Assembly: GCF_900099695.1 (NCBI RefSeq)
Contig: NZ_FNCY01000001.1
Coordinates: forward strand, 558,001 to 622,000
Source: Propionivibrio dicarboxylicus
Lineage (GTDB): Bacteria; Pseudomonadota; Gammaproteobacteria; Burkholderiales; Rhodocyclaceae
Reading direction: 5' to 3'
Length of the DNA: 64,000 nt
Shown here piece by piece: positions 1-64,000 of the stretch. The translations under genes and the position numbers were made by a program. Numbering within the stretch: the stretch's first letter is position 1; each line of letters begins with the position of its first letter. Below the pieces are notes generated by a model. It did no database searches. It was not told the DNA's origin and saw only the letters and a list, made by a program, of their open reading frames with translations.

Positions 1-1
1 G

Positions 2-205
2 GCACGCGAACTAGCGCGCAGTTATCGGAAGTTGATCGAAGAAGGGGAAAGCGTGGTGGCCTCTATAGGTAACAAACGCAGGAAGGACAGCGACAAGCAA
101 TTGGCAATAACGTTTTCTGCCTTGCTGCGAGAGGCGTCACTTAGAGGGGCAAAGCGAATGACCGTGTCCATAGAGTTTGAAGGAGGAGACTTATGGGCAA
201 GCTAA
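2..205 (+). CDS. C-terminal fragment of an unknown protein (5' end outside window)
   Basis: An open frame enters from the left edge and runs 67 codons to a TAA at 203-205, ending DLWAS. The piece is rich in Arg, Lys and Glu and helix-like (ARELARSYRKLIEEGE...) and has no motif I recognise. Its end overlaps the integrase start at 193 by 13 bases in another frame, which suggests translational coupling and that it belongs to the same mobile module. It could be a chance frame; length and composition favour a real gene moderately. Confidence 0.4.
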   Translation, partial: ARELARSYRKLIEEGESVVASIGNKRRKDSDKQLAITFSALLREASLRGAKRMTVSIEFEGGDLWAS

Positions 206-1479
206 CTGATATTCAGATCAGGGCGTGGATCAAAGCAAACGAACGATTTGAGCAAAGAGGTGATGGCGATGGCCTTTGCCTGTGTTTTCGTGAAAATTAT
301 GCTGTTCCGGTGTGGAAATTTCGTTATCGCTTTGCAGGAAAGCAGCGAATCGTAATTCTCGGTAGCTATTCCGTGTTGTCGTTGGCCGATGCCCGCAAGA
401 CGGCAAAGGAGTTATCGGCGCGTGTTGCCCTTGGTCATGACGTTGCTGGTGAGAAGCAGGAACGCAAGAAAGCGGCAATTGCCAAGATAGAGGCCGAGAA
501 AAACGCCGTGACGGTGGCGCAACTCTGCGACGAATTCTTTGAGCGCATCATTCTGCCGACATGGAAGCATTCCGACATCGTGCGCCGTCGGATTGAGAAC
601 GACATCAAGCCATGTATCGGCAAGATGAAAGCCGAAGACGTCAAACCACGAGACGTCGACGACATGCTGCAAACCATCGTTAAGCGCGGGGCTCCCACAA
701 TAGCCAATGACGTGCTTCGCTGGACAAAGCGAATTTTTGACTTCGCAGTCAAGCGCCATGTGGTGATCTACAACCCGGCATCTGCTTTTGATCCATCGGA
801 CGCGGGCGGGAAAGAAGAAAGCCGGGATCGTTGGCTAACCCGCGAGGAAATTATTCAGCTATTCCAGGTCATGCGGGAAATGCTCGGGACGTTCTCGGTT
901 GAAAACCTTTATGCCGTCCGCCTTCTTCTCTTGTTGGCTGTCCGTAAGGAAGAATTGATTGCGGCTCCATGGTCCGAGTTTGACCTTGATAACGCAGTCT
1001 GGCACCTGCCGGCAGAGCGTACCAAGACCAGCTCAGCGATCGATATTCCCTTGCCGCCGCTAGCACTGGAAACGCTCAAGGAATTGCACCGCCTGGCGAA
1101 CGGCAGAATCTGTGTTTTCCCTGCCCGTAAGGCTCAGCACCGGATGATTCCACATATCGACCTGAACACGCTGAATGCCGCGATGGCAAAACACATTCGG
1201 CCCCGACTCAAAGACGTTCCGAACTTCACGATTCACGATTTTCGCCGTACGGCCCGGACGCACCTAGCGGCGCTGGGCGTCGATCCTTTCGTGGCAGAGC
1301 GCTGCTTAAACCACAAGATCAAAGGCGTGGAGGGTATCTACAACCGTCACGATTACTTTGACGAACGCAAAGCAGCCCTGAACGAATGGGCGAATCTATT
1401 GAAGGCTTTGGAAGAGGGAAAACCCGACTACAACGTTATTCCGATGAAGAAGGCTAAGAAAGGCAACACCGCCACCTGA
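193..1479 (+). CDS. P4-type tyrosine integrase
   Basis: Site-specific tyrosine recombinase that would integrate and excise the element at the left of the window. The N-terminal ~95 residues look like the arm-binding DUF4102 domain (GLCLCFRENYAVPVWKFRYRFAGKQR then LGSYSVLSLADAR in separate pieces), followed by a core-binding domain (~105-200) and the catalytic domain. Candidate catalytic residues are R251 (in AVRKEEL), K278, H348 and R351 (HDFRR), H374 (LNHK) and nucleophile Y383 (GIYNRHDY). Length, 428 residues, is normal for the family. ATG is preceded by GGAGGAG. No tRNA or obvious att repeat is visible in the 190 bases to its left, so the outer border lies beyond the window. Confidence 0.9.
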   Translation: MGKLTDIQIRAWIKANERFEQRGDGDGLCLCFRENYAVPVWKFRYRFAGKQRIVILGSYSVLSLADARKTAKELSARVALGHDVAGEKQERKKAAIAKIEAEKNAVTVAQLCDEFFERIILPTWKHSDIVRRRIENDIKPCIGKMKAEDVKPRDVDDMLQTIVKRGAPTIANDVLRWTKRIFDFAVKRHVVIYNPASAFDPSDAGGKEESRDRWLTREEIIQLFQVMREMLGTFSVENLYAVRLLLLLAVRKEELIAAPWSEFDLDNAVWHLPAERTKTSSAIDIPLPPLALETLKELHRLANGRICVFPARKAQHRMIPHIDLNTLNAAMAKHIRPRLKDVPNFTIHDFRRTARTHLAALGVDPFVAERCLNHKIKGVEGIYNRHDYFDERKAALNEWANLLKALEEGKPDYNVIPMKKAKKGNTAT

Positions 1480-1508
1480 CGAATCTAGTGGTGACCAGAA
1501 AGGAAAAT

Positions 1509-1730
1509 ATGCAGGTTGAGAAAATAGCGGATGCTGCCCAGGTGCTCGGCGAGTTGTCAGATAACTTCCTGAACATGCCAGAGAATGTAAGGCAATGCGT
1601 GCAAGCCAGCCTACATCTCGAGATAACACGGACATATCTCTTGGAGTTGGCGAAGGGCTTGACCGAAGGGAAGGAGCCTTACGACGCGATGATTCAAGCG
1701 GCTCAAGGAATGACGAGAATATTTCCCTAA
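1509..1730 (+). CDS. Small hypothetical protein
   Basis: 73-residue product, starting MQVEKIADAAQVLGEL. I chose ATG 1509 because AAAGGAAA stands just upstream; an upstream GTG at 1488 would add seven residues with no ribosome site. Sequence is predicted mostly helical (LSDNFLNMPENVRQCV, LEITRTYLLELAKGL). It follows the integrase by 29 bases on the same strand and is part of the mobile module. No family recognised. Confidence 0.5.
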   Translation: MQVEKIADAAQVLGELSDNFLNMPENVRQCVQASLHLEITRTYLLELAKGLTEGKEPYDAMIQAAQGMTRIFP

Positions 1731-1823
1731 TCACGCCGCCCGACGTTTTCGGGCAAAGCGGGCGGGCGAAGTGCGCCAACACAACGCCAGCCCTAACCAC
1801 AACGCAATACAGGAGATTGCATC

Positions 1824-2096
1824 ATGGCTAACGCGAATAATACTTCCACCCAGAAAAGCCCGGCTAATCAAATTACCAAAAGCGACATCGAAAGCGCCAG
1901 GATTTATCTGTCTGGCTGCGAGGCTTTGTCAGCAATTGCTAATGCTGTTGAGATTCTTTCTTCTCTCGACCCAAAACCAGAAAAATTATTCTCCCATACG
2001 ATAACAAGGCTAATGACTCACGCTGTATATCTGGCTGATAGTGTAGATAACGATGTGGGATGTTTTATTGAAGAAGTGGAAAAATCTATCATGTAA
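1824..2096 (+). CDS. Small hypothetical protein
   Basis: 90 residues, starting MANANNTSTQKS, with a CAGGAG ribosome site ten bases upstream. The middle (DIESARIYLSGCEALSAIANAVEIL split over two helices) looks like a helical bundle; it resembles short accessory proteins of integrated elements that often sit between integrase and replication genes. No catalytic motif or membrane segment. Function unknown. Confidence 0.55.
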   Translation: MANANNTSTQKSPANQITKSDIESARIYLSGCEALSAIANAVEILSSLDPKPEKLFSHTITRLMTHAVYLADSVDNDVGCFIEEVEKSIM

Positions 2097-2190
2097 TCAG
2101 TCAAGCCGCGCCTAGTCCGACGGGACGAAAACCGGGACACCCTTACCTGGCTGGCGTGGCTACCTAACGGGGGAGCGACGAAGGGGCGCT

Positions 2191-3144
2191 ATGGCAAAGG
2201 AATATTATTCTTATCTTGTGCACTTGCTAATGTTCTTTGACCCACGGTCAAAAGAAGTGCCAAGCTATCCGTTTGCGCACTTACCAAAGATTGCTAACCG
2301 AGCTCGAGTGCTATTGGAGTCAAGGACAGTCGAAGAAATACTAAAAATGGCACGAGGTCTAGACTTTGCGATCTTTTGTCATAGGTCAGATGCGCTTGAC
2401 GACGAAATCAGTCGCCTACAAGAAATATTGAACACTCCCAGACGATGGAAGCGCGAACCAGCCTGGATTGAACAAGAGTACGACAGGGCGTTAGAGTTTT
2501 TCGAATGGGTTGGAAGTATGGAAAGCGAGAACGGAGAAGAATATGGGGGGCAATGGCAACTCAAAGAAGATGCTAGAGATAAGTTGATGTTGGACGGGCC
2601 ATATTCAACCGATACCGATGCCGAAGTTTTGAGAATATTGGCGAGAGGCTATGCCGCAGAAGATGTAAACGACATTGCGAATGCAACCTATTCAGAGCTA
2701 TTCGCAACATTGGCGCTGTGCAGAATAGCTGAAACGGCCTCAGCCCTGAAACCAGACAAGCAATTTAATTTCGGCCATGAAATTAATATGGCTGTCGCTG
2801 GCGAGAATGCTATTGAAGCGATGGATGCAGTCTGTTTTGCTGAGCACTTTCGTTACATGGAAGATGAGGCAAAGATACGGGCCATGCGCGAACACGAAGC
2901 GTGCATGCTCAGATCAGAGAATGCGAAAAAACTAAATAGTGAAAGGCACCGCGAAAACTATGAAGCAAAGAGCATCGTCGTTGCCGAGTGGGAAAAAGAC
3001 ATTTCGCGATTTAGTAGTGCAGACATGGCAGGTGTACATATCGCGAGTTGGCTGCTAGAGACGAAGGGTATTGAAAAGACTCCGAGGACAGTTGCGGGGT
3101 GGATTCGTGAGCATGCAAAGAAAATCGGAGTGAGATTTAGATAA
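2191..3144 (+). CDS. Hypothetical protein of the mobile module
   Basis: 317 residues, soluble, acidic and strongly helical. Start ATG 2191 has GGGGGAG about 16 bases and AGGGGC about 4 bases upstream. A charged stretch with many Glu/Lys/Arg at ~225-275 (DEAKIRAMREHEACML) looks like a coiled coil, and the C-terminal ~45 residues (ADMAGVHIASWL then KTPRTVAGWIREHAKK) resemble a helix-turn-helix-like segment. Neighbours are an integrase upstream and an AlpA-type regulator and primase downstream, so a role in the element's life cycle is likely but unproven. Confidence 0.6.
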   Translation: MAKEYYSYLVHLLMFFDPRSKEVPSYPFAHLPKIANRARVLLESRTVEEILKMARGLDFAIFCHRSDALDDEISRLQEILNTPRRWKREPAWIEQEYDRALEFFEWVGSMESENGEEYGGQWQLKEDARDKLMLDGPYSTDTDAEVLRILARGYAAEDVNDIANATYSELFATLALCRIAETASALKPDKQFNFGHEINMAVAGENAIEAMDAVCFAEHFRYMEDEAKIRAMREHEACMLRSENAKKLNSERHRENYEAKSIVVAEWEKDISRFSSADMAGVHIASWLLETKGIEKTPRTVAGWIREHAKKIGVRFR

Positions 3145-3274
3145 CAGTTTCCGAGCGGAGACTGTACAGCCTCAATCAGAAAATGTACGGCGTCCGTTGG
3201 GGATGGGCATCTAACGCCGTTTTGATATAAATAATACGAAGCCATGTGCATAACGTCTCAGAAAGGGCGAAAAC

Positions 3275-3496
3275 ATGGCATCACATACCAGAAGCATCCC
3301 CGAAGCGCTGGTTCACTTCGATTCACTTCCTGATTCCGCCAATGTTCGTCAGCCCGTAGTTCAGGCTCTTATCGGTTGTTCATCGGCAACCGTCTGGCGA
3401 ATGGTAAAGCGCGGCACACTGCCTGCCCCACGAAAGTTATCCGAGCGCGTGACCGCCTGGAACGTGGGAGATCTTCGCAAAGCCCTGGCGGCGTAA
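3275..3496 (+). CDS. AlpA-like HTH transcriptional regulator
   Basis: 73 residues. The core ALIGCSSATVWRMVKRGTLP followed by APRKLSERVTAWNVGDLRKAL is the AlpA/MerR-type helix-turn-helix with wing found in P4-like satellites and integrative elements, where such proteins activate integrase or act as excisionase. A GAAAGGGCGAAAAC ribosome site precedes ATG. It lies immediately upstream of the primase genes, the usual place for this family. Confidence 0.8.
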   Translation: MASHTRSIPEALVHFDSLPDSANVRQPVVQALIGCSSATVWRMVKRGTLPAPRKLSERVTAWNVGDLRKALAA

Positions 3497-3507
3497 AGGG
3501 GGCTGAG

Positions 3508-3672
3508 ATGACGAACAAGAAAAAGCCGCGCACGGCAGGCACCGGCACGGCTAAAAGAGATACCACTGTCACAGACTCCGATACTACCAGACCGGCACTA
3601 TTTGGTTGTCTAAAACAGAGCAAAATAGAACGTCGCCAGAAGCGCGGATGGCAGAAAGGCGGGCGACAATGA
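3508..3672 (+). CDS. Small basic hypothetical protein
   Basis: 54 residues, MTNKKKPRTAGTGTAKRD..., ending RRQKRGWQKGGRQ; highly basic and probably disordered, suggesting nucleic-acid contact. AAAGGGGG lies six bases before the ATG, and the TGA stop (3670-3672) overlaps the ATG of the primase-helicase, consistent with coupled translation. Too short for family assignment. Confidence 0.5.
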   Translation: MTNKKKPRTAGTGTAKRDTTVTDSDTTRPALFGCLKQSKIERRQKRGWQKGGRQ

Positions 3673-5927
3673 TGACCAACGTCGACCGCATCCGCGAAGC
3701 CCTGCAATTCATTGATGCCAGCGACCGAGTGACATGGCTCCGCATAGGCATGGCGATCAAGTCAGAGATTGCAGACGCCGGCTTTGATCTGTGGGAATCT
3801 TGGAGCCAGCAAGCTGAGTCCTTCAACGGCAAGGACGCTCGGGACGTGTGGAAGAGCATCAGGGCTGGCGGCAAGGTAAGCATTGGTTCGCTTTTCTATG
3901 AAGCCAAGGCGAACGGCTGGCACGATGATGGCGGGCATCAAATGCCGACACCGGAAGAGCTTGCCGAGCGGCGGCGGATTGCAGCAGAACGGGCAGAGAA
4001 AGAGGAAGCCGAGATAACCCGCGAACGTGCCGACACGGCAGCAAAGGCGGCGGCGATCATGAAAGCGGCGACCGAAGCGAAAGCCGATCATCCCTATCTG
4101 GAACGCAAGAGAGTTTTACCGACACCGACTCTGCGAGAGATTGACTCGAGTAAGGCGGCTGCGATATTGGGCTACTCCCCGAAGTCGAGCGGCGACCTGC
4201 TGACCGGGCGCTTGTTGGTAGTTCCTGTCAAACAAAGCGGCAGTATTTCAACGCTGGAACTGATTGATGGCGACAAGCGCAAGGCGGCATTATCCGGGCG
4301 CGGTAGCAAGGTGGGCGGGTATTGGGCAACCGAACGCCTGCCAGATAGCAAGAGCTCTGGCCTGACTTTGTTGATAGGTGAAGGCGTGGCGACCGTGCTA
4401 TCCGCATCGACGGCGACAGGGAAACCCGGCATAGCGGCGCTGTCATCGGGCAACTTGCCAACGGTGGCAAAGACCATGCGCGAATGCTACTCGCAAGCGG
4501 CGATAGTGATCCTGGCTGATCTGGTGAAGACGACCGGCGAACCAGATCCACACGCAATCGAGGCGGCGCGATCTGTCGGCGGGAAACTGGCAATTCCAGA
4601 CTTTGGTACTGACCGCGATCCCGACATGACGGACATGAATGACCTGTTCATTCTTGGCGGGGCGGACGCCGTAATAAGCGCCGTAACGAGCGCGAGCGAA
4701 CCGACAAATGGAGAGCATCAACCCGGTGATGGTAATGCGCCAGCCGGCGAATATGCGCGGGATGTGAATCTGATTCGGGCAAGTGAGCTAACCCCAGAAC
4801 CGATAACCTGGCTTTGGAATGGCTGGCTGGCGGCGGGCAAGATGCATGTCTTTGGCGGCGCACCAGGCACCGGCAAGACGACAATCAGCATGGGGCTGGC
4901 TGCGACCGTGACAACCGGTGGACACTGGCCGGATGGCACCCGCTCCATTGCCGGAAATGTTGTGATCTGGAGTGGCGAAGATGACCCCGCCGACACCCTA
5001 ATACCGAGGCTGGCCCTGTCGGGGGCTGATCTGTCCCGCGTTTATTTCATTGCTGACATTCGGGAAGGCAACGAGCGGCGATCTTTCGACCCTGCCCGCG
5101 ACATGGAACCGCTACGGCGCAAGCTGGCCGAAATCGGCGGCGTGCGACTGCTGATTGTTGATCCCGTGGTTTCCGCCATTGCCGGAGACAGTCACAAGAA
5201 TGCAGAGGTGCGACGCGGACTGCAACCGTTGGTTGATCTGGCTGGCGCGATGCGCTGCGCCCTGTTGGGTATCACGCACTTTTCCAAGGGAACAGGCGGA
5301 CGCGACCCCGTAGAGCGATTGACCGGAAGCCTGGCATTCGGCGCGCTGGCCCGCGTGGTGTTGGTGGCAGCGAAGCATCAGGAGGAAGGCGAAGACGGGC
5401 ACACCGTGCGGCTTTTCTGCCGGGCAAAGTCGAACATCGGACCGGATGACGGCGGTTTTGAATACGACTTGCACCAGGCCGAACTGAAAACGCATCCTGG
5501 CATCTTCGCGTCATCTGTGCTGTGGGGTGATGCGGTAGAAGGTGCTGCACGTGAATTGCTGGCGACGGCGGATGCAACTGGCGACGATGGCGAAGGCGGT
5601 ACCCTGGCAGATGCCAAGCGATTCCTTGCCGACTTGCTGTCAGATGGCCCTTTGCCAACAAAGACCATCAAGGTGGATGCCGATGGCGCGGGGTACTCCT
5701 GGGCAACGATCAGGCGGGCACAAAAGGCGCTTGGAATTGAACCAGCCAAGGAAGGCATGAAAGCCGGATGGGTTTGGCGGATGCCTGGACAGGGAGCCGT
5801 GAAAACGGTCCTTGAAAACGCGAAGATGCTCAACAATGCCGAAGATGCCCAACAAAAAGTGGTGAGCACCTTCGGGAAAATTGAGCACCTTCGTAATGAA
5901 TTAGGCGCGGTCGAGGTGGAAATATGA
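3669..5927 (+). CDS. Primase-helicase (PriCT_2, TOPRIM, RepA-like AAA_25)
   Basis: Replication protein of the element, about 752 residues. Order: an N-terminal PriCT_2-like helical domain (IREALQFIDASDRVTWLRIG ... residues ~5-60), a charged linker, a TOPRIM-like part around residues 235-330 (LIGEGVATVLSAS and a later acidic segment), and a hexameric RepA/RecA-like ATPase with Walker A GGAPGTGKTT and Walker B-like VRLLIVDPVVS. ATG 3669 was chosen over the upstream TTG 3606 because it overlaps the previous stop and has AAAGGCGGG before it. It ends with ATGA overlap to the next gene. Typical of P4-alpha-like satellites and small integrative elements. Confidence 0.85.
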   Translation: MMTNVDRIREALQFIDASDRVTWLRIGMAIKSEIADAGFDLWESWSQQAESFNGKDARDVWKSIRAGGKVSIGSLFYEAKANGWHDDGGHQMPTPEELAERRRIAAERAEKEEAEITRERADTAAKAAAIMKAATEAKADHPYLERKRVLPTPTLREIDSSKAAAILGYSPKSSGDLLTGRLLVVPVKQSGSISTLELIDGDKRKAALSGRGSKVGGYWATERLPDSKSSGLTLLIGEGVATVLSASTATGKPGIAALSSGNLPTVAKTMRECYSQAAIVILADLVKTTGEPDPHAIEAARSVGGKLAIPDFGTDRDPDMTDMNDLFILGGADAVISAVTSASEPTNGEHQPGDGNAPAGEYARDVNLIRASELTPEPITWLWNGWLAAGKMHVFGGAPGTGKTTISMGLAATVTTGGHWPDGTRSIAGNVVIWSGEDDPADTLIPRLALSGADLSRVYFIADIREGNERRSFDPARDMEPLRRKLAEIGGVRLLIVDPVVSAIAGDSHKNAEVRRGLQPLVDLAGAMRCALLGITHFSKGTGGRDPVERLTGSLAFGALARVVLVAAKHQEEGEDGHTVRLFCRAKSNIGPDDGGFEYDLHQAELKTHPGIFASSVLWGDAVEGAARELLATADATGDDGEGGTLADAKRFLADLLSDGPLPTKTIKVDADGAGYSWATIRRAQKALGIEPAKEGMKAGWVWRMPGQGAVKTVLENAKMLNNAEDAQQKVVSTFGKIEHLRNELGAVEVEI

Positions 5928-6478
5928 CCCCGGCGACGATCATCCGCGAGGCTCAAGCGGACGGGGTAAGACTGACGCTTTCCCCTACTGGCACCATCAA
6001 AGCGACCGGCGACGGCGCGGCGGTAAATCGCTGGCTAGCTGCAATCCGCGAGAGCAAGACGGACATCATCGAGGCACTACAGGCGGCGAACGATTCAGAC
6101 TGCGGCGGATTGCCCCCTCTCAATGATTCCGACGAGAAGCGGATTCTTACCTGGTTGGCATCCGTTGGCGAAACGGACACGGTGACGATTGGCGAGGTGA
6201 TCGACAAATGCCGCTGCGACTTTGACGCAAGAAACTATTTTATCGGGCGGGTAGCGGCGGAACTGACTAAGCCAGAGCCATTCTCCGATGACCGCCACCG
6301 ATGCGCCGAGTGCCGGAACCTGCGCGGCGGTATTTGTTCTGTCTCAAGGCCGGGAGGGCCGGTGTCTGCTATTAAAGGCTACCGGCCTGTCGCCAATGTG
6401 TTGCAACGCTGCGAAGCATTCAACGATAACTACTATTCAACGCGCGTGTACGACGGCCAGGGTTTTGCGAGGCCCTAA
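5924..6478 (+). CDS. TubC_N-like protein with Cys-rich C-terminal part
   Basis: 184 residues, start overlaps the primase stop by four bases (ATGA). The N-terminal ~55 residues (TIIREAQADGVRLTLSPTG then VNRWLAAIRESKTDIIEAL) match the TubC docking-domain fold that often accompanies phage primases. The C-terminal part holds CAECRNLRGGICSV and a later Cys (LQRCEAF), a possible zinc site. Probably cotranscribed with the primase; precise role unknown. Confidence 0.65.
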   Translation: MTPATIIREAQADGVRLTLSPTGTIKATGDGAAVNRWLAAIRESKTDIIEALQAANDSDCGGLPPLNDSDEKRILTWLASVGETDTVTIGEVIDKCRCDFDARNYFIGRVAAELTKPEPFSDDRHRCAECRNLRGGICSVSRPGGPVSAIKGYRPVANVLQRCEAFNDNYYSTRVYDGQGFARP

Positions 6479-6615
6479 AGGTAGGTGATGACAGTCGTGC
6501 GCGCGCGTGCGAGAAGCCGATAGGCGCGATTTCCGCGCACATTTCTAAACAGCCGATAGCCATAACCCGTAGCAAAGGCGCGGGTTGTGCGTATGGATGG
6601 GGAAAATAACTGAAC

Positions 6616-6654
6616 GAATATCCACGCGAATATCCGCGCATACCCACGCATACC
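6616..6654 (+). repeat. Short tandem repeat cluster near the primase gene
   Basis: Units GAATATCCACGC, GAATATCCGCGC, ATACCCACGC and ATACC follow head to tail. Position just downstream of a primase-helicase gene is where P4-like elements keep their replication repeats, so an iteron or origin role is possible; this is inference from position only. Confidence 0.4.
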
Positions 6655-6665
6655 GGGTAGGGGAT

Positions 6666-6869
6666 ATGCAATGGGTGGAATTTAACCTTCCATGGGTCAT
6701 CGACGGCTTATTGCTGGTGTATGAAAGAACAAAGGCCGCGAATGGCTTGACGGCAACTCCGGGTCTAATTCCCAGCGCGATCAAGTCAATGCAGCCTTTG
6801 GGTGGCGCACTCCGCACACTTTCAGATTATGAGTCCGACGCGCAAGCTCCATCACCGCCGACAGTATAG
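6666..6869 (+). CDS. Small hypothetical protein
   Basis: 67 residues from ATG 6666 (MQWVEFNLPWVIDGLLLVYE), with TAGGGG upstream. It lies between the repeat cluster and the end of the module. Composition is protein-like, but no family is recognised and the C-terminus (DAQAPSPPTV) is unstructured. May be a chance frame. Confidence 0.35.
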   Translation: MQWVEFNLPWVIDGLLLVYERTKAANGLTATPGLIPSAIKSMQPLGGALRTLSDYESDAQAPSPPTV

Positions 6870-7062
6870 AAGCAAAGAACTCCAGATGCTACTTCGGCTG
6901 ATCGCGCAGAATACCGGGAAAGCTGAAAAGGAACGCCCCGCAGGGCTACCGGAGAATTCGGCCACCCAAGATAGGCTAGCGTCCTCTACTCCGCCGTTTA
7001 CGGGGCTGGATCTAAGTCTAGGGGAGCTTGGCGGCGTTGTTAAACGACTGAGGGGCGACAAT

Positions 7063-7257
7063 TTACTTAAGCGATGAGTGCCTTCGGGGGTTGGCAAGGT
7101 GTAGCCAATCGTCGAGTTCTTTGGCCTTTTCGAGGGAATGCTCACCGTCATATGCCCTGGTCAACCACGCGACATCCCCGTCGAATCGCTCCGCGATGCA
7201 GAGCTTCATCAATTCTTCTTCGATCTGCTCGGTAGTCATGCGGGTGAAATCGGTCAT
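7063..7257 (-). CDS. Small hypothetical protein
   Basis: 64 residues, MTDFTRMTTEQIEEELMKLC...NPRRHSSLK, acidic and helical. ATG 7257 has AAAGGATA eight bases upstream and a promoter-like pair further up at 7334-7361. It is transcribed toward the primase module. It could be a regulator or antitoxin-like protein of the element, but nothing in the sequence proves that. Confidence 0.5.
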   Translation of the reverse strand: MTDFTRMTTEQIEEELMKLCIAERFDGDVAWLTRAYDGEHSLEKAKELDDWLHLANPRRHSSLK

Positions 7258-7333
7258 TGTAGGTATCCTTTGGGGCGTTAGCCCAACGGGCGTACGTTCG
7301 TTAAGGCGGTTGCAAACGAATATCGTAGACCGG

Positions 7334-7361
7334 TAAATATCGTAGTTTATGCTAGCATCAA
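7334..7361 (-). promoter_or_regulatory. Candidate promoter for the 64-residue gene
   Basis: On the minus strand TTGATG (7361-7356), a 16-base spacer and TATTTA (7339-7334). A 10-base direct repeat AATATCGTAG at 7319-7328 and 7336-7345 overlaps it, suggesting a regulator-binding region. Confidence 0.4.
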
Positions 7362-7870
7362 AGCATGCCCCCATTCGTTTCGGACGTTTGACCGAAGGTA
7401 GTAAGGTCTAATGCCAGCTACTCATCGGCCGATGGGGGATACTTCCACAGTTCTTTCTCTATTCGTTTACTCGTCAAACTTTGGAGCCCTTTCACGGCAA
7501 AGGCTAAAGACGAGGTGGAAGGGCATATTCTAGCGGTCCTGCCATAAACGGCCTATACTCCGGCGGTCACTTTGGGGGCTTACCGTGGGGGCGGATTCAC
7601 CGGCTAGGAGTCCTGTCTACAAAGCCCGATGTGCCGGACGCATCAGCAGAAACGGGGTATCTGCTCCAAAGTGGCCGTCGGCATAGTTTTCCTAGACGTT
7701 CGGAACCCAAGCAATTTATCGGCGATGTTGGCTACACTCTCAAGAAACGTGCACCAATACGTGTACCACCATCAAATGTCTAGTGATGGAAATCCAGTAT
7801 TGGCAACGTTTTCGGCCATTACTCTAGATTCAGATTCACAAATGACACTCGGATTCCTCGGCGCGCCGGC
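7362..7870. other. Gene-free stretch at the right border of the first mobile module
   Basis: I see no convincing gene, RNA or att repeat here. Frames that stay open (for example from 7629 on the + strand) lack a ribosome site and read into the lipoprotein gene on the other strand. The border between mobile module and backbone must lie here or just before, since GC content and strand use change on either side. Confidence 0.4.
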
Positions 7871-8059
7871 TTACCAGCGCCGGAATCCGTGGCCGTGGTG
7901 CGAGAACCCGCGGAACGGTGCGGGCGGCGGGACGAAGCCGCGGTAGGAGGAGTAACCCGGACCCGGACCGTAGTAGGCGCCGTGTGACGGATAGACGGCG
8001 CAACCCGACAGTATCGCGATGCCGGCGGCCAGTAAAACAGTCTTGAGTGAGGTGCTCAT
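7871..8059 (-). CDS. Small outer-membrane-type lipoprotein
   Basis: 62 residues from ATG 8059, which has AGGAGA six bases upstream; an upstream ATG at 8083 lacks one. The N-terminus MSTSLKTVLLAAGIAILSGC is a lipoprotein signal with lipobox LSGC (Cys20). The mature part is rich in Gly, Pro, Tyr and His (YYGPGPGYSSYRGF, HHGHGFRRW), as in many small secreted proteobacterial proteins. Function unknown. Confidence 0.75.
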   Translation of the reverse strand: MSTSLKTVLLAAGIAILSGCAVYPSHGAYYGPGPGYSSYRGFVPPPAPFRGFSHHGHGFRRW

Positions 8060-8157
8060 GAACGTCTCCTTGCGTGTGTTCATGTGTCCTTAACGCGTTG
8101 GCATCATCCCCGACTGACGGCGTTTGACAGCGAAGTTGTTGCCAAATGTTTCCGGGT

Positions 8158-9072
8158 CTATTCCGCGTTCCGTTCGTTAGCGAGGAACCCGTGGGCGGCG
8201 AGCCATTCGGCTGCCAGCGTCGTCCATCCGTGGGCCGGTGTATCGCGGGCATCGCGGATGCCAAAGCCGTGGCCGCCCCGGTTGAAACGGTGGAGCGTAC
8301 AGTCGACGCCGGCGGCGAGCGCCGCAGCCTTGAACAGCCGGCTGTTTTCGGCCGGAACGACGGCGTCGTCGTCGGCGACGGCGAGGAAACACGGCGGGGT
8401 TTCCGGGCGCAACCCGTTCTCGGCGGAATGGCGATGGATCCGGGCGGGCGACGGCGAACTACCGAGCAAATTGTCGCGCGACTCGCAGTGGGCGTGCGGA
8501 TCGGTCATCGAAATCACCGGATAGAGCAAGAGCATGAAATCGGGACGCGCCGAAAAGGCGGCGAGGTCGTCGATGCGGCGGCCGACCGGGCGATCGAATT
8601 GCGTGCCGAGCATGGCGCCGAGATGGCCACCGGCCGAACAGCCGAGGAAACCGATGCGGGCCGGGTCGAGCCCCCAGTCACCGGCATTTTGGCGCAACAC
8701 GCGTATGGCGCGCTGTGCGTCGGCAAACGGGGCGTCGGGGCCGTCGGCGTGACCTTCGGCGGGAAGCCGGTAGTGCATCAGCAGGGCGGTGACACCGAGC
8801 GTGTTGAGCCAGAGCGCCATCTCCGCCGATTCCTTGTCGAGCACGATGCGTCCGTAGGCGCCGCCAGGGGCGACGATGACGGCGGCGCCGTTGGGTTTGC
8901 GCGGGACGAAGGCGGTCAGTCGGGGGCGGGTGATGCCGGTCAGGATGCGATCGGGCCAGCACGGATGACAGCTGCGTTCGGTGACGGTTTCCCGGATCGA
9001 CAGCTGTTCCGAGCCCGGTCCGACAGCGTCAGGCCAGAGCGTAATGACATCCAGCGTCTGCAACGCGCTCAT
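8158..9072 (-). CDS. Alpha/beta hydrolase (esterase/lipase of the BD-FAE type)
   Basis: 304-residue serine hydrolase. Visible elements: oxyanion loop APGGAY (~68-73), nucleophile elbow GCSAGG (~144-149), acid in ADDDAVVP, and His in GGHGFG. These fit carbohydrate-esterase-like enzymes that deacetylate or deacylate sugars (acetyl-xylan esterase-like). It has no signal peptide, so it acts in the cytoplasm. It lies 42 bases beyond the terminator of the uronate operon and may be reached by read-through; a role in removing acyl groups from imported uronates is plausible but inferred. Confidence 0.8.
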   Translation of the reverse strand: MSALQTLDVITLWPDAVGPGSEQLSIRETVTERSCHPCWPDRILTGITRPRLTAFVPRKPNGAAVIVAPGGAYGRIVLDKESAEMALWLNTLGVTALLMHYRLPAEGHADGPDAPFADAQRAIRVLRQNAGDWGLDPARIGFLGCSAGGHLGAMLGTQFDRPVGRRIDDLAAFSARPDFMLLLYPVISMTDPHAHCESRDNLLGSSPSPARIHRHSAENGLRPETPPCFLAVADDDAVVPAENSRLFKAAALAAGVDCTLHRFNRGGHGFGIRDARDTPAHGWTTLAAEWLAAHGFLANERNAE

Positions 9073-9113
9073 GACGGTCCTTATTTAGTCAGGTCCGAAA
9101 ACACTCGGATGCA

Positions 9114-9139
9114 CAAAAAAACCGGCCAGAATGGCCGGT
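9114..9139 (-). terminator. Rho-independent terminator after uxaC
   Basis: On the minus strand ACCGGCC, loop ATTCT, GGCCGGT followed by a run of seven T. It lies 34 bases past the uxaC stop and closes the uronate operon. Confidence 0.85.
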
Positions 9140-9172
9140 GAAATCGAGGACGTTATCGGGCGGCCCTCCGCC

Positions 9173-10567
9173 CTAGAAGCCGAAATAATCGCGCGCATTC
9201 TGATGGCAAATGCCGCGAACAATGGTGTCGAGCGCCTCCGAATCGTCGGGGTACTCGCCGTCCTGGACCCAGCGTCCGAGCTGTCGGCAGAGCAGACGGC
9301 GGTAATACTCGTGCCTCGGGTAGGAGGCAAAGCTGCGCGAATCGGTCACCATGCCGACCGAGGTGCCGAGGGCGCCAAGGTTTGCCAGCGTGACGAACTG
9401 CTCGAGGTTGCCTTCCTTGTGGTCGTTGAACCACCAGGCCGGACCATACTGGATCTTGCCCTTGACCGGTCCCGTCTGGAAATTGCCGATCATCGCGCCA
9501 AGGACTTCGTTCATTGCCGGGTTCAGGCAGAACAGCATGGTCTTCGGCAACTGGTCGTCGCGCTCCATGCTATCGAGCAGTGCGGCCAGTCCTTTGGCAT
9601 AGCTGTGGTCAGCGATCGAGTCGTAGCCGGTGGCTTGTCCGATGCGGCCGACCATACGGGTATTGACGTCGCGCAAGGCGCCAATGTGCAGGCACATCGC
9701 CCAGTTGCGTTCGGCATAGGCGCGGCCGAGTCGGTCGAGCATGACGCTATGGTATTCGCCGATTTCTGCCGGCGACAACGCTTCACCGCGCATCCGCTTG
9801 GCGAAAAGCCGCTCGGCGACATCGGTAGCGGGAATGACGTCGGCCAGCGGCACGTCAATGGCATGATCGGAGATGCGTGCGCCAGCGGCATCGAAGGTGT
9901 CGATACGGTCGATCAGCGCGTCGATGAGGGCGGCAAACGAGGCGATCGGCACGCCAATGCGGCTGCCGAGCTTCTCCAGGTAGGCGGGGAACCCTGGTGC
10001 GTTGATGGCCATGGCGCTGTCCGGCCGGTAGGCGGGGATGACGCGAGTCTTCAGCGCAGAAGCGCCAATCGCGCGATGTTCGGCGAGATCGTCGGCCGGG
10101 TCGTCGGTCGTACAGGCGATGTCGACCCGCGCCTGCTCGAGGAAACTCCAGGTGTCCATGTGCGCCAGTCGGGCGTTCGCTTGTTCCCAAATGGCATCAG
10201 CATTTCTTGCGTTGATCGGCAGGTCGATCCCGAACAGCCGGCGCAGTTCGAGGTGGCTCCAATGAAAGATCGGATTGCCGATGGCAAGCGGCAGGATGCG
10301 GCAGAAAGCGTCGAATTTCTGACGCACCGGGCGATCGCCGGTGATGAAATCTTCGGTGATGCCGCAACTGCGCATCAAGCGCCATTTGTAGTGATCGCCG
10401 CCGAGCCAGAGTTCGGCGAGATTGGCGAACCTGCGCCGCCCGGCGATTTCACGGGGGATCAGATGCGAGTGGTAATCGATGATCGGCAGCGTTGCGGCGA
10501 CGTCGTGATAAAGGCGTTGTGCCACGTCGGTGTCGAGCAGAAAGTCCTTGTCCATGAAGGCGCTCAT
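9173..10567 (-). CDS. uxaC: Uronate (glucuronate/galacturonate) isomerase
   Basis: Converts D-glucuronate to D-fructuronate and D-galacturonate to D-tagaturonate, the first step of hexuronate catabolism in the cytoplasm. 464 residues, normal for UxaC. Metal-binding HxH at H33/H35 (IDYHSHL), plus the family segments LAELWLGGDHYKWR, WWFNDHKEGN and VTDSRSF. GGAGA precedes ATG 10567; a second Met at residue 5 is possible. Last gene of the dctPQM-rraA-SDR-uxaA-uxaC operon, followed by a terminator. Confidence 0.95.
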   Translation of the reverse strand: MSAFMDKDFLLDTDVAQRLYHDVAATLPIIDYHSHLIPREIAGRRRFANLAELWLGGDHYKWRLMRSCGITEDFITGDRPVRQKFDAFCRILPLAIGNPIFHWSHLELRRLFGIDLPINARNADAIWEQANARLAHMDTWSFLEQARVDIACTTDDPADDLAEHRAIGASALKTRVIPAYRPDSAMAINAPGFPAYLEKLGSRIGVPIASFAALIDALIDRIDTFDAAGARISDHAIDVPLADVIPATDVAERLFAKRMRGEALSPAEIGEYHSVMLDRLGRAYAERNWAMCLHIGALRDVNTRMVGRIGQATGYDSIADHSYAKGLAALLDSMERDDQLPKTMLFCLNPAMNEVLGAMIGNFQTGPVKGKIQYGPAWWFNDHKEGNLEQFVTLANLGALGTSVGMVTDSRSFASYPRHEYYRRLLCRQLGRWVQDGEYPDDSEALDTIVRGICHQNARDYFGF

Positions 10568-10589
10568 CTTGGTCTCCGGTACGTTCGGA

Positions 10590-11768
10590 TCAGCGGCAAC
10601 AGGCTTTGCCGTAATCGAAATCCTTGTAGGTCAGCACGAACTCGACGTGCCCCAGTTTTTCGGCTTTGGTCGGCATGCCGGACGCCGTGTTTTCGATCGC
10701 CCGAAGAATGTCGTCGGCGACGTCGTCGAGCGTCGCTCCCTCACTGATGATGCGTCCCGCATTGATGTCCATGTCATCGCTCAGGCGGGCATAGGTTTGC
10801 GGGTTGTTGCAGACTTTTATGACCGGCGCGATGACCGAACCGATGACCGAACCACGGCCGGTGGTGAACAGGACGATATGACAACCGGTGGCGATGAGTT
10901 CGACGATCTCGGAGGTGTCGCAGATGTTGGGATAGCCGAAGCGCGGTTCGCCGTCGGGCACCACGTCCATGAGGTAGAGACCGGGCTTCGTCGGTATTTC
11001 GGTCGGACGGATGACGCCGCTAATCTTGCCGTCGCCCGACTTGGCGTAGGCGCCCAGCGACTTCTCTTCGAGTGTCGTCAGTCCGCCGACGGCGTTGCCG
11101 TTGGAGAAGCTGCCGAGGCCCATGGTCGAGTAGTAATCGCGCGCCTTGCTCATCGCCGCGTCGATGTCCCGACGGACCGATTCGTCGGCGGCACGTGCCA
11201 TCATGTGCGGCTCGCAACCGATCAGTTCGCCGCTTTCCTCGAACATGCAAATGGCGTTGTCGGCGAGCAGGCGGTCGAAGGCACGGCCGACGGCCGGGTT
11301 GCCGGTGATGCCGCTGGTACCGTCGGATCCGCCGCAAACCGTGCCGATGATCAGGTCGCCGAATGTCATCGCGCGTCGCGGTGTGGCGGCGATCGTGGCA
11401 AGCATTTCGCGCACGCGACGGCAGCCTTCGGCGATGCTCGGTGCGGTGCCGCCGGTTTCCTGGATGACGAGCGTCTCGCAGGGCCGGCCGCTTTGGCGGA
11501 TCTCCTGGTGCAAGCGATTCCGGTCGAAGTTCTCGCAGCCGAGCGAGACGAGCAGGACTGCGCCGACATTGGCGTGGGTGCACAGGTTGCGCACAAGGCG
11601 GTGGCCGTAGTCGGAAGGATAGCAGCCGGGGAATCCGAAATACTGGACGTCGGCGGTGAAGCTTTCGGCAATGCGCTTGGCGACATGATGGGCGCATTCG
11701 ACGAGAAAGACGACCTGCACCGTATTCCTGATGCCAAGTTTGCCGTCCTGGCGCACGTATCCTTGCAT
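10590..11768 (-). CDS. uxaA: UxaA-family dehydratase, large subunit (altronate dehydratase type)
   Basis: Catalytic part of an altronate/galactarate-type dehydratase that makes 2-keto-3-deoxygluconate. 392 residues, beginning MQGYVRQDGKLGIRNTVQVV, with conserved stretches VSLGCENFDRN, GGSDGTSGITGNPA and FTTGRGSVIGSVIAPVIKVC, which include the Cys residues expected to hold the iron centre. Only the large domain is present; the SAF domain is encoded by the next gene upstream (11790-12065), so the enzyme is split as in many betaproteobacteria. Substrate could also be another aldonate. Confidence 0.85.
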   Translation of the reverse strand: MQGYVRQDGKLGIRNTVQVVFLVECAHHVAKRIAESFTADVQYFGFPGCYPSDYGHRLVRNLCTHANVGAVLLVSLGCENFDRNRLHQEIRQSGRPCETLVIQETGGTAPSIAEGCRRVREMLATIAATPRRAMTFGDLIIGTVCGGSDGTSGITGNPAVGRAFDRLLADNAICMFEESGELIGCEPHMMARAADESVRRDIDAAMSKARDYYSTMGLGSFSNGNAVGGLTTLEEKSLGAYAKSGDGKISGVIRPTEIPTKPGLYLMDVVPDGEPRFGYPNICDTSEIVELIATGCHIVLFTTGRGSVIGSVIAPVIKVCNNPQTYARLSDDMDINAGRIISEGATLDDVADDILRAIENTASGMPTKAEKLGHVEFVLTYKDFDYGKACCR

Positions 11769-11789
11769 GGGGTTCCTCTTTATGCCGGA

Positions 11790-12065
11790 CTAATGATGAA
11801 AACCGACGATGTAGTCGCTCTTCAGGTTATGGGTATGAATATGATCGCCCGGGGCAATCGCTGCCGTCGCAGAACCTATGCTGGCGCCATATTTTCTGAT
11901 TTTTTCGCCGATGGCGATGGCCTCGATCGACAGCTTGTGGCCGAGATCGACATCGGCGTTGGCGATCACGGATCCACCGTCGTAAGCGACCGCCTCCCCG
12001 CGCCGGACATCATCCAGCATAACGATGCAATTATCCTGACGGTGCAGGCGCAATCCTCTTTTCAT
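11790..12065 (-). CDS. UxaA-family dehydratase, small SAF-domain subunit
   Basis: 91 residues from ATG 12065 (MKRGLRLHRQDNCIVMLDDV), preceded by GGGAG. It is a SAF domain with GHKLSIEAIAIGEKIRKYG and the ending GDHIHTHNLKSDY, the conserved N-terminal module of altronate and galactarate dehydratases. It lies 21 bases before the large subunit and should form a complex with it. Confidence 0.88.
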   Translation of the reverse strand: MKRGLRLHRQDNCIVMLDDVRRGEAVAYDGGSVIANADVDLGHKLSIEAIAIGEKIRKYGASIGSATAAIAPGDHIHTHNLKSDYIVGFHH

Positions 12066-12091
12066 GGCGTCTCCCGGATTGGCACGGCGAC

Positions 12092-12856
12092 TCAGAAGCC
12101 GATCAGCGCGCCGCCGTCGACGATCAGGACGTGGCCGTTGACGAATTTTGCCGCATCGCTGGCGAGGTAGCAGGCGGCCCAGCCGATGTCTTCGGGATCG
12201 CCGAAGCATTTCATCGGCGTGCGGCCGAGGATCTTGTTCTTGCGCGCATCGTCGCCTTCGATGGCCTTGCGCAGCATCGGTGTGTCGATCCAGCCGGGGG
12301 CGACGCCGTTGACGCGCAGACCGTCGGCGCCAAGCTCCGTGGCCAGGCCGTGGATCAATCCGAGGTAGGCCGATTTGGCGGCCGCATAGCCGGTGACGAA
12401 GGGTTGGCCGAGGAAGGAGGTCATCGATGCGGTGAACAGGATGCAGCCTTTGCGATGCGCCTTCATGTGCGGCACCAGCGCCTTGGTCAGCGCGAATGCG
12501 CCGACGACATGGACATCGAGCACCGATTCAAAATCGGCGACGCTCATTTGTTCGATCGGCTTCTTGCAGTGGTTGCCCGCATTGTTGACGAGAATGTCGA
12601 TGCGCGGATGTTGCTTGAGCAAGTCGCCGACCCAGGCCTCCGTCCGGTCGGTGTCCTGCACGTCGAAGGCCGCAGCGTGTGCATTGGGTCCGAGGCTGGC
12701 GGCGGCTTGCCGCGCCTTGTCGAGATCGCGGCCGACGATGATGACCGTGGCGCCTTGTGTCAGCATGCACTGGGCGATGGCGTAGCCGAGGCCGCTGGTG
12801 GCACCGGTGATGAGCGCCGTCCTGCCTTCGAGCGAGAAGGCGTTTGCTGTTGTCAT
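12092..12856 (-). CDS. SDR-family sugar-acid dehydrogenase
   Basis: 254-residue classical short-chain dehydrogenase, start ATG 12856 with AAGGA upstream. NAD(P)-binding TGATSGLG (T17-G24), NNAG, and catalytic YAAAK near residue 155. Closest in feel to gluconate 5-dehydrogenase and 2-deoxy-D-gluconate 3-dehydrogenase. In this operon there is no UxaB or UxuB, so it is the best candidate to reduce tagaturonate or fructuronate to the aldonate used by the UxaA pair. That assignment is inference from context. Confidence 0.85.
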   Translation of the reverse strand: MTTANAFSLEGRTALITGATSGLGYAIAQCMLTQGATVIIVGRDLDKARQAAASLGPNAHAAAFDVQDTDRTEAWVGDLLKQHPRIDILVNNAGNHCKKPIEQMSVADFESVLDVHVVGAFALTKALVPHMKAHRKGCILFTASMTSFLGQPFVTGYAAAKSAYLGLIHGLATELGADGLRVNGVAPGWIDTPMLRKAIEGDDARKNKILGRTPMKCFGDPEDIGWAACYLASDAAKFVNGHVLIVDGGALIGF

Positions 12857-12884
12857 TAGGTGTGTCCTTGTCCGGTGGGTTGCG

Positions 12885-13577
12885 TCACATGATACCGAAG
12901 GTCTCGAAGGCCTCGACGGTGGGCATGCCTTGCTGCAGCGCCTTGAGGACCTTGTTCTCGTCTTTTGCCTTTTCGAATGCGCCGATGAAGGCTTCGTCGA
13001 CCTTGTCCTTGGGCACGACGAGCACGCCGTCGCGATCGCCGAAAATGACATCGCCGGGATTGATGCGAACGCCGTCGATTTCGATCGGTACACGCCAGTC
13101 GATGACTTTTCCGCGTGGCCCCTGGTCCTGCGCATAGCTGCCCATCGACGCGACCGGAAAGCCGAGCCGCTCGATCTCGTTGGAATCGCGATGATAGCCG
13201 TGCAGCACGGCGCCGGCAGCGCCGCATTTCATCGCACGCGTGGACATCAGGCCGCCCCAGAGGGCGTAGCGCAGCGACGATCCGGTGCAGATGTAGATCT
13301 CGTTGTGCTTGAGGTCGTCGAGTGCCTGGAACATCAGGCCGAACGGCTGTTGCGAAAGGGGCGAGCGACCTTCGTATTTTTCGGCGAAGTGGTCGGCTTC
13401 GAGTACCGGCATGGCACGACCGATCAGCACCATGCTGTTCTGGATGGGCTTGATCTGCGCCGGCAGAAACTGGTGCTGGCAGCCGAGCTTGTCGAGAATG
13501 TCGCCGACCAGCGCGACGAAGAGTTTCTGCTTTGCCAGCGCGAAGAGTTCGTCGTCATTTTTCCAGGGCGTTTTCAT
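12885..13577 (-). CDS. RraA-like protein (HMG-aldolase superfamily)
   Basis: 230 residues, member of the RraA/HMG-aldolase fold with GSSLRYALWGGLMSTRA, CGAAGAVLHGYHRD and the metal-site segment FGDRDGVLVVP. The Asp/Arg set fits class II pyruvate aldolases or decarboxylases rather than the 160-residue RNase E inhibitor. In the uronate operon it may cleave or decarboxylate a keto-acid intermediate; no KDG kinase or KDPG aldolase is encoded nearby. Substrate not decided by sequence. Confidence 0.8.
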   Translation of the reverse strand: MKTPWKNDDELFALAKQKLFVALVGDILDKLGCQHQFLPAQIKPIQNSMVLIGRAMPVLEADHFAEKYEGRSPLSQQPFGLMFQALDDLKHNEIYICTGSSLRYALWGGLMSTRAMKCGAAGAVLHGYHRDSNEIERLGFPVASMGSYAQDQGPRGKVIDWRVPIEIDGVRINPGDVIFGDRDGVLVVPKDKVDEAFIGAFEKAKDENKVLKALQQGMPTVEAFETFGIM

Positions 13578-13616
13578 GTGAGTCCTTTAGGCGTGTGAGG
13601 GCATTGGGCGGCTCGG

Positions 13617-14975
13617 TCAGTAAACCGGCGCGCCCTTCAGCAACGAGGGAATCCAGGTGGAGAACCACGGGACGTAGGTGACGACGCCCATGACGGCGAA
13701 CAGCGCGCCATAGAACGGCGTGATCGTTTTCATGACTTCCTCGATCGAGACGCCGCCGATGGCACAGCCGACGAACTGGGTACCGCCGACCGGCGGCGTA
13801 TTGAGGCCGAGCGCGCAGTTGAGCAGCATGACGATGCCAAACTGGACCGGGCCCATGCCCATCTGCAAGGCGATCGGCAGGAACAGCGGCGTACAGATCA
13901 GGATCGTCGCCGCCATGTCCATGAAGGTGCCGAGCAGGAAGAGGATGATGTTGATCAGGAAGAACATGACGAGCGGATTGCTTGTCGTGCCGAGCAGCAT
14001 TTGCGCCGTCTTGTCCGGAATCTCGAGGATCGCCATGATGTACTGGAGCATCGTGCTGACGCCGATCAGCAGCAGGATGACGCCGGTCGTCTTGGCGGCC
14101 TTGGCGGCGGCTTTCATCAGCTTGTGCCAACTCATCGAGCGATAGCCGAGGAAGGTCAGCAGCAGTGAGTAGGTGACGGCGATACCGGCGGCTTCGGTCG
14201 CTGTCGTCACGCCCATGATGATGCACGTGAGGATGATGACGACGACGAACATACCCGGAATGGCGGCGACGAAGGAGACCAGGATCGCCCGCCAGCCGGC
14301 GAAGGGATCGAGCGTGCTCGAACCGTCGGGCTTGATCGGAAAGCCGTTCTTGAGCGCCACCCAGTACGCGGCGGCGAGCATGCAGACCATCAGCACGATG
14401 ACCGGGAGGACGCCGGCGAACATCAGTTCGCCGATCGACACGCCCTTGCTCATGATGTTGGCGCCGGCCAGCATGCCGCTGGTGCTCGAGGCGGCGAAGG
14501 CGTAGATGATCATGTTGTGCGAGGTCGGCATCAGCGCGCCGGCGAGGGCGGCGTGCGTCGTCACATTGACGGCGTAATCGGCGCTGTAGCCTTCCTTCTT
14601 CATCATCGGGATCATGACACCCCCCATCGCCGAGACGTCGGCGGTCGGCGAGCCGGAGACACCGCCGAAGATCGTGCAGGCGACGACGTTGGCCATGCCG
14701 AGGCCGCCGCGCCAGTGTCCGACCATGTTGCGGGCGAAGGTGACGATCTTGTCGGCGATGCCGCCGTGCAGCATCAGCTCGCCCGAAAAGATGAAGAAGG
14801 GGATGGCCAGGAAGGAGAAAACGTTCATCCCGGAAATCATGTTCTGCAGGGCGAGTTCGAGCGGGAATCCCTCGGCGACGAAGGTCGCCATGCAGCTCAG
14901 ACCGATGGCCACCGCCACTGGCAGGCCCATCAGCAGAAAGAGGGTGAAGGTGATGCAGAGGACGATCAGTGCCAT
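13617..14975 (-). CDS. dctM: TRAP transporter large permease
   Basis: 452 residues, about 12 hydrophobic segments, start ATG 14975 (MALIVLCITFTLFLLMGLP). Family hallmarks include GLPVAVAIGLSC, FLAIPFFIFSGELM, GGVSGSPTADVSAMG and GLNTPPVG. It is the ion-coupled translocation subunit for a periplasmic-protein-dependent importer of acids, here probably hexuronates. The start overlaps the end of dctQ by ten bases, indicating coupled translation. Confidence 0.93.
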   Translation of the reverse strand: MALIVLCITFTLFLLMGLPVAVAIGLSCMATFVAEGFPLELALQNMISGMNVFSFLAIPFFIFSGELMLHGGIADKIVTFARNMVGHWRGGLGMANVVACTIFGGVSGSPTADVSAMGGVMIPMMKKEGYSADYAVNVTTHAALAGALMPTSHNMIIYAFAASSTSGMLAGANIMSKGVSIGELMFAGVLPVIVLMVCMLAAAYWVALKNGFPIKPDGSSTLDPFAGWRAILVSFVAAIPGMFVVVIILTCIIMGVTTATEAAGIAVTYSLLLTFLGYRSMSWHKLMKAAAKAAKTTGVILLLIGVSTMLQYIMAILEIPDKTAQMLLGTTSNPLVMFFLINIILFLLGTFMDMAATILICTPLFLPIALQMGMGPVQFGIVMLLNCALGLNTPPVGGTQFVGCAIGGVSIEEVMKTITPFYGALFAVMGVVTYVPWFSTWIPSLLKGAPVY

Positions 14976-15466
14976 GACGGAGTCACTTCCTTGCCGGTGA
15001 ACATTGCGATCAGATGCTCGATCGAAAACAGGATGAAGAGGGTGCCGGCGATGATGCAGGGAACATAACGCCAGGCTTCCGTGATGCCGATCGATGTAAT
15101 GCGGTTGGGATAGACGGAAATGGCCATCAACGTGCCGCACCAGATCAGCGCAGCGCCGAACAGAATGGTCAGGTAGCCGTTCATGTTGCCGACCCAGAAT
15201 TGCAGGGGTTTCGGCAGCAGCCCGACGAGCGATTCCATGCCGATGTGGCCTTCGTCGCGAATGCCGGCTGCAGCGCCGAACATGGCGACGTTAATGACCA
15301 GCAGCAGGGCGACCTGCTCCGACCATGACGGCGCATTATTGAGCACGTAGCGCCAGATGACGGAACCGAGGACGGTGCCGACGATGCCAAGCAGCGAGGC
15401 GACGGCGATGTACATCGCCCAACGAGACAGATACTCGTTCAGTTTGGTCAGCCAATGCATTTGCAT
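14966..15466 (-). CDS. dctQ: TRAP transporter small permease
   Basis: 166 residues with four predicted membrane helices (for example MYIAVASLLGIVGTVLGSV, VALLLVINVAMFGAAAGI, GYLTILFGAALIWCGTLMA, YVPCIIAGTLFILFSI). The segment SWSEQVALLL and RDEGHIGMESL is typical of DctQ proteins. It lies between dctP and dctM and overlaps dctM by ten bases. Confidence 0.92.
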   Translation of the reverse strand: MQMHWLTKLNEYLSRWAMYIAVASLLGIVGTVLGSVIWRYVLNNAPSWSEQVALLLVINVAMFGAAAGIRDEGHIGMESLVGLLPKPLQFWVGNMNGYLTILFGAALIWCGTLMAISVYPNRITSIGITEAWRYVPCIIAGTLFILFSIEHLIAMFTGKEVTPSWH

Positions 15467-15479
15467 ACTTCCTCAGAGG

Positions 15480-15507
15480 CGCGCGAAGACCCGCAGGTCC
15501 TCGCGCG
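15480..15507 (-). other. Intercistronic hairpin between dctP and dctQ
   Basis: CGCGCGAAGACC, loop CGCA, GGTCCTCGCGCG: a 12-base-pair stem with one mismatch in the 50-base gap. There is no T run, so it is better explained as an mRNA-stabilising or partial-termination hairpin that keeps the binding protein in excess over the permease. Confidence 0.6.
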
Positions 15508-15516
15508 GGGGTTCGG

Positions 15517-16497
15517 TTACTTGGTGTTGATGATCTTCTGCAGCAGCGACTTGAGTTCCGGCGTGTTGGCGTACTTGTCCCAGACGGCTTTTTGCGAATC
15601 CGAGAAGGACTTGCGATCGATGTCCTTTGGTTCGATGAAGGTGACCTTGTGGGCGATCAGCGCTTTCTTGGCGTCGTCCTGCTTGGCGACCCAGAGCTTC
15701 ACGTAGTAGGGAACGGAGTCGGCTGCGGCCTTGCGGATCGCCGCCTGATCTTCCTTGGTCAGCGTGTCCCAGACCTTCTTCGAGAATACGAGGAATTCCG
15801 GCACCATGACGTGCTGGGTTTCGCTGAATATCGGTGCCGATTCGAAGTGCTTTGCCGTTTCGTAGGACGCGTAGTTGTTTTCGGCCGCGTCGACGAGGCC
15901 GGTCTTCAGGGCCGTGTAGAGTTCAGCGTAGGGAATCGGCGTGGCGTTGCCGCCCATCGCTTCCATGACGCTGATCCACATGTCGGAGGGCTGGACACGA
16001 ACCTTGAGGCCCTTCATGTCGGCCACCGAGCGGATCGGTCTTTTCGCGTAGAACGAGCGGGAACCGGCCTCGTAGGCGGCGAGCGCGACGAAGCCGACTT
16101 TCTCGAACGAGGCGCGCAGTTCATCGCCGACCGGGCCGTACATCACCTTGCGGAAGTGCTCGATGTCACGGAACAGGAAGGGCAGGTTGGGAATCACCGT
16201 TTCGGGCAGCATCTGGTTGAAGTCGGAGCCGCTGATCCAGGTCATGTCGATGGCGCCGATCTTCACCTGTTCGATGGCGTCCTTGGCCGAGCCGAGCGTG
16301 CTGCTGCCGTATACCTTGATGCCGTACTTGCCTTTGGTGGCGGCGGAGATGTCGTCGCCCATGTGTTTGAAAGCGACTGACGCCGGGTAGTCCAGCGGGT
16401 GAACGATGGCGCCGCGGAAGTCGCGCGCATGCGCTGTCGTGAGGGTGAAGGCGGTTGCCAGCGCCAGGCCGATCAAGGCCTTGATAGGTTGTTTCAT
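15517..16497 (-). CDS. dctP: TRAP transporter periplasmic binding protein
   Basis: 326 residues from ATG 16497, with AGGAG upstream. Signal peptide MKQPIKALIGLALATAFTLT with cleavage near A24 (TAHA/RDF). Family features: GSSTLGSAKDAIEQVKIGAID, KGLKVRVQPSDMW (Arg that binds the carboxylate), MGGNATPIPYAELYTALKTG in two parts, and VDAAENNYASYET. It delivers the ligand to DctQM. Together with uxaC and uxaA this predicts hexuronate uptake. First gene of the operon, after a promoter and GntR-type operator. Confidence 0.93.
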   Translation of the reverse strand: MKQPIKALIGLALATAFTLTTAHARDFRGAIVHPLDYPASVAFKHMGDDISAATKGKYGIKVYGSSTLGSAKDAIEQVKIGAIDMTWISGSDFNQMLPETVIPNLPFLFRDIEHFRKVMYGPVGDELRASFEKVGFVALAAYEAGSRSFYAKRPIRSVADMKGLKVRVQPSDMWISVMEAMGGNATPIPYAELYTALKTGLVDAAENNYASYETAKHFESAPIFSETQHVMVPEFLVFSKKVWDTLTKEDQAAIRKAAADSVPYYVKLWVAKQDDAKKALIAHKVTFIEPKDIDRKSFSDSQKAVWDKYANTPELKSLLQKIINTK

Positions 16498-16586
16498 GGT
16501 TTGCTCCTGGGAATGAATTGAAACGGGGGACGATGTTCTCCAACTCAAACTGCAGGCTGGCCGGCGCTTGCCGAATCCAACCTATA

Positions 16587-16603
16587 AACCTGTACAACAC
16601 GTT
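16587..16603. promoter_or_regulatory. GntR-type operator upstream of dctP
   Basis: AACCTGTACAACACGTT, 15 of 17 bases shared with the perfect dyad AACCTGTCCAACAGGTT found upstream of gntR at 17470-17486. It lies just downstream of the -10 box, over the expected transcription start, a repressing position. Confidence 0.75.
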
Positions 16604-16606
16604 GAC

Positions 16607-16634
16607 AGATTAGCATAGTGATCGGGCATGTCAA
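16607..16634 (-). promoter_or_regulatory. Promoter of the uronate TRAP operon
   Basis: Minus strand TTGACA (16634-16629), 16-base spacer, TAATCT (16612-16607). The perfect -35 box and the adjacent operator make this the operon promoter, about 110 bases ahead of dctP. Confidence 0.7.
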
Positions 16635-16688
16635 CGCTGTGCCGTGGCGTGGGTGCGGGGCTTGTTTGTCGGTGTTTTTGCGCGGACG

Positions 16689-17417
16689 CTAGCAGCGGGT
16701 ATCGTCGATGGCCTTTTTCAGCAGTGCTGACACCGGCGCGTTGAAATGTTCCTCGATGGCCTGGCTGGCGGCGCTGGCATCGCGCTGGCAAATGGCGCTG
16801 ACGATCCGGTCGTGCAGATCGACGATGTGGGCCTCGGTGTGGTTGCTCACCTGGCTCTCGATGCCGACGCGCATCGATTCCTCCAGCGGTGCGCGCAGGG
16901 CCCGGATGATGATCTGGAAAAGCGGGTTATGGACCGCATTGGCAATGGCGATGTGCAGTTCGTAGTCGCGTTTGATCCACTCCGGATGCGAAATCGGTTG
17001 CTCGTGCAATCGCTTGCCGGCGGCTTCGATCGTGGCCAGATCCTCGTCGGTACCGTGGGTGGCGGCGAGAACGGCGGCCTGCATTTCGATTACCCGGCGC
17101 AATTCGAGAATCTGCGTCGGGCTGATCTGGCTGGTCGCGGCGGCATAGGCAAAAAACTGGGCGAGTACGCTCGGATCCATTTCGCGAATGCGCGGTCGCT
17201 TGCCGCTCTGTACGGAAAGCACCCCGATCGAGGCGAGCGCCCGGTAGGATTCGCGGACAATGCCGCGGCTGACCTGGAGCATTTCCGAAACCTTGACCTC
17301 GCTCGGCACGATGTCGCCGACTTTCAGGCGCTTTTCCGAGATAAGGCCGAGAAGAAAGCGGATGACCTGCGACGACAGGGTTTCCTGCTGCATTACCGGG
17401 ACGACGTAGTCTTCCAT
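16689..17417 (-). CDS. GntR/FadR-family transcriptional regulator (FCD domain)
   Basis: 242 residues. N-terminal winged helix (VKVSEMLQVSRGIVRESYRA, then GVLSVQSGKRPRIRE) and C-terminal FCD ligand domain, where HIAIANAVHNPLF, HTEAHIVDLHDRI and a later EEHF give the metal/ligand-binding His residues. FCD regulators commonly sense sugar acids. It stands directly upstream of the uronate operon on the same strand, and matching operators before itself and before dctP indicate autoregulation and repression relieved by a uronate or pathway intermediate. Confidence 0.9.
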   Translation of the reverse strand: MEDYVVPVMQQETLSSQVIRFLLGLISEKRLKVGDIVPSEVKVSEMLQVSRGIVRESYRALASIGVLSVQSGKRPRIREMDPSVLAQFFAYAAATSQISPTQILELRRVIEMQAAVLAATHGTDEDLATIEAAGKRLHEQPISHPEWIKRDYELHIAIANAVHNPLFQIIIRALRAPLEESMRVGIESQVSNHTEAHIVDLHDRIVSAICQRDASAASQAIEEHFNAPVSALLKKAIDDTRC

Positions 17418-17449
17418 GCGGGCGATCCAAAGAAGAATGGGTTGCCCCG

Positions 17450-17486
17450 ATTATATCGAGCGAAACGCAAACCTGTCCAACAGGTT
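17450..17486 (-). promoter_or_regulatory. gntR promoter with overlapping operator
   Basis: Perfect -10 TATAAT on the minus strand at 17455-17450, and TGGACA as -35 with an 18-base spacer. The -35 lies inside the perfect dyad AACCTGT-CCA-ACAGGTT (17470-17486), so bound regulator would block its own promoter. Confidence 0.75.
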
Positions 17487-17544
17487 GTGACGGGCCTGTA
17501 GAAGGACGTCTTCCCGGAGAATTTGCCGCGGGCGCCGCGCGATC

Positions 17545-17808
17545 CTATTTGAACAGTGCGTCGAGCGGGTTGCCGCCGGCTTTCGAGGCAGTGCTGCCGG
17601 CGACCTTGCGGCCGGTGTATTCCTCTTCGATCGCGTCGCGGTAGACGCTCCAGGCCGACGCGGAGGTCGAGAGTCGGCGCCACAGTTCGCTGCCGATGCC
17701 GGTGTATTCGATCAGGCTGCCATCGTCGAGTTCGACGCGCAGCAGTCGCTCGCGCGCGTCATAGCCGACGCTGCGCAGACGGCCGGATTGAATGTGTTTC
17801 ATTTCCAT
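17545..17808 (-). CDS. KTSC-domain protein
   Basis: 87 residues from ATG 17808 (MEMKHIQSGRLRSVGYD); an upstream frame extension to 17880 lacks a ribosome site. The KTSC fold is visible as SVGYDARERLLRVELDDGS, IEYTGIGSELWRRL and WSVYRDAIEEEY. KTSC domains are linked to lysyl-tRNA synthetase in some proteins, but stand-alone function is unknown. Confidence 0.75.
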   Translation of the reverse strand: MEMKHIQSGRLRSVGYDARERLLRVELDDGSLIEYTGIGSELWRRLSTSASAWSVYRDAIEEEYTGRKVAGSTASKAGGNPLDALFK

Positions 17809-17839
17809 GGCGGGTTCCTTGTATGCAGGGCGCGTGTTC

Positions 17840-18520
17840 TCAGGGTGCTGTCTGTTCCGGGCTTTCTCCGGCGATTTCACGCAAGGCCTGGACGAAGAGT
17901 GACACCGGCTGGGCGCCTGAAATCAGATGGCGTGAGTTGAGGATGATGGCCGGCACCGAGTGGATGCCGGCGTCGGTGTACAGGCCTTCGATTCGGCGGA
18001 GTTCGTCGGCGTAGTCGTTGCCGTCGAGGATCTCGCGGGCGCGGCTGACGTCGAGTCCGACATCGGCCACCGCGCCTAACAGGATGGCGTGTGATGCCGG
18101 GCTTTCGCCGTCGGTGAAATAGGCGCCGAACAGGCGTTTCTTCAAAGCGTGCTGCAAGCCGCCGGGTTGGGTGGAGGGCAGACCCGCCCAATGCAGCAGG
18201 CGATGCGCGTCGAAGGTGTTGTAGATGCGGTCGCGGCCTTCGCGCCGGAAGACGAAGCCGACGTCGGCGCCGCGCTGCCGGATCGCTTCGCGGGCCTGCG
18301 CTTGCTGTGCCGGCGTCGTGCCGTACTTTTGCGTCAGGTGTTCGGTGATGTCCTGGCCTTCGGGGGGCATGCCGGGATTGAGTTCAAAGGGCTGGAAGTG
18401 GAGTTCGGCGGTGATTTCCGGGGCCGTCTCGGCCAGCGCCTGTTCAAGCGATGCCAGGCCGATGGCACACCAGGGGCAGGAAATGTCGGAGACGAAGTCG
18501 ATTCTGAGTGTGGCGGTCAT
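17840..18520 (-). CDS. FrnE-like DsbA-family oxidoreductase
   Basis: About 226 residues. Thioredoxin-fold protein with active site C15-P-W-C18 (SDISCPWCAIGL), long helical insertion and cis-Pro segment GIHSVPAIILN. No signal peptide, so cytoplasmic, as for FrnE disulfide isomerases and 2-hydroxychromene-2-carboxylate-isomerase-like proteins. ATG 18520 has AGGAC upstream; a start at 18550 is possible and would overlap the next gene upstream. Confidence 0.88.
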   Translation of the reverse strand: MTATLRIDFVSDISCPWCAIGLASLEQALAETAPEITAELHFQPFELNPGMPPEGQDITEHLTQKYGTTPAQQAQAREAIRQRGADVGFVFRREGRDRIYNTFDAHRLLHWAGLPSTQPGGLQHALKKRLFGAYFTDGESPASHAILLGAVADVGLDVSRAREILDGNDYADELRRIEGLYTDAGIHSVPAIILNSRHLISGAQPVSLFVQALREIAGESPEQTAP

Positions 18521-18546
18521 CGGGATGTCCTCGGTGGGGGATCGGT

Positions 18547-19389
18547 TCATTGTCCGGCGGGAAAATCGGCGCCGAGCGTCAGTTCCCGCCAGTGCTCGAT
18601 TTCGCGCTGCAAGGCTTGCAACTTGTCGTTGACGGTATCGTGGGCCGGCCGTCCGAGCAGCAGATGGCGCGGCGATTCCGGCGCTTCGACCGCGGCGATG
18701 ATCGCGGCGGCCGCGCGGGCCGGATCGCCGGGTTGCTTGCCGTTGTAGCCGCGCGTGGCGATACGTCGGGCGCCGGCGGTGTCGGCATAGTCGGCGATGG
18801 CGTGCTGTGTCAGGCGCAGTCCGGCGCCGGCCCAGTCGGTGCGGAACGGTCCCGGCTCGACCGCCGTCACCCGGATGCCGAGCGGTTCGACTTCCTTGGC
18901 CAACGCTTCGGTCAGGCCTTCGACGGCGAATTTCGTTGCGTTGTAATAGCCGACGCCGGCGAATCCGACGAGGCCGCCCATCGACGAGATATTGACGATG
19001 TGACCGCTGCGCCGTTGCCGCATGCCCGGCAGCACGGCGCGGGTCATTGCCGCGAGTCCGAAGACATTGGTATCGAACATCGCGCGGATCTCGGCCTCCT
19101 CGCCTTCCTCGATCGCCGCCAGATAGCCGTAACCGGCATTATTGACGAGCACGTCGATGCGCCCGAAGCGGGCTTCGGCACGCTGCATGACGTCGGCGAT
19201 CTGTTGCGGTACGTTGACGTCAAGCGCTGCGATCAGCAGTCCGTCATTGGCAGGGAATTCGGCGAGGGTCTCGGGCTTGCGCGCGGTCGCCACCACGCGG
19301 TGTCCCCGCGCCAGCAGCGCGCGCACGAGTTCGCGGCCGAAACCGCTCGAACATCCGGTGATCAGCCAGACAGGCCGGTCGTTTTGCAT
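18547..19389 (-). CDS. SDR-family oxidoreductase
   Basis: 280 residues. TGCSSGFG cofactor motif at T11-G18, NNAGYG, ISSMGG, and catalytic YYNATKFAVEG. The C-terminal extension with EPGPFRTDWAG fits the retinol-dehydrogenase-like or ketoreductase-like SDR group often annotated oxidoreductase. It is adjacent to frnE with a few bases between, so probably cotranscribed. Substrate unknown. Confidence 0.85.
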   Translation of the reverse strand: MQNDRPVWLITGCSSGFGRELVRALLARGHRVVATARKPETLAEFPANDGLLIAALDVNVPQQIADVMQRAEARFGRIDVLVNNAGYGYLAAIEEGEEAEIRAMFDTNVFGLAAMTRAVLPGMRQRRSGHIVNISSMGGLVGFAGVGYYNATKFAVEGLTEALAKEVEPLGIRVTAVEPGPFRTDWAGAGLRLTQHAIADYADTAGARRIATRGYNGKQPGDPARAAAAIIAAVEAPESPRHLLLGRPAHDTVNDKLQALQREIEHWRELTLGADFPAGQ

Positions 19390-19574
19390 GGCAGTGCTCC
19401 CAGTCAGAGAAGATCCGATGCAACATCATGCCAAAATTCCGGGCGGCGAGTCATCGCGTTGTCATTGTCGACGGGCATCGGCGATCTTGCCCAACAGACA
19501 CGCTTCGCTCGCTTTGGTTCTGTTCACCTTTGGCGAATACGCCGGCCGGTGCGCCGACGATCGAAATCGATCGG

Positions 19575-19580
19575 TATAAT
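19575..19580 (+). promoter_or_regulatory. -10 element ahead of the MFS pump
   Basis: TATAAT about 34 bases upstream of the GTG start at 19614; no good -35 is visible, so this is a moderate call. Confidence 0.45.
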
Positions 19581-19613
19581 TTCCGGATTCATCCTTCCCC
19601 AGGCGTTTTCGCC

Positions 19614-21029
19614 GTGACTCCTTCGACAGCTCCGGATCAGGACGGCCTGCCCGTACCGACGCGCTATGCCGCCATGGTGGTGGTGATCCTCGGGATCACG
19701 ATGTCGGTGCTCGACAGTTCCGTCGTCAATCTCGCCTTGCCGACCATTGCGCACGAACTCGATGCGTCCGCTGCGCAATCGGTGTGGGTGATCAACGCCT
19801 ATCAGGTCTGCATCCTGGCGCTGTTGCTGCCGTGCGCGACGCTGGGCGATCTGATCGGCTATCGGCGCGTCTATCTCAGCGGACTCATCCTGTTTACGCT
19901 GGCGTCTTTTGCCTGCACGCTCGCCGGATCCTTGCCGGTACTGGTGGCGGCGCGTGCGTTGCAGGGATTGGGGGCAGCCGGGATCATGTCGGTCAATCCG
20001 GCGCTGGTGCGGCTCATTTATCCGCGCCATCTGCTCGGGCGCGGCGTCGCGATCAATTCGGTGGCGGTGGCGACGGCTTCGGTCGCGGGTCCATCGCTGG
20101 CCGCGCTGATTCTCTCGCTGGCGTCCTGGCCCTGGTTGTTTGCGATCAACCTGCCGATTGGCGCCATCGTGTTGTGGTTGGGCTTTCGCGTGCTGCCGAA
20201 AAACCGCACGCCGCCTTTGCCGGGTGCGCGCTTGTCCCTTGTCGACGTGTTGCTCAACGTCGCCACGTTCGTCCTCGTTTTCTTTGGCGCCCACGGTCTT
20301 GGCACGCGCGGCGACAGCACCATGGCGACACACAGCCTGACGACCGGCGCGGCCCTGCTGGGGGTCGGTGTGTGCGTCGGTGTGGTATATCTGCGGCGCC
20401 AATGGCGCTTGCCGGTGCCGATCTTTCCCGTGGATTTGCTGCGCATCCCGGTGTTCGCGCTGTCGATGTGCACCTCGGTGACGGCTTTTGCCGCACAAAC
20501 GCTGACCTCGATCGCCCTGCCTTTCCTGCTGATCGTGGCGTATCGCCATTCGCCGGCACAGGCCGGATTGTTGATCACTGCCTGGCCGCTTGCCGTGGTG
20601 GTGACGGCGCCCCTGGCCGGGCATCTGATCGGCCGCTATCCCGATGGCTTGCTCAGCGGCATCGGCCTCGCCCTCCTGGCGACCGGTCTTGGGCTGTTGG
20701 CGACCATGCCGGCGACGCCGAGCGATGTCGATATCATCTGGCGTCTGGCGCTGAGCGGCGCCGGTTTCGGCCTCTTTCAGTCGCCCAACAACCACACGAT
20801 CGTCACCTCGGCGCCACTGCATCGTGCCGGCGGGGCCAGCGGCATGCTGGCGACGGCGCGCCTGACCGGGCAGACCTGCGGCGCCATGACGATGGCGATC
20901 GTGTTCACGCTCACCAGTCTGCACGATGGCGCCGGGCCGGCTGTCGCCCTGAGCTTGGCCGCCGGACTGGCCGGCGCGGCGGCGGTCTTCAGTCTTCTGC
21001 GTTTGCGGCACGCGTCGGCCGAGCGCTGA
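19614..21029 (+). CDS. MFS drug efflux transporter, DHA2 (EmrB/QacA) type
   Basis: 471 residues from GTG 19614; the open frame continues upstream to 19428 but that extension is not membrane-like and covers the promoter. About 14 membrane helices. DHA2 marks: ILGITMSVLDSSVVNLALP, VWVINAYQ, LGDLIGYRRVYLSG and RALQGLGAAGIMSVNPAL. Likely proton-driven export of hydrophobic compounds across the inner membrane. No adjacent EmrA-like adaptor. A long minus-strand frame over it is a shadow. Confidence 0.85.
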   Translation: MTPSTAPDQDGLPVPTRYAAMVVVILGITMSVLDSSVVNLALPTIAHELDASAAQSVWVINAYQVCILALLLPCATLGDLIGYRRVYLSGLILFTLASFACTLAGSLPVLVAARALQGLGAAGIMSVNPALVRLIYPRHLLGRGVAINSVAVATASVAGPSLAALILSLASWPWLFAINLPIGAIVLWLGFRVLPKNRTPPLPGARLSLVDVLLNVATFVLVFFGAHGLGTRGDSTMATHSLTTGAALLGVGVCVGVVYLRRQWRLPVPIFPVDLLRIPVFALSMCTSVTAFAAQTLTSIALPFLLIVAYRHSPAQAGLLITAWPLAVVVTAPLAGHLIGRYPDGLLSGIGLALLATGLGLLATMPATPSDVDIIWRLALSGAGFGLFQSPNNHTIVTSAPLHRAGGASGMLATARLTGQTCGAMTMAIVFTLTSLHDGAGPAVALSLAAGLAGAAAVFSLLRLRHASAER

Positions 21030-21087
21030 CCGGTGCGTGCTATGCTCCTGCGTTTTTGCGCGGCCAATGCCGCTTGGCTGAACTGAG

Positions 21088-21738
21088 ATGACAATGCGAG
21101 AAATACGCGCGGTATTGTTCGATAGCGACGGCACCCTGGTGGATAGCGAGGTGCCGGCGATGGACGTGCTGCACCAGATGGCGGTGGCGGAGGGGCTGCA
21201 ATTCACGCGCGAGGAAGCGCACCGCCAGTTTCGCGGTGTGCGCATGTCCAGGATCGCTGCCTGGATTGCCGAACGCGTGCCGGAGGCTGGCGACAATTTC
21301 GAACAGGACTTCACGCAGCGCTACCGCGAAGCCAGTGTCCGCCGCTTCAAGGAGGATCTCGCGCCGATGCCGGGCGCGCTGGAGTTATTGCAACGTCTGC
21401 ATATTCCTTTCGGCGTCGTCACCAACGGTCCGATGGAAAAGGTGCAGCTGACGCTCGACCTGACCGGTCTGTTGCCCTATGTCGGCGACCGCATCTACAG
21501 CGCCTACGACCACAGCTGTTTCAAACCCGATCCGGCCTTGTTCCTGATTGCCGCGCGCGATCTCGGTACCGACCCAGCGCATTGCGCAGTGGTCGAGGAC
21601 AGCGTCCCCGGACTGCTGGCCGGCGTTGCGGCGGGAATGCGGGTATTCTCATTGCATCCGCGCGAAGGCGTGCCGGAGGCGATTGCCGACAAGCTTACCT
21701 ATATTGGCGGTTTGTCGGACTTGATCCACCACCTCTAG
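21088..21738 (+). CDS. HAD-superfamily phosphatase (phosphoglycolate/beta-PGM-like)
   Basis: 216 residues. Motif I FDSDGTLVDSE (nucleophile D12, acid D14), a helical cap, motif II VVTNGP, motif III Lys in CFKPDP, and motif IV VVEDSVPG. These fit subfamily IA phosphatases such as phosphoglycolate phosphatase or 6-phosphogluconate phosphatase. Start could be ATG 21088 or ATG 21094. It follows the MFS gene by 58 bases. Confidence 0.88.
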   Translation: MTMREIRAVLFDSDGTLVDSEVPAMDVLHQMAVAEGLQFTREEAHRQFRGVRMSRIAAWIAERVPEAGDNFEQDFTQRYREASVRRFKEDLAPMPGALELLQRLHIPFGVVTNGPMEKVQLTLDLTGLLPYVGDRIYSAYDHSCFKPDPALFLIAARDLGTDPAHCAVVEDSVPGLLAGVAAGMRVFSLHPREGVPEAIADKLTYIGGLSDLIHHL

Positions 21739-21810
21739 AGCGGTCGGAATATTCTGCAATTGCTGGCGCGCTGATGGTCCGGGAGACGATGACATTCGCA
21801 CCTGCGACGA

Positions 21811-22095
21811 CTATTCGTATTTGCCATGCGCGAAAAAATTCATCAACTTGTCGGCCGGGTTGCGTTCGGTGGTGGCCTGATGACTGGCGAAGAATTTGCG
21901 GTATGCGTCAGGATCCTTTCTGGCCAGTTCGGCAAATTCATTCATCGTCATTCCACGAGGTGGCTGCTGGGGCGATCCCTGAAACCGGGAAACGTCTCCG
22001 CTGGGATGTGCGAGGCCGACGAGTTTCATGAGATCTTCGCTGCGCCATGCCAGGCCACAAATACCGATTAACAACAGGATGAGCAGTTTTTTCAA
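21811..22095 (-). CDS. Small exported or membrane-anchored protein
   Basis: 94 residues. N-terminal MKKLLILLLIGICGLAW is a signal peptide or anchor; the rest (MNEFAELARKDPDAYRKFF, NPADKLMNFFAHGKYE) is soluble and repeats the look of short PDZ-free envelope proteins. GAGG lies before ATG. Convergent with the HAD gene. No family assigned. Confidence 0.65.
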   Translation of the reverse strand: MKKLLILLLIGICGLAWRSEDLMKLVGLAHPSGDVSRFQGSPQQPPRGMTMNEFAELARKDPDAYRKFFASHQATTERNPADKLMNFFAHGKYE

Positions 22096-22537
22096 AGAGG
22101 GCCTCCGTGCAGTCTTAACCGCGCTCGTCGGTTGGGGGCAGCTGGGTCTATCGGATGTGCGCCGTCACCTCATGCGCCGAGGTTACGCCAATGGCATCGG
22201 TATGGCAACGGCTTAGGGGAAATCGTGCTTTGGGGATGAGGAGTCGTCTAATGCGGTCCTGCCCTGCACGTATCATTGGCCTTGCGCGGGGAGTGTCGGT
22301 GGCAATATGCCAAAGTGTGAGCGACAGCTGTCATTGCAGCGTGAAGCGATTTGCATGAAGGCAATTGGCAGAAAAAAACGGAGGGCGTGGTACGGCTCAT
22401 CTTTGAAGACCTGCGACGCGAATATGATCGGCGCTCTTTATAGCCGTGATTGCGGGTGAGCGACCAGGAACTAGTTCTCGTTTGCAGTTGTTGGCGAGCA
22501 TCGGCGGTGCGCCGTGCTGAGTGACTGCAGGCCAAAT
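22096..22537. other. Gene-free stretch
   Basis: About 440 bases with no supported gene on either strand, no tRNA-like fold and no clear repeat. Probably holds the promoter of the small gene at 21811-22095 and the 3' end of the DUF2284 transcript. Confidence 0.4.
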
Positions 22538-23098
22538 TTAACGTGCGGAGAGCGCCTGTTCGAGGTGCCTGGCCGAGTCGCAATTGGCGCAGAGCAATGC
22601 ACCGACAAGCGTCAGCGTGTCGGGTGTCTTGTCGGCGGCCCACGCCAGGCGATGCCCGAGTAGTTCTTCTGTCAAGGTACTGACGTCGAAACCAAGCGAC
22701 TCGAGCGAATAGCGCATCCGCGCCGGTGCGCAACAATCAGCCCCGCGCGCGCGGACGCAATCGGAACAGCCGAAACATTGGCCGGCGATGATGGCGGTGG
22801 TTCCGGGGCGCTCGCAGCCGATCAGGATTTCGCCAAGATGGCGGCGCGCCGCCTGAAATTGCGCTATCAAGGCATTCATGTCGTCGGGAGTGCTTACCGC
22901 TGTCTGCCACATGATGAGCACCGCGTGCGTCCATTCCGGCAAGGCTGCCAGCGGCTGACTGTCGAAGGGTGGACAGGACCAGAATTTGCCGTACATGCCG
23001 CAGTCGCGGCAATAGCCTTGAATGCGATTGACATCATAGTGCCGCATGATCGCTGCCTTGCTGACAACCGCCGTCCGTAGTTGCTGGGAAGTGTGCAT
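22538..23098 (-). CDS. DUF2284 predicted metal-binding protein
   Basis: 186 residues from ATG 23098. Cys-rich: YCRDCGMYGKFWSCPPF near the N-terminus, then CFGCSDCVRARGADCCAP, and a last pair in LLCANCDSAR. This arrangement is typical of DUF2284 proteins, predicted to bind a metal or Fe-S cluster, common in anaerobes. The ribosome site before 23098 is poor, but upstream frame lacks family sequence. Confidence 0.75.
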   Translation of the reverse strand: MHTSQQLRTAVVSKAAIMRHYDVNRIQGYCRDCGMYGKFWSCPPFDSQPLAALPEWTHAVLIMWQTAVSTPDDMNALIAQFQAARRHLGEILIGCERPGTTAIIAGQCFGCSDCVRARGADCCAPARMRYSLESLGFDVSTLTEELLGHRLAWAADKTPDTLTLVGALLCANCDSARHLEQALSAR

Positions 23099-23229
23099 AT
23101 AAAAACTGGTTCGATGACGGACTAAAGACGCGTGCAAACGGTGGGCGGGCCGGAGCGGAGAATATGGTATTTGCAAATCCGGCGCAAAAGGATCAACATG
23201 CTGCAAAAAAAATCGGCAGGGGAGGGCGA

Positions 23230-23631
23230 ATGAGTCACGAACTGGTTTGGGAGTCGGACGGTGTTCTGGTGTGCTATCACGGGCATCTGACGATCGTTGA
23301 AGTCGCTCAGGTGGCCCGATTGTATCAAGCGGATGAACGTTACGATTCACTCCGCTACATTGTGCATGACTGCCGACAATGCACAGGCGGATCTTATTCG
23401 ACGGAAGCCTTGCTCGAGTTGGCGGCGACGGATGGCGTGGCCTCCCGGCAGAATCCCGATACCCGCATTGCGATCGTGGCGACGCATCCCGACGTCGTAA
23501 GCCTCGTCCAGGAATACATTTCGACCGGCATGAATCGCCATGAGGTCCGCCTGTTTTCGGCGATGGACGAAGCGCGGCAGTGGGCGATGGCCGAGAGCAG
23601 AAGTCGGCGTCCTTGGGGACTCTGCCTGTAA
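23230..23631 (+). CDS. Hypothetical protein, SpoIIAA/STAS-like
   Basis: 133 residues from ATG 23230, preceded by AGGGGAGGG. Alternating strand-helix pattern (LVWESDGVLVCYHGHLTIVE, LRYIVHDCRQ, IAIVATHPDVVSLVQEYI, VRLFSAMDEARQWA) resembles SpoIIAA-like or STAS-like single-domain proteins. No catalytic motif. Divergent from DUF2284. Confidence 0.6.
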   Translation: MSHELVWESDGVLVCYHGHLTIVEVAQVARLYQADERYDSLRYIVHDCRQCTGGSYSTEALLELAATDGVASRQNPDTRIAIVATHPDVVSLVQEYISTGMNRHEVRLFSAMDEARQWAMAESRSRRPWGLCL

Positions 23632-23816
23632 TTCCCCCGTCTCGAATTGCAGGAAGCAGAAACTTTACGCCGGAGTGCTTGTCGCGGTCGGACAACTTCG
23701 GAAGCTACCTAACCAATGCCCCTGTATATTCGTAAGTGGTAATATTAGAATTCAATTACTTCACGGTCTGCCAACTCGGCATTGGCGACTGATAACAGGG
23801 TCATTCAGGAGGGCTT

Positions 23817-24962
23817 ATGTGGAAAACATGCTTGCAATGCGCCGGGCGCCGGTTACTGACGGGCGTTGTGCTGGTGGCTGTCGGTTTCAATGTGGTGGCG
23901 GCCGATCTCAGGAGCCAGCCGCGTGAGGGCTGGTACGTCAAAGGTTTGGCCGGTTACGACGAAGTGCGTGGCAAGGTCGACATTCCGCCGGTGAAGGATG
24001 TCATGATCATCGACTCGCGTCCGGCGGCACGGCAATTCGATCCGGGTCATATTCCCGGGGCGATCAATATTCCCGACAGTCAGTTCGACAAGCTTGCCGA
24101 CAAGTTGCCGGCAGACAAGTCCGCGTTGCTGATTTTCTACTGCGGTGGTGTCGATTGCATGTTGAGCCACAATTCTGCGTTCAAGGCCGAGAAGCTTGGC
24201 TATGCCAAAATCATGGTATATGCGGAAGGTATGCCGGACTGGAAGGAACGCGGTGAAGGTGTATCGGTCTCGGCCGCCTATATCAAGAAGCTGATCGACG
24301 ACAAAGCCGCTTACGCGTTGATCGACGCCCGGCCGCGTCGCGTCGCTGAGAAAGGAATGATCCCGACGGCGATCAATATTCCGGACAGCGAGTTCGACAA
24401 GCACCTCGACAAACTGCCGGCCGACAAGGCAACGCAGCTGATTTATTACTGCGGCGGCCTCGATTGCGTGCTTTCCGATAAATCGGCGGCGAAGGCGAAG
24501 AAGCTTGGCTATGCGAACGTGGTGACCTATCCGGAGGGCTATCCGGAATGGGAAAAGCTGGCCGGTGCGGGTGCCGCCAAGTCGGCGACAGCCGCTGCGA
24601 CGGCGTCGGCCGACGGCGCTGCGCTCGCCTACGGCAAAGAAAAGGGAACGGTGACGGTAGAATCGTTCGAGAAGGTGTGGAAGAGCGCGCCGCAATCGAT
24701 CCATCTCGTCGATGTGCGTGACCTGCGCGAGTTCAACGCCGGGACGATCAAGGGGGCCGTCAACATTCCGGTTGACGATCTCGATGCCAAGGTCGCGTCG
24801 CTGCCGACCGACAAGCCGGTGATTTTCTTCTGTGCTACCGGCGCCCGCTCCGGCGAAGCCTATGACACGGTGAAGGCCGCTCGCGCCGACGTCAAGGCCT
24901 TCTTCCTCGATGCGAACATCAAGTTCGCAGCCGATGGCAGCTACACGATGAAGCAGAAGTAA
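23817..24962 (+). CDS. Exported protein with three rhodanese domains
   Basis: 381 residues with an N-terminal signal (LLTGVVLVAVGFNVVAA). Three rhodanese folds follow: ~50-135 with active loop YCGGVDC, ~145-245 with YCGGLDC, and ~290-375 with FCATGARSG. Domains 1 and 2 are near duplicates (GAINIPDSQFDKL versus TAINIPDSEFDKH), separated from domain 3 by an Ala-rich linker. Likely periplasmic sulfur transfer or sulfide/cyanide handling. CAGGAGG precedes the GTG/ATG start region. The unusual CGGxDC loops differ from the classic CxxGxR. Confidence 0.85.
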   Translation: MWKTCLQCAGRRLLTGVVLVAVGFNVVAADLRSQPREGWYVKGLAGYDEVRGKVDIPPVKDVMIIDSRPAARQFDPGHIPGAINIPDSQFDKLADKLPADKSALLIFYCGGVDCMLSHNSAFKAEKLGYAKIMVYAEGMPDWKERGEGVSVSAAYIKKLIDDKAAYALIDARPRRVAEKGMIPTAINIPDSEFDKHLDKLPADKATQLIYYCGGLDCVLSDKSAAKAKKLGYANVVTYPEGYPEWEKLAGAGAAKSATAAATASADGAALAYGKEKGTVTVESFEKVWKSAPQSIHLVDVRDLREFNAGTIKGAVNIPVDDLDAKVASLPTDKPVIFFCATGARSGEAYDTVKAARADVKAFFLDANIKFAADGSYTMKQK

Positions 24963-24987
24963 GGACGGACTTTTCCGGGAAACGATG

Positions 24988-25012
24988 CCATGCGCACCGC
25001 CTGCGCATGGCG
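24988..25012. terminator. Hairpin between convergent rhodanese and caspase genes
   Basis: GCCATGCGC, loop ACCGCCT, GCGCATGGC, a perfect 9-base-pair stem in the 65-base convergent gap. No T run on either side, so terminator function is probable but not proven. Confidence 0.5.
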
Positions 25013-25026
25013 CGTCGGACGGGCAC

Positions 25027-26439
25027 CTATGGCGTCGACAGCTTGATCTCGGCGGTCAGGCTGGTGTTTTCCCAGGGGGTCTGGCGACCGTTGGTCTCGT
25101 TGACGACCGATTTACGCACGTCGCGGAAGATGGCTTCGAGCGCGCTATTTTCCCTGTCGAGGCGCGCGATGAGTGCCTTGGTATAAGGACTGTTGGAACC
25201 GCTGCCATCTTCGGCAACCTTGCCCGGCGAGGTCGAGAAGGCGATGAAGGTTTCGACCGGCGCCTCGATCTGGGCGAGGCCGTGCGCCTGGCGACGGAAA
25301 CGTTCCGGGAACGGGTTGTCGCGACAGGCATCGAGGATCAGGATCTTGGCGCCCTGGGTGGCGATGCCCAAGGCCGACAGCATCTCGGTGGCGTCGATAC
25401 TGTGCGCCAGCACTTGTTGCGGCGAGCTCATGTCCACATCGGTGCCGACCAGGTAGTTGCGGCCGTTGATCTCGACGCCGTGGCCGGCGTAATAGACGAG
25501 CGCGATGGCGCTTGAGCGGGCTTGCTCCATGAAGGCCCGCAGGCCGCTTTCCATCAGGTCGTGATTGGCGTCGATCAACACCGTCTGCTTGAAGCCGAGA
25601 GCTTTCAGCGAGGCAGCCATCGACTTGGCGTCGTTGCGGGTATTCTGCAGCGGCGAAATCTTGTAGCCGGCGTTGCCGATAATCAGCGCGACCTTGCTAC
25701 CTTCCGGCTGCGGCGCGGTCGCCGGCGCCGGCGATTCCGCCGTCGTCAGCCGGTTCGTCGCGTTGCTCTTGATCAGGGTGTCGAGTTCTTGCAAGGTGCC
25801 GAAGTCGAGCCGCCCGTCGGGAATGCGCAGCGCCGCGTAGCCGCTGCCGGCGCCGTTGCCTGTGCCGGTGGTGGCGAGCGAATAGTAGCCGGTGACCAGC
25901 CTGTCGTTCAGGTCGATGCGGTCGATGACCATCGAGAACGAGGTGAAGACGTTGCCGACCAGTGCCCAGTTGCAGTAATGCGGCGCGAATTCGAGCACGA
26001 CCTTGCCGGCTCCGCTCAGTGTCAGCGTGCCGTCGGCATGGGAGCAGACGAGTGGCGTACCGATGAAGGTTTCGCGCAGGGCGATGCGCAGGTTGAGGCT
26101 GTTGGCGACCGGGCCGTCGGTGACCGAGAGGAAGCTCGCCGACTTGAGCGCGCCGCGTCCCGGGATTGGCCCGCCGAGCACGAACATGCCCAGATCGTTG
26201 GACGTACAGGGGTTGTTCGGTCCGCTGGTTTCGCAGGCGGAGAACTCGCGCGACAGGCCGTCATAGATCAGCTTCTTGATCGACTGGATCGAACGCGTCG
26301 CGTTATTGGCGTCGATCGGTGTGCACACCCGGTTGTTGCACAGGACCGTCACTTGCACGCGATCGACCGGCGGCGCGGACACGCAGCCGGCCAGCATTGG
26401 CAGCAGCGCGATGCAGAGTGTCGAGACGAACCGGTTCAT
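25027..26439 (-). CDS. Caspase-like (peptidase C14) lipoprotein
   Basis: 470 residues from ATG 26439 (AAGGGGG upstream). Lipoprotein signal MNRFVSTLCIALLPMLAGC with Cys19. Residues ~20-235 are an unassigned extracytoplasmic domain with several Cys. The C-terminal ~230 residues are a caspase-hemoglobinase domain: KVALIIGNAGYKISPLQNT, catalytic His in ALVYYAGHGVE and catalytic Cys in ILILDACRDNPF. Such prokaryotic metacaspase-like proteins cleave after Arg/Lys or act in stress and death pathways. Here it would be tethered to a membrane facing the periplasm. Confidence 0.85.
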   Translation of the reverse strand: MNRFVSTLCIALLPMLAGCVSAPPVDRVQVTVLCNNRVCTPIDANNATRSIQSIKKLIYDGLSREFSACETSGPNNPCTSNDLGMFVLGGPIPGRGALKSASFLSVTDGPVANSLNLRIALRETFIGTPLVCSHADGTLTLSGAGKVVLEFAPHYCNWALVGNVFTSFSMVIDRIDLNDRLVTGYYSLATTGTGNGAGSGYAALRIPDGRLDFGTLQELDTLIKSNATNRLTTAESPAPATAPQPEGSKVALIIGNAGYKISPLQNTRNDAKSMAASLKALGFKQTVLIDANHDLMESGLRAFMEQARSSAIALVYYAGHGVEINGRNYLVGTDVDMSSPQQVLAHSIDATEMLSALGIATQGAKILILDACRDNPFPERFRRQAHGLAQIEAPVETFIAFSTSPGKVAEDGSGSNSPYTKALIARLDRENSALEAIFRDVRKSVVNETNGRQTPWENTSLTAEIKLSTP

Positions 26440-26707
26440 GCTGTGCCCCCTTCGGATAGCCAAGTACGGCCTGGGTGCGACCCCGCCGCACGCTAGGCTT
26501 CCTTAAAACTCTAGCATACCGGCTGTAGTGCCGCGATGCGGAGGATGCGCGGCGACGCGGCATTCAGTCCGCCGTGTGGGAAAGGATGCCGATTGCGTGC
26601 GATATCGGCGCATTCCTGGTCGTTGGCGCAGCGTGGCGGATCGCAGCGGCCGCCAGGGGGTGTGTCGGCGTCATTGGCCGGGGCGGAAACGCAGCCGCCC
26701 TGGGCCG

Positions 26708-27574
26708 TCACTTCAAGGGCAGGTAGATGTCCGTCACCAGGTCTGCTTCCGAGGTTTCCGGCAGCAGATTCAGGTAGTGGAAGTAAAGCGGGAAGTCGCG
26801 CAGTTCTGCTCCGCTGCTGGGCAGCCATTGCCGATACAGTGGGTAAATGCTCTCGCCAATACGTGAGTGCGATCCGTAGTGGCGCACTTTGGCGCAGCGG
26901 CCGCCGGGGATGGTTTTCATGACGATGCCCTGCGCATTGGCGGGGACTTCCGTTTTGATCTCTCCCGCAATATCGAAACGGAATTCCGCCGGGGGCGTCG
27001 TGTCGGGGTTGTCGTAGGCGATGCCGAAAGTTCGATGGCTGTCCTTCGGGGACAGGCCGGATTCTTTGCGCCAGGCGATGAATTCGCCCACGGCATGATT
27101 CAGTTTTTCGGTGGGGCCGCGGTGTTCCTTCACTGCGATTCGGGTTGTTTCAAAATCGACGATGTCGACCTGCACGATGGTATTCCTTTCGGGTAAGCGG
27201 AATCGATAGACCGCGTGCCAGGCATCCCAGTCGGGGGCTTTCCTGAAGGCCGAAGGGGTCTGGCCGAAGGTTTTGCCGAAGGCACGGGTGAACGATTCCG
27301 GGGTTTCAAAGCCAGCATCCAGAGCGATGTCGATGATCTTGGCGCTGTGATCGAAGGCGAGCCGATAGGCTGCCTGCCGAAATCGAAGCAGCAAGATGTA
27401 TCGCGCCACGGTGATGCCGATGTAGTCGGCGAACTGCCGGTGAAAATGGAACCTGGAGAAATTCGCGAGCTGGCACAGCTGCTCGACGCCGAGCGGTTCG
27501 TCGAGGTGCTGTTCGATGTGATCGAGCACTCTGTCAAATCGGGCGGCATAGACGCTGGCTTTGCTTTCGTTCAT
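26708..27574 (-). CDS. AraC-family regulator with GyrI-like ligand domain
   Basis: 288 residues from ATG 27574; a start at 27601 adds nine residues. N-terminal AraC double helix-turn-helix (LGVEQLCQLANFSRFHFHRQF and IIDIALDAGFETPESFTRAF) followed by a GyrI/SbmC-like effector domain (~125-288, with IPGGRCAKVRHYGS and YLNLLPET). This N-HTH/C-GyrI order is that of Rob-type and BmrR-effector-like drug-sensing activators. No obvious target gene is next to it. Confidence 0.88.
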   Translation of the reverse strand: MNESKASVYAARFDRVLDHIEQHLDEPLGVEQLCQLANFSRFHFHRQFADYIGITVARYILLLRFRQAAYRLAFDHSAKIIDIALDAGFETPESFTRAFGKTFGQTPSAFRKAPDWDAWHAVYRFRLPERNTIVQVDIVDFETTRIAVKEHRGPTEKLNHAVGEFIAWRKESGLSPKDSHRTFGIAYDNPDTTPPAEFRFDIAGEIKTEVPANAQGIVMKTIPGGRCAKVRHYGSHSRIGESIYPLYRQWLPSSGAELRDFPLYFHYLNLLPETSEADLVTDIYLPLK

Positions 27575-27869
27575 TCGCGGTTCATTCTTCACGGGCCGCA
27601 CTATGCGTAATTTCCGGTGCTGAGGCCTGACAAAAATTGCTCAGATCCCCCCGGCATGCCAGGTGTGACTGAATTGGCACGGCCTTTCAGGACACGCTGT
27701 GCTTGGTCGGGATTCCGATGGTCGAACTCTACCGGAGAAACGTCGTTTGCAAGCCTAAACAATGGCGCCAGATGGCGAGGTACGAAGTGGTGCCAGGCAG
27801 GGGAAGAGAAGTGCGCCGTGCTTATTTCGTGCTTTCGCTGTGGGGCCGAGTCCCTAATCGTCCCCGCAG

Positions 27870-27936
27870 AAAACAAAAAAGCCACCCGGTGAGGAGTGGC
27901 TTATTTGCTTGTTTTCAAAAAGTTGCGTGGCGCGCC
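27870..27936. repeat. Left border copy of the tRNA-Arg(ACG) downstream flank (attL side)
   Basis: 67 bases, 61 of which match 40700-40766 at the right end of the island. It contains the hairpin GCCACcC...GTGGC with flanking A run (a minus-strand tRNA terminator) and ends CGTGGCGCGCC, the last bases of tRNA-Arg(ACG). To its right sequence turns AT-rich. This is the original chromosomal flank separated from its tRNA by insertion. Confidence 0.75.
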
Positions 27937-28058
27937 AGAAGCGGTGAGTCTGGGCACTGGATTGTCGATCTTCTTGTAAATATCAAAAAGTGAAAAATTT
28001 GAATTGTCTGCAGTAAAACTATGCGCTCTCAATTGTAGGGGCTGTTTCTTGATCATGG

Positions 28059-28991
28059 TCAAGGGGGCCAGCCTGCCAATTTGGTTAAGAACTTTATGAG
28101 ACACGGAGGCGTCGTCGCGTATTGGCTTAACTCTGAAATTGTGTTTGCTTTTGTGAGATTCAGCTTTACCGAATAGCCTTTCCGACAAAAAACATGCTCT
28201 TTACACGAGCATGCTTCTTTAAGTCGGCAGAGAATTATTCGAATGAACTCAAGTTCGTATTTGCCACGTAGCTCATAGCATAAGTTAGTTCCATGAAACG
28301 ATGGGATGGAACTGAAATCGATATTTTCAATAGGAATAGATTCAGGATAAAGAGAATTTAGATCCTCATCTGCAATCAACCTTTCAACTTTATCGAGGCA
28401 AATGCTGACAACTTGCTCAAGTCTGACATTTTTTAAGTTAAGCCTTTTGATTCCACTATGTTTTTCGGCTAAACGGTGAGCCTTGATGAATAAGTTGAGA
28501 GGGAGAATCAGCTCGTGAAACGCGTTCTGACATTCCAGTATGCGATCGTAGATCTGAGTAAACTGCTCATTTAGTCCTGCTTGGTCGGCTAAGCCAAATT
28601 CAGCAGAAAGAATTCGCTTGATGGCCTGAGGGTCACAATATAGATTCTCTATTGAATAGCATGGGGTCTCGTAAATTTCGTCAGCCATGGTTCTGGAAAT
28701 TGGCTCGTCAAAGTCTCTGTCAACGAAGAAGGCGACTGTGTGTTTGTCATAATAAGTTCGTGACCTTATTTCTCTCTGTGTCTCAAGGACGGCATTTTTT
28801 CCACCACAATTAATAGGGTGCCACGGTCTATGGCCGAAAACAAAGTTAATCCTGCCACTGTAATATTTCTCGTCTTCGCCTTCAAAGAAGCAGAAGATGG
28901 CCTGTCTATCTCGTGCTGCAACTCTGCTGAAAATCATGAAGGCAACCGATACCGATTCGGTTGCCTCCAGCATTTTTTCTACGCGACCCAT
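28059..28991 (-). CDS. ariB: DUF4435 TOPRIM-type effector (AriB-like, PARIS)
   Basis: 310 residues. TOPRIM-type acidic residues: FEGEDEKYY (~36-44) and FFVDRDFDEP (~89-97), followed by CYSIENLYCD, the DUF4435 signature. In PARIS, AriB is the nuclease effector released from AriA when a phage anti-restriction protein is sensed, and it cleaves host tRNA. Here the gene starts three bases after the ariA stop, the known AriA-AriB order. AT-rich compared with the backbone. The pairing supports a PARIS-like system; a different ATPase-DUF4435 system cannot be excluded by eye. Confidence 0.75.
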   Translation of the reverse strand: MGRVEKMLEATESVSVAFMIFSRVAARDRQAIFCFFEGEDEKYYSGRINFVFGHRPWHPINCGGKNAVLETQREIRSRTYYDKHTVAFFVDRDFDEPISRTMADEIYETPCYSIENLYCDPQAIKRILSAEFGLADQAGLNEQFTQIYDRILECQNAFHELILPLNLFIKAHRLAEKHSGIKRLNLKNVRLEQVVSICLDKVERLIADEDLNSLYPESIPIENIDFSSIPSFHGTNLCYELRGKYELEFIRIILCRLKEACSCKEHVFCRKGYSVKLNLTKANTISELSQYATTPPCLIKFLTKLAGWPP

Positions 28992-28994
28992 TTC

Positions 28995-30335
28995 CTAGAG
29001 CTCCGTAATGTACTCTACGAGATCACTGGTGTAAGGCCTTAGATCGTTTTGAAAAATGAACGGAGAGTGAGTTGTGCAGAAAAGAAATCCACAAATACCG
29101 GATTGAACGATATGAGGAAGAAGATTCTTCTGCCACTCAAGAGATAAGGACAGTTCTGGTTCGTCAAAAAAAATAGCAACTGAACGATGTTTCTCCAAGA
29201 AAAGCCGGGAAAATAAGGAGATTATTTGTTTCTCCCCCGAGGAAAGGGTTTCGATCATCACGCTTGCCTTATTCTTCTTGCGGACAATATCTATTTCTAC
29301 AGAGCTTTCGTTGTAGACAACTTCCTTGTCAACGAGATACATATTGCATATGGCCGTAAATTTCTTAATCGCCGAGTCATTTTCCTTTTGTTGTTCATAG
29401 ACTTTAACCAAATTCGCCATGAAGTAAGATAATGAAGCATTGTCGAGTATCCGACGATTGTGGATCAAACTCATTATGTGTTGCTTATTTTCAGGACTTA
29501 CGTTGTCTCCGACGCGATCGAGAACAATTCTGAGAGCTTCTGCACTGCTAAGGCTATTGCGCATATCATCATCAACATTTACCCCGGTTATTAGTTGAGT
29601 AAGCATTTGGCCGTTGACGCGCGCAAACCATCGGATAGAAGAATTCTTGATCTCAGATGTTATTTCGTTAAAACGCGCGGTAACGTCGCTCATTCCGAAC
29701 TGAATAAAATTTCTATCTATTCCTCTGTCTGGTATCGTTTCGCCGAGGTTTCTTAAATCTTCTTCGATCCTTCGGTAAGTCGGCAGGTATATAAGGTCAA
29801 ATGGAAACTCCTCTTGTATAACTGATCTGGCCTCGATAAGGCGCTGACCCTGTAAATTCAATGGCGATAGCTCGCGAACGAGAATTTCAATCCATGATAT
29901 TAGGTTCGCTTCATCGACATTCATCCTCTTCCTGGCTTCTGCGAAATAAGGAGAAGCTTTAAGGACGGAACGGTTGCCTTGACAGAATAGATCGTAAATT
30001 TCTTGGATGTGTTCTAGAGGCAGGAATGCTTTGAAATGCTGGAAGATCCCTGGGGGGATTTGAGCGTCGTTTACTTTCCATCTAAGGTCTTCTTGGGTCA
30101 GAAAAATTTCTCGTCCAGAGGAGAAAGTCACTGAAATTTGGGAAAAATTGGTTTTGCGAAGCTTGTTAAAATTTCCCGCAATTAGGTTGTACAGCGCATT
30201 CAGTACTGTAGTTTTTCCGGCGCCGTTTTCCGCTATCAGTATCTTTACTGTATTTGCGAAATCAATCACTACGTTACGTTCTCCATGAAGATTGGTGATG
30301 GAGAAACGTTGTATTGGGCTATTGCTTATGGTCAT
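28995..30335 (-). CDS. ariA: AAA/ABC-type ATPase (AriA-like, PARIS)
   Basis: 446 residues. Walker A AENGAGKTT (~35-43), ABC signature LSSGEKQ (~365), Walker B VAIFFDEPELSL (~387-398) and H-switch TTHSPF (~422). A long helical middle with no other domain fits the SMC/OLD-like AriA sensor-ATPase, which assembles into a cage holding AriB. GGAG lies nine bases before ATG. Operon of two genes, on the strand opposite to the element's replication and recombination genes, typical of cargo. Confidence 0.75.
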   Translation of the reverse strand: MTISNSPIQRFSITNLHGERNVVIDFANTVKILIAENGAGKTTVLNALYNLIAGNFNKLRKTNFSQISVTFSSGREIFLTQEDLRWKVNDAQIPPGIFQHFKAFLPLEHIQEIYDLFCQGNRSVLKASPYFAEARKRMNVDEANLISWIEILVRELSPLNLQGQRLIEARSVIQEEFPFDLIYLPTYRRIEEDLRNLGETIPDRGIDRNFIQFGMSDVTARFNEITSEIKNSSIRWFARVNGQMLTQLITGVNVDDDMRNSLSSAEALRIVLDRVGDNVSPENKQHIMSLIHNRRILDNASLSYFMANLVKVYEQQKENDSAIKKFTAICNMYLVDKEVVYNESSVEIDIVRKKNKASVMIETLSSGEKQIISLFSRLFLEKHRSVAIFFDEPELSLSLEWQKNLLPHIVQSGICGFLFCTTHSPFIFQNDLRPYTSDLVEYITEL

Positions 30336-30441
30336 ATCGATTTGCTCCGCACATCCCGTTCAAGTAACACGGGGGGCTATAAATACATCGGAATAAAAAG
30401 CCTTGCATGGAACCCTATCACTACGGGAATCGAGTCGCAAG

Positions 30442-30500
30442 AAGACATGAGCCGCCAAGCGCCCGGAGCCGATGCGAGGACGCCGGGCGGCTCATGTCTT
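30442..30500. repeat. Long inverted repeat between ariA and the RHH gene
   Basis: Perfect 15-base arms AAGACATGAGCCGCC (30442-30456) and GGCGGCTCATGTCTT (30486-30500) around a 29-base GC-rich centre. It sits in the divergent intergenic region. It could be an operator, a replication nick-site cruciform for the neighbouring initiator, or a terminator-like structure. Confidence 0.7.
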
Positions 30501-30594
30501 AGTGAGTCCAGGAGTGCAGATTTTGCGCGGGTGTTGACGTGGGTTTCTTCGGTGGGTTACAGTGGTGTAACACAAACCACTAGGAGATGATGTC

Positions 30595-30945
30595 ATGACA
30601 TCAGATAAAAACGAACCGACTGCTGCCAGCCTTTTGGCCGCGATGGTGATGGGGTCGGCCTCAATCGGAGGTGTTGTCGCTTCTGTTCAGCGCAGCCATC
30701 GATTTCCGTTGCCGGAATTCATTCAGATCGAGAATTTGGCTCGGATGAGCGAGGTCTCGGTGTCACAGATAATTAATCAGCTCATCGAGTGTGGTCTTGA
30801 TGCGGTTAAGAGCAAGCTTCCCGATGAAGTGGTTCGAGAAATGACCATCGATAGGAGAGGGACGAGTAATCGCAAGACGGTGGTAGCCGTTCAGGGGCCG
30901 AAAAAGAAGAGTCGTCCTGCAAAGACCAGCAAGGGTAAAGACTGA
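30595..30945 (+). CDS. Small DNA-binding protein, ribbon-helix-helix-like
   Basis: 116 residues. The middle PEFIQIENLARMSEVSVSQ followed by IINQLIECGLDAV looks like a ribbon-helix-helix or short HTH, and the C-terminus is a basic tail (GPKKKSRPAKTSKGKD). TAGGAG precedes ATG, and the upstream AGGTGG-like dyad AGTGGT...ACCACT may be its operator. First gene of the replication/recombination operon of element A. Confidence 0.6.
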   Translation: MTSDKNEPTAASLLAAMVMGSASIGGVVASVQRSHRFPLPEFIQIENLARMSEVSVSQIINQLIECGLDAVKSKLPDEVVREMTIDRRGTSNRKTVVAVQGPKKKSRPAKTSKGKD

Positions 30946-30957
30946 GCGGTCTGAATC

Positions 30958-32034
30958 ATGGCCTTTCGCAATTTGCTCTGCGGCGTCGACACACTTGTCG
31001 TAGCTGAGTACCTCACCCGAGAGGCGAATAGCGTTTTTGATTTCGAGTGGCTTGCTGTACAGCGCGACTCGATAAAGCAGGCCAAGTTGCGCCACTCTGT
31101 ACCCTTGGTCTTGGGTGCAGAAGAGTTCTTGTTGGCAAGCCATGGGACCGGGAGTGGTTATCCGCTCCTGCTGGAGAACGATGCTTTCAGCATCCAGTGC
31201 GGGGAGTTCAACAAGCCGAACTTTTATGTGACCTATCGAAGTCACGCTCTTTGGCATTACGGTGCCGATGAACTGCACGGACGCTTTCTACGTTGGGCCA
31301 AGTCAGTTGGGCTGGAGCCGTTTCGTGCCGAGAGCCTATCGCGTGTCGACTTTGCCTTTGACTATTGGATCGATGCGATCGATTTCGATGAGGACAGTTT
31401 TGTCACGACGGCGGTAAAGGACGTCCAGTACCGGAAAAATGGGCAGGTCCAGACGTTCTCATTCGGTACTAGCCCGATTGTTCTGCGGGTTTATAACAAA
31501 TCCGAGGAGATCGCTGAGTCGAGCCACAAAACGTGGTTCTACCCCCTATGGGGAGATACTCAAGACAACGTTTGGCGCATTGAGTGGGAAATCCGTAAAG
31601 CCATGCTCCGGTATATTGGGATAAGGACATTTGCCGACTTGCGTGAGCGCCAGGGCGACTTGCTCCGCCCTTTGGTTGAATCAAGCGCTTCGCTACGCAG
31701 AAAGACGGCGGATAGCAATCGGTCACGGTGGCCGCTGCATCCCTTGTGGTCTGATCTTTCCGCGAGGATTAGCGAATTAGATTGCCTTGGGGTGTTGCGA
31801 GAATGTGATCCCGGCGCACAGTTGGATGAGCGAATGCTTCGCCTGAGTATTGCTGTCTATGGGTATCTCAAACGAATCGCCTCGATTCACGCGTTGCAGC
31901 GCGGCAAAGCCCAGGTAACAAAAGAAGATGCGATGACTTGCTTGGGGCGTCAAATTGATCGTCTGCACGATCCGCTATTATGGGATGGTGAGGTCAAGCG
32001 ACGCATGGATGAAACGAGGCTCGGCCAATGGTGA
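30958..32034 (+). CDS. Replication initiation factor-like protein (Rep_trans type), element A
   Basis: 358 residues. The stretch SLSRVDFAFDYWID, then SPIVLRVYNKSEEI and VWRIEWEIRKAMLR matches the pattern of Rep_trans proteins (filamentous-phage RstA, Tn916-type relaxase/initiators): an early RVDxAxD motif followed by RxYxK and a WxRxExxxR strand. Such proteins nick the origin for rolling-circle replication. It begins 13 bases after the RHH gene and overlaps the next gene by seven bases. Confidence 0.65.
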   Translation: MAFRNLLCGVDTLVVAEYLTREANSVFDFEWLAVQRDSIKQAKLRHSVPLVLGAEEFLLASHGTGSGYPLLLENDAFSIQCGEFNKPNFYVTYRSHALWHYGADELHGRFLRWAKSVGLEPFRAESLSRVDFAFDYWIDAIDFDEDSFVTTAVKDVQYRKNGQVQTFSFGTSPIVLRVYNKSEEIAESSHKTWFYPLWGDTQDNVWRIEWEIRKAMLRYIGIRTFADLRERQGDLLRPLVESSASLRRKTADSNRSRWPLHPLWSDLSARISELDCLGVLRECDPGAQLDERMLRLSIAVYGYLKRIASIHALQRGKAQVTKEDAMTCLGRQIDRLHDPLLWDGEVKRRMDETRLGQW

Positions 32035-32264
32035 GCCAATTGCGTAACGATATCGTCGAAGCGGTTCACGGGCGCTTGAGTCGCATCCTCGATGCTGCGG
32101 CGATAGGGATGCCGACGGAGTGCCAGTTTCATGCGTTTCGCAAGATCGCGCTCGATGAGTTCGGAAATCAGGGACTCCTACCGGAATTGGATTCTCTGCT
32201 AAAGCGGTACGGACAGGGTAGGACAGGGCAGGCCGATACAGCAGGAAAGGAGGTGCCACGATGA
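32028..32264 (+). CDS. Small hypothetical protein of element A
   Basis: 78 residues (MVSQLRNDIVEAVHGRLSRI...), ATG overlapping the end of the Rep gene by seven bases, so coupled to it. Mostly helical with a polar tail. No family recognised; its place between replication protein and recombinase suggests a replication or excision accessory role. Confidence 0.5.
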   Translation: MVSQLRNDIVEAVHGRLSRILDAAAIGMPTECQFHAFRKIALDEFGNQGLLPELDSLLKRYGQGRTGQADTAGKEVPR

Positions 32265-32405
32265 GTGAGCGAAACCATCCTGCTCGATATTCGGCTCAAG
32301 CCCGAATCCCTCGATATGCCGCAAGAAGCTGAAACTGATTTGCTGGCCTCGGTCTATCCCGAGTTGCTGGTGTTGATGCAGCAGCAAAGCGAAGCCGAGG
32401 ACTGA
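32265..32405 (+). CDS. Very small acidic protein
   Basis: 46 codons from GTG 32265, directly after the previous TGA, giving VSETILLDIRLKPESLDM...LLVLMQQQSEAED. AAAGGAGGT lies ten bases upstream. An alternative ATG at 32261 in another frame has better spacing but gives only 23 residues. The acidic product looks more like a protein, so I prefer the GTG. Low certainty. Confidence 0.4.
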   Translation: MSETILLDIRLKPESLDMPQEAETDLLASVYPELLVLMQQQSEAED

Positions 32406-32572
32406 TAGCAACACCACAGCGCCCCATTTGCCGCATGGCGACCAAAAGGGCGATGAGTGACTGGCTGTCAAGGTTGCGCACGCGCACAAAGCTTGACCTT
32501 GATAGACGGGCGCTCATCGCCAACATCACGCCATGCGGTGAATGGGGAGCCGGTCATTACGGAGTGAGAACC

Positions 32573-34186
32573 ATGCATGTTGCGCTTTATGCGCGTGTGT
32601 CCACGACGCGCCAAGCCGATAACGATCTGTCGATCCCAGACCAAATCCGTCAGTTGAAAGACTGGTGCAAGGCCAACGCTTGCACGCCGATCCGCGAATA
32701 TGTCGAATCGGGAGCCTCGGCGATGGATGACAAGCGGCCAGTGTTTCAACAGATGATTGCCGATGCTCAAGCGAAACCGGCAGCGTTCGAGGCGATTCTG
32801 ATTCACAGTTTCTCGCGCTTCTTCCGCGATGGTATTGAGTTTGGCAGCTACGAACGCAAGCTCAAACGGCATGGCGTCAAAATCATCTCGATCACCCAGC
32901 CGACGAGCGATGATGCTGGTGGCGACATGATGCGGCGCATCATTAACCTCTTTGACGAACACCAGAGTCGCGAGAACTCGAAACATACGCACCGCGCCAT
33001 GTGCGAGAACGTGCGGCAGGGGTTCTATAGCGGCTCAAAGGCGCCGTTTGGATTTAAGGCTGTGGCCACGGAAATATCGGGAAGCCGGGGGCGCAAGCGG
33101 AAGAGGCTCGAACTCGATCAGGCTGAAGCTATCATTGTGCGGACGATCTACGATCTGTACCTCAACGGATTCCGCGGCAAGACCCTCGGTATCAAGGAAA
33201 TCGGTAAGCACCTCACGCAACGCGGTCAGCTCATGCGCGGTAATCCGTGGAGCATCCAGAAGATTCACAAGATCCTGAGTGACCGTGCCTACCTTGGCGA
33301 GCATGTCTTTAATAAGCGTTGCTCCAAGACCGGGGAGAAACGCCCCGCCGACGAGTGGGTGACTTATCGATCTGAGCCAATTGTGACCCCTGAACAATTC
33401 CACGATGCACAGGCGCTCCGAAAAGCCCGCTCGCCGCGCAACACACCCCCGAGGCTTGTGAACTCCCCGACGTTGCTTACAGGGCTGCTTAGATGCGCTT
33501 GTGGGCACCGCCTGACAGCGGTGACGGGCAAGAGTGGTCGTTATCACTACTACAAGTGCGCGAATCGCCAGAGCAAAGGAAACCATGCCTGCGATAGCCG
33601 GAATATCCCGATGGAAAAGCTTGATGCGCTGATCCTCGATCAATTTGCCGAGAAAATCTGCGCGCCAGAGCGTTTGAACCAGCTCATGACCGAGCTACGC
33701 AAGCGGATCAGGTCGAGCAAAAGCACCGAACAAGAGAAGGTCAACGCGCTGACCAAGCTCCTGAAGGAAGTTGAAAAGAAGCAGCGGAATTTGCTCGATG
33801 CCGTTGAGAACGGTCTGGCGGTCGATGAAGTGGTGCAGCGCAGGTCGCAGGAACTCAAATCAGAACGTCAGTCCCTGATGATCGAATTGACTGGCGTCAG
33901 GAGGATTCATGCGGCTCCGCAGGATCGGATTCTGCCGAGCCAAGTAGAAGCGTTCAGCAAAGCCATTCGGGCGAAGCTACAGAACAAGGATTTCGCGAAG
34001 CGCTACTTGCACGCCTTGGTCGATGAGATCGTGGTGACGGGTGACACGGCAACGATGAAGGGGAGTTATGTCGCGCTTGCTCAAGCGATTTCAGAAAAGA
34101 AAAAGGGCACTTCAGAAGAAGTGCCCAGTTCCATGTTCGCGTGGCGCGCCCGGAGCGATTCGAACGCCCGACCCCTTGGTTCGTAG
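32573..34186 (+). CDS. Large serine recombinase, element A integrase
   Basis: 537 residues from ATG 32573 (GGAG eight bases upstream). N-terminal resolvase domain with nucleophile S10 (MHVALYARVSTTRQ), recombinase domain (~165-270, NPWSIQKIHKILSDRAYLGE), zinc ribbon CACGHRL...YYKCANRQ...ACDS (~305-345) and a coiled coil (~370-430). Residues ~510-537 are encoded by a tRNA terminator hairpin and by the tRNA-Arg 3' end itself (AWRARSDSNARPLGS stop), meaning the gene runs into its own att site. It would catalyse integration at tRNA-Arg(ACG). Confidence 0.85.
   Translation: MHVALYARVSTTRQADNDLSIPDQIRQLKDWCKANACTPIREYVESGASAMDDKRPVFQQMIADAQAKPAAFEAILIHSFSRFFRDGIEFGSYERKLKRHGVKIISITQPTSDDAGGDMMRRIINLFDEHQSRENSKHTHRAMCENVRQGFYSGSKAPFGFKAVATEISGSRGRKRKRLELDQAEAIIVRTIYDLYLNGFRGKTLGIKEIGKHLTQRGQLMRGNPWSIQKIHKILSDRAYLGEHVFNKRCSKTGEKRPADEWVTYRSEPIVTPEQFHDAQALRKARSPRNTPPRLVNSPTLLTGLLRCACGHRLTAVTGKSGRYHYYKCANRQSKGNHACDSRNIPMEKLDALILDQFAEKICAPERLNQLMTELRKRIRSSKSTEQEKVNALTKLLKEVEKKQRNLLDAVENGLAVDEVVQRRSQELKSERQSLMIELTGVRRIHAAPQDRILPSQVEAFSKAIRAKLQNKDFAKRYLHALVDEIVVTGDTATMKGSYVALAQAISEKKKGTSEEVPSSMFAWRARSDSNARPLGS
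34094..34126 (-). terminator. tRNA-type terminator carried at the internal att junction
   Basis: On the minus strand GGGCACTTC, loop TTCT, GAAGTGCCC then TTTTTCTTTT. It stands just downstream of the partial tRNA-Arg 3' end, where a tRNA terminator should be, but lies inside the recombinase reading frame on the other strand. Confidence 0.75.
34140..34186. repeat. Internal att copy: 47-base repeat of the tRNA-Arg(ACG) 3' half
   Basis: Identical to 40756-40802 inside the intact tRNA, covering the acceptor 3' side, T arm and anticodon loop up to TTCGTAG. It then diverges. With the intact tRNA it brackets element B (tyrosine integrase), and with the left copy at 27870-27936 it brackets element A. 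Confidence 0.85.
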
Positions 34187-34351
34187 TCCATTTCTTTGAA
34201 AATAAGTCAATAAAATTCAAATTGTTATGTGTTTGTGTTGTCCTTCTGGCAACAACACGCAGTCACGCCACAGGCACACCAAATGTGGGAGAGATACATT
34301 CAGAACAATTTTAAAGGTTGGAGAACAAATGTGATGGGTGTCATTCTCGGA

Positions 34352-34885
34352 TTATCGTAGCATTCTTGCCGTCTCTGCCTTCGCTCCGTCGCGTAACCAT
34401 TGCAATGGGGTTTCCTCGATTTTCCCTGGATTTACCCATACAAGTTTCTTCACATGAGCTGATACGCCTGTCGTGTATTGAAACAGCCTGCGTACCGTGT
34501 CATCAAGTGCAGAAACTCTGTTGTCAGTTGCTCCGGCGCATTCGACTAGGTGGCTATCCTTTAGCATCGCCCGTTTTTGATTGGGCGTCGATTGCGATGA
34601 TGAAATGGCATTGCGAAAATCCATGTTTGCAGGATCTTCTGTGAGAACTTCGATTCGCCGTCTTGCTACCATGCTTGTACGCCAACCAAGAGCAAAGTTT
34701 GATTGATGTTTATTCCATTCGCGAGACATCTCTGGACTAAATACTACTTTGTATTCGTGGTTAATTATCTCGGAGAGATAGTCGCGACAGTAAATAGCCA
34801 AAGGGAATGTGGCGGAGTCATTGCCGCTGGCGCGGGCAACGCTTGCATCAATAACCAGGCTTACTGGTTGTCTTTTTTTGGGCAT
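34352..34885 (-). CDS. PIN-like domain protein paired with an AAA ATPase
   Basis: 177 residues from ATG 34885; an upstream TTG at 34918 would add 11. PIN fold suggested by VSLVIDASVARASG (D13), an acidic residue in SREWNKHQ, and KDSHLVECAGATDNRVSALDD near residue 125-145. PIN proteins are metal-dependent RNases. The start lies inside the end of the ATPase gene in the +1 frame, at an A7 tract, so the two are tightly coupled. Predicted effector of a defence or toxin system; not matched to a named one. Confidence 0.6.
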   Translation of the reverse strand: MPKKRQPVSLVIDASVARASGNDSATFPLAIYCRDYLSEIINHEYKVVFSPEMSREWNKHQSNFALGWRTSMVARRRIEVLTEDPANMDFRNAISSSQSTPNQKRAMLKDSHLVECAGATDNRVSALDDTVRRLFQYTTGVSAHVKKLVWVNPGKIEETPLQWLRDGAKAETARMLR

Positions 34886-36221
34886 TTTTTTCAAATAACT
34901 TACGTTCAGCGGCAGCAAGATAGGCCCGTTGGGCGATCATGGTTGTTTCGTCAAAATCTTCTGGCCAGTCTCCAAAGGAACCTGTCTCATCTAAGTCGGC
35001 TGCGGATATTACCGTTTCCCCCTTTTGGTTCCGGGAAAACCAATGAAGTTGTACCTTGTCAGCGGGAAGCCTGTCGCTAGCGACTAGCTCTTGAATTCCG
35101 AGTAGCAGTAAGGAGCTGTGAGTCTCAATGACCAACTGGATTCCCCGTAGAACCGCGTCTCCCAGTATTGAACCTAAAATCCATTGGGCTTTGGGATGAA
35201 GATGAATTTCAGGTTGCTCGATATACACAATTTGGTCTTTAGCCGCGACATGTAGAGCTACGATGACTGGCAGTATCTGAGACATGCCAAAGCCAACGTC
35301 TGCAATACTGACGTTGTCTCGCGATTGCTTACTGTTATTGGTAACCCGGCCGACTTTGATTTCTACCTGTGTGTCATCAACTTGCTCTGCCGTGACCCTT
35401 GATGTGAGACCAAGTTTTTGCAAGTCACTGGCTAATTTGTCGAGTCTAGGATCTTGTTCTTTTTGCCAATGGCTAATAACGCTCGCCACATAGTTTTCGA
35501 ATGTTCCAGGGAACGTTCCTTCAAAAGCCGTGGTGCGATAGGTACGTGCAGGGTTTCCTCTCAAGCCTGGGACATGAATTAGCTTTTTTGCCAATTGTTG
35601 CAGTGCTTGAGATTGCGGAAGTTCTGTTTGGAAAAAGGTGTATTTCTCTCGTAGCATCGATAGCTTAAACAGGCATCGGTCGCGTGAGATTTCCCAGGTT
35701 ATGTCCTCCTTTGGTTTGAACATATCAATGAGGCTTAAGCCTTCGTCATTAATGCTTCGGATGAAACTCAATACACTCTCACTTGCTGGTCCCTGTCTGA
35801 CGTCTATTTCTGCTCCTTCGTGTGTGTAGCAAATCCTATGTAGCTCAATACCTTTTCCTTCAACTCGCTTAAATTCGACCTTTAGGCTGTGTTCTGAGTC
35901 AAGATGAAAAGCCAGTGAAAAACAGCTAGCAGTTTGACGGTTGTTCAATCGGGACATCATTTGGTGTGCTGATGTCATACGTACGTTAGGACCGTCGAGC
36001 AATAAAGAGCCTGGGTCGTATTGGGCTTCTAATGTTTGTTTCAGAAGCAGCAACGGTTGCATGATGCTGGACTTTCCTGAGCTGTTGCTTCCAGCAAGGA
36101 TAGTCAGTGGGCGTAGTTTGATTTCTTGTTCCGAAAATAGGGATTTGAATCCACAAACGGACATTGATGTGAATTTTCCCCTAAAGAGCGATTTCGTTGT
36201 TTTTGCGGTTGGTTTAGCCAT
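34848..36221 (-). CDS. AAA-family (SMC/OLD-like) ATPase paired with PIN protein
   Basis: 457 residues. Walker A AGSNSSGKSS (~43-52) after the typical FKSLFSEQEIKLRPLTILAG lead, signature-like VGFGMSQILPVIVAL, Walker B IVYIEQPEIHLHPKAQ and switch His in VIETHSSLLLLG. This is the group of predicted ATPases often annotated AAA_15/DUF3696 and found beside nuclease effectors in defence islands. No nuclease domain of its own; the C-terminal basic tail overlaps the PIN gene by 38 bases. AT-rich cargo on the strand opposite to replication genes. Confidence 0.75.
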   Translation of the reverse strand: MAKPTAKTTKSLFRGKFTSMSVCGFKSLFSEQEIKLRPLTILAGSNSSGKSSIMQPLLLLKQTLEAQYDPGSLLLDGPNVRMTSAHQMMSRLNNRQTASCFSLAFHLDSEHSLKVEFKRVEGKGIELHRICYTHEGAEIDVRQGPASESVLSFIRSINDEGLSLIDMFKPKEDITWEISRDRCLFKLSMLREKYTFFQTELPQSQALQQLAKKLIHVPGLRGNPARTYRTTAFEGTFPGTFENYVASVISHWQKEQDPRLDKLASDLQKLGLTSRVTAEQVDDTQVEIKVGRVTNNSKQSRDNVSIADVGFGMSQILPVIVALHVAAKDQIVYIEQPEIHLHPKAQWILGSILGDAVLRGIQLVIETHSSLLLLGIQELVASDRLPADKVQLHWFSRNQKGETVISAADLDETGSFGDWPEDFDETTMIAQRAYLAAAERKLFEKNAQKKTTSKPGY

Positions 36222-36466
36222 TGTTTTGTTAGGACGTCAATGTTGACAGGGGGGGCGAAGCGTTATGTCTTCGATTCATTCACTATAACTTGCTTTATGT
36301 GAAAAGAGCGATACAAGATCATGAGTGCCGCGACGGCCACTTCGTCATATTTTAAGACCTTGATAATTGAAAGTGCTAGTGGTGTGGTCAGTTCAGGAGG
36401 GTGATGGGTGGAGGGTTGTTCAAGTTTCCTTTTGTGGGTATATTCTCAGAATTACTAGGAGGGAAC

Positions 36467-36937
36467 ATGGAGAAAGATACCGATAGCCAGATTGGCTCGG
36501 AACCATCGGACGGCTTCCTTAGAAAAGTTGAGCTGGCAAGTATTGAGGCGCTTGTAAAGCTCTTAGGAATGGAGCGGAAAGAGCCTCCAGATAGGGTTCA
36601 TCGTCTTACCGCCGATCAAGAAACCCGACTTCGTTATATCGAAAATGAGGCGGTTACGAGTTTTCAAGGTGATTTAACTCAGCTTGAGGCTGCTCTCGGG
36701 ATGATGAGGATGGGGTTCCATTTTGGATGGAAGGTGCTCTACATCATCCACAGCAAAAAGACCGTGCGGAATTATGAGGAGATTCTCAATATTCGGATTC
36801 GGGAAGAGTTTCCCGAGGTGGGACCAAGTAGCTACCGTTCTGTTGGGTTGAATCTGGCACTACGTTATTCAAATTTCTGGAAGGTTGTCGGCGGAACGAT
36901 AAAAATCCCGCGACGTAGGGATGTGTCAGAGATTTAG
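36467..36937 (+). CDS. Hypothetical protein of element B
   Basis: 156 residues from ATG 36467 with AGGAGGG upstream. Helical, with LLGMERKEPPDRVHRLT, a segment FHFGWKVLYIIHSKKTVRNYEE and a basic end KIPRRRDVSEI. No membrane segment is certain. First gene of the + strand block, probably a regulator or replication accessory protein. No family recognised. Confidence 0.55.
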   Translation: MEKDTDSQIGSEPSDGFLRKVELASIEALVKLLGMERKEPPDRVHRLTADQETRLRYIENEAVTSFQGDLTQLEAALGMMRMGFHFGWKVLYIIHSKKTVRNYEEILNIRIREEFPEVGPSSYRSVGLNLALRYSNFWKVVGGTIKIPRRRDVSEI

Positions 36938-36990
36938 CAAAGGGAACTTGTGATTTCCTTTTGTGTGGTGTATTGTTCGGAGGAATTCTT

Positions 36991-37056
36991 ATGTTTCCTC
37001 TGAAATGGGCGTTCATCAATCCTCAGAGTTTTCAACAAACTCATCAGAAAATGTAA
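36991..37056 (+). CDS. Possible leader peptide ahead of the replication gene
   Basis: 21-residue frame MFPLKWAFINPQSFQQTHQKM with the best ribosome site of the region (CGGAGGAATTCTT). It overlaps the presumed start of the Rep gene in another frame, suggesting translational control by coupling. Could also be a coincidence. Confidence 0.3.
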   Translation: MFPLKWAFINPQSFQQTHQKM

Positions 37057-38072
37057 CCGGCCTCGGGCTGGGCGCACGGATTGCCGCGCAAGCGGCAACC
37101 GTACGGCCAAACGAGGCCGGAACAGAAGCGCTTGAGGTTGGTGCGACGGCTGAGGTGGCCGAATCCCCCCGTCTGGTAATACGGGGGGAAAATCATTCGA
37201 AGGAACCAAATCTCCAGGCTGCGTTTGTTGATTGGTTAAATTTCACTCTTCGCTTTCAGATTACTGGTAACGAAAAACTTATCGAGTTTGATGGGTTGCT
37301 GCGCCGCTCCTTTGGATTCGGTATAGGAGCGAACCGAAGGAAAGGGCATCTCAACTATAAAGACTCCTGGGTGCTTGGTGATGGTTATGGAATTTTTGGA
37401 ACCGGCGGGCATTCGGTTGCTGGAACCTCGCTGATTAGTCTGTCGGGCGAGGGGTGTTGTGTTATCAAAGATTGGCTCGCGGTTCATGATTTCATCAAGG
37501 AGCATCGCGGGCGAATTACTCGGGTTGATCTCGCGCATGATGATTACGAAGGGCTAATTTCGCTTGAGCAGCTCCGCGATTGGTATGAGGCCGGTGACTT
37601 TCATGCCGGAAAGGGGCATCCGCCAGCGGGCGAATACGTCGATGATTTCGGCTCCGGCAAGGGGAAGACTCTATATGTCGGGAATCGCAAAAACGGCAAG
37701 CTCCTACGGATTTATGAAAAGGGAAAGCAGCTAGGCGATCCTCGAAGTAGTTGGGTTCGTTGGGAGGTGGAACTCCACAATCGGGATAGACGAATTCCGC
37801 TTGATGTATTGCTTACACCCTCCATGTATTTAGCGGCTTCTTATCCTCCATGCGCCTGGATTAGCAAGGGGCAATCGCGTATCGAAACCGTTACGCGAAC
37901 AGCGAAGATCGAACTCAATGTGTTAGTCGAGGCCGCCCGGAATAGTTACGGAAAATTGATTTGGTTTCAATGGAAAATTCTGGAGCTTTCGCCGCTTGAA
38001 ATCGTTGAATGTCTCGCCGTGCGAGGCGTTCCGAAACGCCTGGATCATGCCTTTCCGGGGGAGGTGTCGTGA
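37005..38072 (+). CDS. Replication initiation factor (Rep_trans/RstA-like), element B
   Basis: About 355 residues. VDWLNFTLRF near the start of the folded part, GRITRVDLAHDDYEG, LYVGNRKNGKLLRIYEKGKQLG and SWVRWEVELHNRDRRIPLD are the marks of Rep_trans initiators of filamentous phages and satellites (RstA type), which start rolling-circle replication. Start uncertain: ATG 37005 or GTG 36963; the first ~75 residues are low-complexity. The stop overlaps the excisionase GTG (GTGA). Confidence 0.8.
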   Translation: MGVHQSSEFSTNSSENVTGLGLGARIAAQAATVRPNEAGTEALEVGATAEVAESPRLVIRGENHSKEPNLQAAFVDWLNFTLRFQITGNEKLIEFDGLLRRSFGFGIGANRRKGHLNYKDSWVLGDGYGIFGTGGHSVAGTSLISLSGEGCCVIKDWLAVHDFIKEHRGRITRVDLAHDDYEGLISLEQLRDWYEAGDFHAGKGHPPAGEYVDDFGSGKGKTLYVGNRKNGKLLRIYEKGKQLGDPRSSWVRWEVELHNRDRRIPLDVLLTPSMYLAASYPPCAWISKGQSRIETVTRTAKIELNVLVEAARNSYGKLIWFQWKILELSPLEIVECLAVRGVPKRLDHAFPGEVS

Positions 38073-38401
38073 ATACCTTTACCCTCCAGGAGGCAGCGGG
38101 CTTTCTAAAAATGCATCCCGAAGAAGTCCGAAGGCGAGCAAAAGCCGGGCTTATTCCGGGGGCGAAGGCCGGTCGCGCCTGGGTTTTTCTTGAAGAAGAT
38201 CTAGCCGATTGGTTGCGGTCGAAGTATTCCGGGCCGCGTCCTTTTCCCAAAGTCTCGCTAAATGATGAGGTTCAAGGATGCCACTCTACAAGCGTGGATC
38301 AATCTATTGGGTCGATGTTGTCGCACCCAATGGTGAGCGAATACGCCAGTCTGCTGGGACTGAAATCAAGTCGCAGGCCAGAGAATTCCACGACAAGCTG
38401 A
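38069..38401 (+). CDS. Excisionase-family HTH protein
   Basis: About 110 residues from GTG 38069 (GGAGG upstream, overlapping the Rep stop). TFTLQEAAGFLKMHPEEVRR followed by RAKAGLIPGAKAGRAWVFLEEDL is the winged-helix excisionase/MerR-like fold. The last ~40 codons overlap the integrase gene by 124 bases in another frame and look unstructured. Likely Xis, controlling excision of element B. Confidence 0.8.
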   Translation: MNTFTLQEAAGFLKMHPEEVRRRAKAGLIPGAKAGRAWVFLEEDLADWLRSKYSGPRPFPKVSLNDEVQGCHSTSVDQSIGSMLSHPMVSEYASLLGLKSSRRPENSTTS

Positions 38402-39276
38402 AAAGCGAGTTATGGCGGTTGTCGAAGCTCGGCGAGAGGCCTCGTAGGTCATGGAATGATGCTGTTGTTCGTTGGCTGAAAGAACAATCGCATAAGGCGA
38501 CGATTGAAACGGACAAAATACATCTCCGCTGGTTGGATGCCCATTTGTCAGGGGTCATGCTTTGTTCGATTAATCGTCGCATGATCGACAGGATTACCGA
38601 GGCAAAATTGGCAGAAGGGGTGAGCAATGCAACAGTAAACCGCATCCTTGAGGTGCTTCGAGCCATTCTGCGCAAGTGCGTTAATGAATGGGAGTGGCTT
38701 GATAAAGCGCCACAAGTACGAATGTTGAGGGAGCCGACGCGTCGGATTCGTTACTTGACGCGTGATGAGGCAAAACGGCTAATTTCGGAATTGCCACCCC
38801 ATTTGGCCGATATGGCGGCGTTCTCACTGGCGACGGGTCTTCGTCGTGCTAATGTTACCGGGCTGCAATGGTCGCAGGTCGATTTGGATCGCAAAATTGC
38901 TTGGATTCATCCTGATCAGGCCAAAGCTAGGAAGGCGATTTCTGTTCCTCTGAACGTCGAAGCGGTGGCGTTGATCCAAAAACAGTTGGGAGGACATCCT
39001 GAGCGCATTTTTAGCTATCGAGGTAGGCCAATCCTTCAGGTGAGTACGAAAGCCTGGTATCGCGCGCTAGAGCGTGCAGGGATCGAGGACTTTAGGTGGC
39101 ATGATTTGCGCCATACGTGGGCAAGTTGGCATGTGCAAGCTGGAACGCCATTGTTTGCTTTGCAGGAAATGGGAGGGTGGGAGAGTTCGGAGATGGTACG
39201 GCGCTATGCACACCTTGCCGCGGATCATCTCGCGCCATATGCTGATCGCTTGGAATCGTTAATGATAAACAACTAG
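38278..39276 (+). CDS. Tyrosine integrase, element B
   Basis: 332 residues, short type without the large arm domain. N-terminal strand module MPLYKRGSIYWVDVVAPNGE, SAM-like core-binding region (~55-150), catalytic residues R189 (ATGLRRANV), Lys in the 216-219 region, H275 and R278 (WHDLRH), W301 in place of the usual second His, and nucleophile Y310 (RRYAHL). Ribosome site GAGG. It should act on the tRNA-Arg(ACG) att repeat 34140-34186/40756-40802. Confidence 0.92.
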   Translation: MPLYKRGSIYWVDVVAPNGERIRQSAGTEIKSQAREFHDKLKSELWRLSKLGERPRRSWNDAVVRWLKEQSHKATIETDKIHLRWLDAHLSGVMLCSINRRMIDRITEAKLAEGVSNATVNRILEVLRAILRKCVNEWEWLDKAPQVRMLREPTRRIRYLTRDEAKRLISELPPHLADMAAFSLATGLRRANVTGLQWSQVDLDRKIAWIHPDQAKARKAISVPLNVEAVALIQKQLGGHPERIFSYRGRPILQVSTKAWYRALERAGIEDFRWHDLRHTWASWHVQAGTPLFALQEMGGWESSEMVRRYAHLAADHLAPYADRLESLMINN

Positions 39277-39314
39277 TTTGTCTTGCTACCTGAAATGACT
39301 CTGTAGGGGGGGGT

Positions 39315-40640
39315 ATGAAAGGCCAGGTTTTTACCGTCGCAAAGCTCCACTATATAAACGGTGTTGTCTATTGTGTGGCAGACCTCAAGGGCGCGGATAT
39401 AGCGACTCTCGCCAGGCATAATGATTTGACTACCAAGAGTGGCTCGGCGAAGCATCCTGCTGTGCGTGTTCGGACGTTGGTGCGTTTTGCTGCTGGCCTT
39501 GGTTTGCTTGATGCGACAGGAGACCAAGTAAAAACGACTGATCTTGGCGCGCTCTTCTGTGCGGCGCGTACGGTTGATACATGGGAAATGACGGATCGGC
39601 AAAAAGAGATGTTGCGTCATCATTTGGATGAGAACCCTCAAGGTACGGCAACTCTTCATTCGCTCTCGTCCTTGCTAAGACTTGTTAAGGGTGGATTGCA
39701 AGGTGAGGACCTTGTGAATGCGTATGCCTCCGCGATTGAAAAGACCGGTGCTTGGCGATCTAAGGTGACATCCGTCGGTTTCACAAAGTTTGGCCTAGAT
39801 TACTTAAAGGAACTTGGTCTTATTCCTGGCAATGAAATGCTTTCCCGTGGTGCGACGAACGGATCTGGGAGGGGGAGGAGTGGTGATTCTGAGGGCGATA
39901 GAAAGAAACGGAATCCCAAATGGAGCAGGGATGAGCTGATTTTGGCGTTAGACCTTTATCTGCAGCAAAAACAGTCGCCAGTGGCAAAAGATAGCAAGGA
40001 CGTTTTGGAGCTCTCCAGTTTTCTGAATCGGCTCGGTGTGGCTCTTGGTGTTGTTCAAAATGAGGCGTATCGGAATTCGAACGGGGTCTATATGAAGTTG
40101 ATGAATTTTCGTCATCATGATCCCGACTATACGCAAGGTGGTCGCGTCGGTTTGGGAAGGGGTAATAGGGATGAGGCGGTTGTTTGGCAAGAGTTCGCCG
40201 CTAGTCCTGCACGCTTGGCTGGAGTTGTTCGTGCGATAAAGGCTGCGGTGATGGAGCCGTCTGTTTCTCAGACGATTGAACTCGATGAGCCGGGTTTCGT
40301 ACAGGCGGAAGAGGGGGCTATTTTGACGCGCCTACATCGGATTCGCGAGCGAAGCAGGAAGTTGATTGAAGGAAAAAAGAAGGCGTTTCGGGATGCTCAC
40401 GGAAAATTATTCTGTGAAGCATGTGGCTTTGACTTTTGCGACAAGTACGGCGCAACTGCCTCTCACATTATTGAGGTTCATCACACGAAACCTTTGCACA
40501 CGTTGGAAGAGAGGGCTGTTACTAAGCTAGATGACCTCGCGATGTTGTGCCCAAATTGTCATCGAGTCGTCCACTCTAAGAAACAGTGGCTGACCGTGAG
40601 TCAGGTGAAAGATTTGATCGTTAGCAACGTCAAAAATTAG
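39315..40640 (+). CDS. HNH endonuclease, McrA-like (type IV restriction) with extra N-terminal domain
   Basis: 441 residues, ATG after TAGGGGGGGG. The C-terminal HNH has zinc Cys pairs CEACGF and CPNCH and catalytic ASHIIEVHHTKPL. Before it, WSRDELILALDLYLQQKQ with LSSFLNRLG and NGVYMKLMNF is the helical domain common in McrA/ScoMcrA-like modification-dependent endonucleases. The first ~170 residues form an additional winged-helix-like part (VRTLVRFAAGLGLLDATGDQ). Last gene of element B, next to the att site; probable anti-phage cargo cutting modified DNA. Confidence 0.8.
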   Translation: MKGQVFTVAKLHYINGVVYCVADLKGADIATLARHNDLTTKSGSAKHPAVRVRTLVRFAAGLGLLDATGDQVKTTDLGALFCAARTVDTWEMTDRQKEMLRHHLDENPQGTATLHSLSSLLRLVKGGLQGEDLVNAYASAIEKTGAWRSKVTSVGFTKFGLDYLKELGLIPGNEMLSRGATNGSGRGRSGDSEGDRKKRNPKWSRDELILALDLYLQQKQSPVAKDSKDVLELSSFLNRLGVALGVVQNEAYRNSNGVYMKLMNFRHHDPDYTQGGRVGLGRGNRDEAVVWQEFAASPARLAGVVRAIKAAVMEPSVSQTIELDEPGFVQAEEGAILTRLHRIRERSRKLIEGKKKAFRDAHGKLFCEACGFDFCDKYGATASHIIEVHHTKPLHTLEERAVTKLDDLAMLCPNCHRVVHSKKQWLTVSQVKDLIVSNVKN

Positions 40641-40699
40641 CGAGGGTAATGGCTGTAGGTTGGTGCAAGTGCGACACATTTTTGTCACAGCAATGCCAT

Positions 40700-40766
40700 A
40701 AAACAAAAAAGCCACTCGGTTAAGAGTGGCTAATTTGTTTGTTTTCAAAAAGTTACGTGGCGCGCC
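40700..40766. repeat. Right border copy of the tRNA-Arg(ACG) downstream flank
   Basis: Matches 27870-27936 at 61 of 67 positions. Includes the tRNA terminator and the last nine bases of the tRNA. The six differences show that it was brought in with an element rather than copied recently from the left flank. Confidence 0.7.
40702..40731 (-). terminator. Terminator of tRNA-Arg(ACG)
   Basis: Minus strand AGCCACTC, loop TTAACC, GAGTGGCT, then TTTTTGTTTT; 27 bases beyond the tRNA 3' end. Confidence 0.85.
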
Positions 40767-40802
40767 CGGAGCGATTCGAACGCCCGACCCCTTGGTTCGT
40801 AG
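40756..40802. repeat. Right att copy inside tRNA-Arg(ACG)
   Basis: 47 bases identical to 34140-34186. It covers the 3' half of the intact tRNA and defines the integration core of element B. Confidence 0.85.
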
Positions 40803-40834
40803 CCAAGTACTCTATCCAACTGAGCTACGGGCGC
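40758..40834 (-). tRNA. tRNA-Arg (anticodon ACG)
   Basis: 77 bases including encoded CCA. Acceptor GCGCCCG/CGGGCGC, D arm GCTCAGTTGGATAGAGT, anticodon stem CTTGG/CCAAG with loop CTACGAA, T arm GGGCGTTCGAATCGCTC. It is the integration target of the adjacent island and stays complete because the insertion restores its 3' end. Confidence 0.95.
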
Positions 40835-40855
40835 TACGCGTTTTTGAAGTCGCGG

Positions 40856-40884
40856 ATTGTACAGGTCAGCTCGGCAAGAGTCCA
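40856..40884 (-). promoter_or_regulatory. Promoter of tRNA-Arg(ACG)
   Basis: Minus strand TGGACT (40884-40879), 17-base spacer, TACAAT (40861-40856), 22 bases before the tRNA 5' end. Confidence 0.6.
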
Positions 40885-40908
40885 TGCCCGCGTGCGTTTT
40901 GCGGCCCC

Positions 40909-40948
40909 AAAAACAAAAAAGGCCGATTCCTGGTGGAATCAGCCTTTT
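40909..40948 (-). terminator. Terminator of tRNA-Arg(CCG)
   Basis: Minus strand GGCTGATTCC, loop ACCA, GGAATCGGCC, followed by TTTTTTGTTTTT; one internal mismatch. Lies ten bases beyond the tRNA. Confidence 0.85.
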
Positions 40949-40957
40949 CCTGAATGC

Positions 40958-41034
40958 TGGCGCGCCCGAGACGATTCGAACGTCCGACCCCTGCCTTCGG
41001 AGGGCAGTACTCTATCCAGCTGAGCTACGGGCGC
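40958..41034 (-). tRNA. tRNA-Arg (anticodon CCG)
   Basis: 77 bases with CCA. Acceptor GCGCCCG/CGGGCGC, D arm GCTCAGCTGGATAGAGT, anticodon stem CTGCC/GGCAG with loop CTCCGAA, T arm GGACGTTCGAATCGTCT. Same acceptor stem as the ACG tRNA next to it, but no inserted element here. Confidence 0.95.
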
Positions 41035-41047
41035 GCGGAGGGTGCGA

Positions 41048-41076
41048 ACTATAGCTTTTTTGGCCCTTTTCGTCCA
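41048..41076 (-). promoter_or_regulatory. Promoter of tRNA-Arg(CCG)
   Basis: Minus strand TGGACG (41076-41071), 17-base spacer, TATAGT (41053-41048). It abuts the cobA stop codon at 41077. Confidence 0.6.
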
Positions 41077-41832
41077 TCACTTTGATGCGGCGGACGTTTT
41101 TCCGGCCAGCGTGAGCACGCTGCCGACGACGATCAATGACGGCGGCTTGACGGCTTCGGCAATCGCCGTCGCTTCGAGATTGGCCAGCGTCGTCGGGATG
41201 AAACGTTCCTCGGGATGCGTCGCCTTGTAGATCATCGCCGCCGGGGTGTCGCCCGGTAGCCCGTGGGCGATGAGTTGTCCGGAGATGATGTTGAGACCGG
41301 TGATGCCCATGTAGAACACCAGTGTCTGGCCGGGGCGGGCGAGCGCCGGCCAGTCGAGGTCGATCGTGTGGTTCTTCAGGTGGCCGGTGACGAAGACACA
41401 GCTTTGCGCGTGGTCGCGGTGCGTCAGCGGAAAGTGGCAGCTTGATGCGGCGCCAAGTGCAGCCGTGATGCCCGGCACGATCTCGACCGAGAAACCGGCT
41501 TCGATCAGCTCTTCCATCTCCTCGCCGCCGCGGCCGAAGACGAAGGGATCGCCGCCCTTGAGGCGGACGATGTTCTTGCCCGAACGGGCGAGGTCGACGA
41601 GCAGGCGGTTGATGTCTTCCTGCGGCAGCGTGTGCTGTCCGGCCTTCTTGCCGACGTAGATACGGTCGGTGGTGGACGGGATCATGTCGAGGATGCCACT
41701 GCCAACGAGATTGTCATAAACGACGACGTCGGCCTCGCGGATCAGGCGCGCCGCCTTGAGCGTCAGCAGTTCGGGATCGCCGGGGCCGGCGCCGACGAGG
41801 GTCACGGTACCAAGTTTCTCTGTCGTGCTCAT
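41077..41832 (-). CDS. cobA: Uroporphyrinogen-III C-methyltransferase
   Basis: 251 residues from ATG 41832 with AAGGAAAG upstream. Makes precorrin-2 by SAM-dependent methylation at C2 and C7, the entry to cobalamin, siroheme and heme d1. Family marks: [57 protein letters not shown] and [15 protein letters not shown]. Single-domain SUMT type, not the CysG fusion. Last gene of the long cobalamin operon. Confidence 0.95.
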
Positions 41833-41842
41833 GTTCTTTCCT

Positions 41843-43150
41843 TCACGATGCAACCGGCATGGCCGGGTCGAACAACGAGGCGGTGGCCTCGGGATTGGAG
41901 GGGAAATAGAAATGAAAATAGGAAGCGGTGAGGCGTCGTTGCCGCCAGACCGGCTCGCCGACCCGGCCGTCGGTCTTTTGCGCCTGGGCGAGCGGCGGCA
42001 GCGGACTGTCGCAGCGCGAATGATGGAAGGCGTGGCCGCGCAGCGTGCCTTCGGGCAGCGCGACTTCCTGCGAGCCGAGCGCGGCGAGGCGCTTGCCCAT
42101 GACCGTCTGGCCGGCCAGCAGGCCGAACATCGCGTGGGTTTGCCCGTCGAGATCGACGAGGCGCTCGAAGACCGACATCATGCCGCCGCATTCGGCGAGC
42201 AGCGGCTTGCCGGCGTCGACGTGGGCGCGCAGCTGCGCCGCCAGATCGGTGCGGGCGGCTAGCGCCGGCGCGTGCAGTTCCGGATAGCCTCCGGGCAGCC
42301 AGGCCGCGTCGCAGTCGGGCAGGGCGTCGCCAGCCAGCGGCGAGAAGAAGGTGAGTTCGGCGCCGAGCGCCGTCAGCAGTTCGAGGTTGGCCGGGTAAAT
42401 GAAGCAGTAGGCGGCGTCGCGGGCGATGGCGATCCGTCGCCCTTGCAGCAGTGCCGGTTGCGGCGCCTGGTCGGGCACGGCGAAGGTGACCGGCGGCGGC
42501 AGTTCGGCCAGCGGCGTGTCGGCGAGTGCGTCGGCGAGCAGATCGATGCGCGCCGTCAGATCGTCGATTTCGGCAGCCGGCAGCAGGCCGAGGTGACGGC
42601 TTGGCAGCGAGGCGGCGTCCTGGCGCGGCAAGGCGCCGCACCAATGAATGCCGTCGGGCAGCGCGGCGCGCAGCAGGCCGGCGTGGTGGGCGCTGCCGAC
42701 GCGGTTGGCGAGGACGCCGTGAAAAGGGACGGCGGGGCGGAAATGGGCGAGGCCGAAGGCGACGGCCCCGAAGGTCTGCGCCATGGCGCGCGCGTCGATC
42801 ACCGCCAGCACCGGCAGGCCGAAGCGCTCGGCGATGTCGGCGCTGCTCGGCGTGCCGTCGAAGAGGCCCATGACGCCCTCGACGAGGATCAGGTCGTTGT
42901 CCTGCGCGGCCTGGGCGAGGCGGGCGCGAATGTCATCTTCGCCGCAGATCCAGAGGTCGAAGTTGTCGCAGGGCTGGCCGCTGGCCATGGCGTGAATCTG
43001 CGGATCGAGGAAATCCGGTCCGCATTTGAAGACTTTGACCCGGCGTCCCTGCCGCGTGTGCAGGCGCGCCAGCGCCGCGACCAGGCTGGTCTTGCCGCTG
43101 CCCGAGGCGGGCGCGGCGAAGAGCAGGGCGGGACAGCTGCGCTCGGTCAT
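41843..43150 (-). CDS. cbiA: Cobyrinate a,c-diamide synthase
   Basis: 435 residues. ATP-dependent amidation of the a and c carboxylates using glutamine. N-terminal dethiobiotin-synthetase-like ATPase with APASGSGKTSLVAALARLH and VEGVMGLFDGTPS; C-terminal class I glutamine amidotransferase with nucleophile Cys in LLAECGGMMSVFE. Also called cobB. Adjacent to cobO with two bases between. Confidence 0.94.
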   Translation of the reverse strand: MTERSCPALLFAAPASGSGKTSLVAALARLHTRQGRRVKVFKCGPDFLDPQIHAMASGQPCDNFDLWICGEDDIRARLAQAAQDNDLILVEGVMGLFDGTPSSADIAERFGLPVLAVIDARAMAQTFGAVAFGLAHFRPAVPFHGVLANRVGSAHHAGLLRAALPDGIHWCGALPRQDAASLPSRHLGLLPAAEIDDLTARIDLLADALADTPLAELPPPVTFAVPDQAPQPALLQGRRIAIARDAAYCFIYPANLELLTALGAELTFFSPLAGDALPDCDAAWLPGGYPELHAPALAARTDLAAQLRAHVDAGKPLLAECGGMMSVFERLVDLDGQTHAMFGLLAGQTVMGKRLAALGSQEVALPEGTLRGHAFHHSRCDSPLPPLAQAQKTDGRVGEPVWRQRRLTASYFHFYFPSNPEATASLFDPAMPVAS

Positions 43151-43152
43151 GC

Positions 43153-43758
43153 TCAGAACTCCATCCCCGGCATGGCGGCGACGCCGGCCTTGAAGGCGTG
43201 CTTGACGAGGTCCATGTCGGTGACCGTGTCGGCGGCGTCGATCAGCGCCTGCGGCGCGGCGCGGCCGGTGACGATGACATGCTGCATCGGCGGACGCGCG
43301 GCGAGGTCGGCGAGTGCGGCATCGAGGTCGAGCCAGCCGTATTTGAAGGCGTAGGTGAGTTCGTCGAGGACGACGAGGTCGATGCTGGCGTCGGCGAGAT
43401 AGACGCGCGCCTGTTCCCAGGCCTTGCGGGCGGCGGCAGCGTCGCGCTCGCGATCCTGCGTCTCCCAGGTGAAGCCCTCGCCCATGACGTGCCAGCGGAT
43501 GTCGGACGCGCGCCGGAAAAAGGCCTCTTCGCCGGTGCCCGAGCGGTTCTTGACGAACTGGACGACGGCAGCGCTGAGGCCGTTGCCGAGTGCGCGCGCG
43601 AGAACGCCGAAAGCGGCCGAGGATTTGCCCTTGCCGATGCCGGTGTTGACCAGCAGCACGCCGCGGCGTGTTTTGGCGTCGGCGATCTTCTGGTCGACCA
43701 CCGCCTTCTTGCGCTGCATGCGGTCCTGGTGCCGCGCGTCCTTGGCGTCGTCACTCAT
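43153..43758 (-). CDS. cobO: Cob(I)yrinic acid a,c-diamide adenosyltransferase
   Basis: 201 residues, BtuR/CobO type. Adds the 5'-deoxyadenosyl ligand to Co(I). P-loop NTGIGKGKSSAAFG, then GEGFTWETQDRERD and DLVVLDELTYAFKYGWLD, all conserved. It overlaps nothing but sits two bases before cbiA in the operon. Confidence 0.94.
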   Translation of the reverse strand: MSDDAKDARHQDRMQRKKAVVDQKIADAKTRRGVLLVNTGIGKGKSSAAFGVLARALGNGLSAAVVQFVKNRSGTGEEAFFRRASDIRWHVMGEGFTWETQDRERDAAAARKAWEQARVYLADASIDLVVLDELTYAFKYGWLDLDAALADLAARPPMQHVIVTGRAAPQALIDAADTVTDMDLVKHAFKAGVAAMPGMEF

Positions 43759-43775
43759 CGTCGTGGCCTGCCCTG

Positions 43776-44765
43776 TTACTCTTCGCCGCTGTCGTCGGCG
43801 TCGGCGAGATCGACCGGCGGATGTTCGAGCACCGAGCGGATATAGACTTCCGGCAGCCGGTATTCGAGCGCCAGTTCGGCCGGCGTCTTGTCGCTGCCGT
43901 GGATCGCCGCGAGCCAGCCGTTGAGGCCGGTCGACAGCGACACGCCGGCTTTCTCGCCTTCGCGCGCGGCGCGGTTGCCGACTTCGACGTCATATTTGTT
44001 GGCATAGCCGCGCGGCGTGATCATCAGGCCGTGCTTCACGTAGGTGTTGGAGTTGCCGATCAGCACCGTCGTCAGCATGCCGATGTCGGCTTCGGTGAGC
44101 TTGTCGAGCGTGGTGAATTCGATGCGCTGCTTCGGGCGGAAAGCCGACTTGACGATCGCCACCGGCGTCTTCGGATCGCGGAACTGCAGGAAGATGCGCT
44201 GCGCTTCCTCGATCTGGCGCGTGCGGCGGCCGCTCTTCGGATTGTAGAGCGCGACGACGAAGTCGGCGTAGGCGACGGCGTTGAGACGGCGGGCGATGGT
44301 CGGCCACGGCGTCAGCAGGTCGGAGAGCGAGATGGCGCAGAAGTCGTGCGTCAGCGGCGCGCCGACGAGCGAGGCGCAGGTGTTGATCGCCGAGGCACCG
44401 GGAATGATTTCGACTTCGATGTCGGAGTCGGGCGTCCAGCCAGCCTGGAAGAGCACTTCGAAGGTCGGGCCGGCCATGCCGTAGACGCCGGCGTCGCCCG
44501 AGGAGACGAGCGCGACCTTCTTGCCGAGTTTGGCGCGCTCGTAGGCTTCGATGGCGCGGTCGAGTTCTTCGGCCATCGCCTTCTTGACGATTTCCTTGCC
44601 CTCGAGCAGGTCCTTGACCAGGCGGATGTAGGTGGCATAACCGATGACCGTGTCGGCTTCGCCGATCGCCGCGCGGGCGCGGGCGGTCAGGTAGTCGTGG
44701 CTGCCCGGGCCGAGGCCGACGAGCATGATTTTTCCGCGGGGGGTGTGGGTGGTGTTTTCGGTCAT
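43776..44765 (-). CDS. cobJ: Precorrin-3B / cobalt-factor III C17-methyltransferase
   Basis: 329 residues (CbiH/CobJ). Ring-contracting methyltransferase; SAM-binding LVGLGPGSHDYLTARA, SSGDAGVYGMAG, IIPGASAINTCASLVGAPL and DFVVALYNPKSGRR. About 70 residues longer than the minimal enzyme; the C-terminal tail (ELALEYRLPEVYIRSVLE) is a small DUF3349-free helical addition of unknown role, also seen in some proteobacterial homologues. Overlaps cobE by four bases. Confidence 0.92.
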   Translation of the reverse strand: MTENTTHTPRGKIMLVGLGPGSHDYLTARARAAIGEADTVIGYATYIRLVKDLLEGKEIVKKAMAEELDRAIEAYERAKLGKKVALVSSGDAGVYGMAGPTFEVLFQAGWTPDSDIEVEIIPGASAINTCASLVGAPLTHDFCAISLSDLLTPWPTIARRLNAVAYADFVVALYNPKSGRRTRQIEEAQRIFLQFRDPKTPVAIVKSAFRPKQRIEFTTLDKLTEADIGMLTTVLIGNSNTYVKHGLMITPRGYANKYDVEVGNRAAREGEKAGVSLSTGLNGWLAAIHGSDKTPAELALEYRLPEVYIRSVLEHPPVDLADADDSGEE

Positions 44766-45157
44766 TCCGGGATCCTTGCGATAGAGACGGTGGCATTGCG
44801 GCCGTCGGGGCCGCGGTGGCGAAGTTTTTCGATCAGGAGATGCGTCTTGTCGGCGCCGGCGGCGAGCAGCGCGGCCGCCTCGGAGACCGAGGGCGTGCCG
44901 GTGTGCTTGCGCACGGTTTCCGACGGGTTGGGAACATCGACGACGGCGAGTTCGTCGGCGCGGTAGAAGCGGATCGACCAGCCGCGGTCCGCGGCGAGTT
45001 CGAGCAGCGCCGGTTCATCGGCCTTGAGGTCGATGCTGCCGACGGCGACGACGTCTTCCCAGCGTTCGCGGCAGACGGCGAGTGCGGCGGTGACGGCGGC
45101 GCGCACCGTGGCGATCGGCGTGTCGCGGTCGCAGCCGAGGCCGAGGGCGATTTTCAT
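44762..45157 (-). CDS. cobE: CobE / CbiG C-terminal domain protein
   Basis: 131 residues from ATG 45157, overlapping the cbiG stop (ATGA). MKIALGLGCDRDTPIATV, DLKADEPALLELA, PNPSETVRKHTGTPSVSEAAAL are typical of the CobE/GbiG-C domain, which in other bacteria is fused to CbiG. It assists lactone opening (cobalt-precorrin-5A hydrolase step). Confidence 0.9.
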   Translation of the reverse strand: MKIALGLGCDRDTPIATVRAAVTAALAVCRERWEDVVAVGSIDLKADEPALLELAADRGWSIRFYRADELAVVDVPNPSETVRKHTGTPSVSEAAALLAAGADKTHLLIEKLRHRGPDGRNATVSIARIPE

Positions 45158-46074
45158 GCGTCCTCCTGCGGGCGGTAGATGACGCAGCGGCCGGCCAGCG
45201 CATCGGCATAATTTCCGGGCAGTGCGCGCTGCGTGACGATCAGGACGGCGGCATAGCGCGCCGGGTCGACGTCTTCGAGCCGGTCGAAACGCGTCAGGTT
45301 GGCCGGCAGCGGTCCGCGCCGGCCGTTGGCGTGGCGCGTCCACCAGTCCGGGCTGCCGGCTTCCTGCACGAGCGCGACCGGTTCGTCATTGACGACGGCG
45401 GCGCTGGCGTGGACGAGCGCTTCATGCGTGGCGTCGAGCGCCCAGCCGTGTTCGCGGCCGAGCAGATCGACGGCGAGCGTCTCGCGCACGTCGGAGGCGG
45501 TGGTGAGCACCGGCGTCGCGCCGAGGACGACGGCAAGCCGACCGGCGAGCGCATTGGCGCCGCCGAGGTGGCCGGAGAGCATCGGGATGGCGAAACGACC
45601 TTCCTCGTCGAGCACGACGATGGCCGGGTCGGTTTCCTTCGATTTGAGATGCGGAGCGATCAGGCGCACCAGCGCGCCAAGCGAGAAGATGGCGACGATG
45701 CCGTCGACCGCGCCGAAGAGGCGGCCGAGTTCTTCGCCGGTCTTGCCGGTGTAGGCGACGACGGCGCCCGGGGCGCAGCGCTCGGCATCGGCGAGAAATT
45801 TTTCCGGGACGTGCAGGCGCGCGTCCGGCAACGCGGCGACGACCTTGCCGGCGAGCGTGATGGCGTGCCGGGTGATGGCGACGACGGCGACGCGTCCGGC
45901 GAAGCTCGGGGCCTGCGCCAGCTTCTCGTCCGCCAGTTGCCGGCGCACGGCGCGCAACGATCCGGCCAGACCGGGCTCGATCTTGCCGGGCGCCGCTGTG
46001 GCGGGCGTCGCTTTGGCAGCTGCGTCGGCGACCTGGGCGGCCGCCTCACGCAGGGCCTTGAGCCGCTCACGCAT
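45154..46074 (-). CDS. cbiG: Cobalt-precorrin-5A hydrolase, N-terminal and central part
   Basis: 306 residues from ATG 46074, overlapping the cobI stop. CbiG opens the delta-lactone releasing acetaldehyde, a step specific to the anaerobic (cobalt-early) route. Marks: VAVVAITRHAITLAGKV, CAPGAVVAYTGKTGEELG, SLGALVRLIAPHLKSKETDPA in parts, and LSGHLGGANALAGRLA. The first ~55 residues are an Ala-rich extension. The C-terminal domain is separate (cobE). Confidence 0.9.
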   Translation of the reverse strand: MRERLKALREAAAQVADAAAKATPATAAPGKIEPGLAGSLRAVRRQLADEKLAQAPSFAGRVAVVAITRHAITLAGKVVAALPDARLHVPEKFLADAERCAPGAVVAYTGKTGEELGRLFGAVDGIVAIFSLGALVRLIAPHLKSKETDPAIVVLDEEGRFAIPMLSGHLGGANALAGRLAVVLGATPVLTTASDVRETLAVDLLGREHGWALDATHEALVHASAAVVNDEPVALVQEAGSPDWWTRHANGRRGPLPANLTRFDRLEDVDPARYAAVLIVTQRALPGNYADALAGRCVIYRPQEDA

Positions 46075-46861
46075 TGGCGCGCGCCTCGGCCGCTTCCTTG
46101 CGCTGGCGGCAGCCGCGGCGCAGTTCGCCGCGCTGGCGCTTGGCGTTGCGCACAATCAGCAGCGACAGGTAATTGACCGTCTCGCCTTTGAGCGTGGCGA
46201 GATCGCGCACGATGCGCTCGTCGGGCGAACCGACCTTCTCGATGAAGCAGCTGGTGGCGAGGATGCCGCGGCGTTCCAGCAGTTCGATCACCTCGTCGAG
46301 CAGCGGCTTCACTTTCAGCAGGATCAGCGTGTCGAATTCGTCGAGCATATGCTCGATGACGCCGATGCCGTAGGCGGTCGGGATGATCGCCAGCGTCTCG
46401 TCTTCTTCGGCGAGCGGCAGGCCGGTGGCAGCAGCGGCGGCGGTGAAGGAGGAAACGCCCGGAATTGTGTCGACTTCGATTTCCGGCACGATCTCGCGCA
46501 CGACGCGGGCAAGGTGGCCGAAGGTGGCGAAGGTCGAGGCGTCGCCTTCGACGAGGAAGACCACGTCACGGCCTTCGGCGAGCAGCTCGACGGTCCGGCG
46601 CGCGGCGCGCGTCCAGGCCTTGCCGAGCGCTTCGGCGTCGCGCGTCATCGGGAAGACGAGTTCGACCGCGTCGGTCGGGACTGGCAGTCCGCCGTTCTGG
46701 ACGATCGACAGCGCGTAGGAGATTTCCTGCGCCTTCTTGACCGGATAGATCCAGCGCGCGCCCGATTGCAGCGCCGTCCAGGCGCGCCGGGTAATGAGGT
46801 CGGGATCGCCCGGTCCGAGCGAGGCGCCGATCAGTTTTCCGTAAGTTTTCGTGTCAGTCAT
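46067..46861 (-). CDS. cobI: Precorrin-2 / cobalt-factor II C20-methyltransferase
   Basis: 264 residues (CbiL/CobI). GASLGPGDPDLITRRA, EGDASTFATFGHL, TIPGVSSFTAAAAATGLPL and FIEKVGSPDERI identify it. C-terminal ~20 residues are basic (RQRGELRRGCRQRKEAAEA). Starts overlapping the cbiET end. Confidence 0.94.
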   Translation of the reverse strand: MTDTKTYGKLIGASLGPGDPDLITRRAWTALQSGARWIYPVKKAQEISYALSIVQNGGLPVPTDAVELVFPMTRDAEALGKAWTRAARRTVELLAEGRDVVFLVEGDASTFATFGHLARVVREIVPEIEVDTIPGVSSFTAAAAATGLPLAEEDETLAIIPTAYGIGVIEHMLDEFDTLILLKVKPLLDEVIELLERRGILATSCFIEKVGSPDERIVRDLATLKGETVNYLSLLIVRNAKRQRGELRRGCRQRKEAAEARANA

Positions 46862-48143
46862 GGGGAGCTTCCTGCGGTTTGCTGGCGGTGATGATCCAGA
46901 CGGGGTTCTGGGCCGCCATCCGGTGCATGTCGAGAATCGGTTGGCTGCGGCTCGCTTGCAGCTGGATGACGTCCCACGCGGCGCCGGCGTCGGCGAGCGC
47001 GGTGGTGGCGGTGGCGAGGTTTTCGAGGGTGACGAAGTTCATCACCAGCCGGCCGCCGGGGTTCAGGCGGTCGAGGATCAGGCGGATCAGCCCGGCGAGT
47101 TCGCCGCCCGAGCCGCCGATGAAGACGGCGTCAGGATTCGGCCAGGTGTCGAGGTGTTCGGGCGCCTTGCCGTCCATCAGCGTGTAGTTGCCGAGGCGGA
47201 AACGCGCGGCGTTGGCGCGCGCGTTGGCGGCGTCGCCGGTGTTCTTCTCGATCGCCCAGACGTGGCCGTGCGGCGCCAGGCGGGCGGCTTCGAGGCCGAT
47301 CGAGCCGGCGCCGGCGCCGATGTCCCAGACCGTCGCAGTCGGCGCGATGCGCAGTTTGGCGAGTGAGACGGCACGCGCTTCCTGCTTGGTGATCAGGCCT
47401 TTTTCCGGGCTGCGCTGGAGGTATTCGAGATCTTCCAGGCCGAAGGCCGGCATCGGTGCCGCGGCACGCCGCTGCACCAGTACGACGTTCGGCGTCGGGA
47501 AGTCGGTGGCGGCGGCGACGTCGAGCGTCAGTGCCGGGAACAGCGTTTCGTCGGGCAACTGCAGCCGGCAGGCGATCGACAGCGTGATCTCGTCGTCGGC
47601 ATAACCGGCGAGACGTAAGGCGCGGGCGAGCCGCGCCGGGGTGTTTTCGGGGCCGGTGAACAGGAAGACCGTCGGGTTCAGCGCGATGGCGCGCATCGCG
47701 GCGTAGAGGCCGTGTGCCGGCGTCGCGCCGACGCACCATTCGCCGGCATCCTTGCCGTGGCAGGAGGCGATAGCGATGTCATTCCATGGCTGCTTGAACC
47801 GGGTGCAGGCGAGTTGCAGCGTCGACAGATTCGGCAGGATGTCGAGCTTGCCGCCCAACTTGCCGTCGAGCCAGGCGGCGAGGCCATGACAGAGCGGGTC
47901 GCCGGTGGCGAGCACGACGACCGGCTGGCCGGCGGCGAGTGCATCGCGGCTCCAGTCGGCGACGGCGGCGAGCGCGCCGTCCATGTCGTGGGTGATGGCG
48001 CCGGCAGCGAGATGCGGGCGCACGAGCTCGAGCGTGCGGCCGGCGCCGATGACGACGCGGGCGGCAGTGATGCGTTCGTGTGCGGCATCGGTGAGTCCGG
48101 CCCAGCCGTCGTCGAGAATGCCGATCAGGGTGCAGTGGCTCAT
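46854..48143 (-). CDS. cbiET: Precorrin-6Y C5,15-methyltransferase, fused CbiE-CbiT (CobL)
   Basis: 429 residues from ATG 48143, overlapping the cbiD stop (ATGA). CbiE half (~1-215): GILDDGWAGLTDAA, ATGDPLCHGLA, NLSTLQLACTRFKQPW. CbiT half (~235-429): ITKQEARAVSLAKLRIAP, WDIGAGAGSIGLEAARL (SAM site), FIGGSGGELAGLI. Methylates C5 and C15 and decarboxylates C12 acetate. Confidence 0.94.
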   Translation of the reverse strand: MSHCTLIGILDDGWAGLTDAAHERITAARVVIGAGRTLELVRPHLAAGAITHDMDGALAAVADWSRDALAAGQPVVVLATGDPLCHGLAAWLDGKLGGKLDILPNLSTLQLACTRFKQPWNDIAIASCHGKDAGEWCVGATPAHGLYAAMRAIALNPTVFLFTGPENTPARLARALRLAGYADDEITLSIACRLQLPDETLFPALTLDVAAATDFPTPNVVLVQRRAAAPMPAFGLEDLEYLQRSPEKGLITKQEARAVSLAKLRIAPTATVWDIGAGAGSIGLEAARLAPHGHVWAIEKNTGDAANARANAARFRLGNYTLMDGKAPEHLDTWPNPDAVFIGGSGGELAGLIRLILDRLNPGGRLVMNFVTLENLATATTALADAGAAWDVIQLQASRSQPILDMHRMAAQNPVWIITASKPQEAPHD

Positions 48144-49297
48144 GCCGTGGGCTCCAGTGCTTCGGCTTCGTCGACACGGACGATGAATTTGCCGTCGAAG
48201 TCGCAGGCCAGCACGCAGAGGTGGTACTTGCCCGGATAACAGAATTTCAGGCTGCGGATCGCGCGTTTGGCGATGGCGCGGTGGAACTCCTCCGACAGGC
48301 CCAGCGCGACGAGGCGATCGGCGGCGAAGCGCGCCGTCTCGGCCGAACGGATCTCGGCGACGAGGTCTGGGGCGGCGCCGACTTCCTGCGCGCATTCGGC
48401 GAGCAGGTCGCGGTCGATCTCGGCCTTCCACGCGTGGGTCACGGCGAGGCCCTGGCCCATCTTGGTCAGCTTGCCGGCCATCGCGCCAATGTAGACGCGC
48501 GCCATCTTGTTCTTGATCGCCGCCTGGAACGCCGCCTTGACGAAGTCGCCCATCTGCACGAAGCAGGATTCGTCGAGCGCCGGCAGTTGGCCCATGGCGA
48601 ACTTTTCGCTGCGTCCCCCGGTGGTGAAGACGATGTCGGTCTGGCCCTGCTTGGCGGCGACGTCGATCGCCTGCACGACGCTGGCGCGGAAGGCCGCGGT
48701 CGAATAGGGGCGGACGATGCCGGTGGTGCCGAGGATCGAGATGCCGCCGAGAATGCCGAGACGGGCGTTGAGCGTCTTCTTCGCCATCTCGTCGCCGCCC
48801 GGCACCGAGATCGTCACTTCGAGACCGTCGTTGTCGAGCAGCGCGCCGGCGACGGCCTGCACGTTTTCGGTGATGTTGCGGCGCGGCACCGGGTTGATCG
48901 CCGGTCCGCCGACCTCGAGGCCGAGGCCTTCCTTGGTGACGGTGCCGACACCTGTACCGCCCTTGAGGACGATCTGCCCGGCTGCGCCCGGCAGGCGCCG
49001 CACGTCGGCGGTGAGATGCGCGCCATTCGTCGCGTCCGGATCGTCACCGGCATCCTTGATGATGACGGCATGAGCAATGCCGTCGGCAAGGTGGCCGTCG
49101 GTGACCGGGAAGCTGATGTCATGGCCGTTGGGGAGATGCGAGACGATGACATTCGGGACTTCGCCGTTGACGAGGCCGAGTGTCGCCGCACGCGCCGCCG
49201 CGGCGGCGCAGGCACCGGTCGTGAAGCCGCTGCGGCCGCCGCGCTTGCGCTTGGCGTCGCCCTTGCGGACTTTCTCGGGGGCGGGGCTGTCGCTCAT
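48140..49297 (-). CDS. cbiD: Cobalt-precorrin-5B C1-methyltransferase
   Basis: 385 residues. CbiD is specific to the anaerobic branch. RSGFTTGACAAAAARAATLGL, GGTGVGTVTKEGLGLEVG, PAINPVPRRNITENV and GTTGIVRPYSTAAFRASVV are its signatures. It overlaps cbiC by four bases and cbiET by four. Confidence 0.95.
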   Translation of the reverse strand: MSDSPAPEKVRKGDAKRKRGGRSGFTTGACAAAAARAATLGLVNGEVPNVIVSHLPNGHDISFPVTDGHLADGIAHAVIIKDAGDDPDATNGAHLTADVRRLPGAAGQIVLKGGTGVGTVTKEGLGLEVGGPAINPVPRRNITENVQAVAGALLDNDGLEVTISVPGGDEMAKKTLNARLGILGGISILGTTGIVRPYSTAAFRASVVQAIDVAAKQGQTDIVFTTGGRSEKFAMGQLPALDESCFVQMGDFVKAAFQAAIKNKMARVYIGAMAGKLTKMGQGLAVTHAWKAEIDRDLLAECAQEVGAAPDLVAEIRSAETARFAADRLVALGLSEEFHRAIAKRAIRSLKFCYPGKYHLCVLACDFDGKFIVRVDEAEALEPTA

Positions 49298-49968
49298 GCC
49301 ACCTTCTTTTGCTCGGCTTCGGCGAGCCCCAGCAGGGCATGCACGGCGGCGACGACGAGCGTCGATCCGCCCTTGCGGCCCTTGATTGCGACCCAGGGCA
49401 CTTCGTTCAGCGTCATCAGCTCATCCTTCGACTCGACTGCCGAGACAAATCCCACCGGCATGCCGACGATCAGCGCCGGGCGCACGCCCTCTTCGCGAAT
49501 CAGGCGGATGACTTCGAGCAGCGCGGTCGGTGCGTTGCCGATGGCGACGATGCCGCCTTCGAGCTTGCCGAGACGGTGCGCCTTGCGCATGGCTTGCACG
49601 GCGCGGGTCGTGCCCTCGGCGTGGGCGCGCTCGATGACGTCGGCATCGGAGATGGTGTGCAGCGTGCTCATGCCGAAATGCGCGAGGCGCGGCTTCGACA
49701 GGCCGACGCAGATCATCTCGGTGTCGGCGACGACCGGCGTGCCGCCTTTGAGCACGGCGGCGAGGCCGGCGCGCATCGCGTCCGGGTGGAACAGCGTGAG
49801 GCCGTTGAATTCGAAGTCGGCGTTGGCGTGGATCATGCGGCGCACCAGCGGCCATTGTTCGGCGGTGTAGGCGTGTGGGCCGGCTTCGGCGTCGATGATC
49901 GCGAAGGAGTCATGCTCGATGGCACGGCCGGCGGCGGTCAGTTGTTCGGTAACGATGTTGGTGGTCAT
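49294..49968 (-). CDS. cbiC: Precorrin-8X / cobalt-precorrin-8 methylmutase
   Basis: 224 residues (CbiC/CobH). Moves the C11 methyl to C12. IEHDSFAIIDAEAGPH holds the catalytic His region, then ADTEMICVGLSKPRL, AIGNAPTALLEVI and GMPVGFVSAVESKDEL. Six bases before the cbiX stop on the operon. Confidence 0.95.
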   Translation of the reverse strand: MTTNIVTEQLTAAGRAIEHDSFAIIDAEAGPHAYTAEQWPLVRRMIHANADFEFNGLTLFHPDAMRAGLAAVLKGGTPVVADTEMICVGLSKPRLAHFGMSTLHTISDADVIERAHAEGTTRAVQAMRKAHRLGKLEGGIVAIGNAPTALLEVIRLIREEGVRPALIVGMPVGFVSAVESKDELMTLNEVPWVAIKGRKGGSTLVVAAVHALLGLAEAEQKKVA

Positions 49969-49974
49969 AAGCGT

Positions 49975-50901
49975 TCAGCGATGAGGGTGGGCGTGGTGGC
50001 AATGCGCATGTTCATGCGCGTGCTCGGCGTGGCCGGCGCAGGCGCCGGTCCCTGTGTGGCTGTGATCGTGCAGATGCTCGCCTTCGGCGGCTTCGCGATA
50101 TTTGCAGCCGTCGCATTCGAGCAGTCCGCCGCTGGAAAGTTCGTCGTCACCGATGCGGCGGTCGAGAATTGCGAAAATTTCCGGCTCGAAACCGAAGTAG
50201 TTGCCGACTGCGAACGCGACCTGTGGGTACTGCTGCTTGAGGCGCTCGACCTGCGCGGCGATGCGCTCGATCAGCACGCCGGTGAAGAGATAGACCGGCA
50301 GGATGCAGATCTGCGTCATGCCGAGCTTGATCTGGCGCTGCACGGCGGTTTCGAGGCGCGGCCAGGTGACGCCGGTGAAGGCGAGGTCGACGAGTTCGTG
50401 ATCGTTTTCCTCGAAGATCCAGCGCGCCATGCGCGCCAGTTCGCCGTTGGCGCTGGCGTCCGAGGAACCGCGGCCGAGCAGGATGACGCCGGTGGTCTGC
50501 GGGTCGGGCACGTTCAGCGCGCGCATCTGGCGATTGAGCTGCCGTTGCAGCACGTCGAGGATGTCGCGACCCATACCGAGGTGGCGGGCAACAACGAAGC
50601 GCACCTTCGGATGACGTTCGCGTGCCGCCGCGACCGCCGCCGGCATTTCCATCTTGACGTGTCCGGCCGCATTGAGGATCAGCGGCACGAGGATGACGCC
50701 ATCGGCATCGCGCGCGGCGCGGTCGAGGCCTTCGTCGAGAAGTACATCGGCATGTTCGATGAAGCAGACATCGATGCGCAATTCGGGATGGCGCTCGCGC
50801 CAGGCGGCGGCGAAGCGCTCGATCTCGTCGTTGCCGTCGCGGTTGCGCGAACCGTGTCCGGCCAGCAGGATCGTCGTGCGGAGCATCTTAGTCATTGCCA
50901 T
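49975..50901 (-). CDS. cbiX: Sirohydrochlorin cobaltochelatase, two CbiX domains and His-rich tail
   Basis: 308 residues. Inserts cobalt in the early pathway. Domain 1 LLAGHGSRNRDGN (metal/catalytic His) with VPLILNAAGHVKMEMP; domain 2 GVILLGRGSSDASAN with LPVYLFTGVLIERI, in which the first His is replaced by Arg, as in the duplicated long CbiX. A Cys pair LLECDGCKYRE and a tail with about a dozen His (HAHEHAHCHHAHPHR) may store cobalt. Start uncertain within the first five residues. Confidence 0.92.
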   Translation of the reverse strand: MAMTKMLRTTILLAGHGSRNRDGNDEIERFAAAWRERHPELRIDVCFIEHADVLLDEGLDRAARDADGVILVPLILNAAGHVKMEMPAAVAAARERHPKVRFVVARHLGMGRDILDVLQRQLNRQMRALNVPDPQTTGVILLGRGSSDASANGELARMARWIFEENDHELVDLAFTGVTWPRLETAVQRQIKLGMTQICILPVYLFTGVLIERIAAQVERLKQQYPQVAFAVGNYFGFEPEIFAILDRRIGDDELSSGGLLECDGCKYREAAEGEHLHDHSHTGTGACAGHAEHAHEHAHCHHAHPHR

Positions 50902-51682
50902 TGTCCTCGCTGGCCTTGCGGAAACGATGCGTGAAGGTCGGGTCGTAGAGCTTGGAGCGCACCAGGCTTTCCCAGTCGGCGGAGCCGAGCGTCGGGCTGG
51001 CGACGATCATCGCCTGGCTGCCGATTTTTTCGTCCTGGCACTTGCGCTTGATGTCGGCGAGCGTGCCGCGCACGATCTTTTCCAGGCCCGGCCAGCTGGC
51101 CTTCTGCACGACGAGGATCGGCGCGTCCTCGCGCCAGCCGGCCTCGCGCAGCGCCGCCTGGACTTCGTGCAGCAGCGTGATCGAAAGATAGATGCAGAGC
51201 GTGCAGTGGTGGCGCGCCAGCGAGACGAGGTCTTCGCCTTCGGGCATTGGCGTGCGGCCGGCCGTGCGCGTCAGGATGACGGTCTGCGTGACTTCCGGCA
51301 GCGTCAGCGATTCGCCGGCGGCGGCCATCGACGCCATCGCCGACGAGACGCCGGGGACCACGGCCCACTCGATGCCGGCGGCGGTGAGCGGACGGGTCAT
51401 TTCGATCAGCGCGCCGTAGAGGCCGGGATCGCCGGTCTGCAGGCGCACGACGATGGCATTGCGGCTGGCCTGGTCGATGACCCAGGCGACCATTTCTTCG
51501 AGCGTCATGTCCTTGGAGTCGCGGATGACGCAGCCTTCGGGCGCGTACATCGTTGCGGCCTGGTCGACGAGCGAACCCGCGTAGAGGATCGCGCCGGCCT
51601 GTTCGAGCAGTTTGCGGCCCTTGACGGTGATGAGATCGGGATCGCCGGGACCGGCGCCGATGAACCAGACCTTACCGGCCAT
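50888..51682 (-). CDS. cobM: Precorrin-4 / cobalt-precorrin-4 C11-methyltransferase
   Basis: 264 residues from ATG 51682 (AGGTACT upstream). CbiF/CobM family: VWFIGAGPGDPDLITVKG, YAGSLVD, RLQTGDPGLYGALIE, VVPGVSSAMASMAAAGESLTLPE in parts, LTRTAGRTPMPEGE. Methylates C11. Overlaps cbiX by 14 bases. Confidence 0.94.
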   Translation of the reverse strand: MAGKVWFIGAGPGDPDLITVKGRKLLEQAGAILYAGSLVDQAATMYAPEGCVIRDSKDMTLEEMVAWVIDQASRNAIVVRLQTGDPGLYGALIEMTRPLTAAGIEWAVVPGVSSAMASMAAAGESLTLPEVTQTVILTRTAGRTPMPEGEDLVSLARHHCTLCIYLSITLLHEVQAALREAGWREDAPILVVQKASWPGLEKIVRGTLADIKRKCQDEKIGSQAMIVASPTLGSADWESLVRSKLYDPTFTHRFRKASEDNGND

Positions 51683-51718
51683 GGCAGTACCTCGCAAAAA
51701 AGAAAATCAAATCAGCAT

Positions 51719-52567
51719 TCATGAAAGCGCTCCCGTTTCGAGAAGCGCGACGAGTTCGCGCTGCGAGCGCGGCAGCGGCGTTGCCGCCAGCAGGCCGCGG
51801 GCGACCAGCGCCCGGTGCAGGGCGATGACCTGCGGCGACGGCAGTCCGGCGGCCTTGAGATCGTCCTCGCGCGCCGGCATCGCCGCGCTGGCGAACGAGG
51901 CGGTGCAGCGGCCGCGCGCCATCAGGTGGATGTCGTCGGCCCAGCGGTAGGCGAAGTCGATGTCATGCGTGGCGAGCAGCAGCGTGATTCCTTTGGCATG
52001 AAGCCCGTTGAGCGCCGAGAGGAGTTCCTCGCGCATGGCGTTGTCGAGACCGGCCATCGGCTCGTCGAGGATCAGCAGCTTGGGTTCCATGGCCAGCACG
52101 CCGGCGATGCAGACGCGTTTTTTCTGTCCGAAGGAAAGGTTATGCACGGCCTTGTCGGCGGCATGGGCGAGGCCGACGGCATCGAGTGCCGCGTCGACGC
52201 GCTGGCGTACCGTATCGGTATCGAGGCCAAGATTGAGCGGGCCGAAGGAGACGTCTTCGCGCACGCTGGCGGAAAAGAGTTGCCGGTCGGGGTTCTGGAA
52301 GACGAGGCCGATGTCGGTGCGCAGGCGGCGCAGGCCGGCGCGGCTGTAGTCGACGGGCGTGCCGGCGTAGCGTACGACGCCGCCCTGCGGCTGGAGCAGG
52401 CCGTTGGCATGCTGGAAGAGCGTCGTCTTGCCGGCGCCGTTGGCACCGAGCAGCGCGTTGCGGCTGCCGGCGCGGATGCCGAGCGAACAGCCGTCGAGGC
52501 CGATACTGCCGTCCGGATAACGATAGGCCACCTGCTCGAACTGCAGCAGGACGTCGTTGAAGCTCAT
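51719..52567 (-). CDS. cbiO: Cobalt ECF/ABC transporter ATPase
   Basis: 282 residues. Walker A LGANGAGKTTLFQ (~38-50), Q-loop VFQNPDRQLF, signature LSFGQKKRVCIAG, Walker B LLILDEPMAGLD, switch ATHDIDFA. Powers the CbiMNQO cobalt importer. Overlaps cbiQ by four bases. Confidence 0.95.
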   Translation of the reverse strand: MSFNDVLLQFEQVAYRYPDGSIGLDGCSLGIRAGSRNALLGANGAGKTTLFQHANGLLQPQGGVVRYAGTPVDYSRAGLRRLRTDIGLVFQNPDRQLFSASVREDVSFGPLNLGLDTDTVRQRVDAALDAVGLAHAADKAVHNLSFGQKKRVCIAGVLAMEPKLLILDEPMAGLDNAMREELLSALNGLHAKGITLLLATHDIDFAYRWADDIHLMARGRCTASFASAAMPAREDDLKAAGLPSPQVIALHRALVARGLLAATPLPRSQRELVALLETGALS

Positions 52568-53304
52568 AGGAGAGTCGCTCCGAGAATCAGGATGCTGCCG
52601 GCCAGCGCGGCGATCGCGAGATCGCGGCGGGTATCGGCGAAGGTCGGTTCGATGAAGCGCAGCGGCCCGTCGTTGTTGCGGGCGAGTGCGGCGATATGCA
52701 GGTCATGCGCGCGCGACCAGACCTGGATCGCCAGGTTGGCGGTCAGTTGGCCGAGCGAACGCAGCGCGAGTCGTGGAGTGGCATAGCCGAGACGGGCGGC
52801 CTGTGCGGTCAGCGTGTCGTGCAGCGCTTCGGAGAAAACGAAGAGCATGCGATAGCAGACGACCATCAGTTCGAGCAGCACATCGGGAAAGCGCAGGCGG
52901 CGCATCAGCGCGATCAGGTCGATCAGCGGCGTCGTCAGCACCAGGAAAAGGAGCGCCGCCAGCGCCGCACCCGAGCGCGCGACGAGGCGGAAGAAGGGCG
53001 CGCTGCCTTCGGGCAGCCATTGCAGCGTCAGGCTGCCGCTGGCGTCAAGCGCCGGCGAGACCAGCAGGCTCAGGCTGCCGATGAGCAGGAAGCCGAGCGC
53101 CGGAGCGGCGACGCGTGCGAGTCGCGCACAGCCGATACCGGCGCCGAGCAGCGTCGTGGCGACCAGCGCAAGTGCGACGACCGCCGCCGTCGTCGGTGTT
53201 GCCGCGGCGAACGAAGCAATGAGACCGCTGAGCGCGAACAGGCCTTTGGCGGCCGGGGAGATGCTGCGCCAGCGATTGGTGTAGGCCGACTGCTCAATCA
53301 GCAC
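52564..53304 (-). CDS. cbiQ: Cobalt ECF transporter transmembrane component
   Basis: 246 residues with about six hydrophobic segments. MRRLRFPDVLLELMVVCYRML and the AxRxGY-like QAARLGYATPR coupling segment are typical of CbiQ. Start lies 11 bases inside the end of cbiN. Confidence 0.93.
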   Translation of the reverse strand: MLIEQSAYTNRWRSISPAAKGLFALSGLIASFAAATPTTAAVVALALVATTLLGAGIGCARLARVAAPALGFLLIGSLSLLVSPALDASGSLTLQWLPEGSAPFFRLVARSGAALAALLFLVLTTPLIDLIALMRRLRFPDVLLELMVVCYRMLFVFSEALHDTLTAQAARLGYATPRLALRSLGQLTANLAIQVWSRAHDLHIAALARNNDGPLRFIEPTFADTRRDLAIAALAGSILILGATLL

Positions 53305-53665
53305 TGCGTTCGTTCTCCGGAGCGGTCGGCGTGGCGGCGTTCTTCTCGGCCTCGCGGCGGAATTTTTCGCGCGTCACCGAGACGCCAAGGTAATAACCGA
53401 TGACGCCGGCGCCGATCGCCGCCTGCAGTGCGAAAAGCAGCGAAGCAATCTCGTTGCTGGCGGGTTCGATGATCGGCGAGAACCACGGCTTGTAGTCGGG
53501 GTTGATGCTGCCGATCATGTTCTTGGCTTTGTCGTCGGCGCCGGTGAAGATTTCGGCGGCCTCGCTGCCCGGCGTCGCCTCTGGCTTCTGCACGAGCCAC
53601 AGCGGCAGCGCCGAGAGCAGCACGACGCCGAGGATCAGCAGCAGGTTGACCGGGCGTTTCTTCAT
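53294..53665 (-). CDS. cbiN: Cobalt transport protein CbiN
   Basis: 123 residues. Two membrane helices ([19 protein letters not shown] and [18 protein letters not shown]) around a periplasmic loop with [12 protein letters not shown] and [16 protein letters not shown]. CbiN stimulates cobalt loading of CbiM. Overlaps cbiM by four bases. Confidence 0.93.
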
Positions 53666-54342
53666 TGCGCGCGGACTTCCAGGTCGGTCGACAGCTTGAG
53701 GCTGCGCAACTCCTGGGCATTGAAGCGGGCCAGCGCGTTGAAGACGAGGACGGTCAGCAGGCCTTCGCTGATCGCCAGCGGGATCTGCGTGATGGCGAAG
53801 ATGCCGGCGAACTTGGCGAGCGAAACGGCAAAGCCGCCGGTCGCGTCGGGGAAGGCCCAGGCGAGCTGGACCGAGGTCGTGACGTAGGTGGCGAGGTCGG
53901 ACAGGCAGGCGGCGAGGAAGACGCTGAGCGCCAACGACAGGCGCAGGCCACGGGCGACGCGGAAGATGCCGGCGGCGACGAAGGGGCCGACGATGGCCAT
54001 CGAGAAGACGTTGGCGCCGAGCGTCGTCAGGCCGCCATGGGCGAGCAGCAGCGCCTGGAAGAGCAGCACGACGAGGCCGATCGGCGCCATCACGGCAGGA
54101 CCGAAGAGCAGTGCGCCGAGGCCGGTGCCGGTGGGGTGCGAGCAGCTGCCGGTGACCGAGGGCAGCTTCAGGGCCGAGAGAATGAAGGTGAAGGCGGCGG
54201 CGACGCCGAGCAGCATGCGCTGTTCGGGGTTGTCACGGAAGCGCTTGCGCACGGCATGGATCCCGTAGGCGACGAAAGGGGCCGAGGCGGCGGTCCAGCC
54301 GAGGGCATGCTCGACGGGGAGATAGCCTTCCATGATATGCAT
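53662..54342 (-). CDS. cbiM: Cobalt ECF transporter substrate-binding component
   Basis: 226 residues. Metal-binding N-terminus MHIMEGYLP, then [22 protein letters not shown] in two pieces, [17 protein letters not shown]. Seven hydrophobic segments. First gene of the riboswitch-led cobalt/cobalamin operon. Ribosome site GAGG before ATG. Confidence 0.95.
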
Positions 54343-54509
54343 GATTCACCTCTGATTCCGAAAGCGACGCGACAACTATGACAACGGTCTCGGAAAAAGG
54401 GGAGTCGATCGGAGGATGGGCTGCCGGTCCTCGGTAGACGGAGGACCATTGAAGCGCGGCAACGAATCGTCAGAACCTCACCCCTCACCCCGAGGATTGG
54501 CACCACATT

Positions 54510-54696
54510 CATTCCAGGCCGGTCTTCTGGCTTGCCGTCTTCCTCCTCCGGCGCCTTCCCATGCGATTGTGTCGCACAGTGGCATCGTGCCGGATTCGTC
54601 AGGCCTACAGCAGCGGGGGGCTGCGTCGGAATTACCGCGCACGGCGGAGTCACCGACTTCCCGTTTCACCCGTCCCCCGGAGGGAACAAGGAACCT
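54510..54696 (-). promoter_or_regulatory. Cobalamin riboswitch of the cbiMNQO-cob operon
   Basis: Minus-strand leader with the expected order: GGTTCCTT, GGGTGAAACGGGAA, GGTAATTCCGACGC, CCCGCTGCTGTAGGC, TGCCACTGTG, GGGAAGGCGCC and the B12 box AAGCCAGAAGACC. It lies about 170 bases before cbiM. B12 binding should shut down cobalt uptake and synthesis. Confidence 0.92.
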
Positions 54697-54814
54697 GAAA
54701 TTCGCGCCCATTTTACGCCAAGGACGCAGTGAATGAAAACTGCGGGTTTCCACAAGCCAAGACCTTGTTTTTGTTCAGGACTCGGCTGCAGAAACCGCGT
54801 TGGTCGCGGGGCTT

Positions 54815-55858
54815 TTAGCCCTTGTCGGAGACGCCGGCCGACTCGAAACTGGCCATTTCGTTGAGGAAATTGACGGCCGCCAGCACCAGCGGATAGGCGA
54901 GCGCGGCGCCGGTGCCTTCGCCGAGACGCAGGCCCAGGTTGATCAGCGGCGCTACCTGCATCGCCGCGAGTTGGGCGCGGTGGCCGGGTTCGGCCGAGTG
55001 GTGGCAGAAGATGCAGTAGTCGGTGAAATGCGGGGCCAGCTTGGCGGCGACGAGCGCGGCCGAGCTGACGATGAAGCCGTCGATCAGCAGGACCATGCCG
55101 GCCTGCGCGGCGGCCAGCATGGCGCCGGCCATCATGGCGATCTCGTAGCCGCCGAACTCGGTCAGCGCGGCGAGCGGTTCGGTGATGCGTCCGGTGCGCG
55201 CCAGAGCCTGGTCGAGCAGCGCGCGCTTGCGTTGCAGGCCGGCGTCGTCGAGACCGGTGCCACGGCCGATGCACTCGGTGAGCGGGACACCGGTCAGGCA
55301 GTGGGTGATGAGCGAGGCCGAGGCGGTGTTGCCGATGCCCATCTCGCCGAAGCCGATGACGTTGCAACCCTCGGCGGCGAGTTTGCGGACGAGCGCCGCG
55401 CCGCGTTCGAGCGCAGCGTCGCACTCGGCGTCGGTCATCGCCGGTTCCTCGATGTAGTTGCGCGTACTCGCTGCGATCTTGGCGTCGACGAGGCCGTCAC
55501 GAACACCAAAATCATGGGCGACGCCGGCGTCGACGATGGTCAGGCCGATACCGTTCTGGCGCGCGAAGACGTTGATGCCGGCGCCGCCGGCGAGGAAATT
55601 CTCGACCATCTGCCACGTCACTTCCTGCGGATAGGCGGAGACGCCGGCCTTGGCGGCGCCGTGGTCGCCGGCGAAGACGAGGATCTGCGGATGCGCGAGC
55701 CGGGGCGTCGCGGTTTGCTGGATCAGGCCGATCTGCAGCGCCATCGCTTCGAGTTGTCCGAGGGCGCCGAGCGGCTTGGTCTTGCGGTCGATCTTGTGCT
55801 GCAGCGTGACGGCGAGTGCACGGTCGGGGGCGGCGAGCGAGAATAAGGGGGAAGTCAT
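54815..55858 (-). CDS. cobT: Nicotinate-nucleotide--dimethylbenzimidazole phosphoribosyltransferase
   Basis: 347 residues from ATG 55858. Activates the lower ligand as alpha-ribazole phosphate. [63 protein letters not shown] and a C-terminal Glu in GEGTGAAL fit CobT. Third gene after the second B12 riboswitch, 26 bases after cbpB. Confidence 0.95.
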
Positions 55859-55884
55859 GATGATGGAATCCTGAGGAATGCGGG

Positions 55885-57261
55885 TTATCCGAAATGGCTG
55901 AAGACGGTTTCGGTGGCGTCGTCCCAACCGTCCCAGAGAAAATCGTCGGCGCTGCCGTCGGCGATCAGGCGCAGCGCGTAACGGACCTGCGCCTTGTAGA
56001 AGTCGCAGAAGGCGCCGGTGCGGTCCATGCCGCCGTTCATTTCGTGCGCTTCGGCCGGGCAGGGCGAACCGCAGAAGTGCCGGATCGGACAGTCGTTGCA
56101 CGGTGCGAAGGTATCGACGTCGCGCGCGGTGACGCTGCGGAACGCTTCCGAGGCGAGTGCCGTCGTGATGCCGTGATCATCGAACAGGTTGCCGCCGTTG
56201 AAGCGCGGCAGGCCGATGAATTCGCTGCACGGATAGAGACTGCCGTCGGCCGCCAGTGCGAAGAAGGCGCGGCCGCCGCCGCAGGGCGAGAGGTCGCACA
56301 TCAGCCGGCGCGCCGTCGGTGCGAGGATGCCGATGAGGATGTTGGCGAAATTGGCGACGACGAGCTTGCGGCCGGTCTGACGGAACAGTTCGTGCGAGCG
56401 TTCGAGTGCGGCGATGAAGGCGCGAGCCATCGTCGCATCGTCAGGTTTCACGGTTCGTGCGTCGGGCAGCGTGCAGCGCAATGCATTGAGCATGCAGGTC
56501 GGCACTTCGGCGGCGTGGAACAGATCGACGAGTGCGTTGAGATGCGGCAGGTTTTCCGTCGTGCAGGTGGCGATTACGCTCCAGGAACCGTAGCCGCGCA
56601 GGCGCGCCATCGCATCCAGTACTTTGTCATGAACGCTCTTGCCGGCCCAGGTCTTGCGCGTGGCGTCGGTGATGCCGGCGAGCGGCCCGTCGAGCGAGAG
56701 GCCGATGCTGGCGTTGCGCGCCGTCAGGAATTCGACGGCGCTGTCATCGAGCAGGGTGGCGTTGGTCTGCAGGCCGAAGTCGAAATCGGCGCCAAAGGCG
56801 TCGATCGCGGCGAAGACGGCGTCGCGGTTCATCAGCGGCTCGGCGCCGTGGAAGATCGCTCGCGGCAGGCGGCCCGGCGGCATCACCGTGCGGAAATAGT
56901 CGCGCAGGCGCTCAAGCGCGGCGAGCAAGCGCTCGGTCGTCATGCGCTGGCCGTCGCGTCGTTGCGCACGCGGCAGATAGCAGTAGCTGCAATCGAGGTT
57001 GCAACGCTCGGTCGGGTTCAGGTAGACGCCGGAGGGCGTCAGGCCAAAACGCAGCGCCTGCATTTCGGCGGCGAAGTCGTCGGCCTGGTCGCGCCAGGCC
57101 TGCATCATCGGCAGGTGATCGGCGGTCGCGGCGTCGAGTTGGTGTTTGTCCACCAGCATCCAGAACGCCGATTCCGGCTCGATGACCGCGGCATAGCTGT
57201 CGTGTTCGATGTCGACGGCCAATAGCGGGCCGGCGGCCCGCGTCAGTTCGGCGACTTTCAT
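55885..57261 (-). CDS. cbpB: Peptide-modifying radical SAM/SPASM enzyme, CbpB type
   Basis: 458 residues. Radical SAM cluster C87-x3-C91-x2-C94 ([13 protein letters not shown]), [16 protein letters not shown]-terminal SPASM-like region with many Cys ([46 protein letters not shown]) for two auxiliary Fe-S clusters. Start ATG directly follows the stop of a 49-residue peptide gene. Architecture matches peptide-maturing enzymes related to anaerobic sulfatase maturases, and context (B12 riboswitch, precursor) matches the CbpA/CbpB pair defined by comparative genomics. The modification made is unknown. Confidence 0.88.
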
Positions 57262-57411
57262 TTACTTGGCCGCTCTCCGGTCCATCAGCACGTAATGCGA
57301 CAGGCCGATGCCATCGGGATGGCAACGCTTGCGCATGGCGATGCTCGCGACGGGGGCGGTCGGTTGGGTGGCGGCCTGGGTGGCCGGTTGGGCGGGCTGT
57401 TGTGGCGACAT
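57262..57411 (-). CDS. cbpA: Modified-peptide precursor, CbpA type
   Basis: 49 residues, start ATG 57411 with GAGAGG upstream, stop TAA immediately followed by the cbpB ATG. The N-terminal half is a Pro/Gln/Ala/Thr-rich leader (MSPQQPAQPATQAATQ), the C-terminal half is a compact core RCHPDGIGLSHYVLMDRR with one Cys and two His, good metal ligands. It is the only gene between the B12 riboswitch and the radical SAM enzyme. It should be a ribosomally made, post-translationally modified peptide. A different frame over the same bases is a shadow. Confidence 0.85.
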   Translation of the reverse strand: MSPQQPAQPATQAATQPTAPVASIAMRKRCHPDGIGLSHYVLMDRRAAK

Positions 57412-57507
57412 GATCCTCTCCTCGGGACAGTGCATGAGTCATCAGGACAAGAGGCGTGCAGGCGCACGGCGATGGCCGGCGCGGATGCGGCTTCTTGCTT
57501 GTTCTGC

Positions 57508-57675
57508 ACGGTTCGAGACGTCTTCTGGCTCCCGGATCAACCGAACTGCTGCGCCTTCCCGGAGGATGTCCCCCAGTGGCTGGTCGTGCGACCGTGCAGC
57601 ATTCGTCCCCGGATACAGCGGCGGGCCCGCCACGGATTTTCACCGTGTTCCGTTTCGTCGAACCGAACGGAACGC
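57508..57675 (-). promoter_or_regulatory. Cobalamin riboswitch of the cbpA-cbpB-cobT operon
   Basis: P1 stem CGGTTCG (57665-57659) with CGAACCG (57515-57509) on the minus strand. Inside: GGTGAAAATCCGTGG, CGGGCCCGCCGCTGTATCC, AGCCACTGGGGGA, CGGGAAGGCGC and B12 box GAGCCAGAAGACG. It starts 18 bases after the cobD stop and ends about 100 bases before cbpA. Confidence 0.92.
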
Positions 57676-57692
57676 GAATTATCCCGTTGTTG

Positions 57693-58694
57693 TCAGGACA
57701 GCGTCAAGGCGGCGGCGGTCAGCTGCGCCAGCGCGGCGTCGAGCCGTTCCCATTCGCTTTCGTTGCCGGGCAGGCCGAAACGGATCAGTCCGTGCGCGTC
57801 GAAACGTCGCACGAGGATGGCATGGCGGGCGAAATGCTCGGCAAGCGCGCTGGCCTGTGCCGTCTTGACGGTGCAGAACAGGGCCGTGCGCTGAACCTCG
57901 CCCAGTGGTGCGAGCGCCTGTTCGAGGCGGATGGAGGCAGTTTCAAGGCGTTGCCGCGCGCCGTCCTGCCAGGCGGTGTCGGCGAGTGCGTGGCGGGCGA
58001 CGAAGCGCGCCGGGTGGGAGAGCGGCCAGGGGCCGAGTTTTTCGCGCAGGGCATCGAGTTTCTCGGCGACACCGAAGACGAAGCCGACGCGGGCACCGGC
58101 GAGGCCGAAGAACTTGCCGAGCGAGCGCAGCACGATCAGGTTCGGCGCGGCCTCGCTGCCGGCGAGATCGACGACGTTGTCCTGCGGACTGGCGTCGCCG
58201 AAGGCTTCGTCGACGATCAGCCAGCCGCCGCGCCGCCGCAACTGTTCGGCAGCGTCGACAACGGCATCGCGCGGTGTTGCGTTGCCGGTTGGGTTGTTCG
58301 GGTTGCAGATCAGGACCAAGGGCGTCGCCGCCGCGAGGGCGCGGGCGAGCGTCGGCAGTCGCCGCACGCGATGGCCGGCGCGTTCCCAGGCGTGCGGATG
58401 TTCTTCGTAGATCGGCGCGACGCAGGCGATGACTTGCGGGGCGAAAAACAGCGGCAGCGTCTGGATCGCCGCCTGCGACCCGGACAGCGCGAGCAGACGG
58501 TCGTTGCCATAGTAGGCGGCGGCCGTGGTTTCGAGTCCGTCGTTGTCTTCGGGGAGGCGGTTCCAGCAGGCCGGATCGATCGCCGGGATCGGGTAGGTTT
58601 CGGGATTGATGCCGGTCGACAGGTCGACCCAGCGCTCGACCGGGATGTTGTGTGCCTGGGCCGCGGCCAGCAGGCGTCCACCATGTTCAAGCAC
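57693..58694 (-). CDS. cobD: Threonine-phosphate decarboxylase (aminopropanol linker synthesis)
   Basis: 333 residues from GTG 58694, which overlaps the cbiB stop; the frame upstream is not protein-like. PLP-dependent class I/II aminotransferase fold: LSTGINPETYP, ALSGSQAAIQTLP, CNPNNPTGNATP, IVDEAFGD and PLP Lys in LRSLGKFFGLAGARVGF. Also named cobC in Pseudomonas-type nomenclature. Supplies aminopropanol phosphate for CbiB. Confidence 0.92.
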   Translation of the reverse strand: MLEHGGRLLAAAQAHNIPVERWVDLSTGINPETYPIPAIDPACWNRLPEDNDGLETTAAAYYGNDRLLALSGSQAAIQTLPLFFAPQVIACVAPIYEEHPHAWERAGHRVRRLPTLARALAAATPLVLICNPNNPTGNATPRDAVVDAAEQLRRRGGWLIVDEAFGDASPQDNVVDLAGSEAAPNLIVLRSLGKFFGLAGARVGFVFGVAEKLDALREKLGPWPLSHPARFVARHALADTAWQDGARQRLETASIRLEQALAPLGEVQRTALFCTVKTAQASALAEHFARHAILVRRFDAHGLIRFGLPGNESEWERLDAALAQLTAAALTLS

Positions 58695-59643
58695 AGGCGG
58701 CTCCCAACAGGAGGTAAATGACGAGCCACAGCGCCAGGCTGCGACGCACCAGCGCCAGCGCGCGCGGGATGTCCTCGCCGCGGGCGGGGCGACCTTCGCC
58801 AAGCACCGGGCGTTCTTCCAGCTGGCCGTGGTAGATCGCGGCGCCGCCGAGCGCGAGGCCGAGGCTGCCGGCGCCGGACGACATCACCGGTCCGGCGTTA
58901 GGGCTGTCCCAGATCGGCGCCTGCGCACGCCAGCAGCGCAGGGCGCGGGCGGTCTGTCCCATCAGCGCGTAGGAGAGCGCGGTCAGGCGTGCCGGGAAAT
59001 AGTTGAGCGCGTCGTCAAGGCGGGCGGCGACGCGACCGAATTCGAGGAAGCGTGGGGTACGGTAGCCCCACATCGCGTCAAGCGTGTTGGCCAGGCGGAA
59101 GAGTACGGCGCCGGCGCCGCCGAAGAGCATGAACCAGAAGAGCGCGCCGAAGATCGCGTCGTTGCCGTTCTCGAGTGTCGATTCGATGCAGGCCTTGGCG
59201 ACGCCTGATTCGTCCAGTTGCTCGGTGTTGCGCGAGACGATCCAGCCGACGTGCTGGCGGGCGCTGGCGAGGTCGCCGGCGGCGAGGTCGGCGCCGACGT
59301 GTTCGGCGTGTTCGTGCAGGGCGCGGCCGCCGAGGGCGAGATAGAGCAGTGCGACATCGGTCAGCCAGCCGATGAAATCGTAACGTTTGGCCCAGACGGC
59401 GAGGGCGACCCAAGGCAGGACGACGAGCATCCAGGCAAGGGCGCCGCGCAGGATGCGGGCCCGGCCGCCATTCAGCCGGTGTTCGACGGCGCTCGCCAGG
59501 TTTCCGAAGCCGACCAGCGGATGTGCGTGCCGCATTTCGCCGAGCAGGCGGTCAAGGACCACCGCCGCGAGCGCCGCGAGGGGCAGCCACAGCGTCGATG
59601 GAACGCCCGCGAACGGCAGGTCGAGTGAAAACGGGGCAAGCAT
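58687..59643 (-). CDS. cbiB: Adenosylcobinamide-phosphate synthase
   Basis: 318 residues, integral membrane protein (CobD/CbiB). LDRLLGEMRHAHPLVGFG, then VSRNTEQLDESGVAKACIES, NGNDAIFGALFWFMLFGGAGA split between helices and AQAPIWDSPNAGPVMSSGAG are typical. It attaches the aminopropanol linker to adenosylcobyric acid. Divergent from cobQ with 56 bases between. Confidence 0.94.
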   Translation of the reverse strand: MLAPFSLDLPFAGVPSTLWLPLAALAAVVLDRLLGEMRHAHPLVGFGNLASAVEHRLNGGRARILRGALAWMLVVLPWVALAVWAKRYDFIGWLTDVALLYLALGGRALHEHAEHVGADLAAGDLASARQHVGWIVSRNTEQLDESGVAKACIESTLENGNDAIFGALFWFMLFGGAGAVLFRLANTLDAMWGYRTPRFLEFGRVAARLDDALNYFPARLTALSYALMGQTARALRCWRAQAPIWDSPNAGPVMSSGAGSLGLALGGAAIYHGQLEERPVLGEGRPARGEDIPRALALVRRSLALWLVIYLLLGAACA

Positions 59644-59699
59644 GAGAGAATGGCGGAAAAGGACGCAATTCTACGACTTACCTTGAAAATCCGCTAACC

Positions 59700-61190
59700 A
59701 TGTCACAAAAATCCGTTCCCTCCCTGATGGTCCAGGGCTGCACCTCCGACGCCGGTAAATCGGTGTTGGCTGCCGCCATTTGCCGCGTGCTCGCCCGTCG
59801 CGGGCTGCGCGTCGCGCCCTTCAAACCGCAGAATATGGCGCTCAATTCGGCTGTCACCGTCGATGGCGGCGAAATCGGTCGCGCCCAGGCGCTACAGGCG
59901 CTGGCCGCGCGCGTGCCGGCCCATATCGACTTCAATCCGATCCTGCTCAAGCCCTCGACCGACCGGCACGCGCAGGTGATCATCCAGGGCAAGGCGCACG
60001 CCGACCTGAATGCCCGCGACTATCACGAATACAAGCCACGGGCAATGAAGGCCGTGCTCGAGTCCTGGCAACGCCTCAACGACGCCTACGACTGTATCGT
60101 CGTCGAAGGCGCCGGCAGTCCGGCCGAGATCAACCTGCGCGCCCGCGACATCGCCAACATGGGCTTCGCCGAGGTCGTCGATTGTCCGGTGATCATCGTC
60201 GCCGATATCGATCGCGGCGGCGTCTTCGCGCACCTCGTCGGCACGCTCGAATTGCTGTCGCCGAGCGAGCAGGCGCGGGTCAAAGGCTTCGTCATCAACC
60301 GTTTCCGTGGCGACATGTCGCTGCTCGAACCGGGTTTGCGCTGGCTCGAGGAACGGACCGGCAAGCCGGTGCTAGGCGTGCTGCCCTATCTGCACGGGCT
60401 GTATCTCGATGCCGAGGACGCGCTGCCGCGCGGCAAACTGGAAAAGGAAAATGCCAAGCTCAAGGTCGTTGCGCCGGCATATCCGCGCCTGTCGAACCAC
60501 AACGATTTCGACCCTTTGCGCTATCACCCGGAAGTCGATTTCACCATCGTCGGCGCGCATGACCCGGTGCCGCCCTGCGATCTGATCGTGCTCGGCGGTT
60601 CGAAGGCGGTCCAGGCCGACCTCGACTGGCTACGCGAGATGGGTTGGGAAGAGGCGATCCAGCGCCACCTGCGCTATGGCGGCAAGCTGATCGGTATCTG
60701 CGGCGGCTTGCAGATGCTTGGCCGTCAACTGAACGACCCGCAAGGGCTCGAAGGCGCGCCGGGAAGCGCACCGGGGCTCGGCCTGCTCGATTTCGAGACG
60801 ACGCTGGCCGCCGAGAAGCGGCTGGAAAACGTCAGCGGAACATTGACCCTGCCGGGGGCGCCGGCGATCGAGGGCTACCGGATCCACATGGGCGTGACGC
60901 ACGGTCCGGCGCTGTCACGGCCGTCGACGCAGCTGGGCGGATCGCCCGAAGGCGCGATTTCCGAAGATGGCCAGGTGCTGGCGACCTACTGCCATGGATT
61001 GTTCGATCAGCCCGATGCGCTCAACGCGCTGATCGCCTGGGCAGGACACACGCCAGCAGCGCGTTTTGACCCGGTCGAGCGGCGCGAGCGCGACCTCGAT
61101 CGTCTGGCCGACGCTGTCGAGGAACACATGGATCTGGCGCGGCTGGCCGAGTGGTTTCCGTGTATCCGGCCGGACAAGGCGCCTGTCTGA
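59700..61190 (+). CDS. cbiP: Adenosylcobyric acid synthase
   Basis: 496 residues (CobQ/CbiP). Amidates side chains b, d, e and g. N-terminal ATPase [20 protein letters not shown] and [13 protein letters not shown], middle [22 protein letters not shown] in parts, C-terminal glutamine amidotransferase with Cys in [11 protein letters not shown] and His in [10 protein letters not shown]. Only cobalamin gene of the cluster on the + strand; no riboswitch visible in its short leader. Confidence 0.95.
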
Positions 61191-61200
61191 GACCCATAAG

Positions 61201-61226
61201 CGTCTGCCGGATTTCTCCGGCAGACG
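61201..61226. terminator. Hairpin after cbiP, between convergent genes
   Basis: CGTCTGCCGGA, loop TTTC, TCCGGCAGACG: a perfect 11-base-pair stem ten bases past the cbiP stop. No T run, so an RNA-stabilising or Rho-assisted role is possible. Confidence 0.6.
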
Positions 61227-61256
61227 AGGGTGATTCTGGAAACTGCTGGCGAACGA

Positions 61257-61676
61257 TCAGCCGTAGTTGATCGGATGCTTGGACAGCCAGTGCTTGTCGC
61301 GCGTCGTGCCGATGCGCTTGCCGGCTTCGCGTGCCATTGCCGCGGTCAGCGGACGGGTCTTCCAGGCAAAGCTGGCGCCGAAACCGAGCACGGCGCCGAG
61401 AATGCCACCGGCGATGACGCCGCGTACCGGCTTGCGATCGTCGGCCAGCGCGCCGAGCACGGCGCCGGTCAGCACGCCGAAGCTGGCGGCTTGCCAGGAC
61501 TGTTCAGCGGCGACGGCCAGGATGTCGGAGGTCTCTTCGGCTTCGAGCACCGCACGGCGGGCTTCCTTGGCGCCTTCAAGGCCTGACTCGACGAGTTCCT
61601 TGCCATATTCGATATTGGTCTTGACGAGTTCCTTGCCTTGCTCGAGGTTGTTCTTGACCTGTTCTGTAATGCCCAT
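61257..61676 (-). CDS. Small protein with glycine-rich membrane segments
   Basis: 139 residues. N-terminal amphipathic helix with Lys/Glu repeats (VKNNLEQGKELVKTNIEYGK), central glycine-zipper-like hydrophobic part (SFGVLTGAVLGALADD and GVIAGGILGAVLGFGASFAW), basic C-terminus. Looks like a membrane-associated protein of unknown role. Ribosome site AGGAG. Confidence 0.65.
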   Translation of the reverse strand: MGITEQVKNNLEQGKELVKTNIEYGKELVESGLEGAKEARRAVLEAEETSDILAVAAEQSWQAASFGVLTGAVLGALADDRKPVRGVIAGGILGAVLGFGASFAWKTRPLTAAMAREAGKRIGTTRDKHWLSKHPINYG

Positions 61677-61880
61677 GTTGTCGCTCCTGTGGTGGCGCTG
61701 AATCCGAGCCGACGTTGTCGCAAACCCGGGTTTGCATGACGACGACCCCCTTACGATTCGTAGTGTATCACTGGTCGCCAGTTCGTGCCGTCGGGGAACC
61801 TGTTGGCTTGGCGGCGACTCTATCGGCGGTGTGGACAGGCAACGACGTCAAGGCGCGTGCCGTTCGATTGAAAGCGATTG

Positions 61881-62102
61881 ATGGCCAAGAAATTCCCCCT
61901 GAACCCCAAACACCCGGAGCGTATCTGCTGGGGCTGCGACCGCTATTGCCCCTGGGATTCGCTCGGTTGCGGCAATGGCTCGGGCCGCACCCAGCATCCG
62001 GCCGAGTTGCTCGGCGAGGATTGGTATCGCCACGGCGACTGGGGCCTAGACGTCGACGAAGAAACGCCGGCGGACGCCGATGCGGGCGAGGTGAAAAAGT
62101 GA
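61881..62102 (+). CDS. DUF3079-family protein
   Basis: 73 residues from ATG 61881. MAKKFPLNPKHPERICWGCD and RYCPWDSLGCGNGSGRTQHP are the invariant features of DUF3079, a small Cys-containing family of beta- and gammaproteobacteria with no known function. The acidic tail DVDEETPADADAGE is variable. An overlapping longer frame is not protein-like. Confidence 0.85.
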   Translation: MAKKFPLNPKHPERICWGCDRYCPWDSLGCGNGSGRTQHPAELLGEDWYRHGDWGLDVDEETPADADAGEVKK

Positions 62103-62161
62103 ATGTCGAATCGACACGACCGGCGCGTGTGCCGGCCGGTGGCCGATGAAGGGGGAGCGCC

Positions 62162-62368
62162 GTGCGCTATCCCTGTCTCGGTTATTGCATCATCGACAAG
62201 CGCGGTTATTGCGTCGCCTGCGGACGACCGCCAACGCTGGGCATGCCAGAGTCTTGTACGCCGGCGCCTTCAGGCGTGCCGACGGTGCTTCCAAAGCAGG
62301 AGAAAGTGGAGCCGGCGGATACCGCCGACGCCGGGGACACCGCAACGCTCAAAGGAAGCCGAGCTTGA
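62162..62368 (+). CDS. Small Cys-rich protein, DUF1289-like
   Basis: 68 residues from GTG 62162 with GGGGGAG upstream. The N-terminus MRYPCLGYCIIDKRGYCVAC matches the DUF1289 pattern (PCxxxCxxxxxxxCxxC), a predicted Fe-S or zinc site; the rest is disordered. Follows the DUF3079 gene by 60 bases. Its last 20 bases overlap the end of a convergent gene. Confidence 0.55.
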   Translation: MRYPCLGYCIIDKRGYCVACGRPPTLGMPESCTPAPSGVPTVLPKQEKVEPADTADAGDTATLKGSRA

Positions 62369-62528
62369 AGACGTCGCCAATCATCGAAGCGATCATGATG
62401 AATTCGCGTCCGACGTTGTCGATACCAAAGTGCACGGCGTCTTCGCCTTGCTGGATGACGGGTTCAAGGTAACTAGCGCTTTCCAGAAAGGCGCGCGCTT
62501 GTTCGGGCAGCAGGTTTTCCATTTTCAT
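62349..62528 (-). CDS. Very small hypothetical protein (59 residues)
   Basis: ATG 62528 with AAGGAGA nine bases upstream. MKMENLLPEQARAFLESASY, then EDAVHFGIDNVGREFIMIAS and a hydrophobic end MIGDVFKLGFL. Good codon structure and ribosome site make it real in spite of its length. Possibly membrane-associated through the C-terminal helix. No family recognised. Confidence 0.65.
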   Translation of the reverse strand: MKMENLLPEQARAFLESASYLEPVIQQGEDAVHFGIDNVGREFIMIASMIGDVFKLGFL

Positions 62529-62803
62529 CGAATGGTCTCCTTGAGTGGGCCAAAGGGGAGAGTGGTCGAAATTTAGGCGACGGATTCTAGCATGGGTATC
62601 ACTAAAGTAGTAGGCGTTTTTGTGAGATGGTCAGGCCGATCTTGTGCTGATAGTGAGTGCTTGCTCCTGGCTGTTTTTCATATTTTTCGCATCTTTTGCA
62701 ACAGAGAATCGGAGGCTGAGGTTCCTGGCCTGGCGAACGGTGCGCCACGGCGCGCGACATCGCGCATAATGCTTGCCGATCCATTTATGACCGGGATATT
62801 TTT

Positions 62804-64000
62804 GTGACGACGCCGTTTTCCGATCCTCACCGCACGCGGGCCATTTTGTTGCTGTCGATGGCAGCGTTCGCCAGCGCAGCCTCGATGCGGATTTGCGATG
62901 CGATGCTGCCGGCCTTGGCGGAGCATTTTTCGACGAGTACGGCCGAGGCGAGTCATGTCGTGTCCTTTTTTGCGATCGCCTACGGGTTGCTGCAGGCATT
63001 TTTCGGGACGCTCGGCGATCGCATCGGCAAGTATCGGCTGATCGCCTATTGCACATTGGCGTCGACGGCGGGGACGCTGGCGGCCGCCTTCGCCGGGTCG
63101 CTCGATTGGCTGGTGGTCGCGCGCTTCCTGTCCGGCATGACCGCCGCCGGCATCATTCCGCTGTCGATGGCTTGGATCGGCGATACGGTCGCCTACGAAC
63201 ACCGGCAGGCGACGCTGGCCCGGTTCCTGGGCGGGCAGATTCTGGGCCTGGTCAGCGGCCAATTCATCAGCGGCGTATTTACCGATACCTTCGGTTGGCG
63301 TTGGGCTTTCGCCTTCCTCGCGACGATCTTTCTCGGTGTCGGTTGGCGCGTGCTGCGGGAAGCGCGCCACAATCCTTCGGCGCAGCATGCCGCCGGGAAT
63401 CCCTTGGTCCGCGCTTCGATTCTGACGCAGGTGGGCGTGGTGCTGGCTACACCCTGGGCGCGCGTCGTGCTCGTGACGGTGTTCATCGAGGGGATGCTGG
63501 TATTCGGTCCGATGGCTTTCGTTCCGACTTTCCTGCACACCCGGTTTTCCTTGGCGCTGACGACGGCTGGTGTGATGATGATGGCTTTCGGTGCCGGCGG
63601 TTTTCTCTACATCGTGTTCGCCCGGCATTTTGTCCGTCGTCTCGGCGAGCCCGGGCTTGCCGGGGTCGGCGGCGTCATGCTGGCCCTCGCCTGGCTGATC
63701 CTTGCGACCGAAAACCACTGGGCGTGGACGCCCTTCCTGACTTTCCTGGCAGGCCTCGGTTTTTACCAGTTGCACAATACGCTGCAGACCAATGCTACCC
63801 AGATGGCGCCAAGCGTCCGCGGTACCGCGGTCTCCTTGTTTGCGTCGGCATTTTTCCTCGGGCAGTCGCTCGGCGTCTTCGTTTCTTCGCACATTTTCTC
63901 GAACCTCGGCGCCGAAACACTATTTCTCGTGGCAGCAACGCTGATTCCGGTGTTGGGCGCGGCCTTTTCCTGGCGCGTCAGGCTGCATCATCGAAGCGTC
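62804..64000 (+). CDS. MFS transporter (3' end outside window)
   Basis: At least 399 residues from GTG 62804, still open at the window end. About 12 hydrophobic segments, with the loop 2-3 motif GTLGDRIGKYRL, the segment ARFLSGMTAAGIIPLSMAW and FTDTFGWRWAF. It belongs to the DHA1-like Bcr/YdhP-type group of exporters; substrate unknown. Minus-strand frames over it are shadows. Confidence 0.85.
   Translation, partial: MTTPFSDPHRTRAILLLSMAAFASAASMRICDAMLPALAEHFSTSTAEASHVVSFFAIAYGLLQAFFGTLGDRIGKYRLIAYCTLASTAGTLAAAFAGSLDWLVVARFLSGMTAAGIIPLSMAWIGDTVAYEHRQATLARFLGGQILGLVSGQFISGVFTDTFGWRWAFAFLATIFLGVGWRVLREARHNPSAQHAAGNPLVRASILTQVGVVLATPWARVVLVTVFIEGMLVFGPMAFVPTFLHTRFSLALTTAGVMMMAFGAGGFLYIVFARHFVRRLGEPGLAGVGGVMLALAWLILATENHWAWTPFLTFLAGLGFYQLHNTLQTNATQMAPSVRGTAVSLFASAFFLGQSLGVFVSSHIFSNLGAETLFLVAATLIPVLGAAFSWRVRLHHRSV

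Follow-up and report, generated by a model that had tools for sequence, protein, structure and literature searches.

When a cobalamin riboswitch stands ahead of a gene for a 49-residue peptide and a gene for a radical SAM enzyme, what does the cell make when B12 runs short, and which step would the product serve? This question is raised by a locus in a 64,000-nucleotide stretch of the Propionivibrio dicarboxylicus contig NZ_FNCY01000001.1 (hereafter the window, by which we mean the whole stretch analyzed); the riboswitches and genes of this locus lie on the reverse strand. The original prediction, which had been made from the sequence of the window alone, described a complete cobalamin riboswitch, and the RNA was indeed matched end to end by the full RF00174 model in cmscan (86 bits; gathering score 31.5). 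It occupies positions 57498-57693, so that the riboswitch is present as described and its true end lies slightly past the 57675 first given. A leader runs from the aptamer to cbpA (57412-57497) and carries, right before the ATG, the segment GAGGAGAGG, which looks like a ribosome-binding site. Then follow cbpA (57262-57411), encoding the 49-residue modified-peptide precursor (TIGR04164, 47 bits; cut-off 35), whose product has no Pfam match, and cbpB (55885-57261), encoding a putative peptide-modifying radical SAM/SPASM enzyme of 458 amino acids (TIGR04163, 694.7 bits; cut-off 375). With both curated NCBIfam models above their cut-offs, the proposed assignment to CbpA/CbpB stands. The two genes are adjacent and co-oriented, and the TAA of cbpA directly abuts the ATG of cbpB without a gap, as had been read from the sequence. 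The cobT gene, also correctly placed after cbpB, begins 26 nt past it (54815-55858; TIGR03160, 447.2 bits) and is probably on the same transcript. Farther along, a second cobalamin riboswitch (54500-54713; cmscan 113.2 bits) precedes cbiM and corrin-ring genes, the first gene past it being cbiM itself, for a component of a cobalt ECF transporter (53662-54342; TIGR00123, 288 bits). The upstream neighbor of the first riboswitch is a cobD-type threonine-phosphate decarboxylase gene (57693-58802 by the limits of the listed open reading frame; TIGR01140, 331.8 bits). The combination of riboswitch, cbpA, and cbpB is real.

To place this locus among its relatives, we used two overlapping sets. The wider set holds 80 loci, the best 80 of 101 relatives that a search of named genomes retrieved when four CbpB proteins from the family of the window served as queries; these loci lie in 77 genomes and include near-copies. 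The second set holds the 26 CbpB genomes of the window's family (27 loci), one of which (G493) looks identical to a genome of the wider set (G328). CbpB was present in 4 of 300 genomes sampled from the order. In three genomes, cbpAB occurs at two loci (L030/L031, L040/L049, and L048/L050). Homologous peptides do sit beside other CbpB genes, as the original prediction anticipated: the CbpA core adjoins cbpB in all 80 related loci. Within this core, R-x2-C-x3-G-x-G-L-S-H, the R, C, both G, L, S, and H are invariant in 80 out of 80 loci (R27, C30, G34, G36, L37, S38, and H39 in the window). The H is followed by Y in 77 and by F in 2 of 79 rows; this table omits L042 (RQRC, outside its pattern), and the invariance count covers all 80. 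The mean entropy of the core codons over the 80 loci is 0.52, 0.33, and 1.23 at the first, second, and third positions, respectively. Base variation concentrates at third codon positions, as a translated peptide under selection would lead one to expect, and because this pattern comes together with a core in every locus, cbpA is not a chance open reading frame. The proposed invariance of Cys30, His31, and His39 holds for Cys30 and His39 and fails for His31: a His directly after the core Cys occurs in 0 of the 80 related loci, and of the 27 family loci, the window and its congener L115 alone have one. The Pro/Gln/Ala-rich leader peptide noted for the window is likewise a feature of the window and its relatives and not a general one, many distant relatives having a Lys-rich leader. 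The core itself is almost fixed over several phyla. A quick CbpB tree of 57 rows (56 of the 80 loci and the window) carries nine phylum labels and needs 12 changes between them against a minimum of 8, which hints at some transfer of cbpAB between phyla, the bins and labels being uncertain.

We then turned to the enzyme. Its proposed identity as a SPASM radical SAM protein is borne out, since CbpB is over the gathering scores for PF04055 and PF13186 as well as over the cut-off for TIGR04163. In a 50-row alignment, the CxxxCxxC motif, with the spacing customary for radical SAM enzymes, and the auxiliary-cluster cysteines of the SPASM domain are invariant. Apart from its own family, the best NCBIfam matches of CbpB are to PapB (a ranthipeptide maturase), the thioether maturase of SCIFF, and cyclophane maturases, among others, all of them far under cut-off. 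The PapB-type maturases (NF047865), which are also radical SAM/SPASM enzymes, give the best of these matches at 110.2 bits, far under the cut-off of 340; moreover, CbpA has a single invariant Cys and no invariant acidic residue, the acidic position of its core being D or E in 71 of the 79 rows. The closest fold is that of the SCIFF thioether maturase (CteB; PDB 5why/5wgg), with a TM score of 0.70-0.74 by target length, whereas identity is 19-20% and the score with TIGR03974 is 91.5 bits against a cut-off of 425. CbpB thus falls below both family cut-offs and was not classed as a ranthipeptide or SCIFF maturase. Other top fold matches were TigE, an anaerobic sulfatase-maturating enzyme, and ChlB; a search of P0001 against solved structures gave no match. 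For the peptide together with its enzyme, we used AlphaFold2 models in which cbpA-TAA-cbpB was read as one artificially tethered chain, and modeled two such chains (the window and L071). In these models, strands of middling confidence form around the I-A-x-R-K stretch (block mean 71 in the window, 76 and 67 in L071), and confidence past the core Cys stays below 50 in both chains. This predicted arrangement suggests that the I-A-x-R-K segment is the part of CbpA that CbpB would recognize. By analogy with known SPASM systems, it is very probable that CbpB modifies CbpA.

How general is the control by B12? We built a covariance model (R1) from 17 of the 80 loci, picked by pattern, and the two riboswitches of the window; those 17 loci match by construction, and the window riboswitch, at 162.7 bits, is itself among the building sequences. 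With R1, 70 of the 80 loci show a riboswitch no more than 900 nt upstream of the cbpA stop, and 53 of the 63 loci outside the building set are matched. The Rfam model adds one locus (L082), which brings the loci with a directly upstream riboswitch to 71 of the 80, and in the completeness-filtered family set one lies upstream of cbpAB in 27 out of 27 loci (26 genomes). B12-responsive control, as originally proposed, is well supported by these counts, and we are nearly certain of both the gene identities and the control of cbpAB by B12. From the class of RNA, we infer that B12 represses the pair. Nine loci lack a directly upstream riboswitch, and five of them (L032, L033, L040, L054, and L079) are surrounded by corrinoid genes and have their riboswitch farther upstream on the same strand; those of L032, L054, and L079 pass the Rfam score, and those of L033 and L040 reach about 30 bits by R1 only. 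L086 also lies among corrinoid genes, with no riboswitch on the fetched piece; in L041 and L085, the fetched sequence starts too near cbpA; and no B12 riboswitch was found upstream of cbpAB in L012. The same negative result was obtained for the cbpAB copy on the Methylovirgula plasmid pHY1 (L097, 8807-10386), which lies near pqqA, pqqD, and pqqE. A plain energy fold of the window leader is unremarkable (z = -1.40, with 11 of 100 shuffles as stable); the identification of the window riboswitch is based on the covariance model. In 51 of 70 loci, the stretch from the aptamer to cbpA holds a strong hairpin with T after it, compared with 4 of 70 in a one-shuffle control; a looser terminator test, run without a shuffled control, gives a hairpin in 12 of the 19 remaining loci (the match in L077 is weak). 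No T-run terminator was found in the window leader or in that of L115, and therefore control of cbpAB in these two may act on translation. By eye, arms resembling GGGTTCCG and CGGAACCC recur across phyla in the terminator stems of distant relatives, a likeness that exceeds what a terminator seems to need.

Given this control, we asked whether the neighborhood names the step that the peptide serves. The setting inside a cobalamin locus, on which the original prediction was built, is true of the window and of a minority of its relatives: a corrinoid gene lies within 5 kb of cbpAB in 20 of the 80 loci, and in 15 of the 50 that have 5 kb on both sides, where the 20 of 80 is approximate because many loci are short, some query names were assigned by eye, and CbiF matches can be CysG cross-matches (the gene in L018 is CysG, and that in L069 is suspected to be). 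We therefore rejected a fixed tie of cbpAB to the cobalamin locus. Among the neighborhood genes of the 81 loci compared, no third gene cluster, exporter or receptor genes included, occurs in more than 18, by approximate gene calling. By the same gene calling, which missed cobT as the next gene in the window, the next gene downstream is on the opposite strand in 40 of the 81 loci; in 24 it shares the strand of cbpB and lies no more than 150 nt away. Because no other gene accompanies cbpAB, we do not name the corrinoid step from its neighbors. The cluster that reaches this maximum of 18, one of ABC ATPases (cluster 1), had been a candidate for CbiO; the annotation of four of its members shows a mixture of ABC ATPases, so we did not use it as an argument for cobalt. 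The neighborhood bears on two further explanations. The position of cobT directly downstream in the window, together with a genome in which BluB was not found, would suit a role of CbpAB in making or delivering the lower ligand of the corrinoid, but just 4 of the 80 relatives have a CobT match within 5 kb, and 48 of the 80 CbpB genomes have a BluB match above cut-off (the marker searches omit G111, and G278 and G337 look like one genome). Since BluB and CbpB coexist in so many genomes, we rejected lower-ligand synthesis, which we consider extremely improbable. The other explanation is a signal or antimicrobial peptide released at B12 shortage. Genes of the HlyD-type adaptor and ABC exporter type follow cbpB in L072, L076, L078, and L085 (annotated as such for L076 only), which would suit a released peptide; yet this gene set is beside cbpB in those four loci only, and a core that is almost invariant over phyla speaks against such a role, which makes it very unlikely.

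A more specific proposal, close to the reading that the original prediction put first, is that the modified peptide would be a cobalt metallophore or chaperone that binds Co2+ through its Cys and His and feeds B12 synthesis. Several observations are consistent with it: the Cys and one His are invariant in CbpA, cbpAB is a neighbor of cbiM in L079 and L086 and not far from it in the window, and genomes that have the corrin-ring marker CbiC carry CbpB disproportionately often. Specifically, among the genomes of the window's family that are at least 90% complete, CbpB is present in 26 of 247 and CbiC in 88 of 247, and CbiC occurs in 22 of the 26 CbpB genomes against 66 of the 221 others (Fisher's exact test, p = 8e-8, kinship ignored). 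This enrichment may reflect a shared anaerobic life and shared ancestry. Other observations are at odds with the cobalt proposal, as His31 is unconserved, the 5 kb around most loci hold no corrinoid gene, and no third cluster occurs in more than 18 of the 81 loci. The pair also persists in genomes in which no corrin-ring marker was found. In the family set, CbiC is absent from four of the 26 CbpB genomes: G394 and G419 (one contig each), G483 (two contigs), and G493 (90% complete), where for the last three absence means that they are not among the 88 listed CbiC matches. None of the four has cobM_cbiF over cut-off, and each has a riboswitch upstream of cbpA. CbiC absence in a metagenome-assembled genome can reflect incompleteness, so that the strong cases are G394, G419, and G483 (98-100% complete, in one or two contigs). 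Of the 80 genomes searched in the wider set, 18 lack CbiC; none of these 18 has cobM_cbiF over cut-off, and CobS is present in 13 of them. In G394, we found two B12 riboswitches, one before a gene set with a TonB receptor, FecCD, an ABC component, and CobO, and the other before cbpAB. Because genomes without corrin-ring markers keep CbpB, they argue against cobalt scavenging, and we demoted the metallophore from first choice to an unlikely explanation. The distribution accords poorly with a peptide that does no more than capture cobalt for ring synthesis, and better with a step common to B12 makers and salvagers. In G419, another B12 riboswitch (L092) lies ahead of a gene for a ribonucleotide reductase with an ATP cone.

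The main rival to such a common step is a redox cofactor cut from the peptide that would replace the need for a B12-dependent enzyme when B12 is low. Peptide-derived redox cofactors are familiar from PQQ and mycofactocin, whose systems likewise combine a short conserved precursor with a SPASM enzyme and whose product is the cofactor. A core nearly fixed over phyla is what a defined small product would lead one to expect, unlike the variable core of a bacteriocin; cbpAB mostly stands alone under its B12 riboswitch; and makers and salvagers alike have kept it. However, a replacement for B12 would be expected to be enriched in non-makers, and we saw the reverse; in addition, no partner enzyme was found in the neighborhood, and cbpAB differs from the PQQ and mycofactocin systems both in having no kept partner genes and in being controlled by a B12 riboswitch. 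We consider this redox cofactor rather unlikely. Our own preference, which we hold tentatively, is that CbpA yields a product for a corrinoid step, and the proposal as a whole, equally tentative, is that of a B12-repressed, radical-SAM-modified peptide that serves a corrinoid step found in makers and salvagers alike. Under cobalamin shortage, the riboswitch would permit expression of cbpA and cbpB, and in the window also of cobT. CbpB would grip the conserved I-A-x-R-K stretch of CbpA, and its radical chemistry would cross-link or oxidize the core C-x3-G-x-G-L-S-H-[YF]. The likeliest products would be a thioether that links Cys30 with a glycine, or a Tyr/His cyclophane, ideas that follow the chemistry of other families. 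What acts inside the cell would then be the mature peptide itself or a small cofactor excised from it, on a corrinoid step of makers and salvagers. Candidate steps, in place of cobalt capture, are for example the holding or reducing of a corrinoid, or its transfer toward adenosylation and the assembly of the loop. A narrower version, which we consider rather unlikely, makes the product a new kind of molecule for B12 economy: the radical-SAM-modified peptide would be made only at low B12, its Cys/His pair would bind or reduce the corrinoid itself, and makers as well as salvagers could thereby capture, retain, or adenosylate what little corrinoid they have.

The CbpA/CbpB family is already catalogued and annotated: the window pair passes the cut-offs of both TIGR04164 and TIGR04163, a public plasmid record uses the same names, and a study by Haft and Basu reportedly defines the pair. 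To our knowledge, no peptide is part of B12 metabolism, and if the product does handle corrinoids, a peptide would be added to it. Our analysis adds that a riboswitch nearly always accompanies the pair, that its core is invariant, that some carriers have no corrin-ring markers, and that no neighborhood is constant; the window and L115 stand out by the His after the core Cys and have no terminator hairpin. Among the matches listed in the openly licensed literature, we found no paper on the CbpA/CbpB pair, and the excerpt available of PMC12710340 contains no mention of CbpB or cobalamin. According to an excerpt of PMC9062424, many pathways from Haft and Basu's study are still uncharacterised, and many radical SAM peptide systems defined by genome comparison have no product assigned. 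Here, cbpAB offers an unusually direct clue, in that a B12 sensor right before 71 of 80 copies and a near-fixed core narrow the question of function to a few tests in cultivable bacteria. Finally, we made several minor observations in the window's own genome (G000). It encodes CobT (window positions 54815-55858), yet gave no BluB match at E 1e-10. It holds six B12 riboswitches in total, two of them inside the window; near the others we saw, by eye, the starts of CbiM-like frames (L094 and L095), a TonB-dependent receptor frame (L094), and a DBI_PRT/CobT-type gene (L096). At positions 2105-2173 and 40758-41034 of the window lie an int-alpA RNA match, which hints at an integrated element, and two tRNA-Arg genes.
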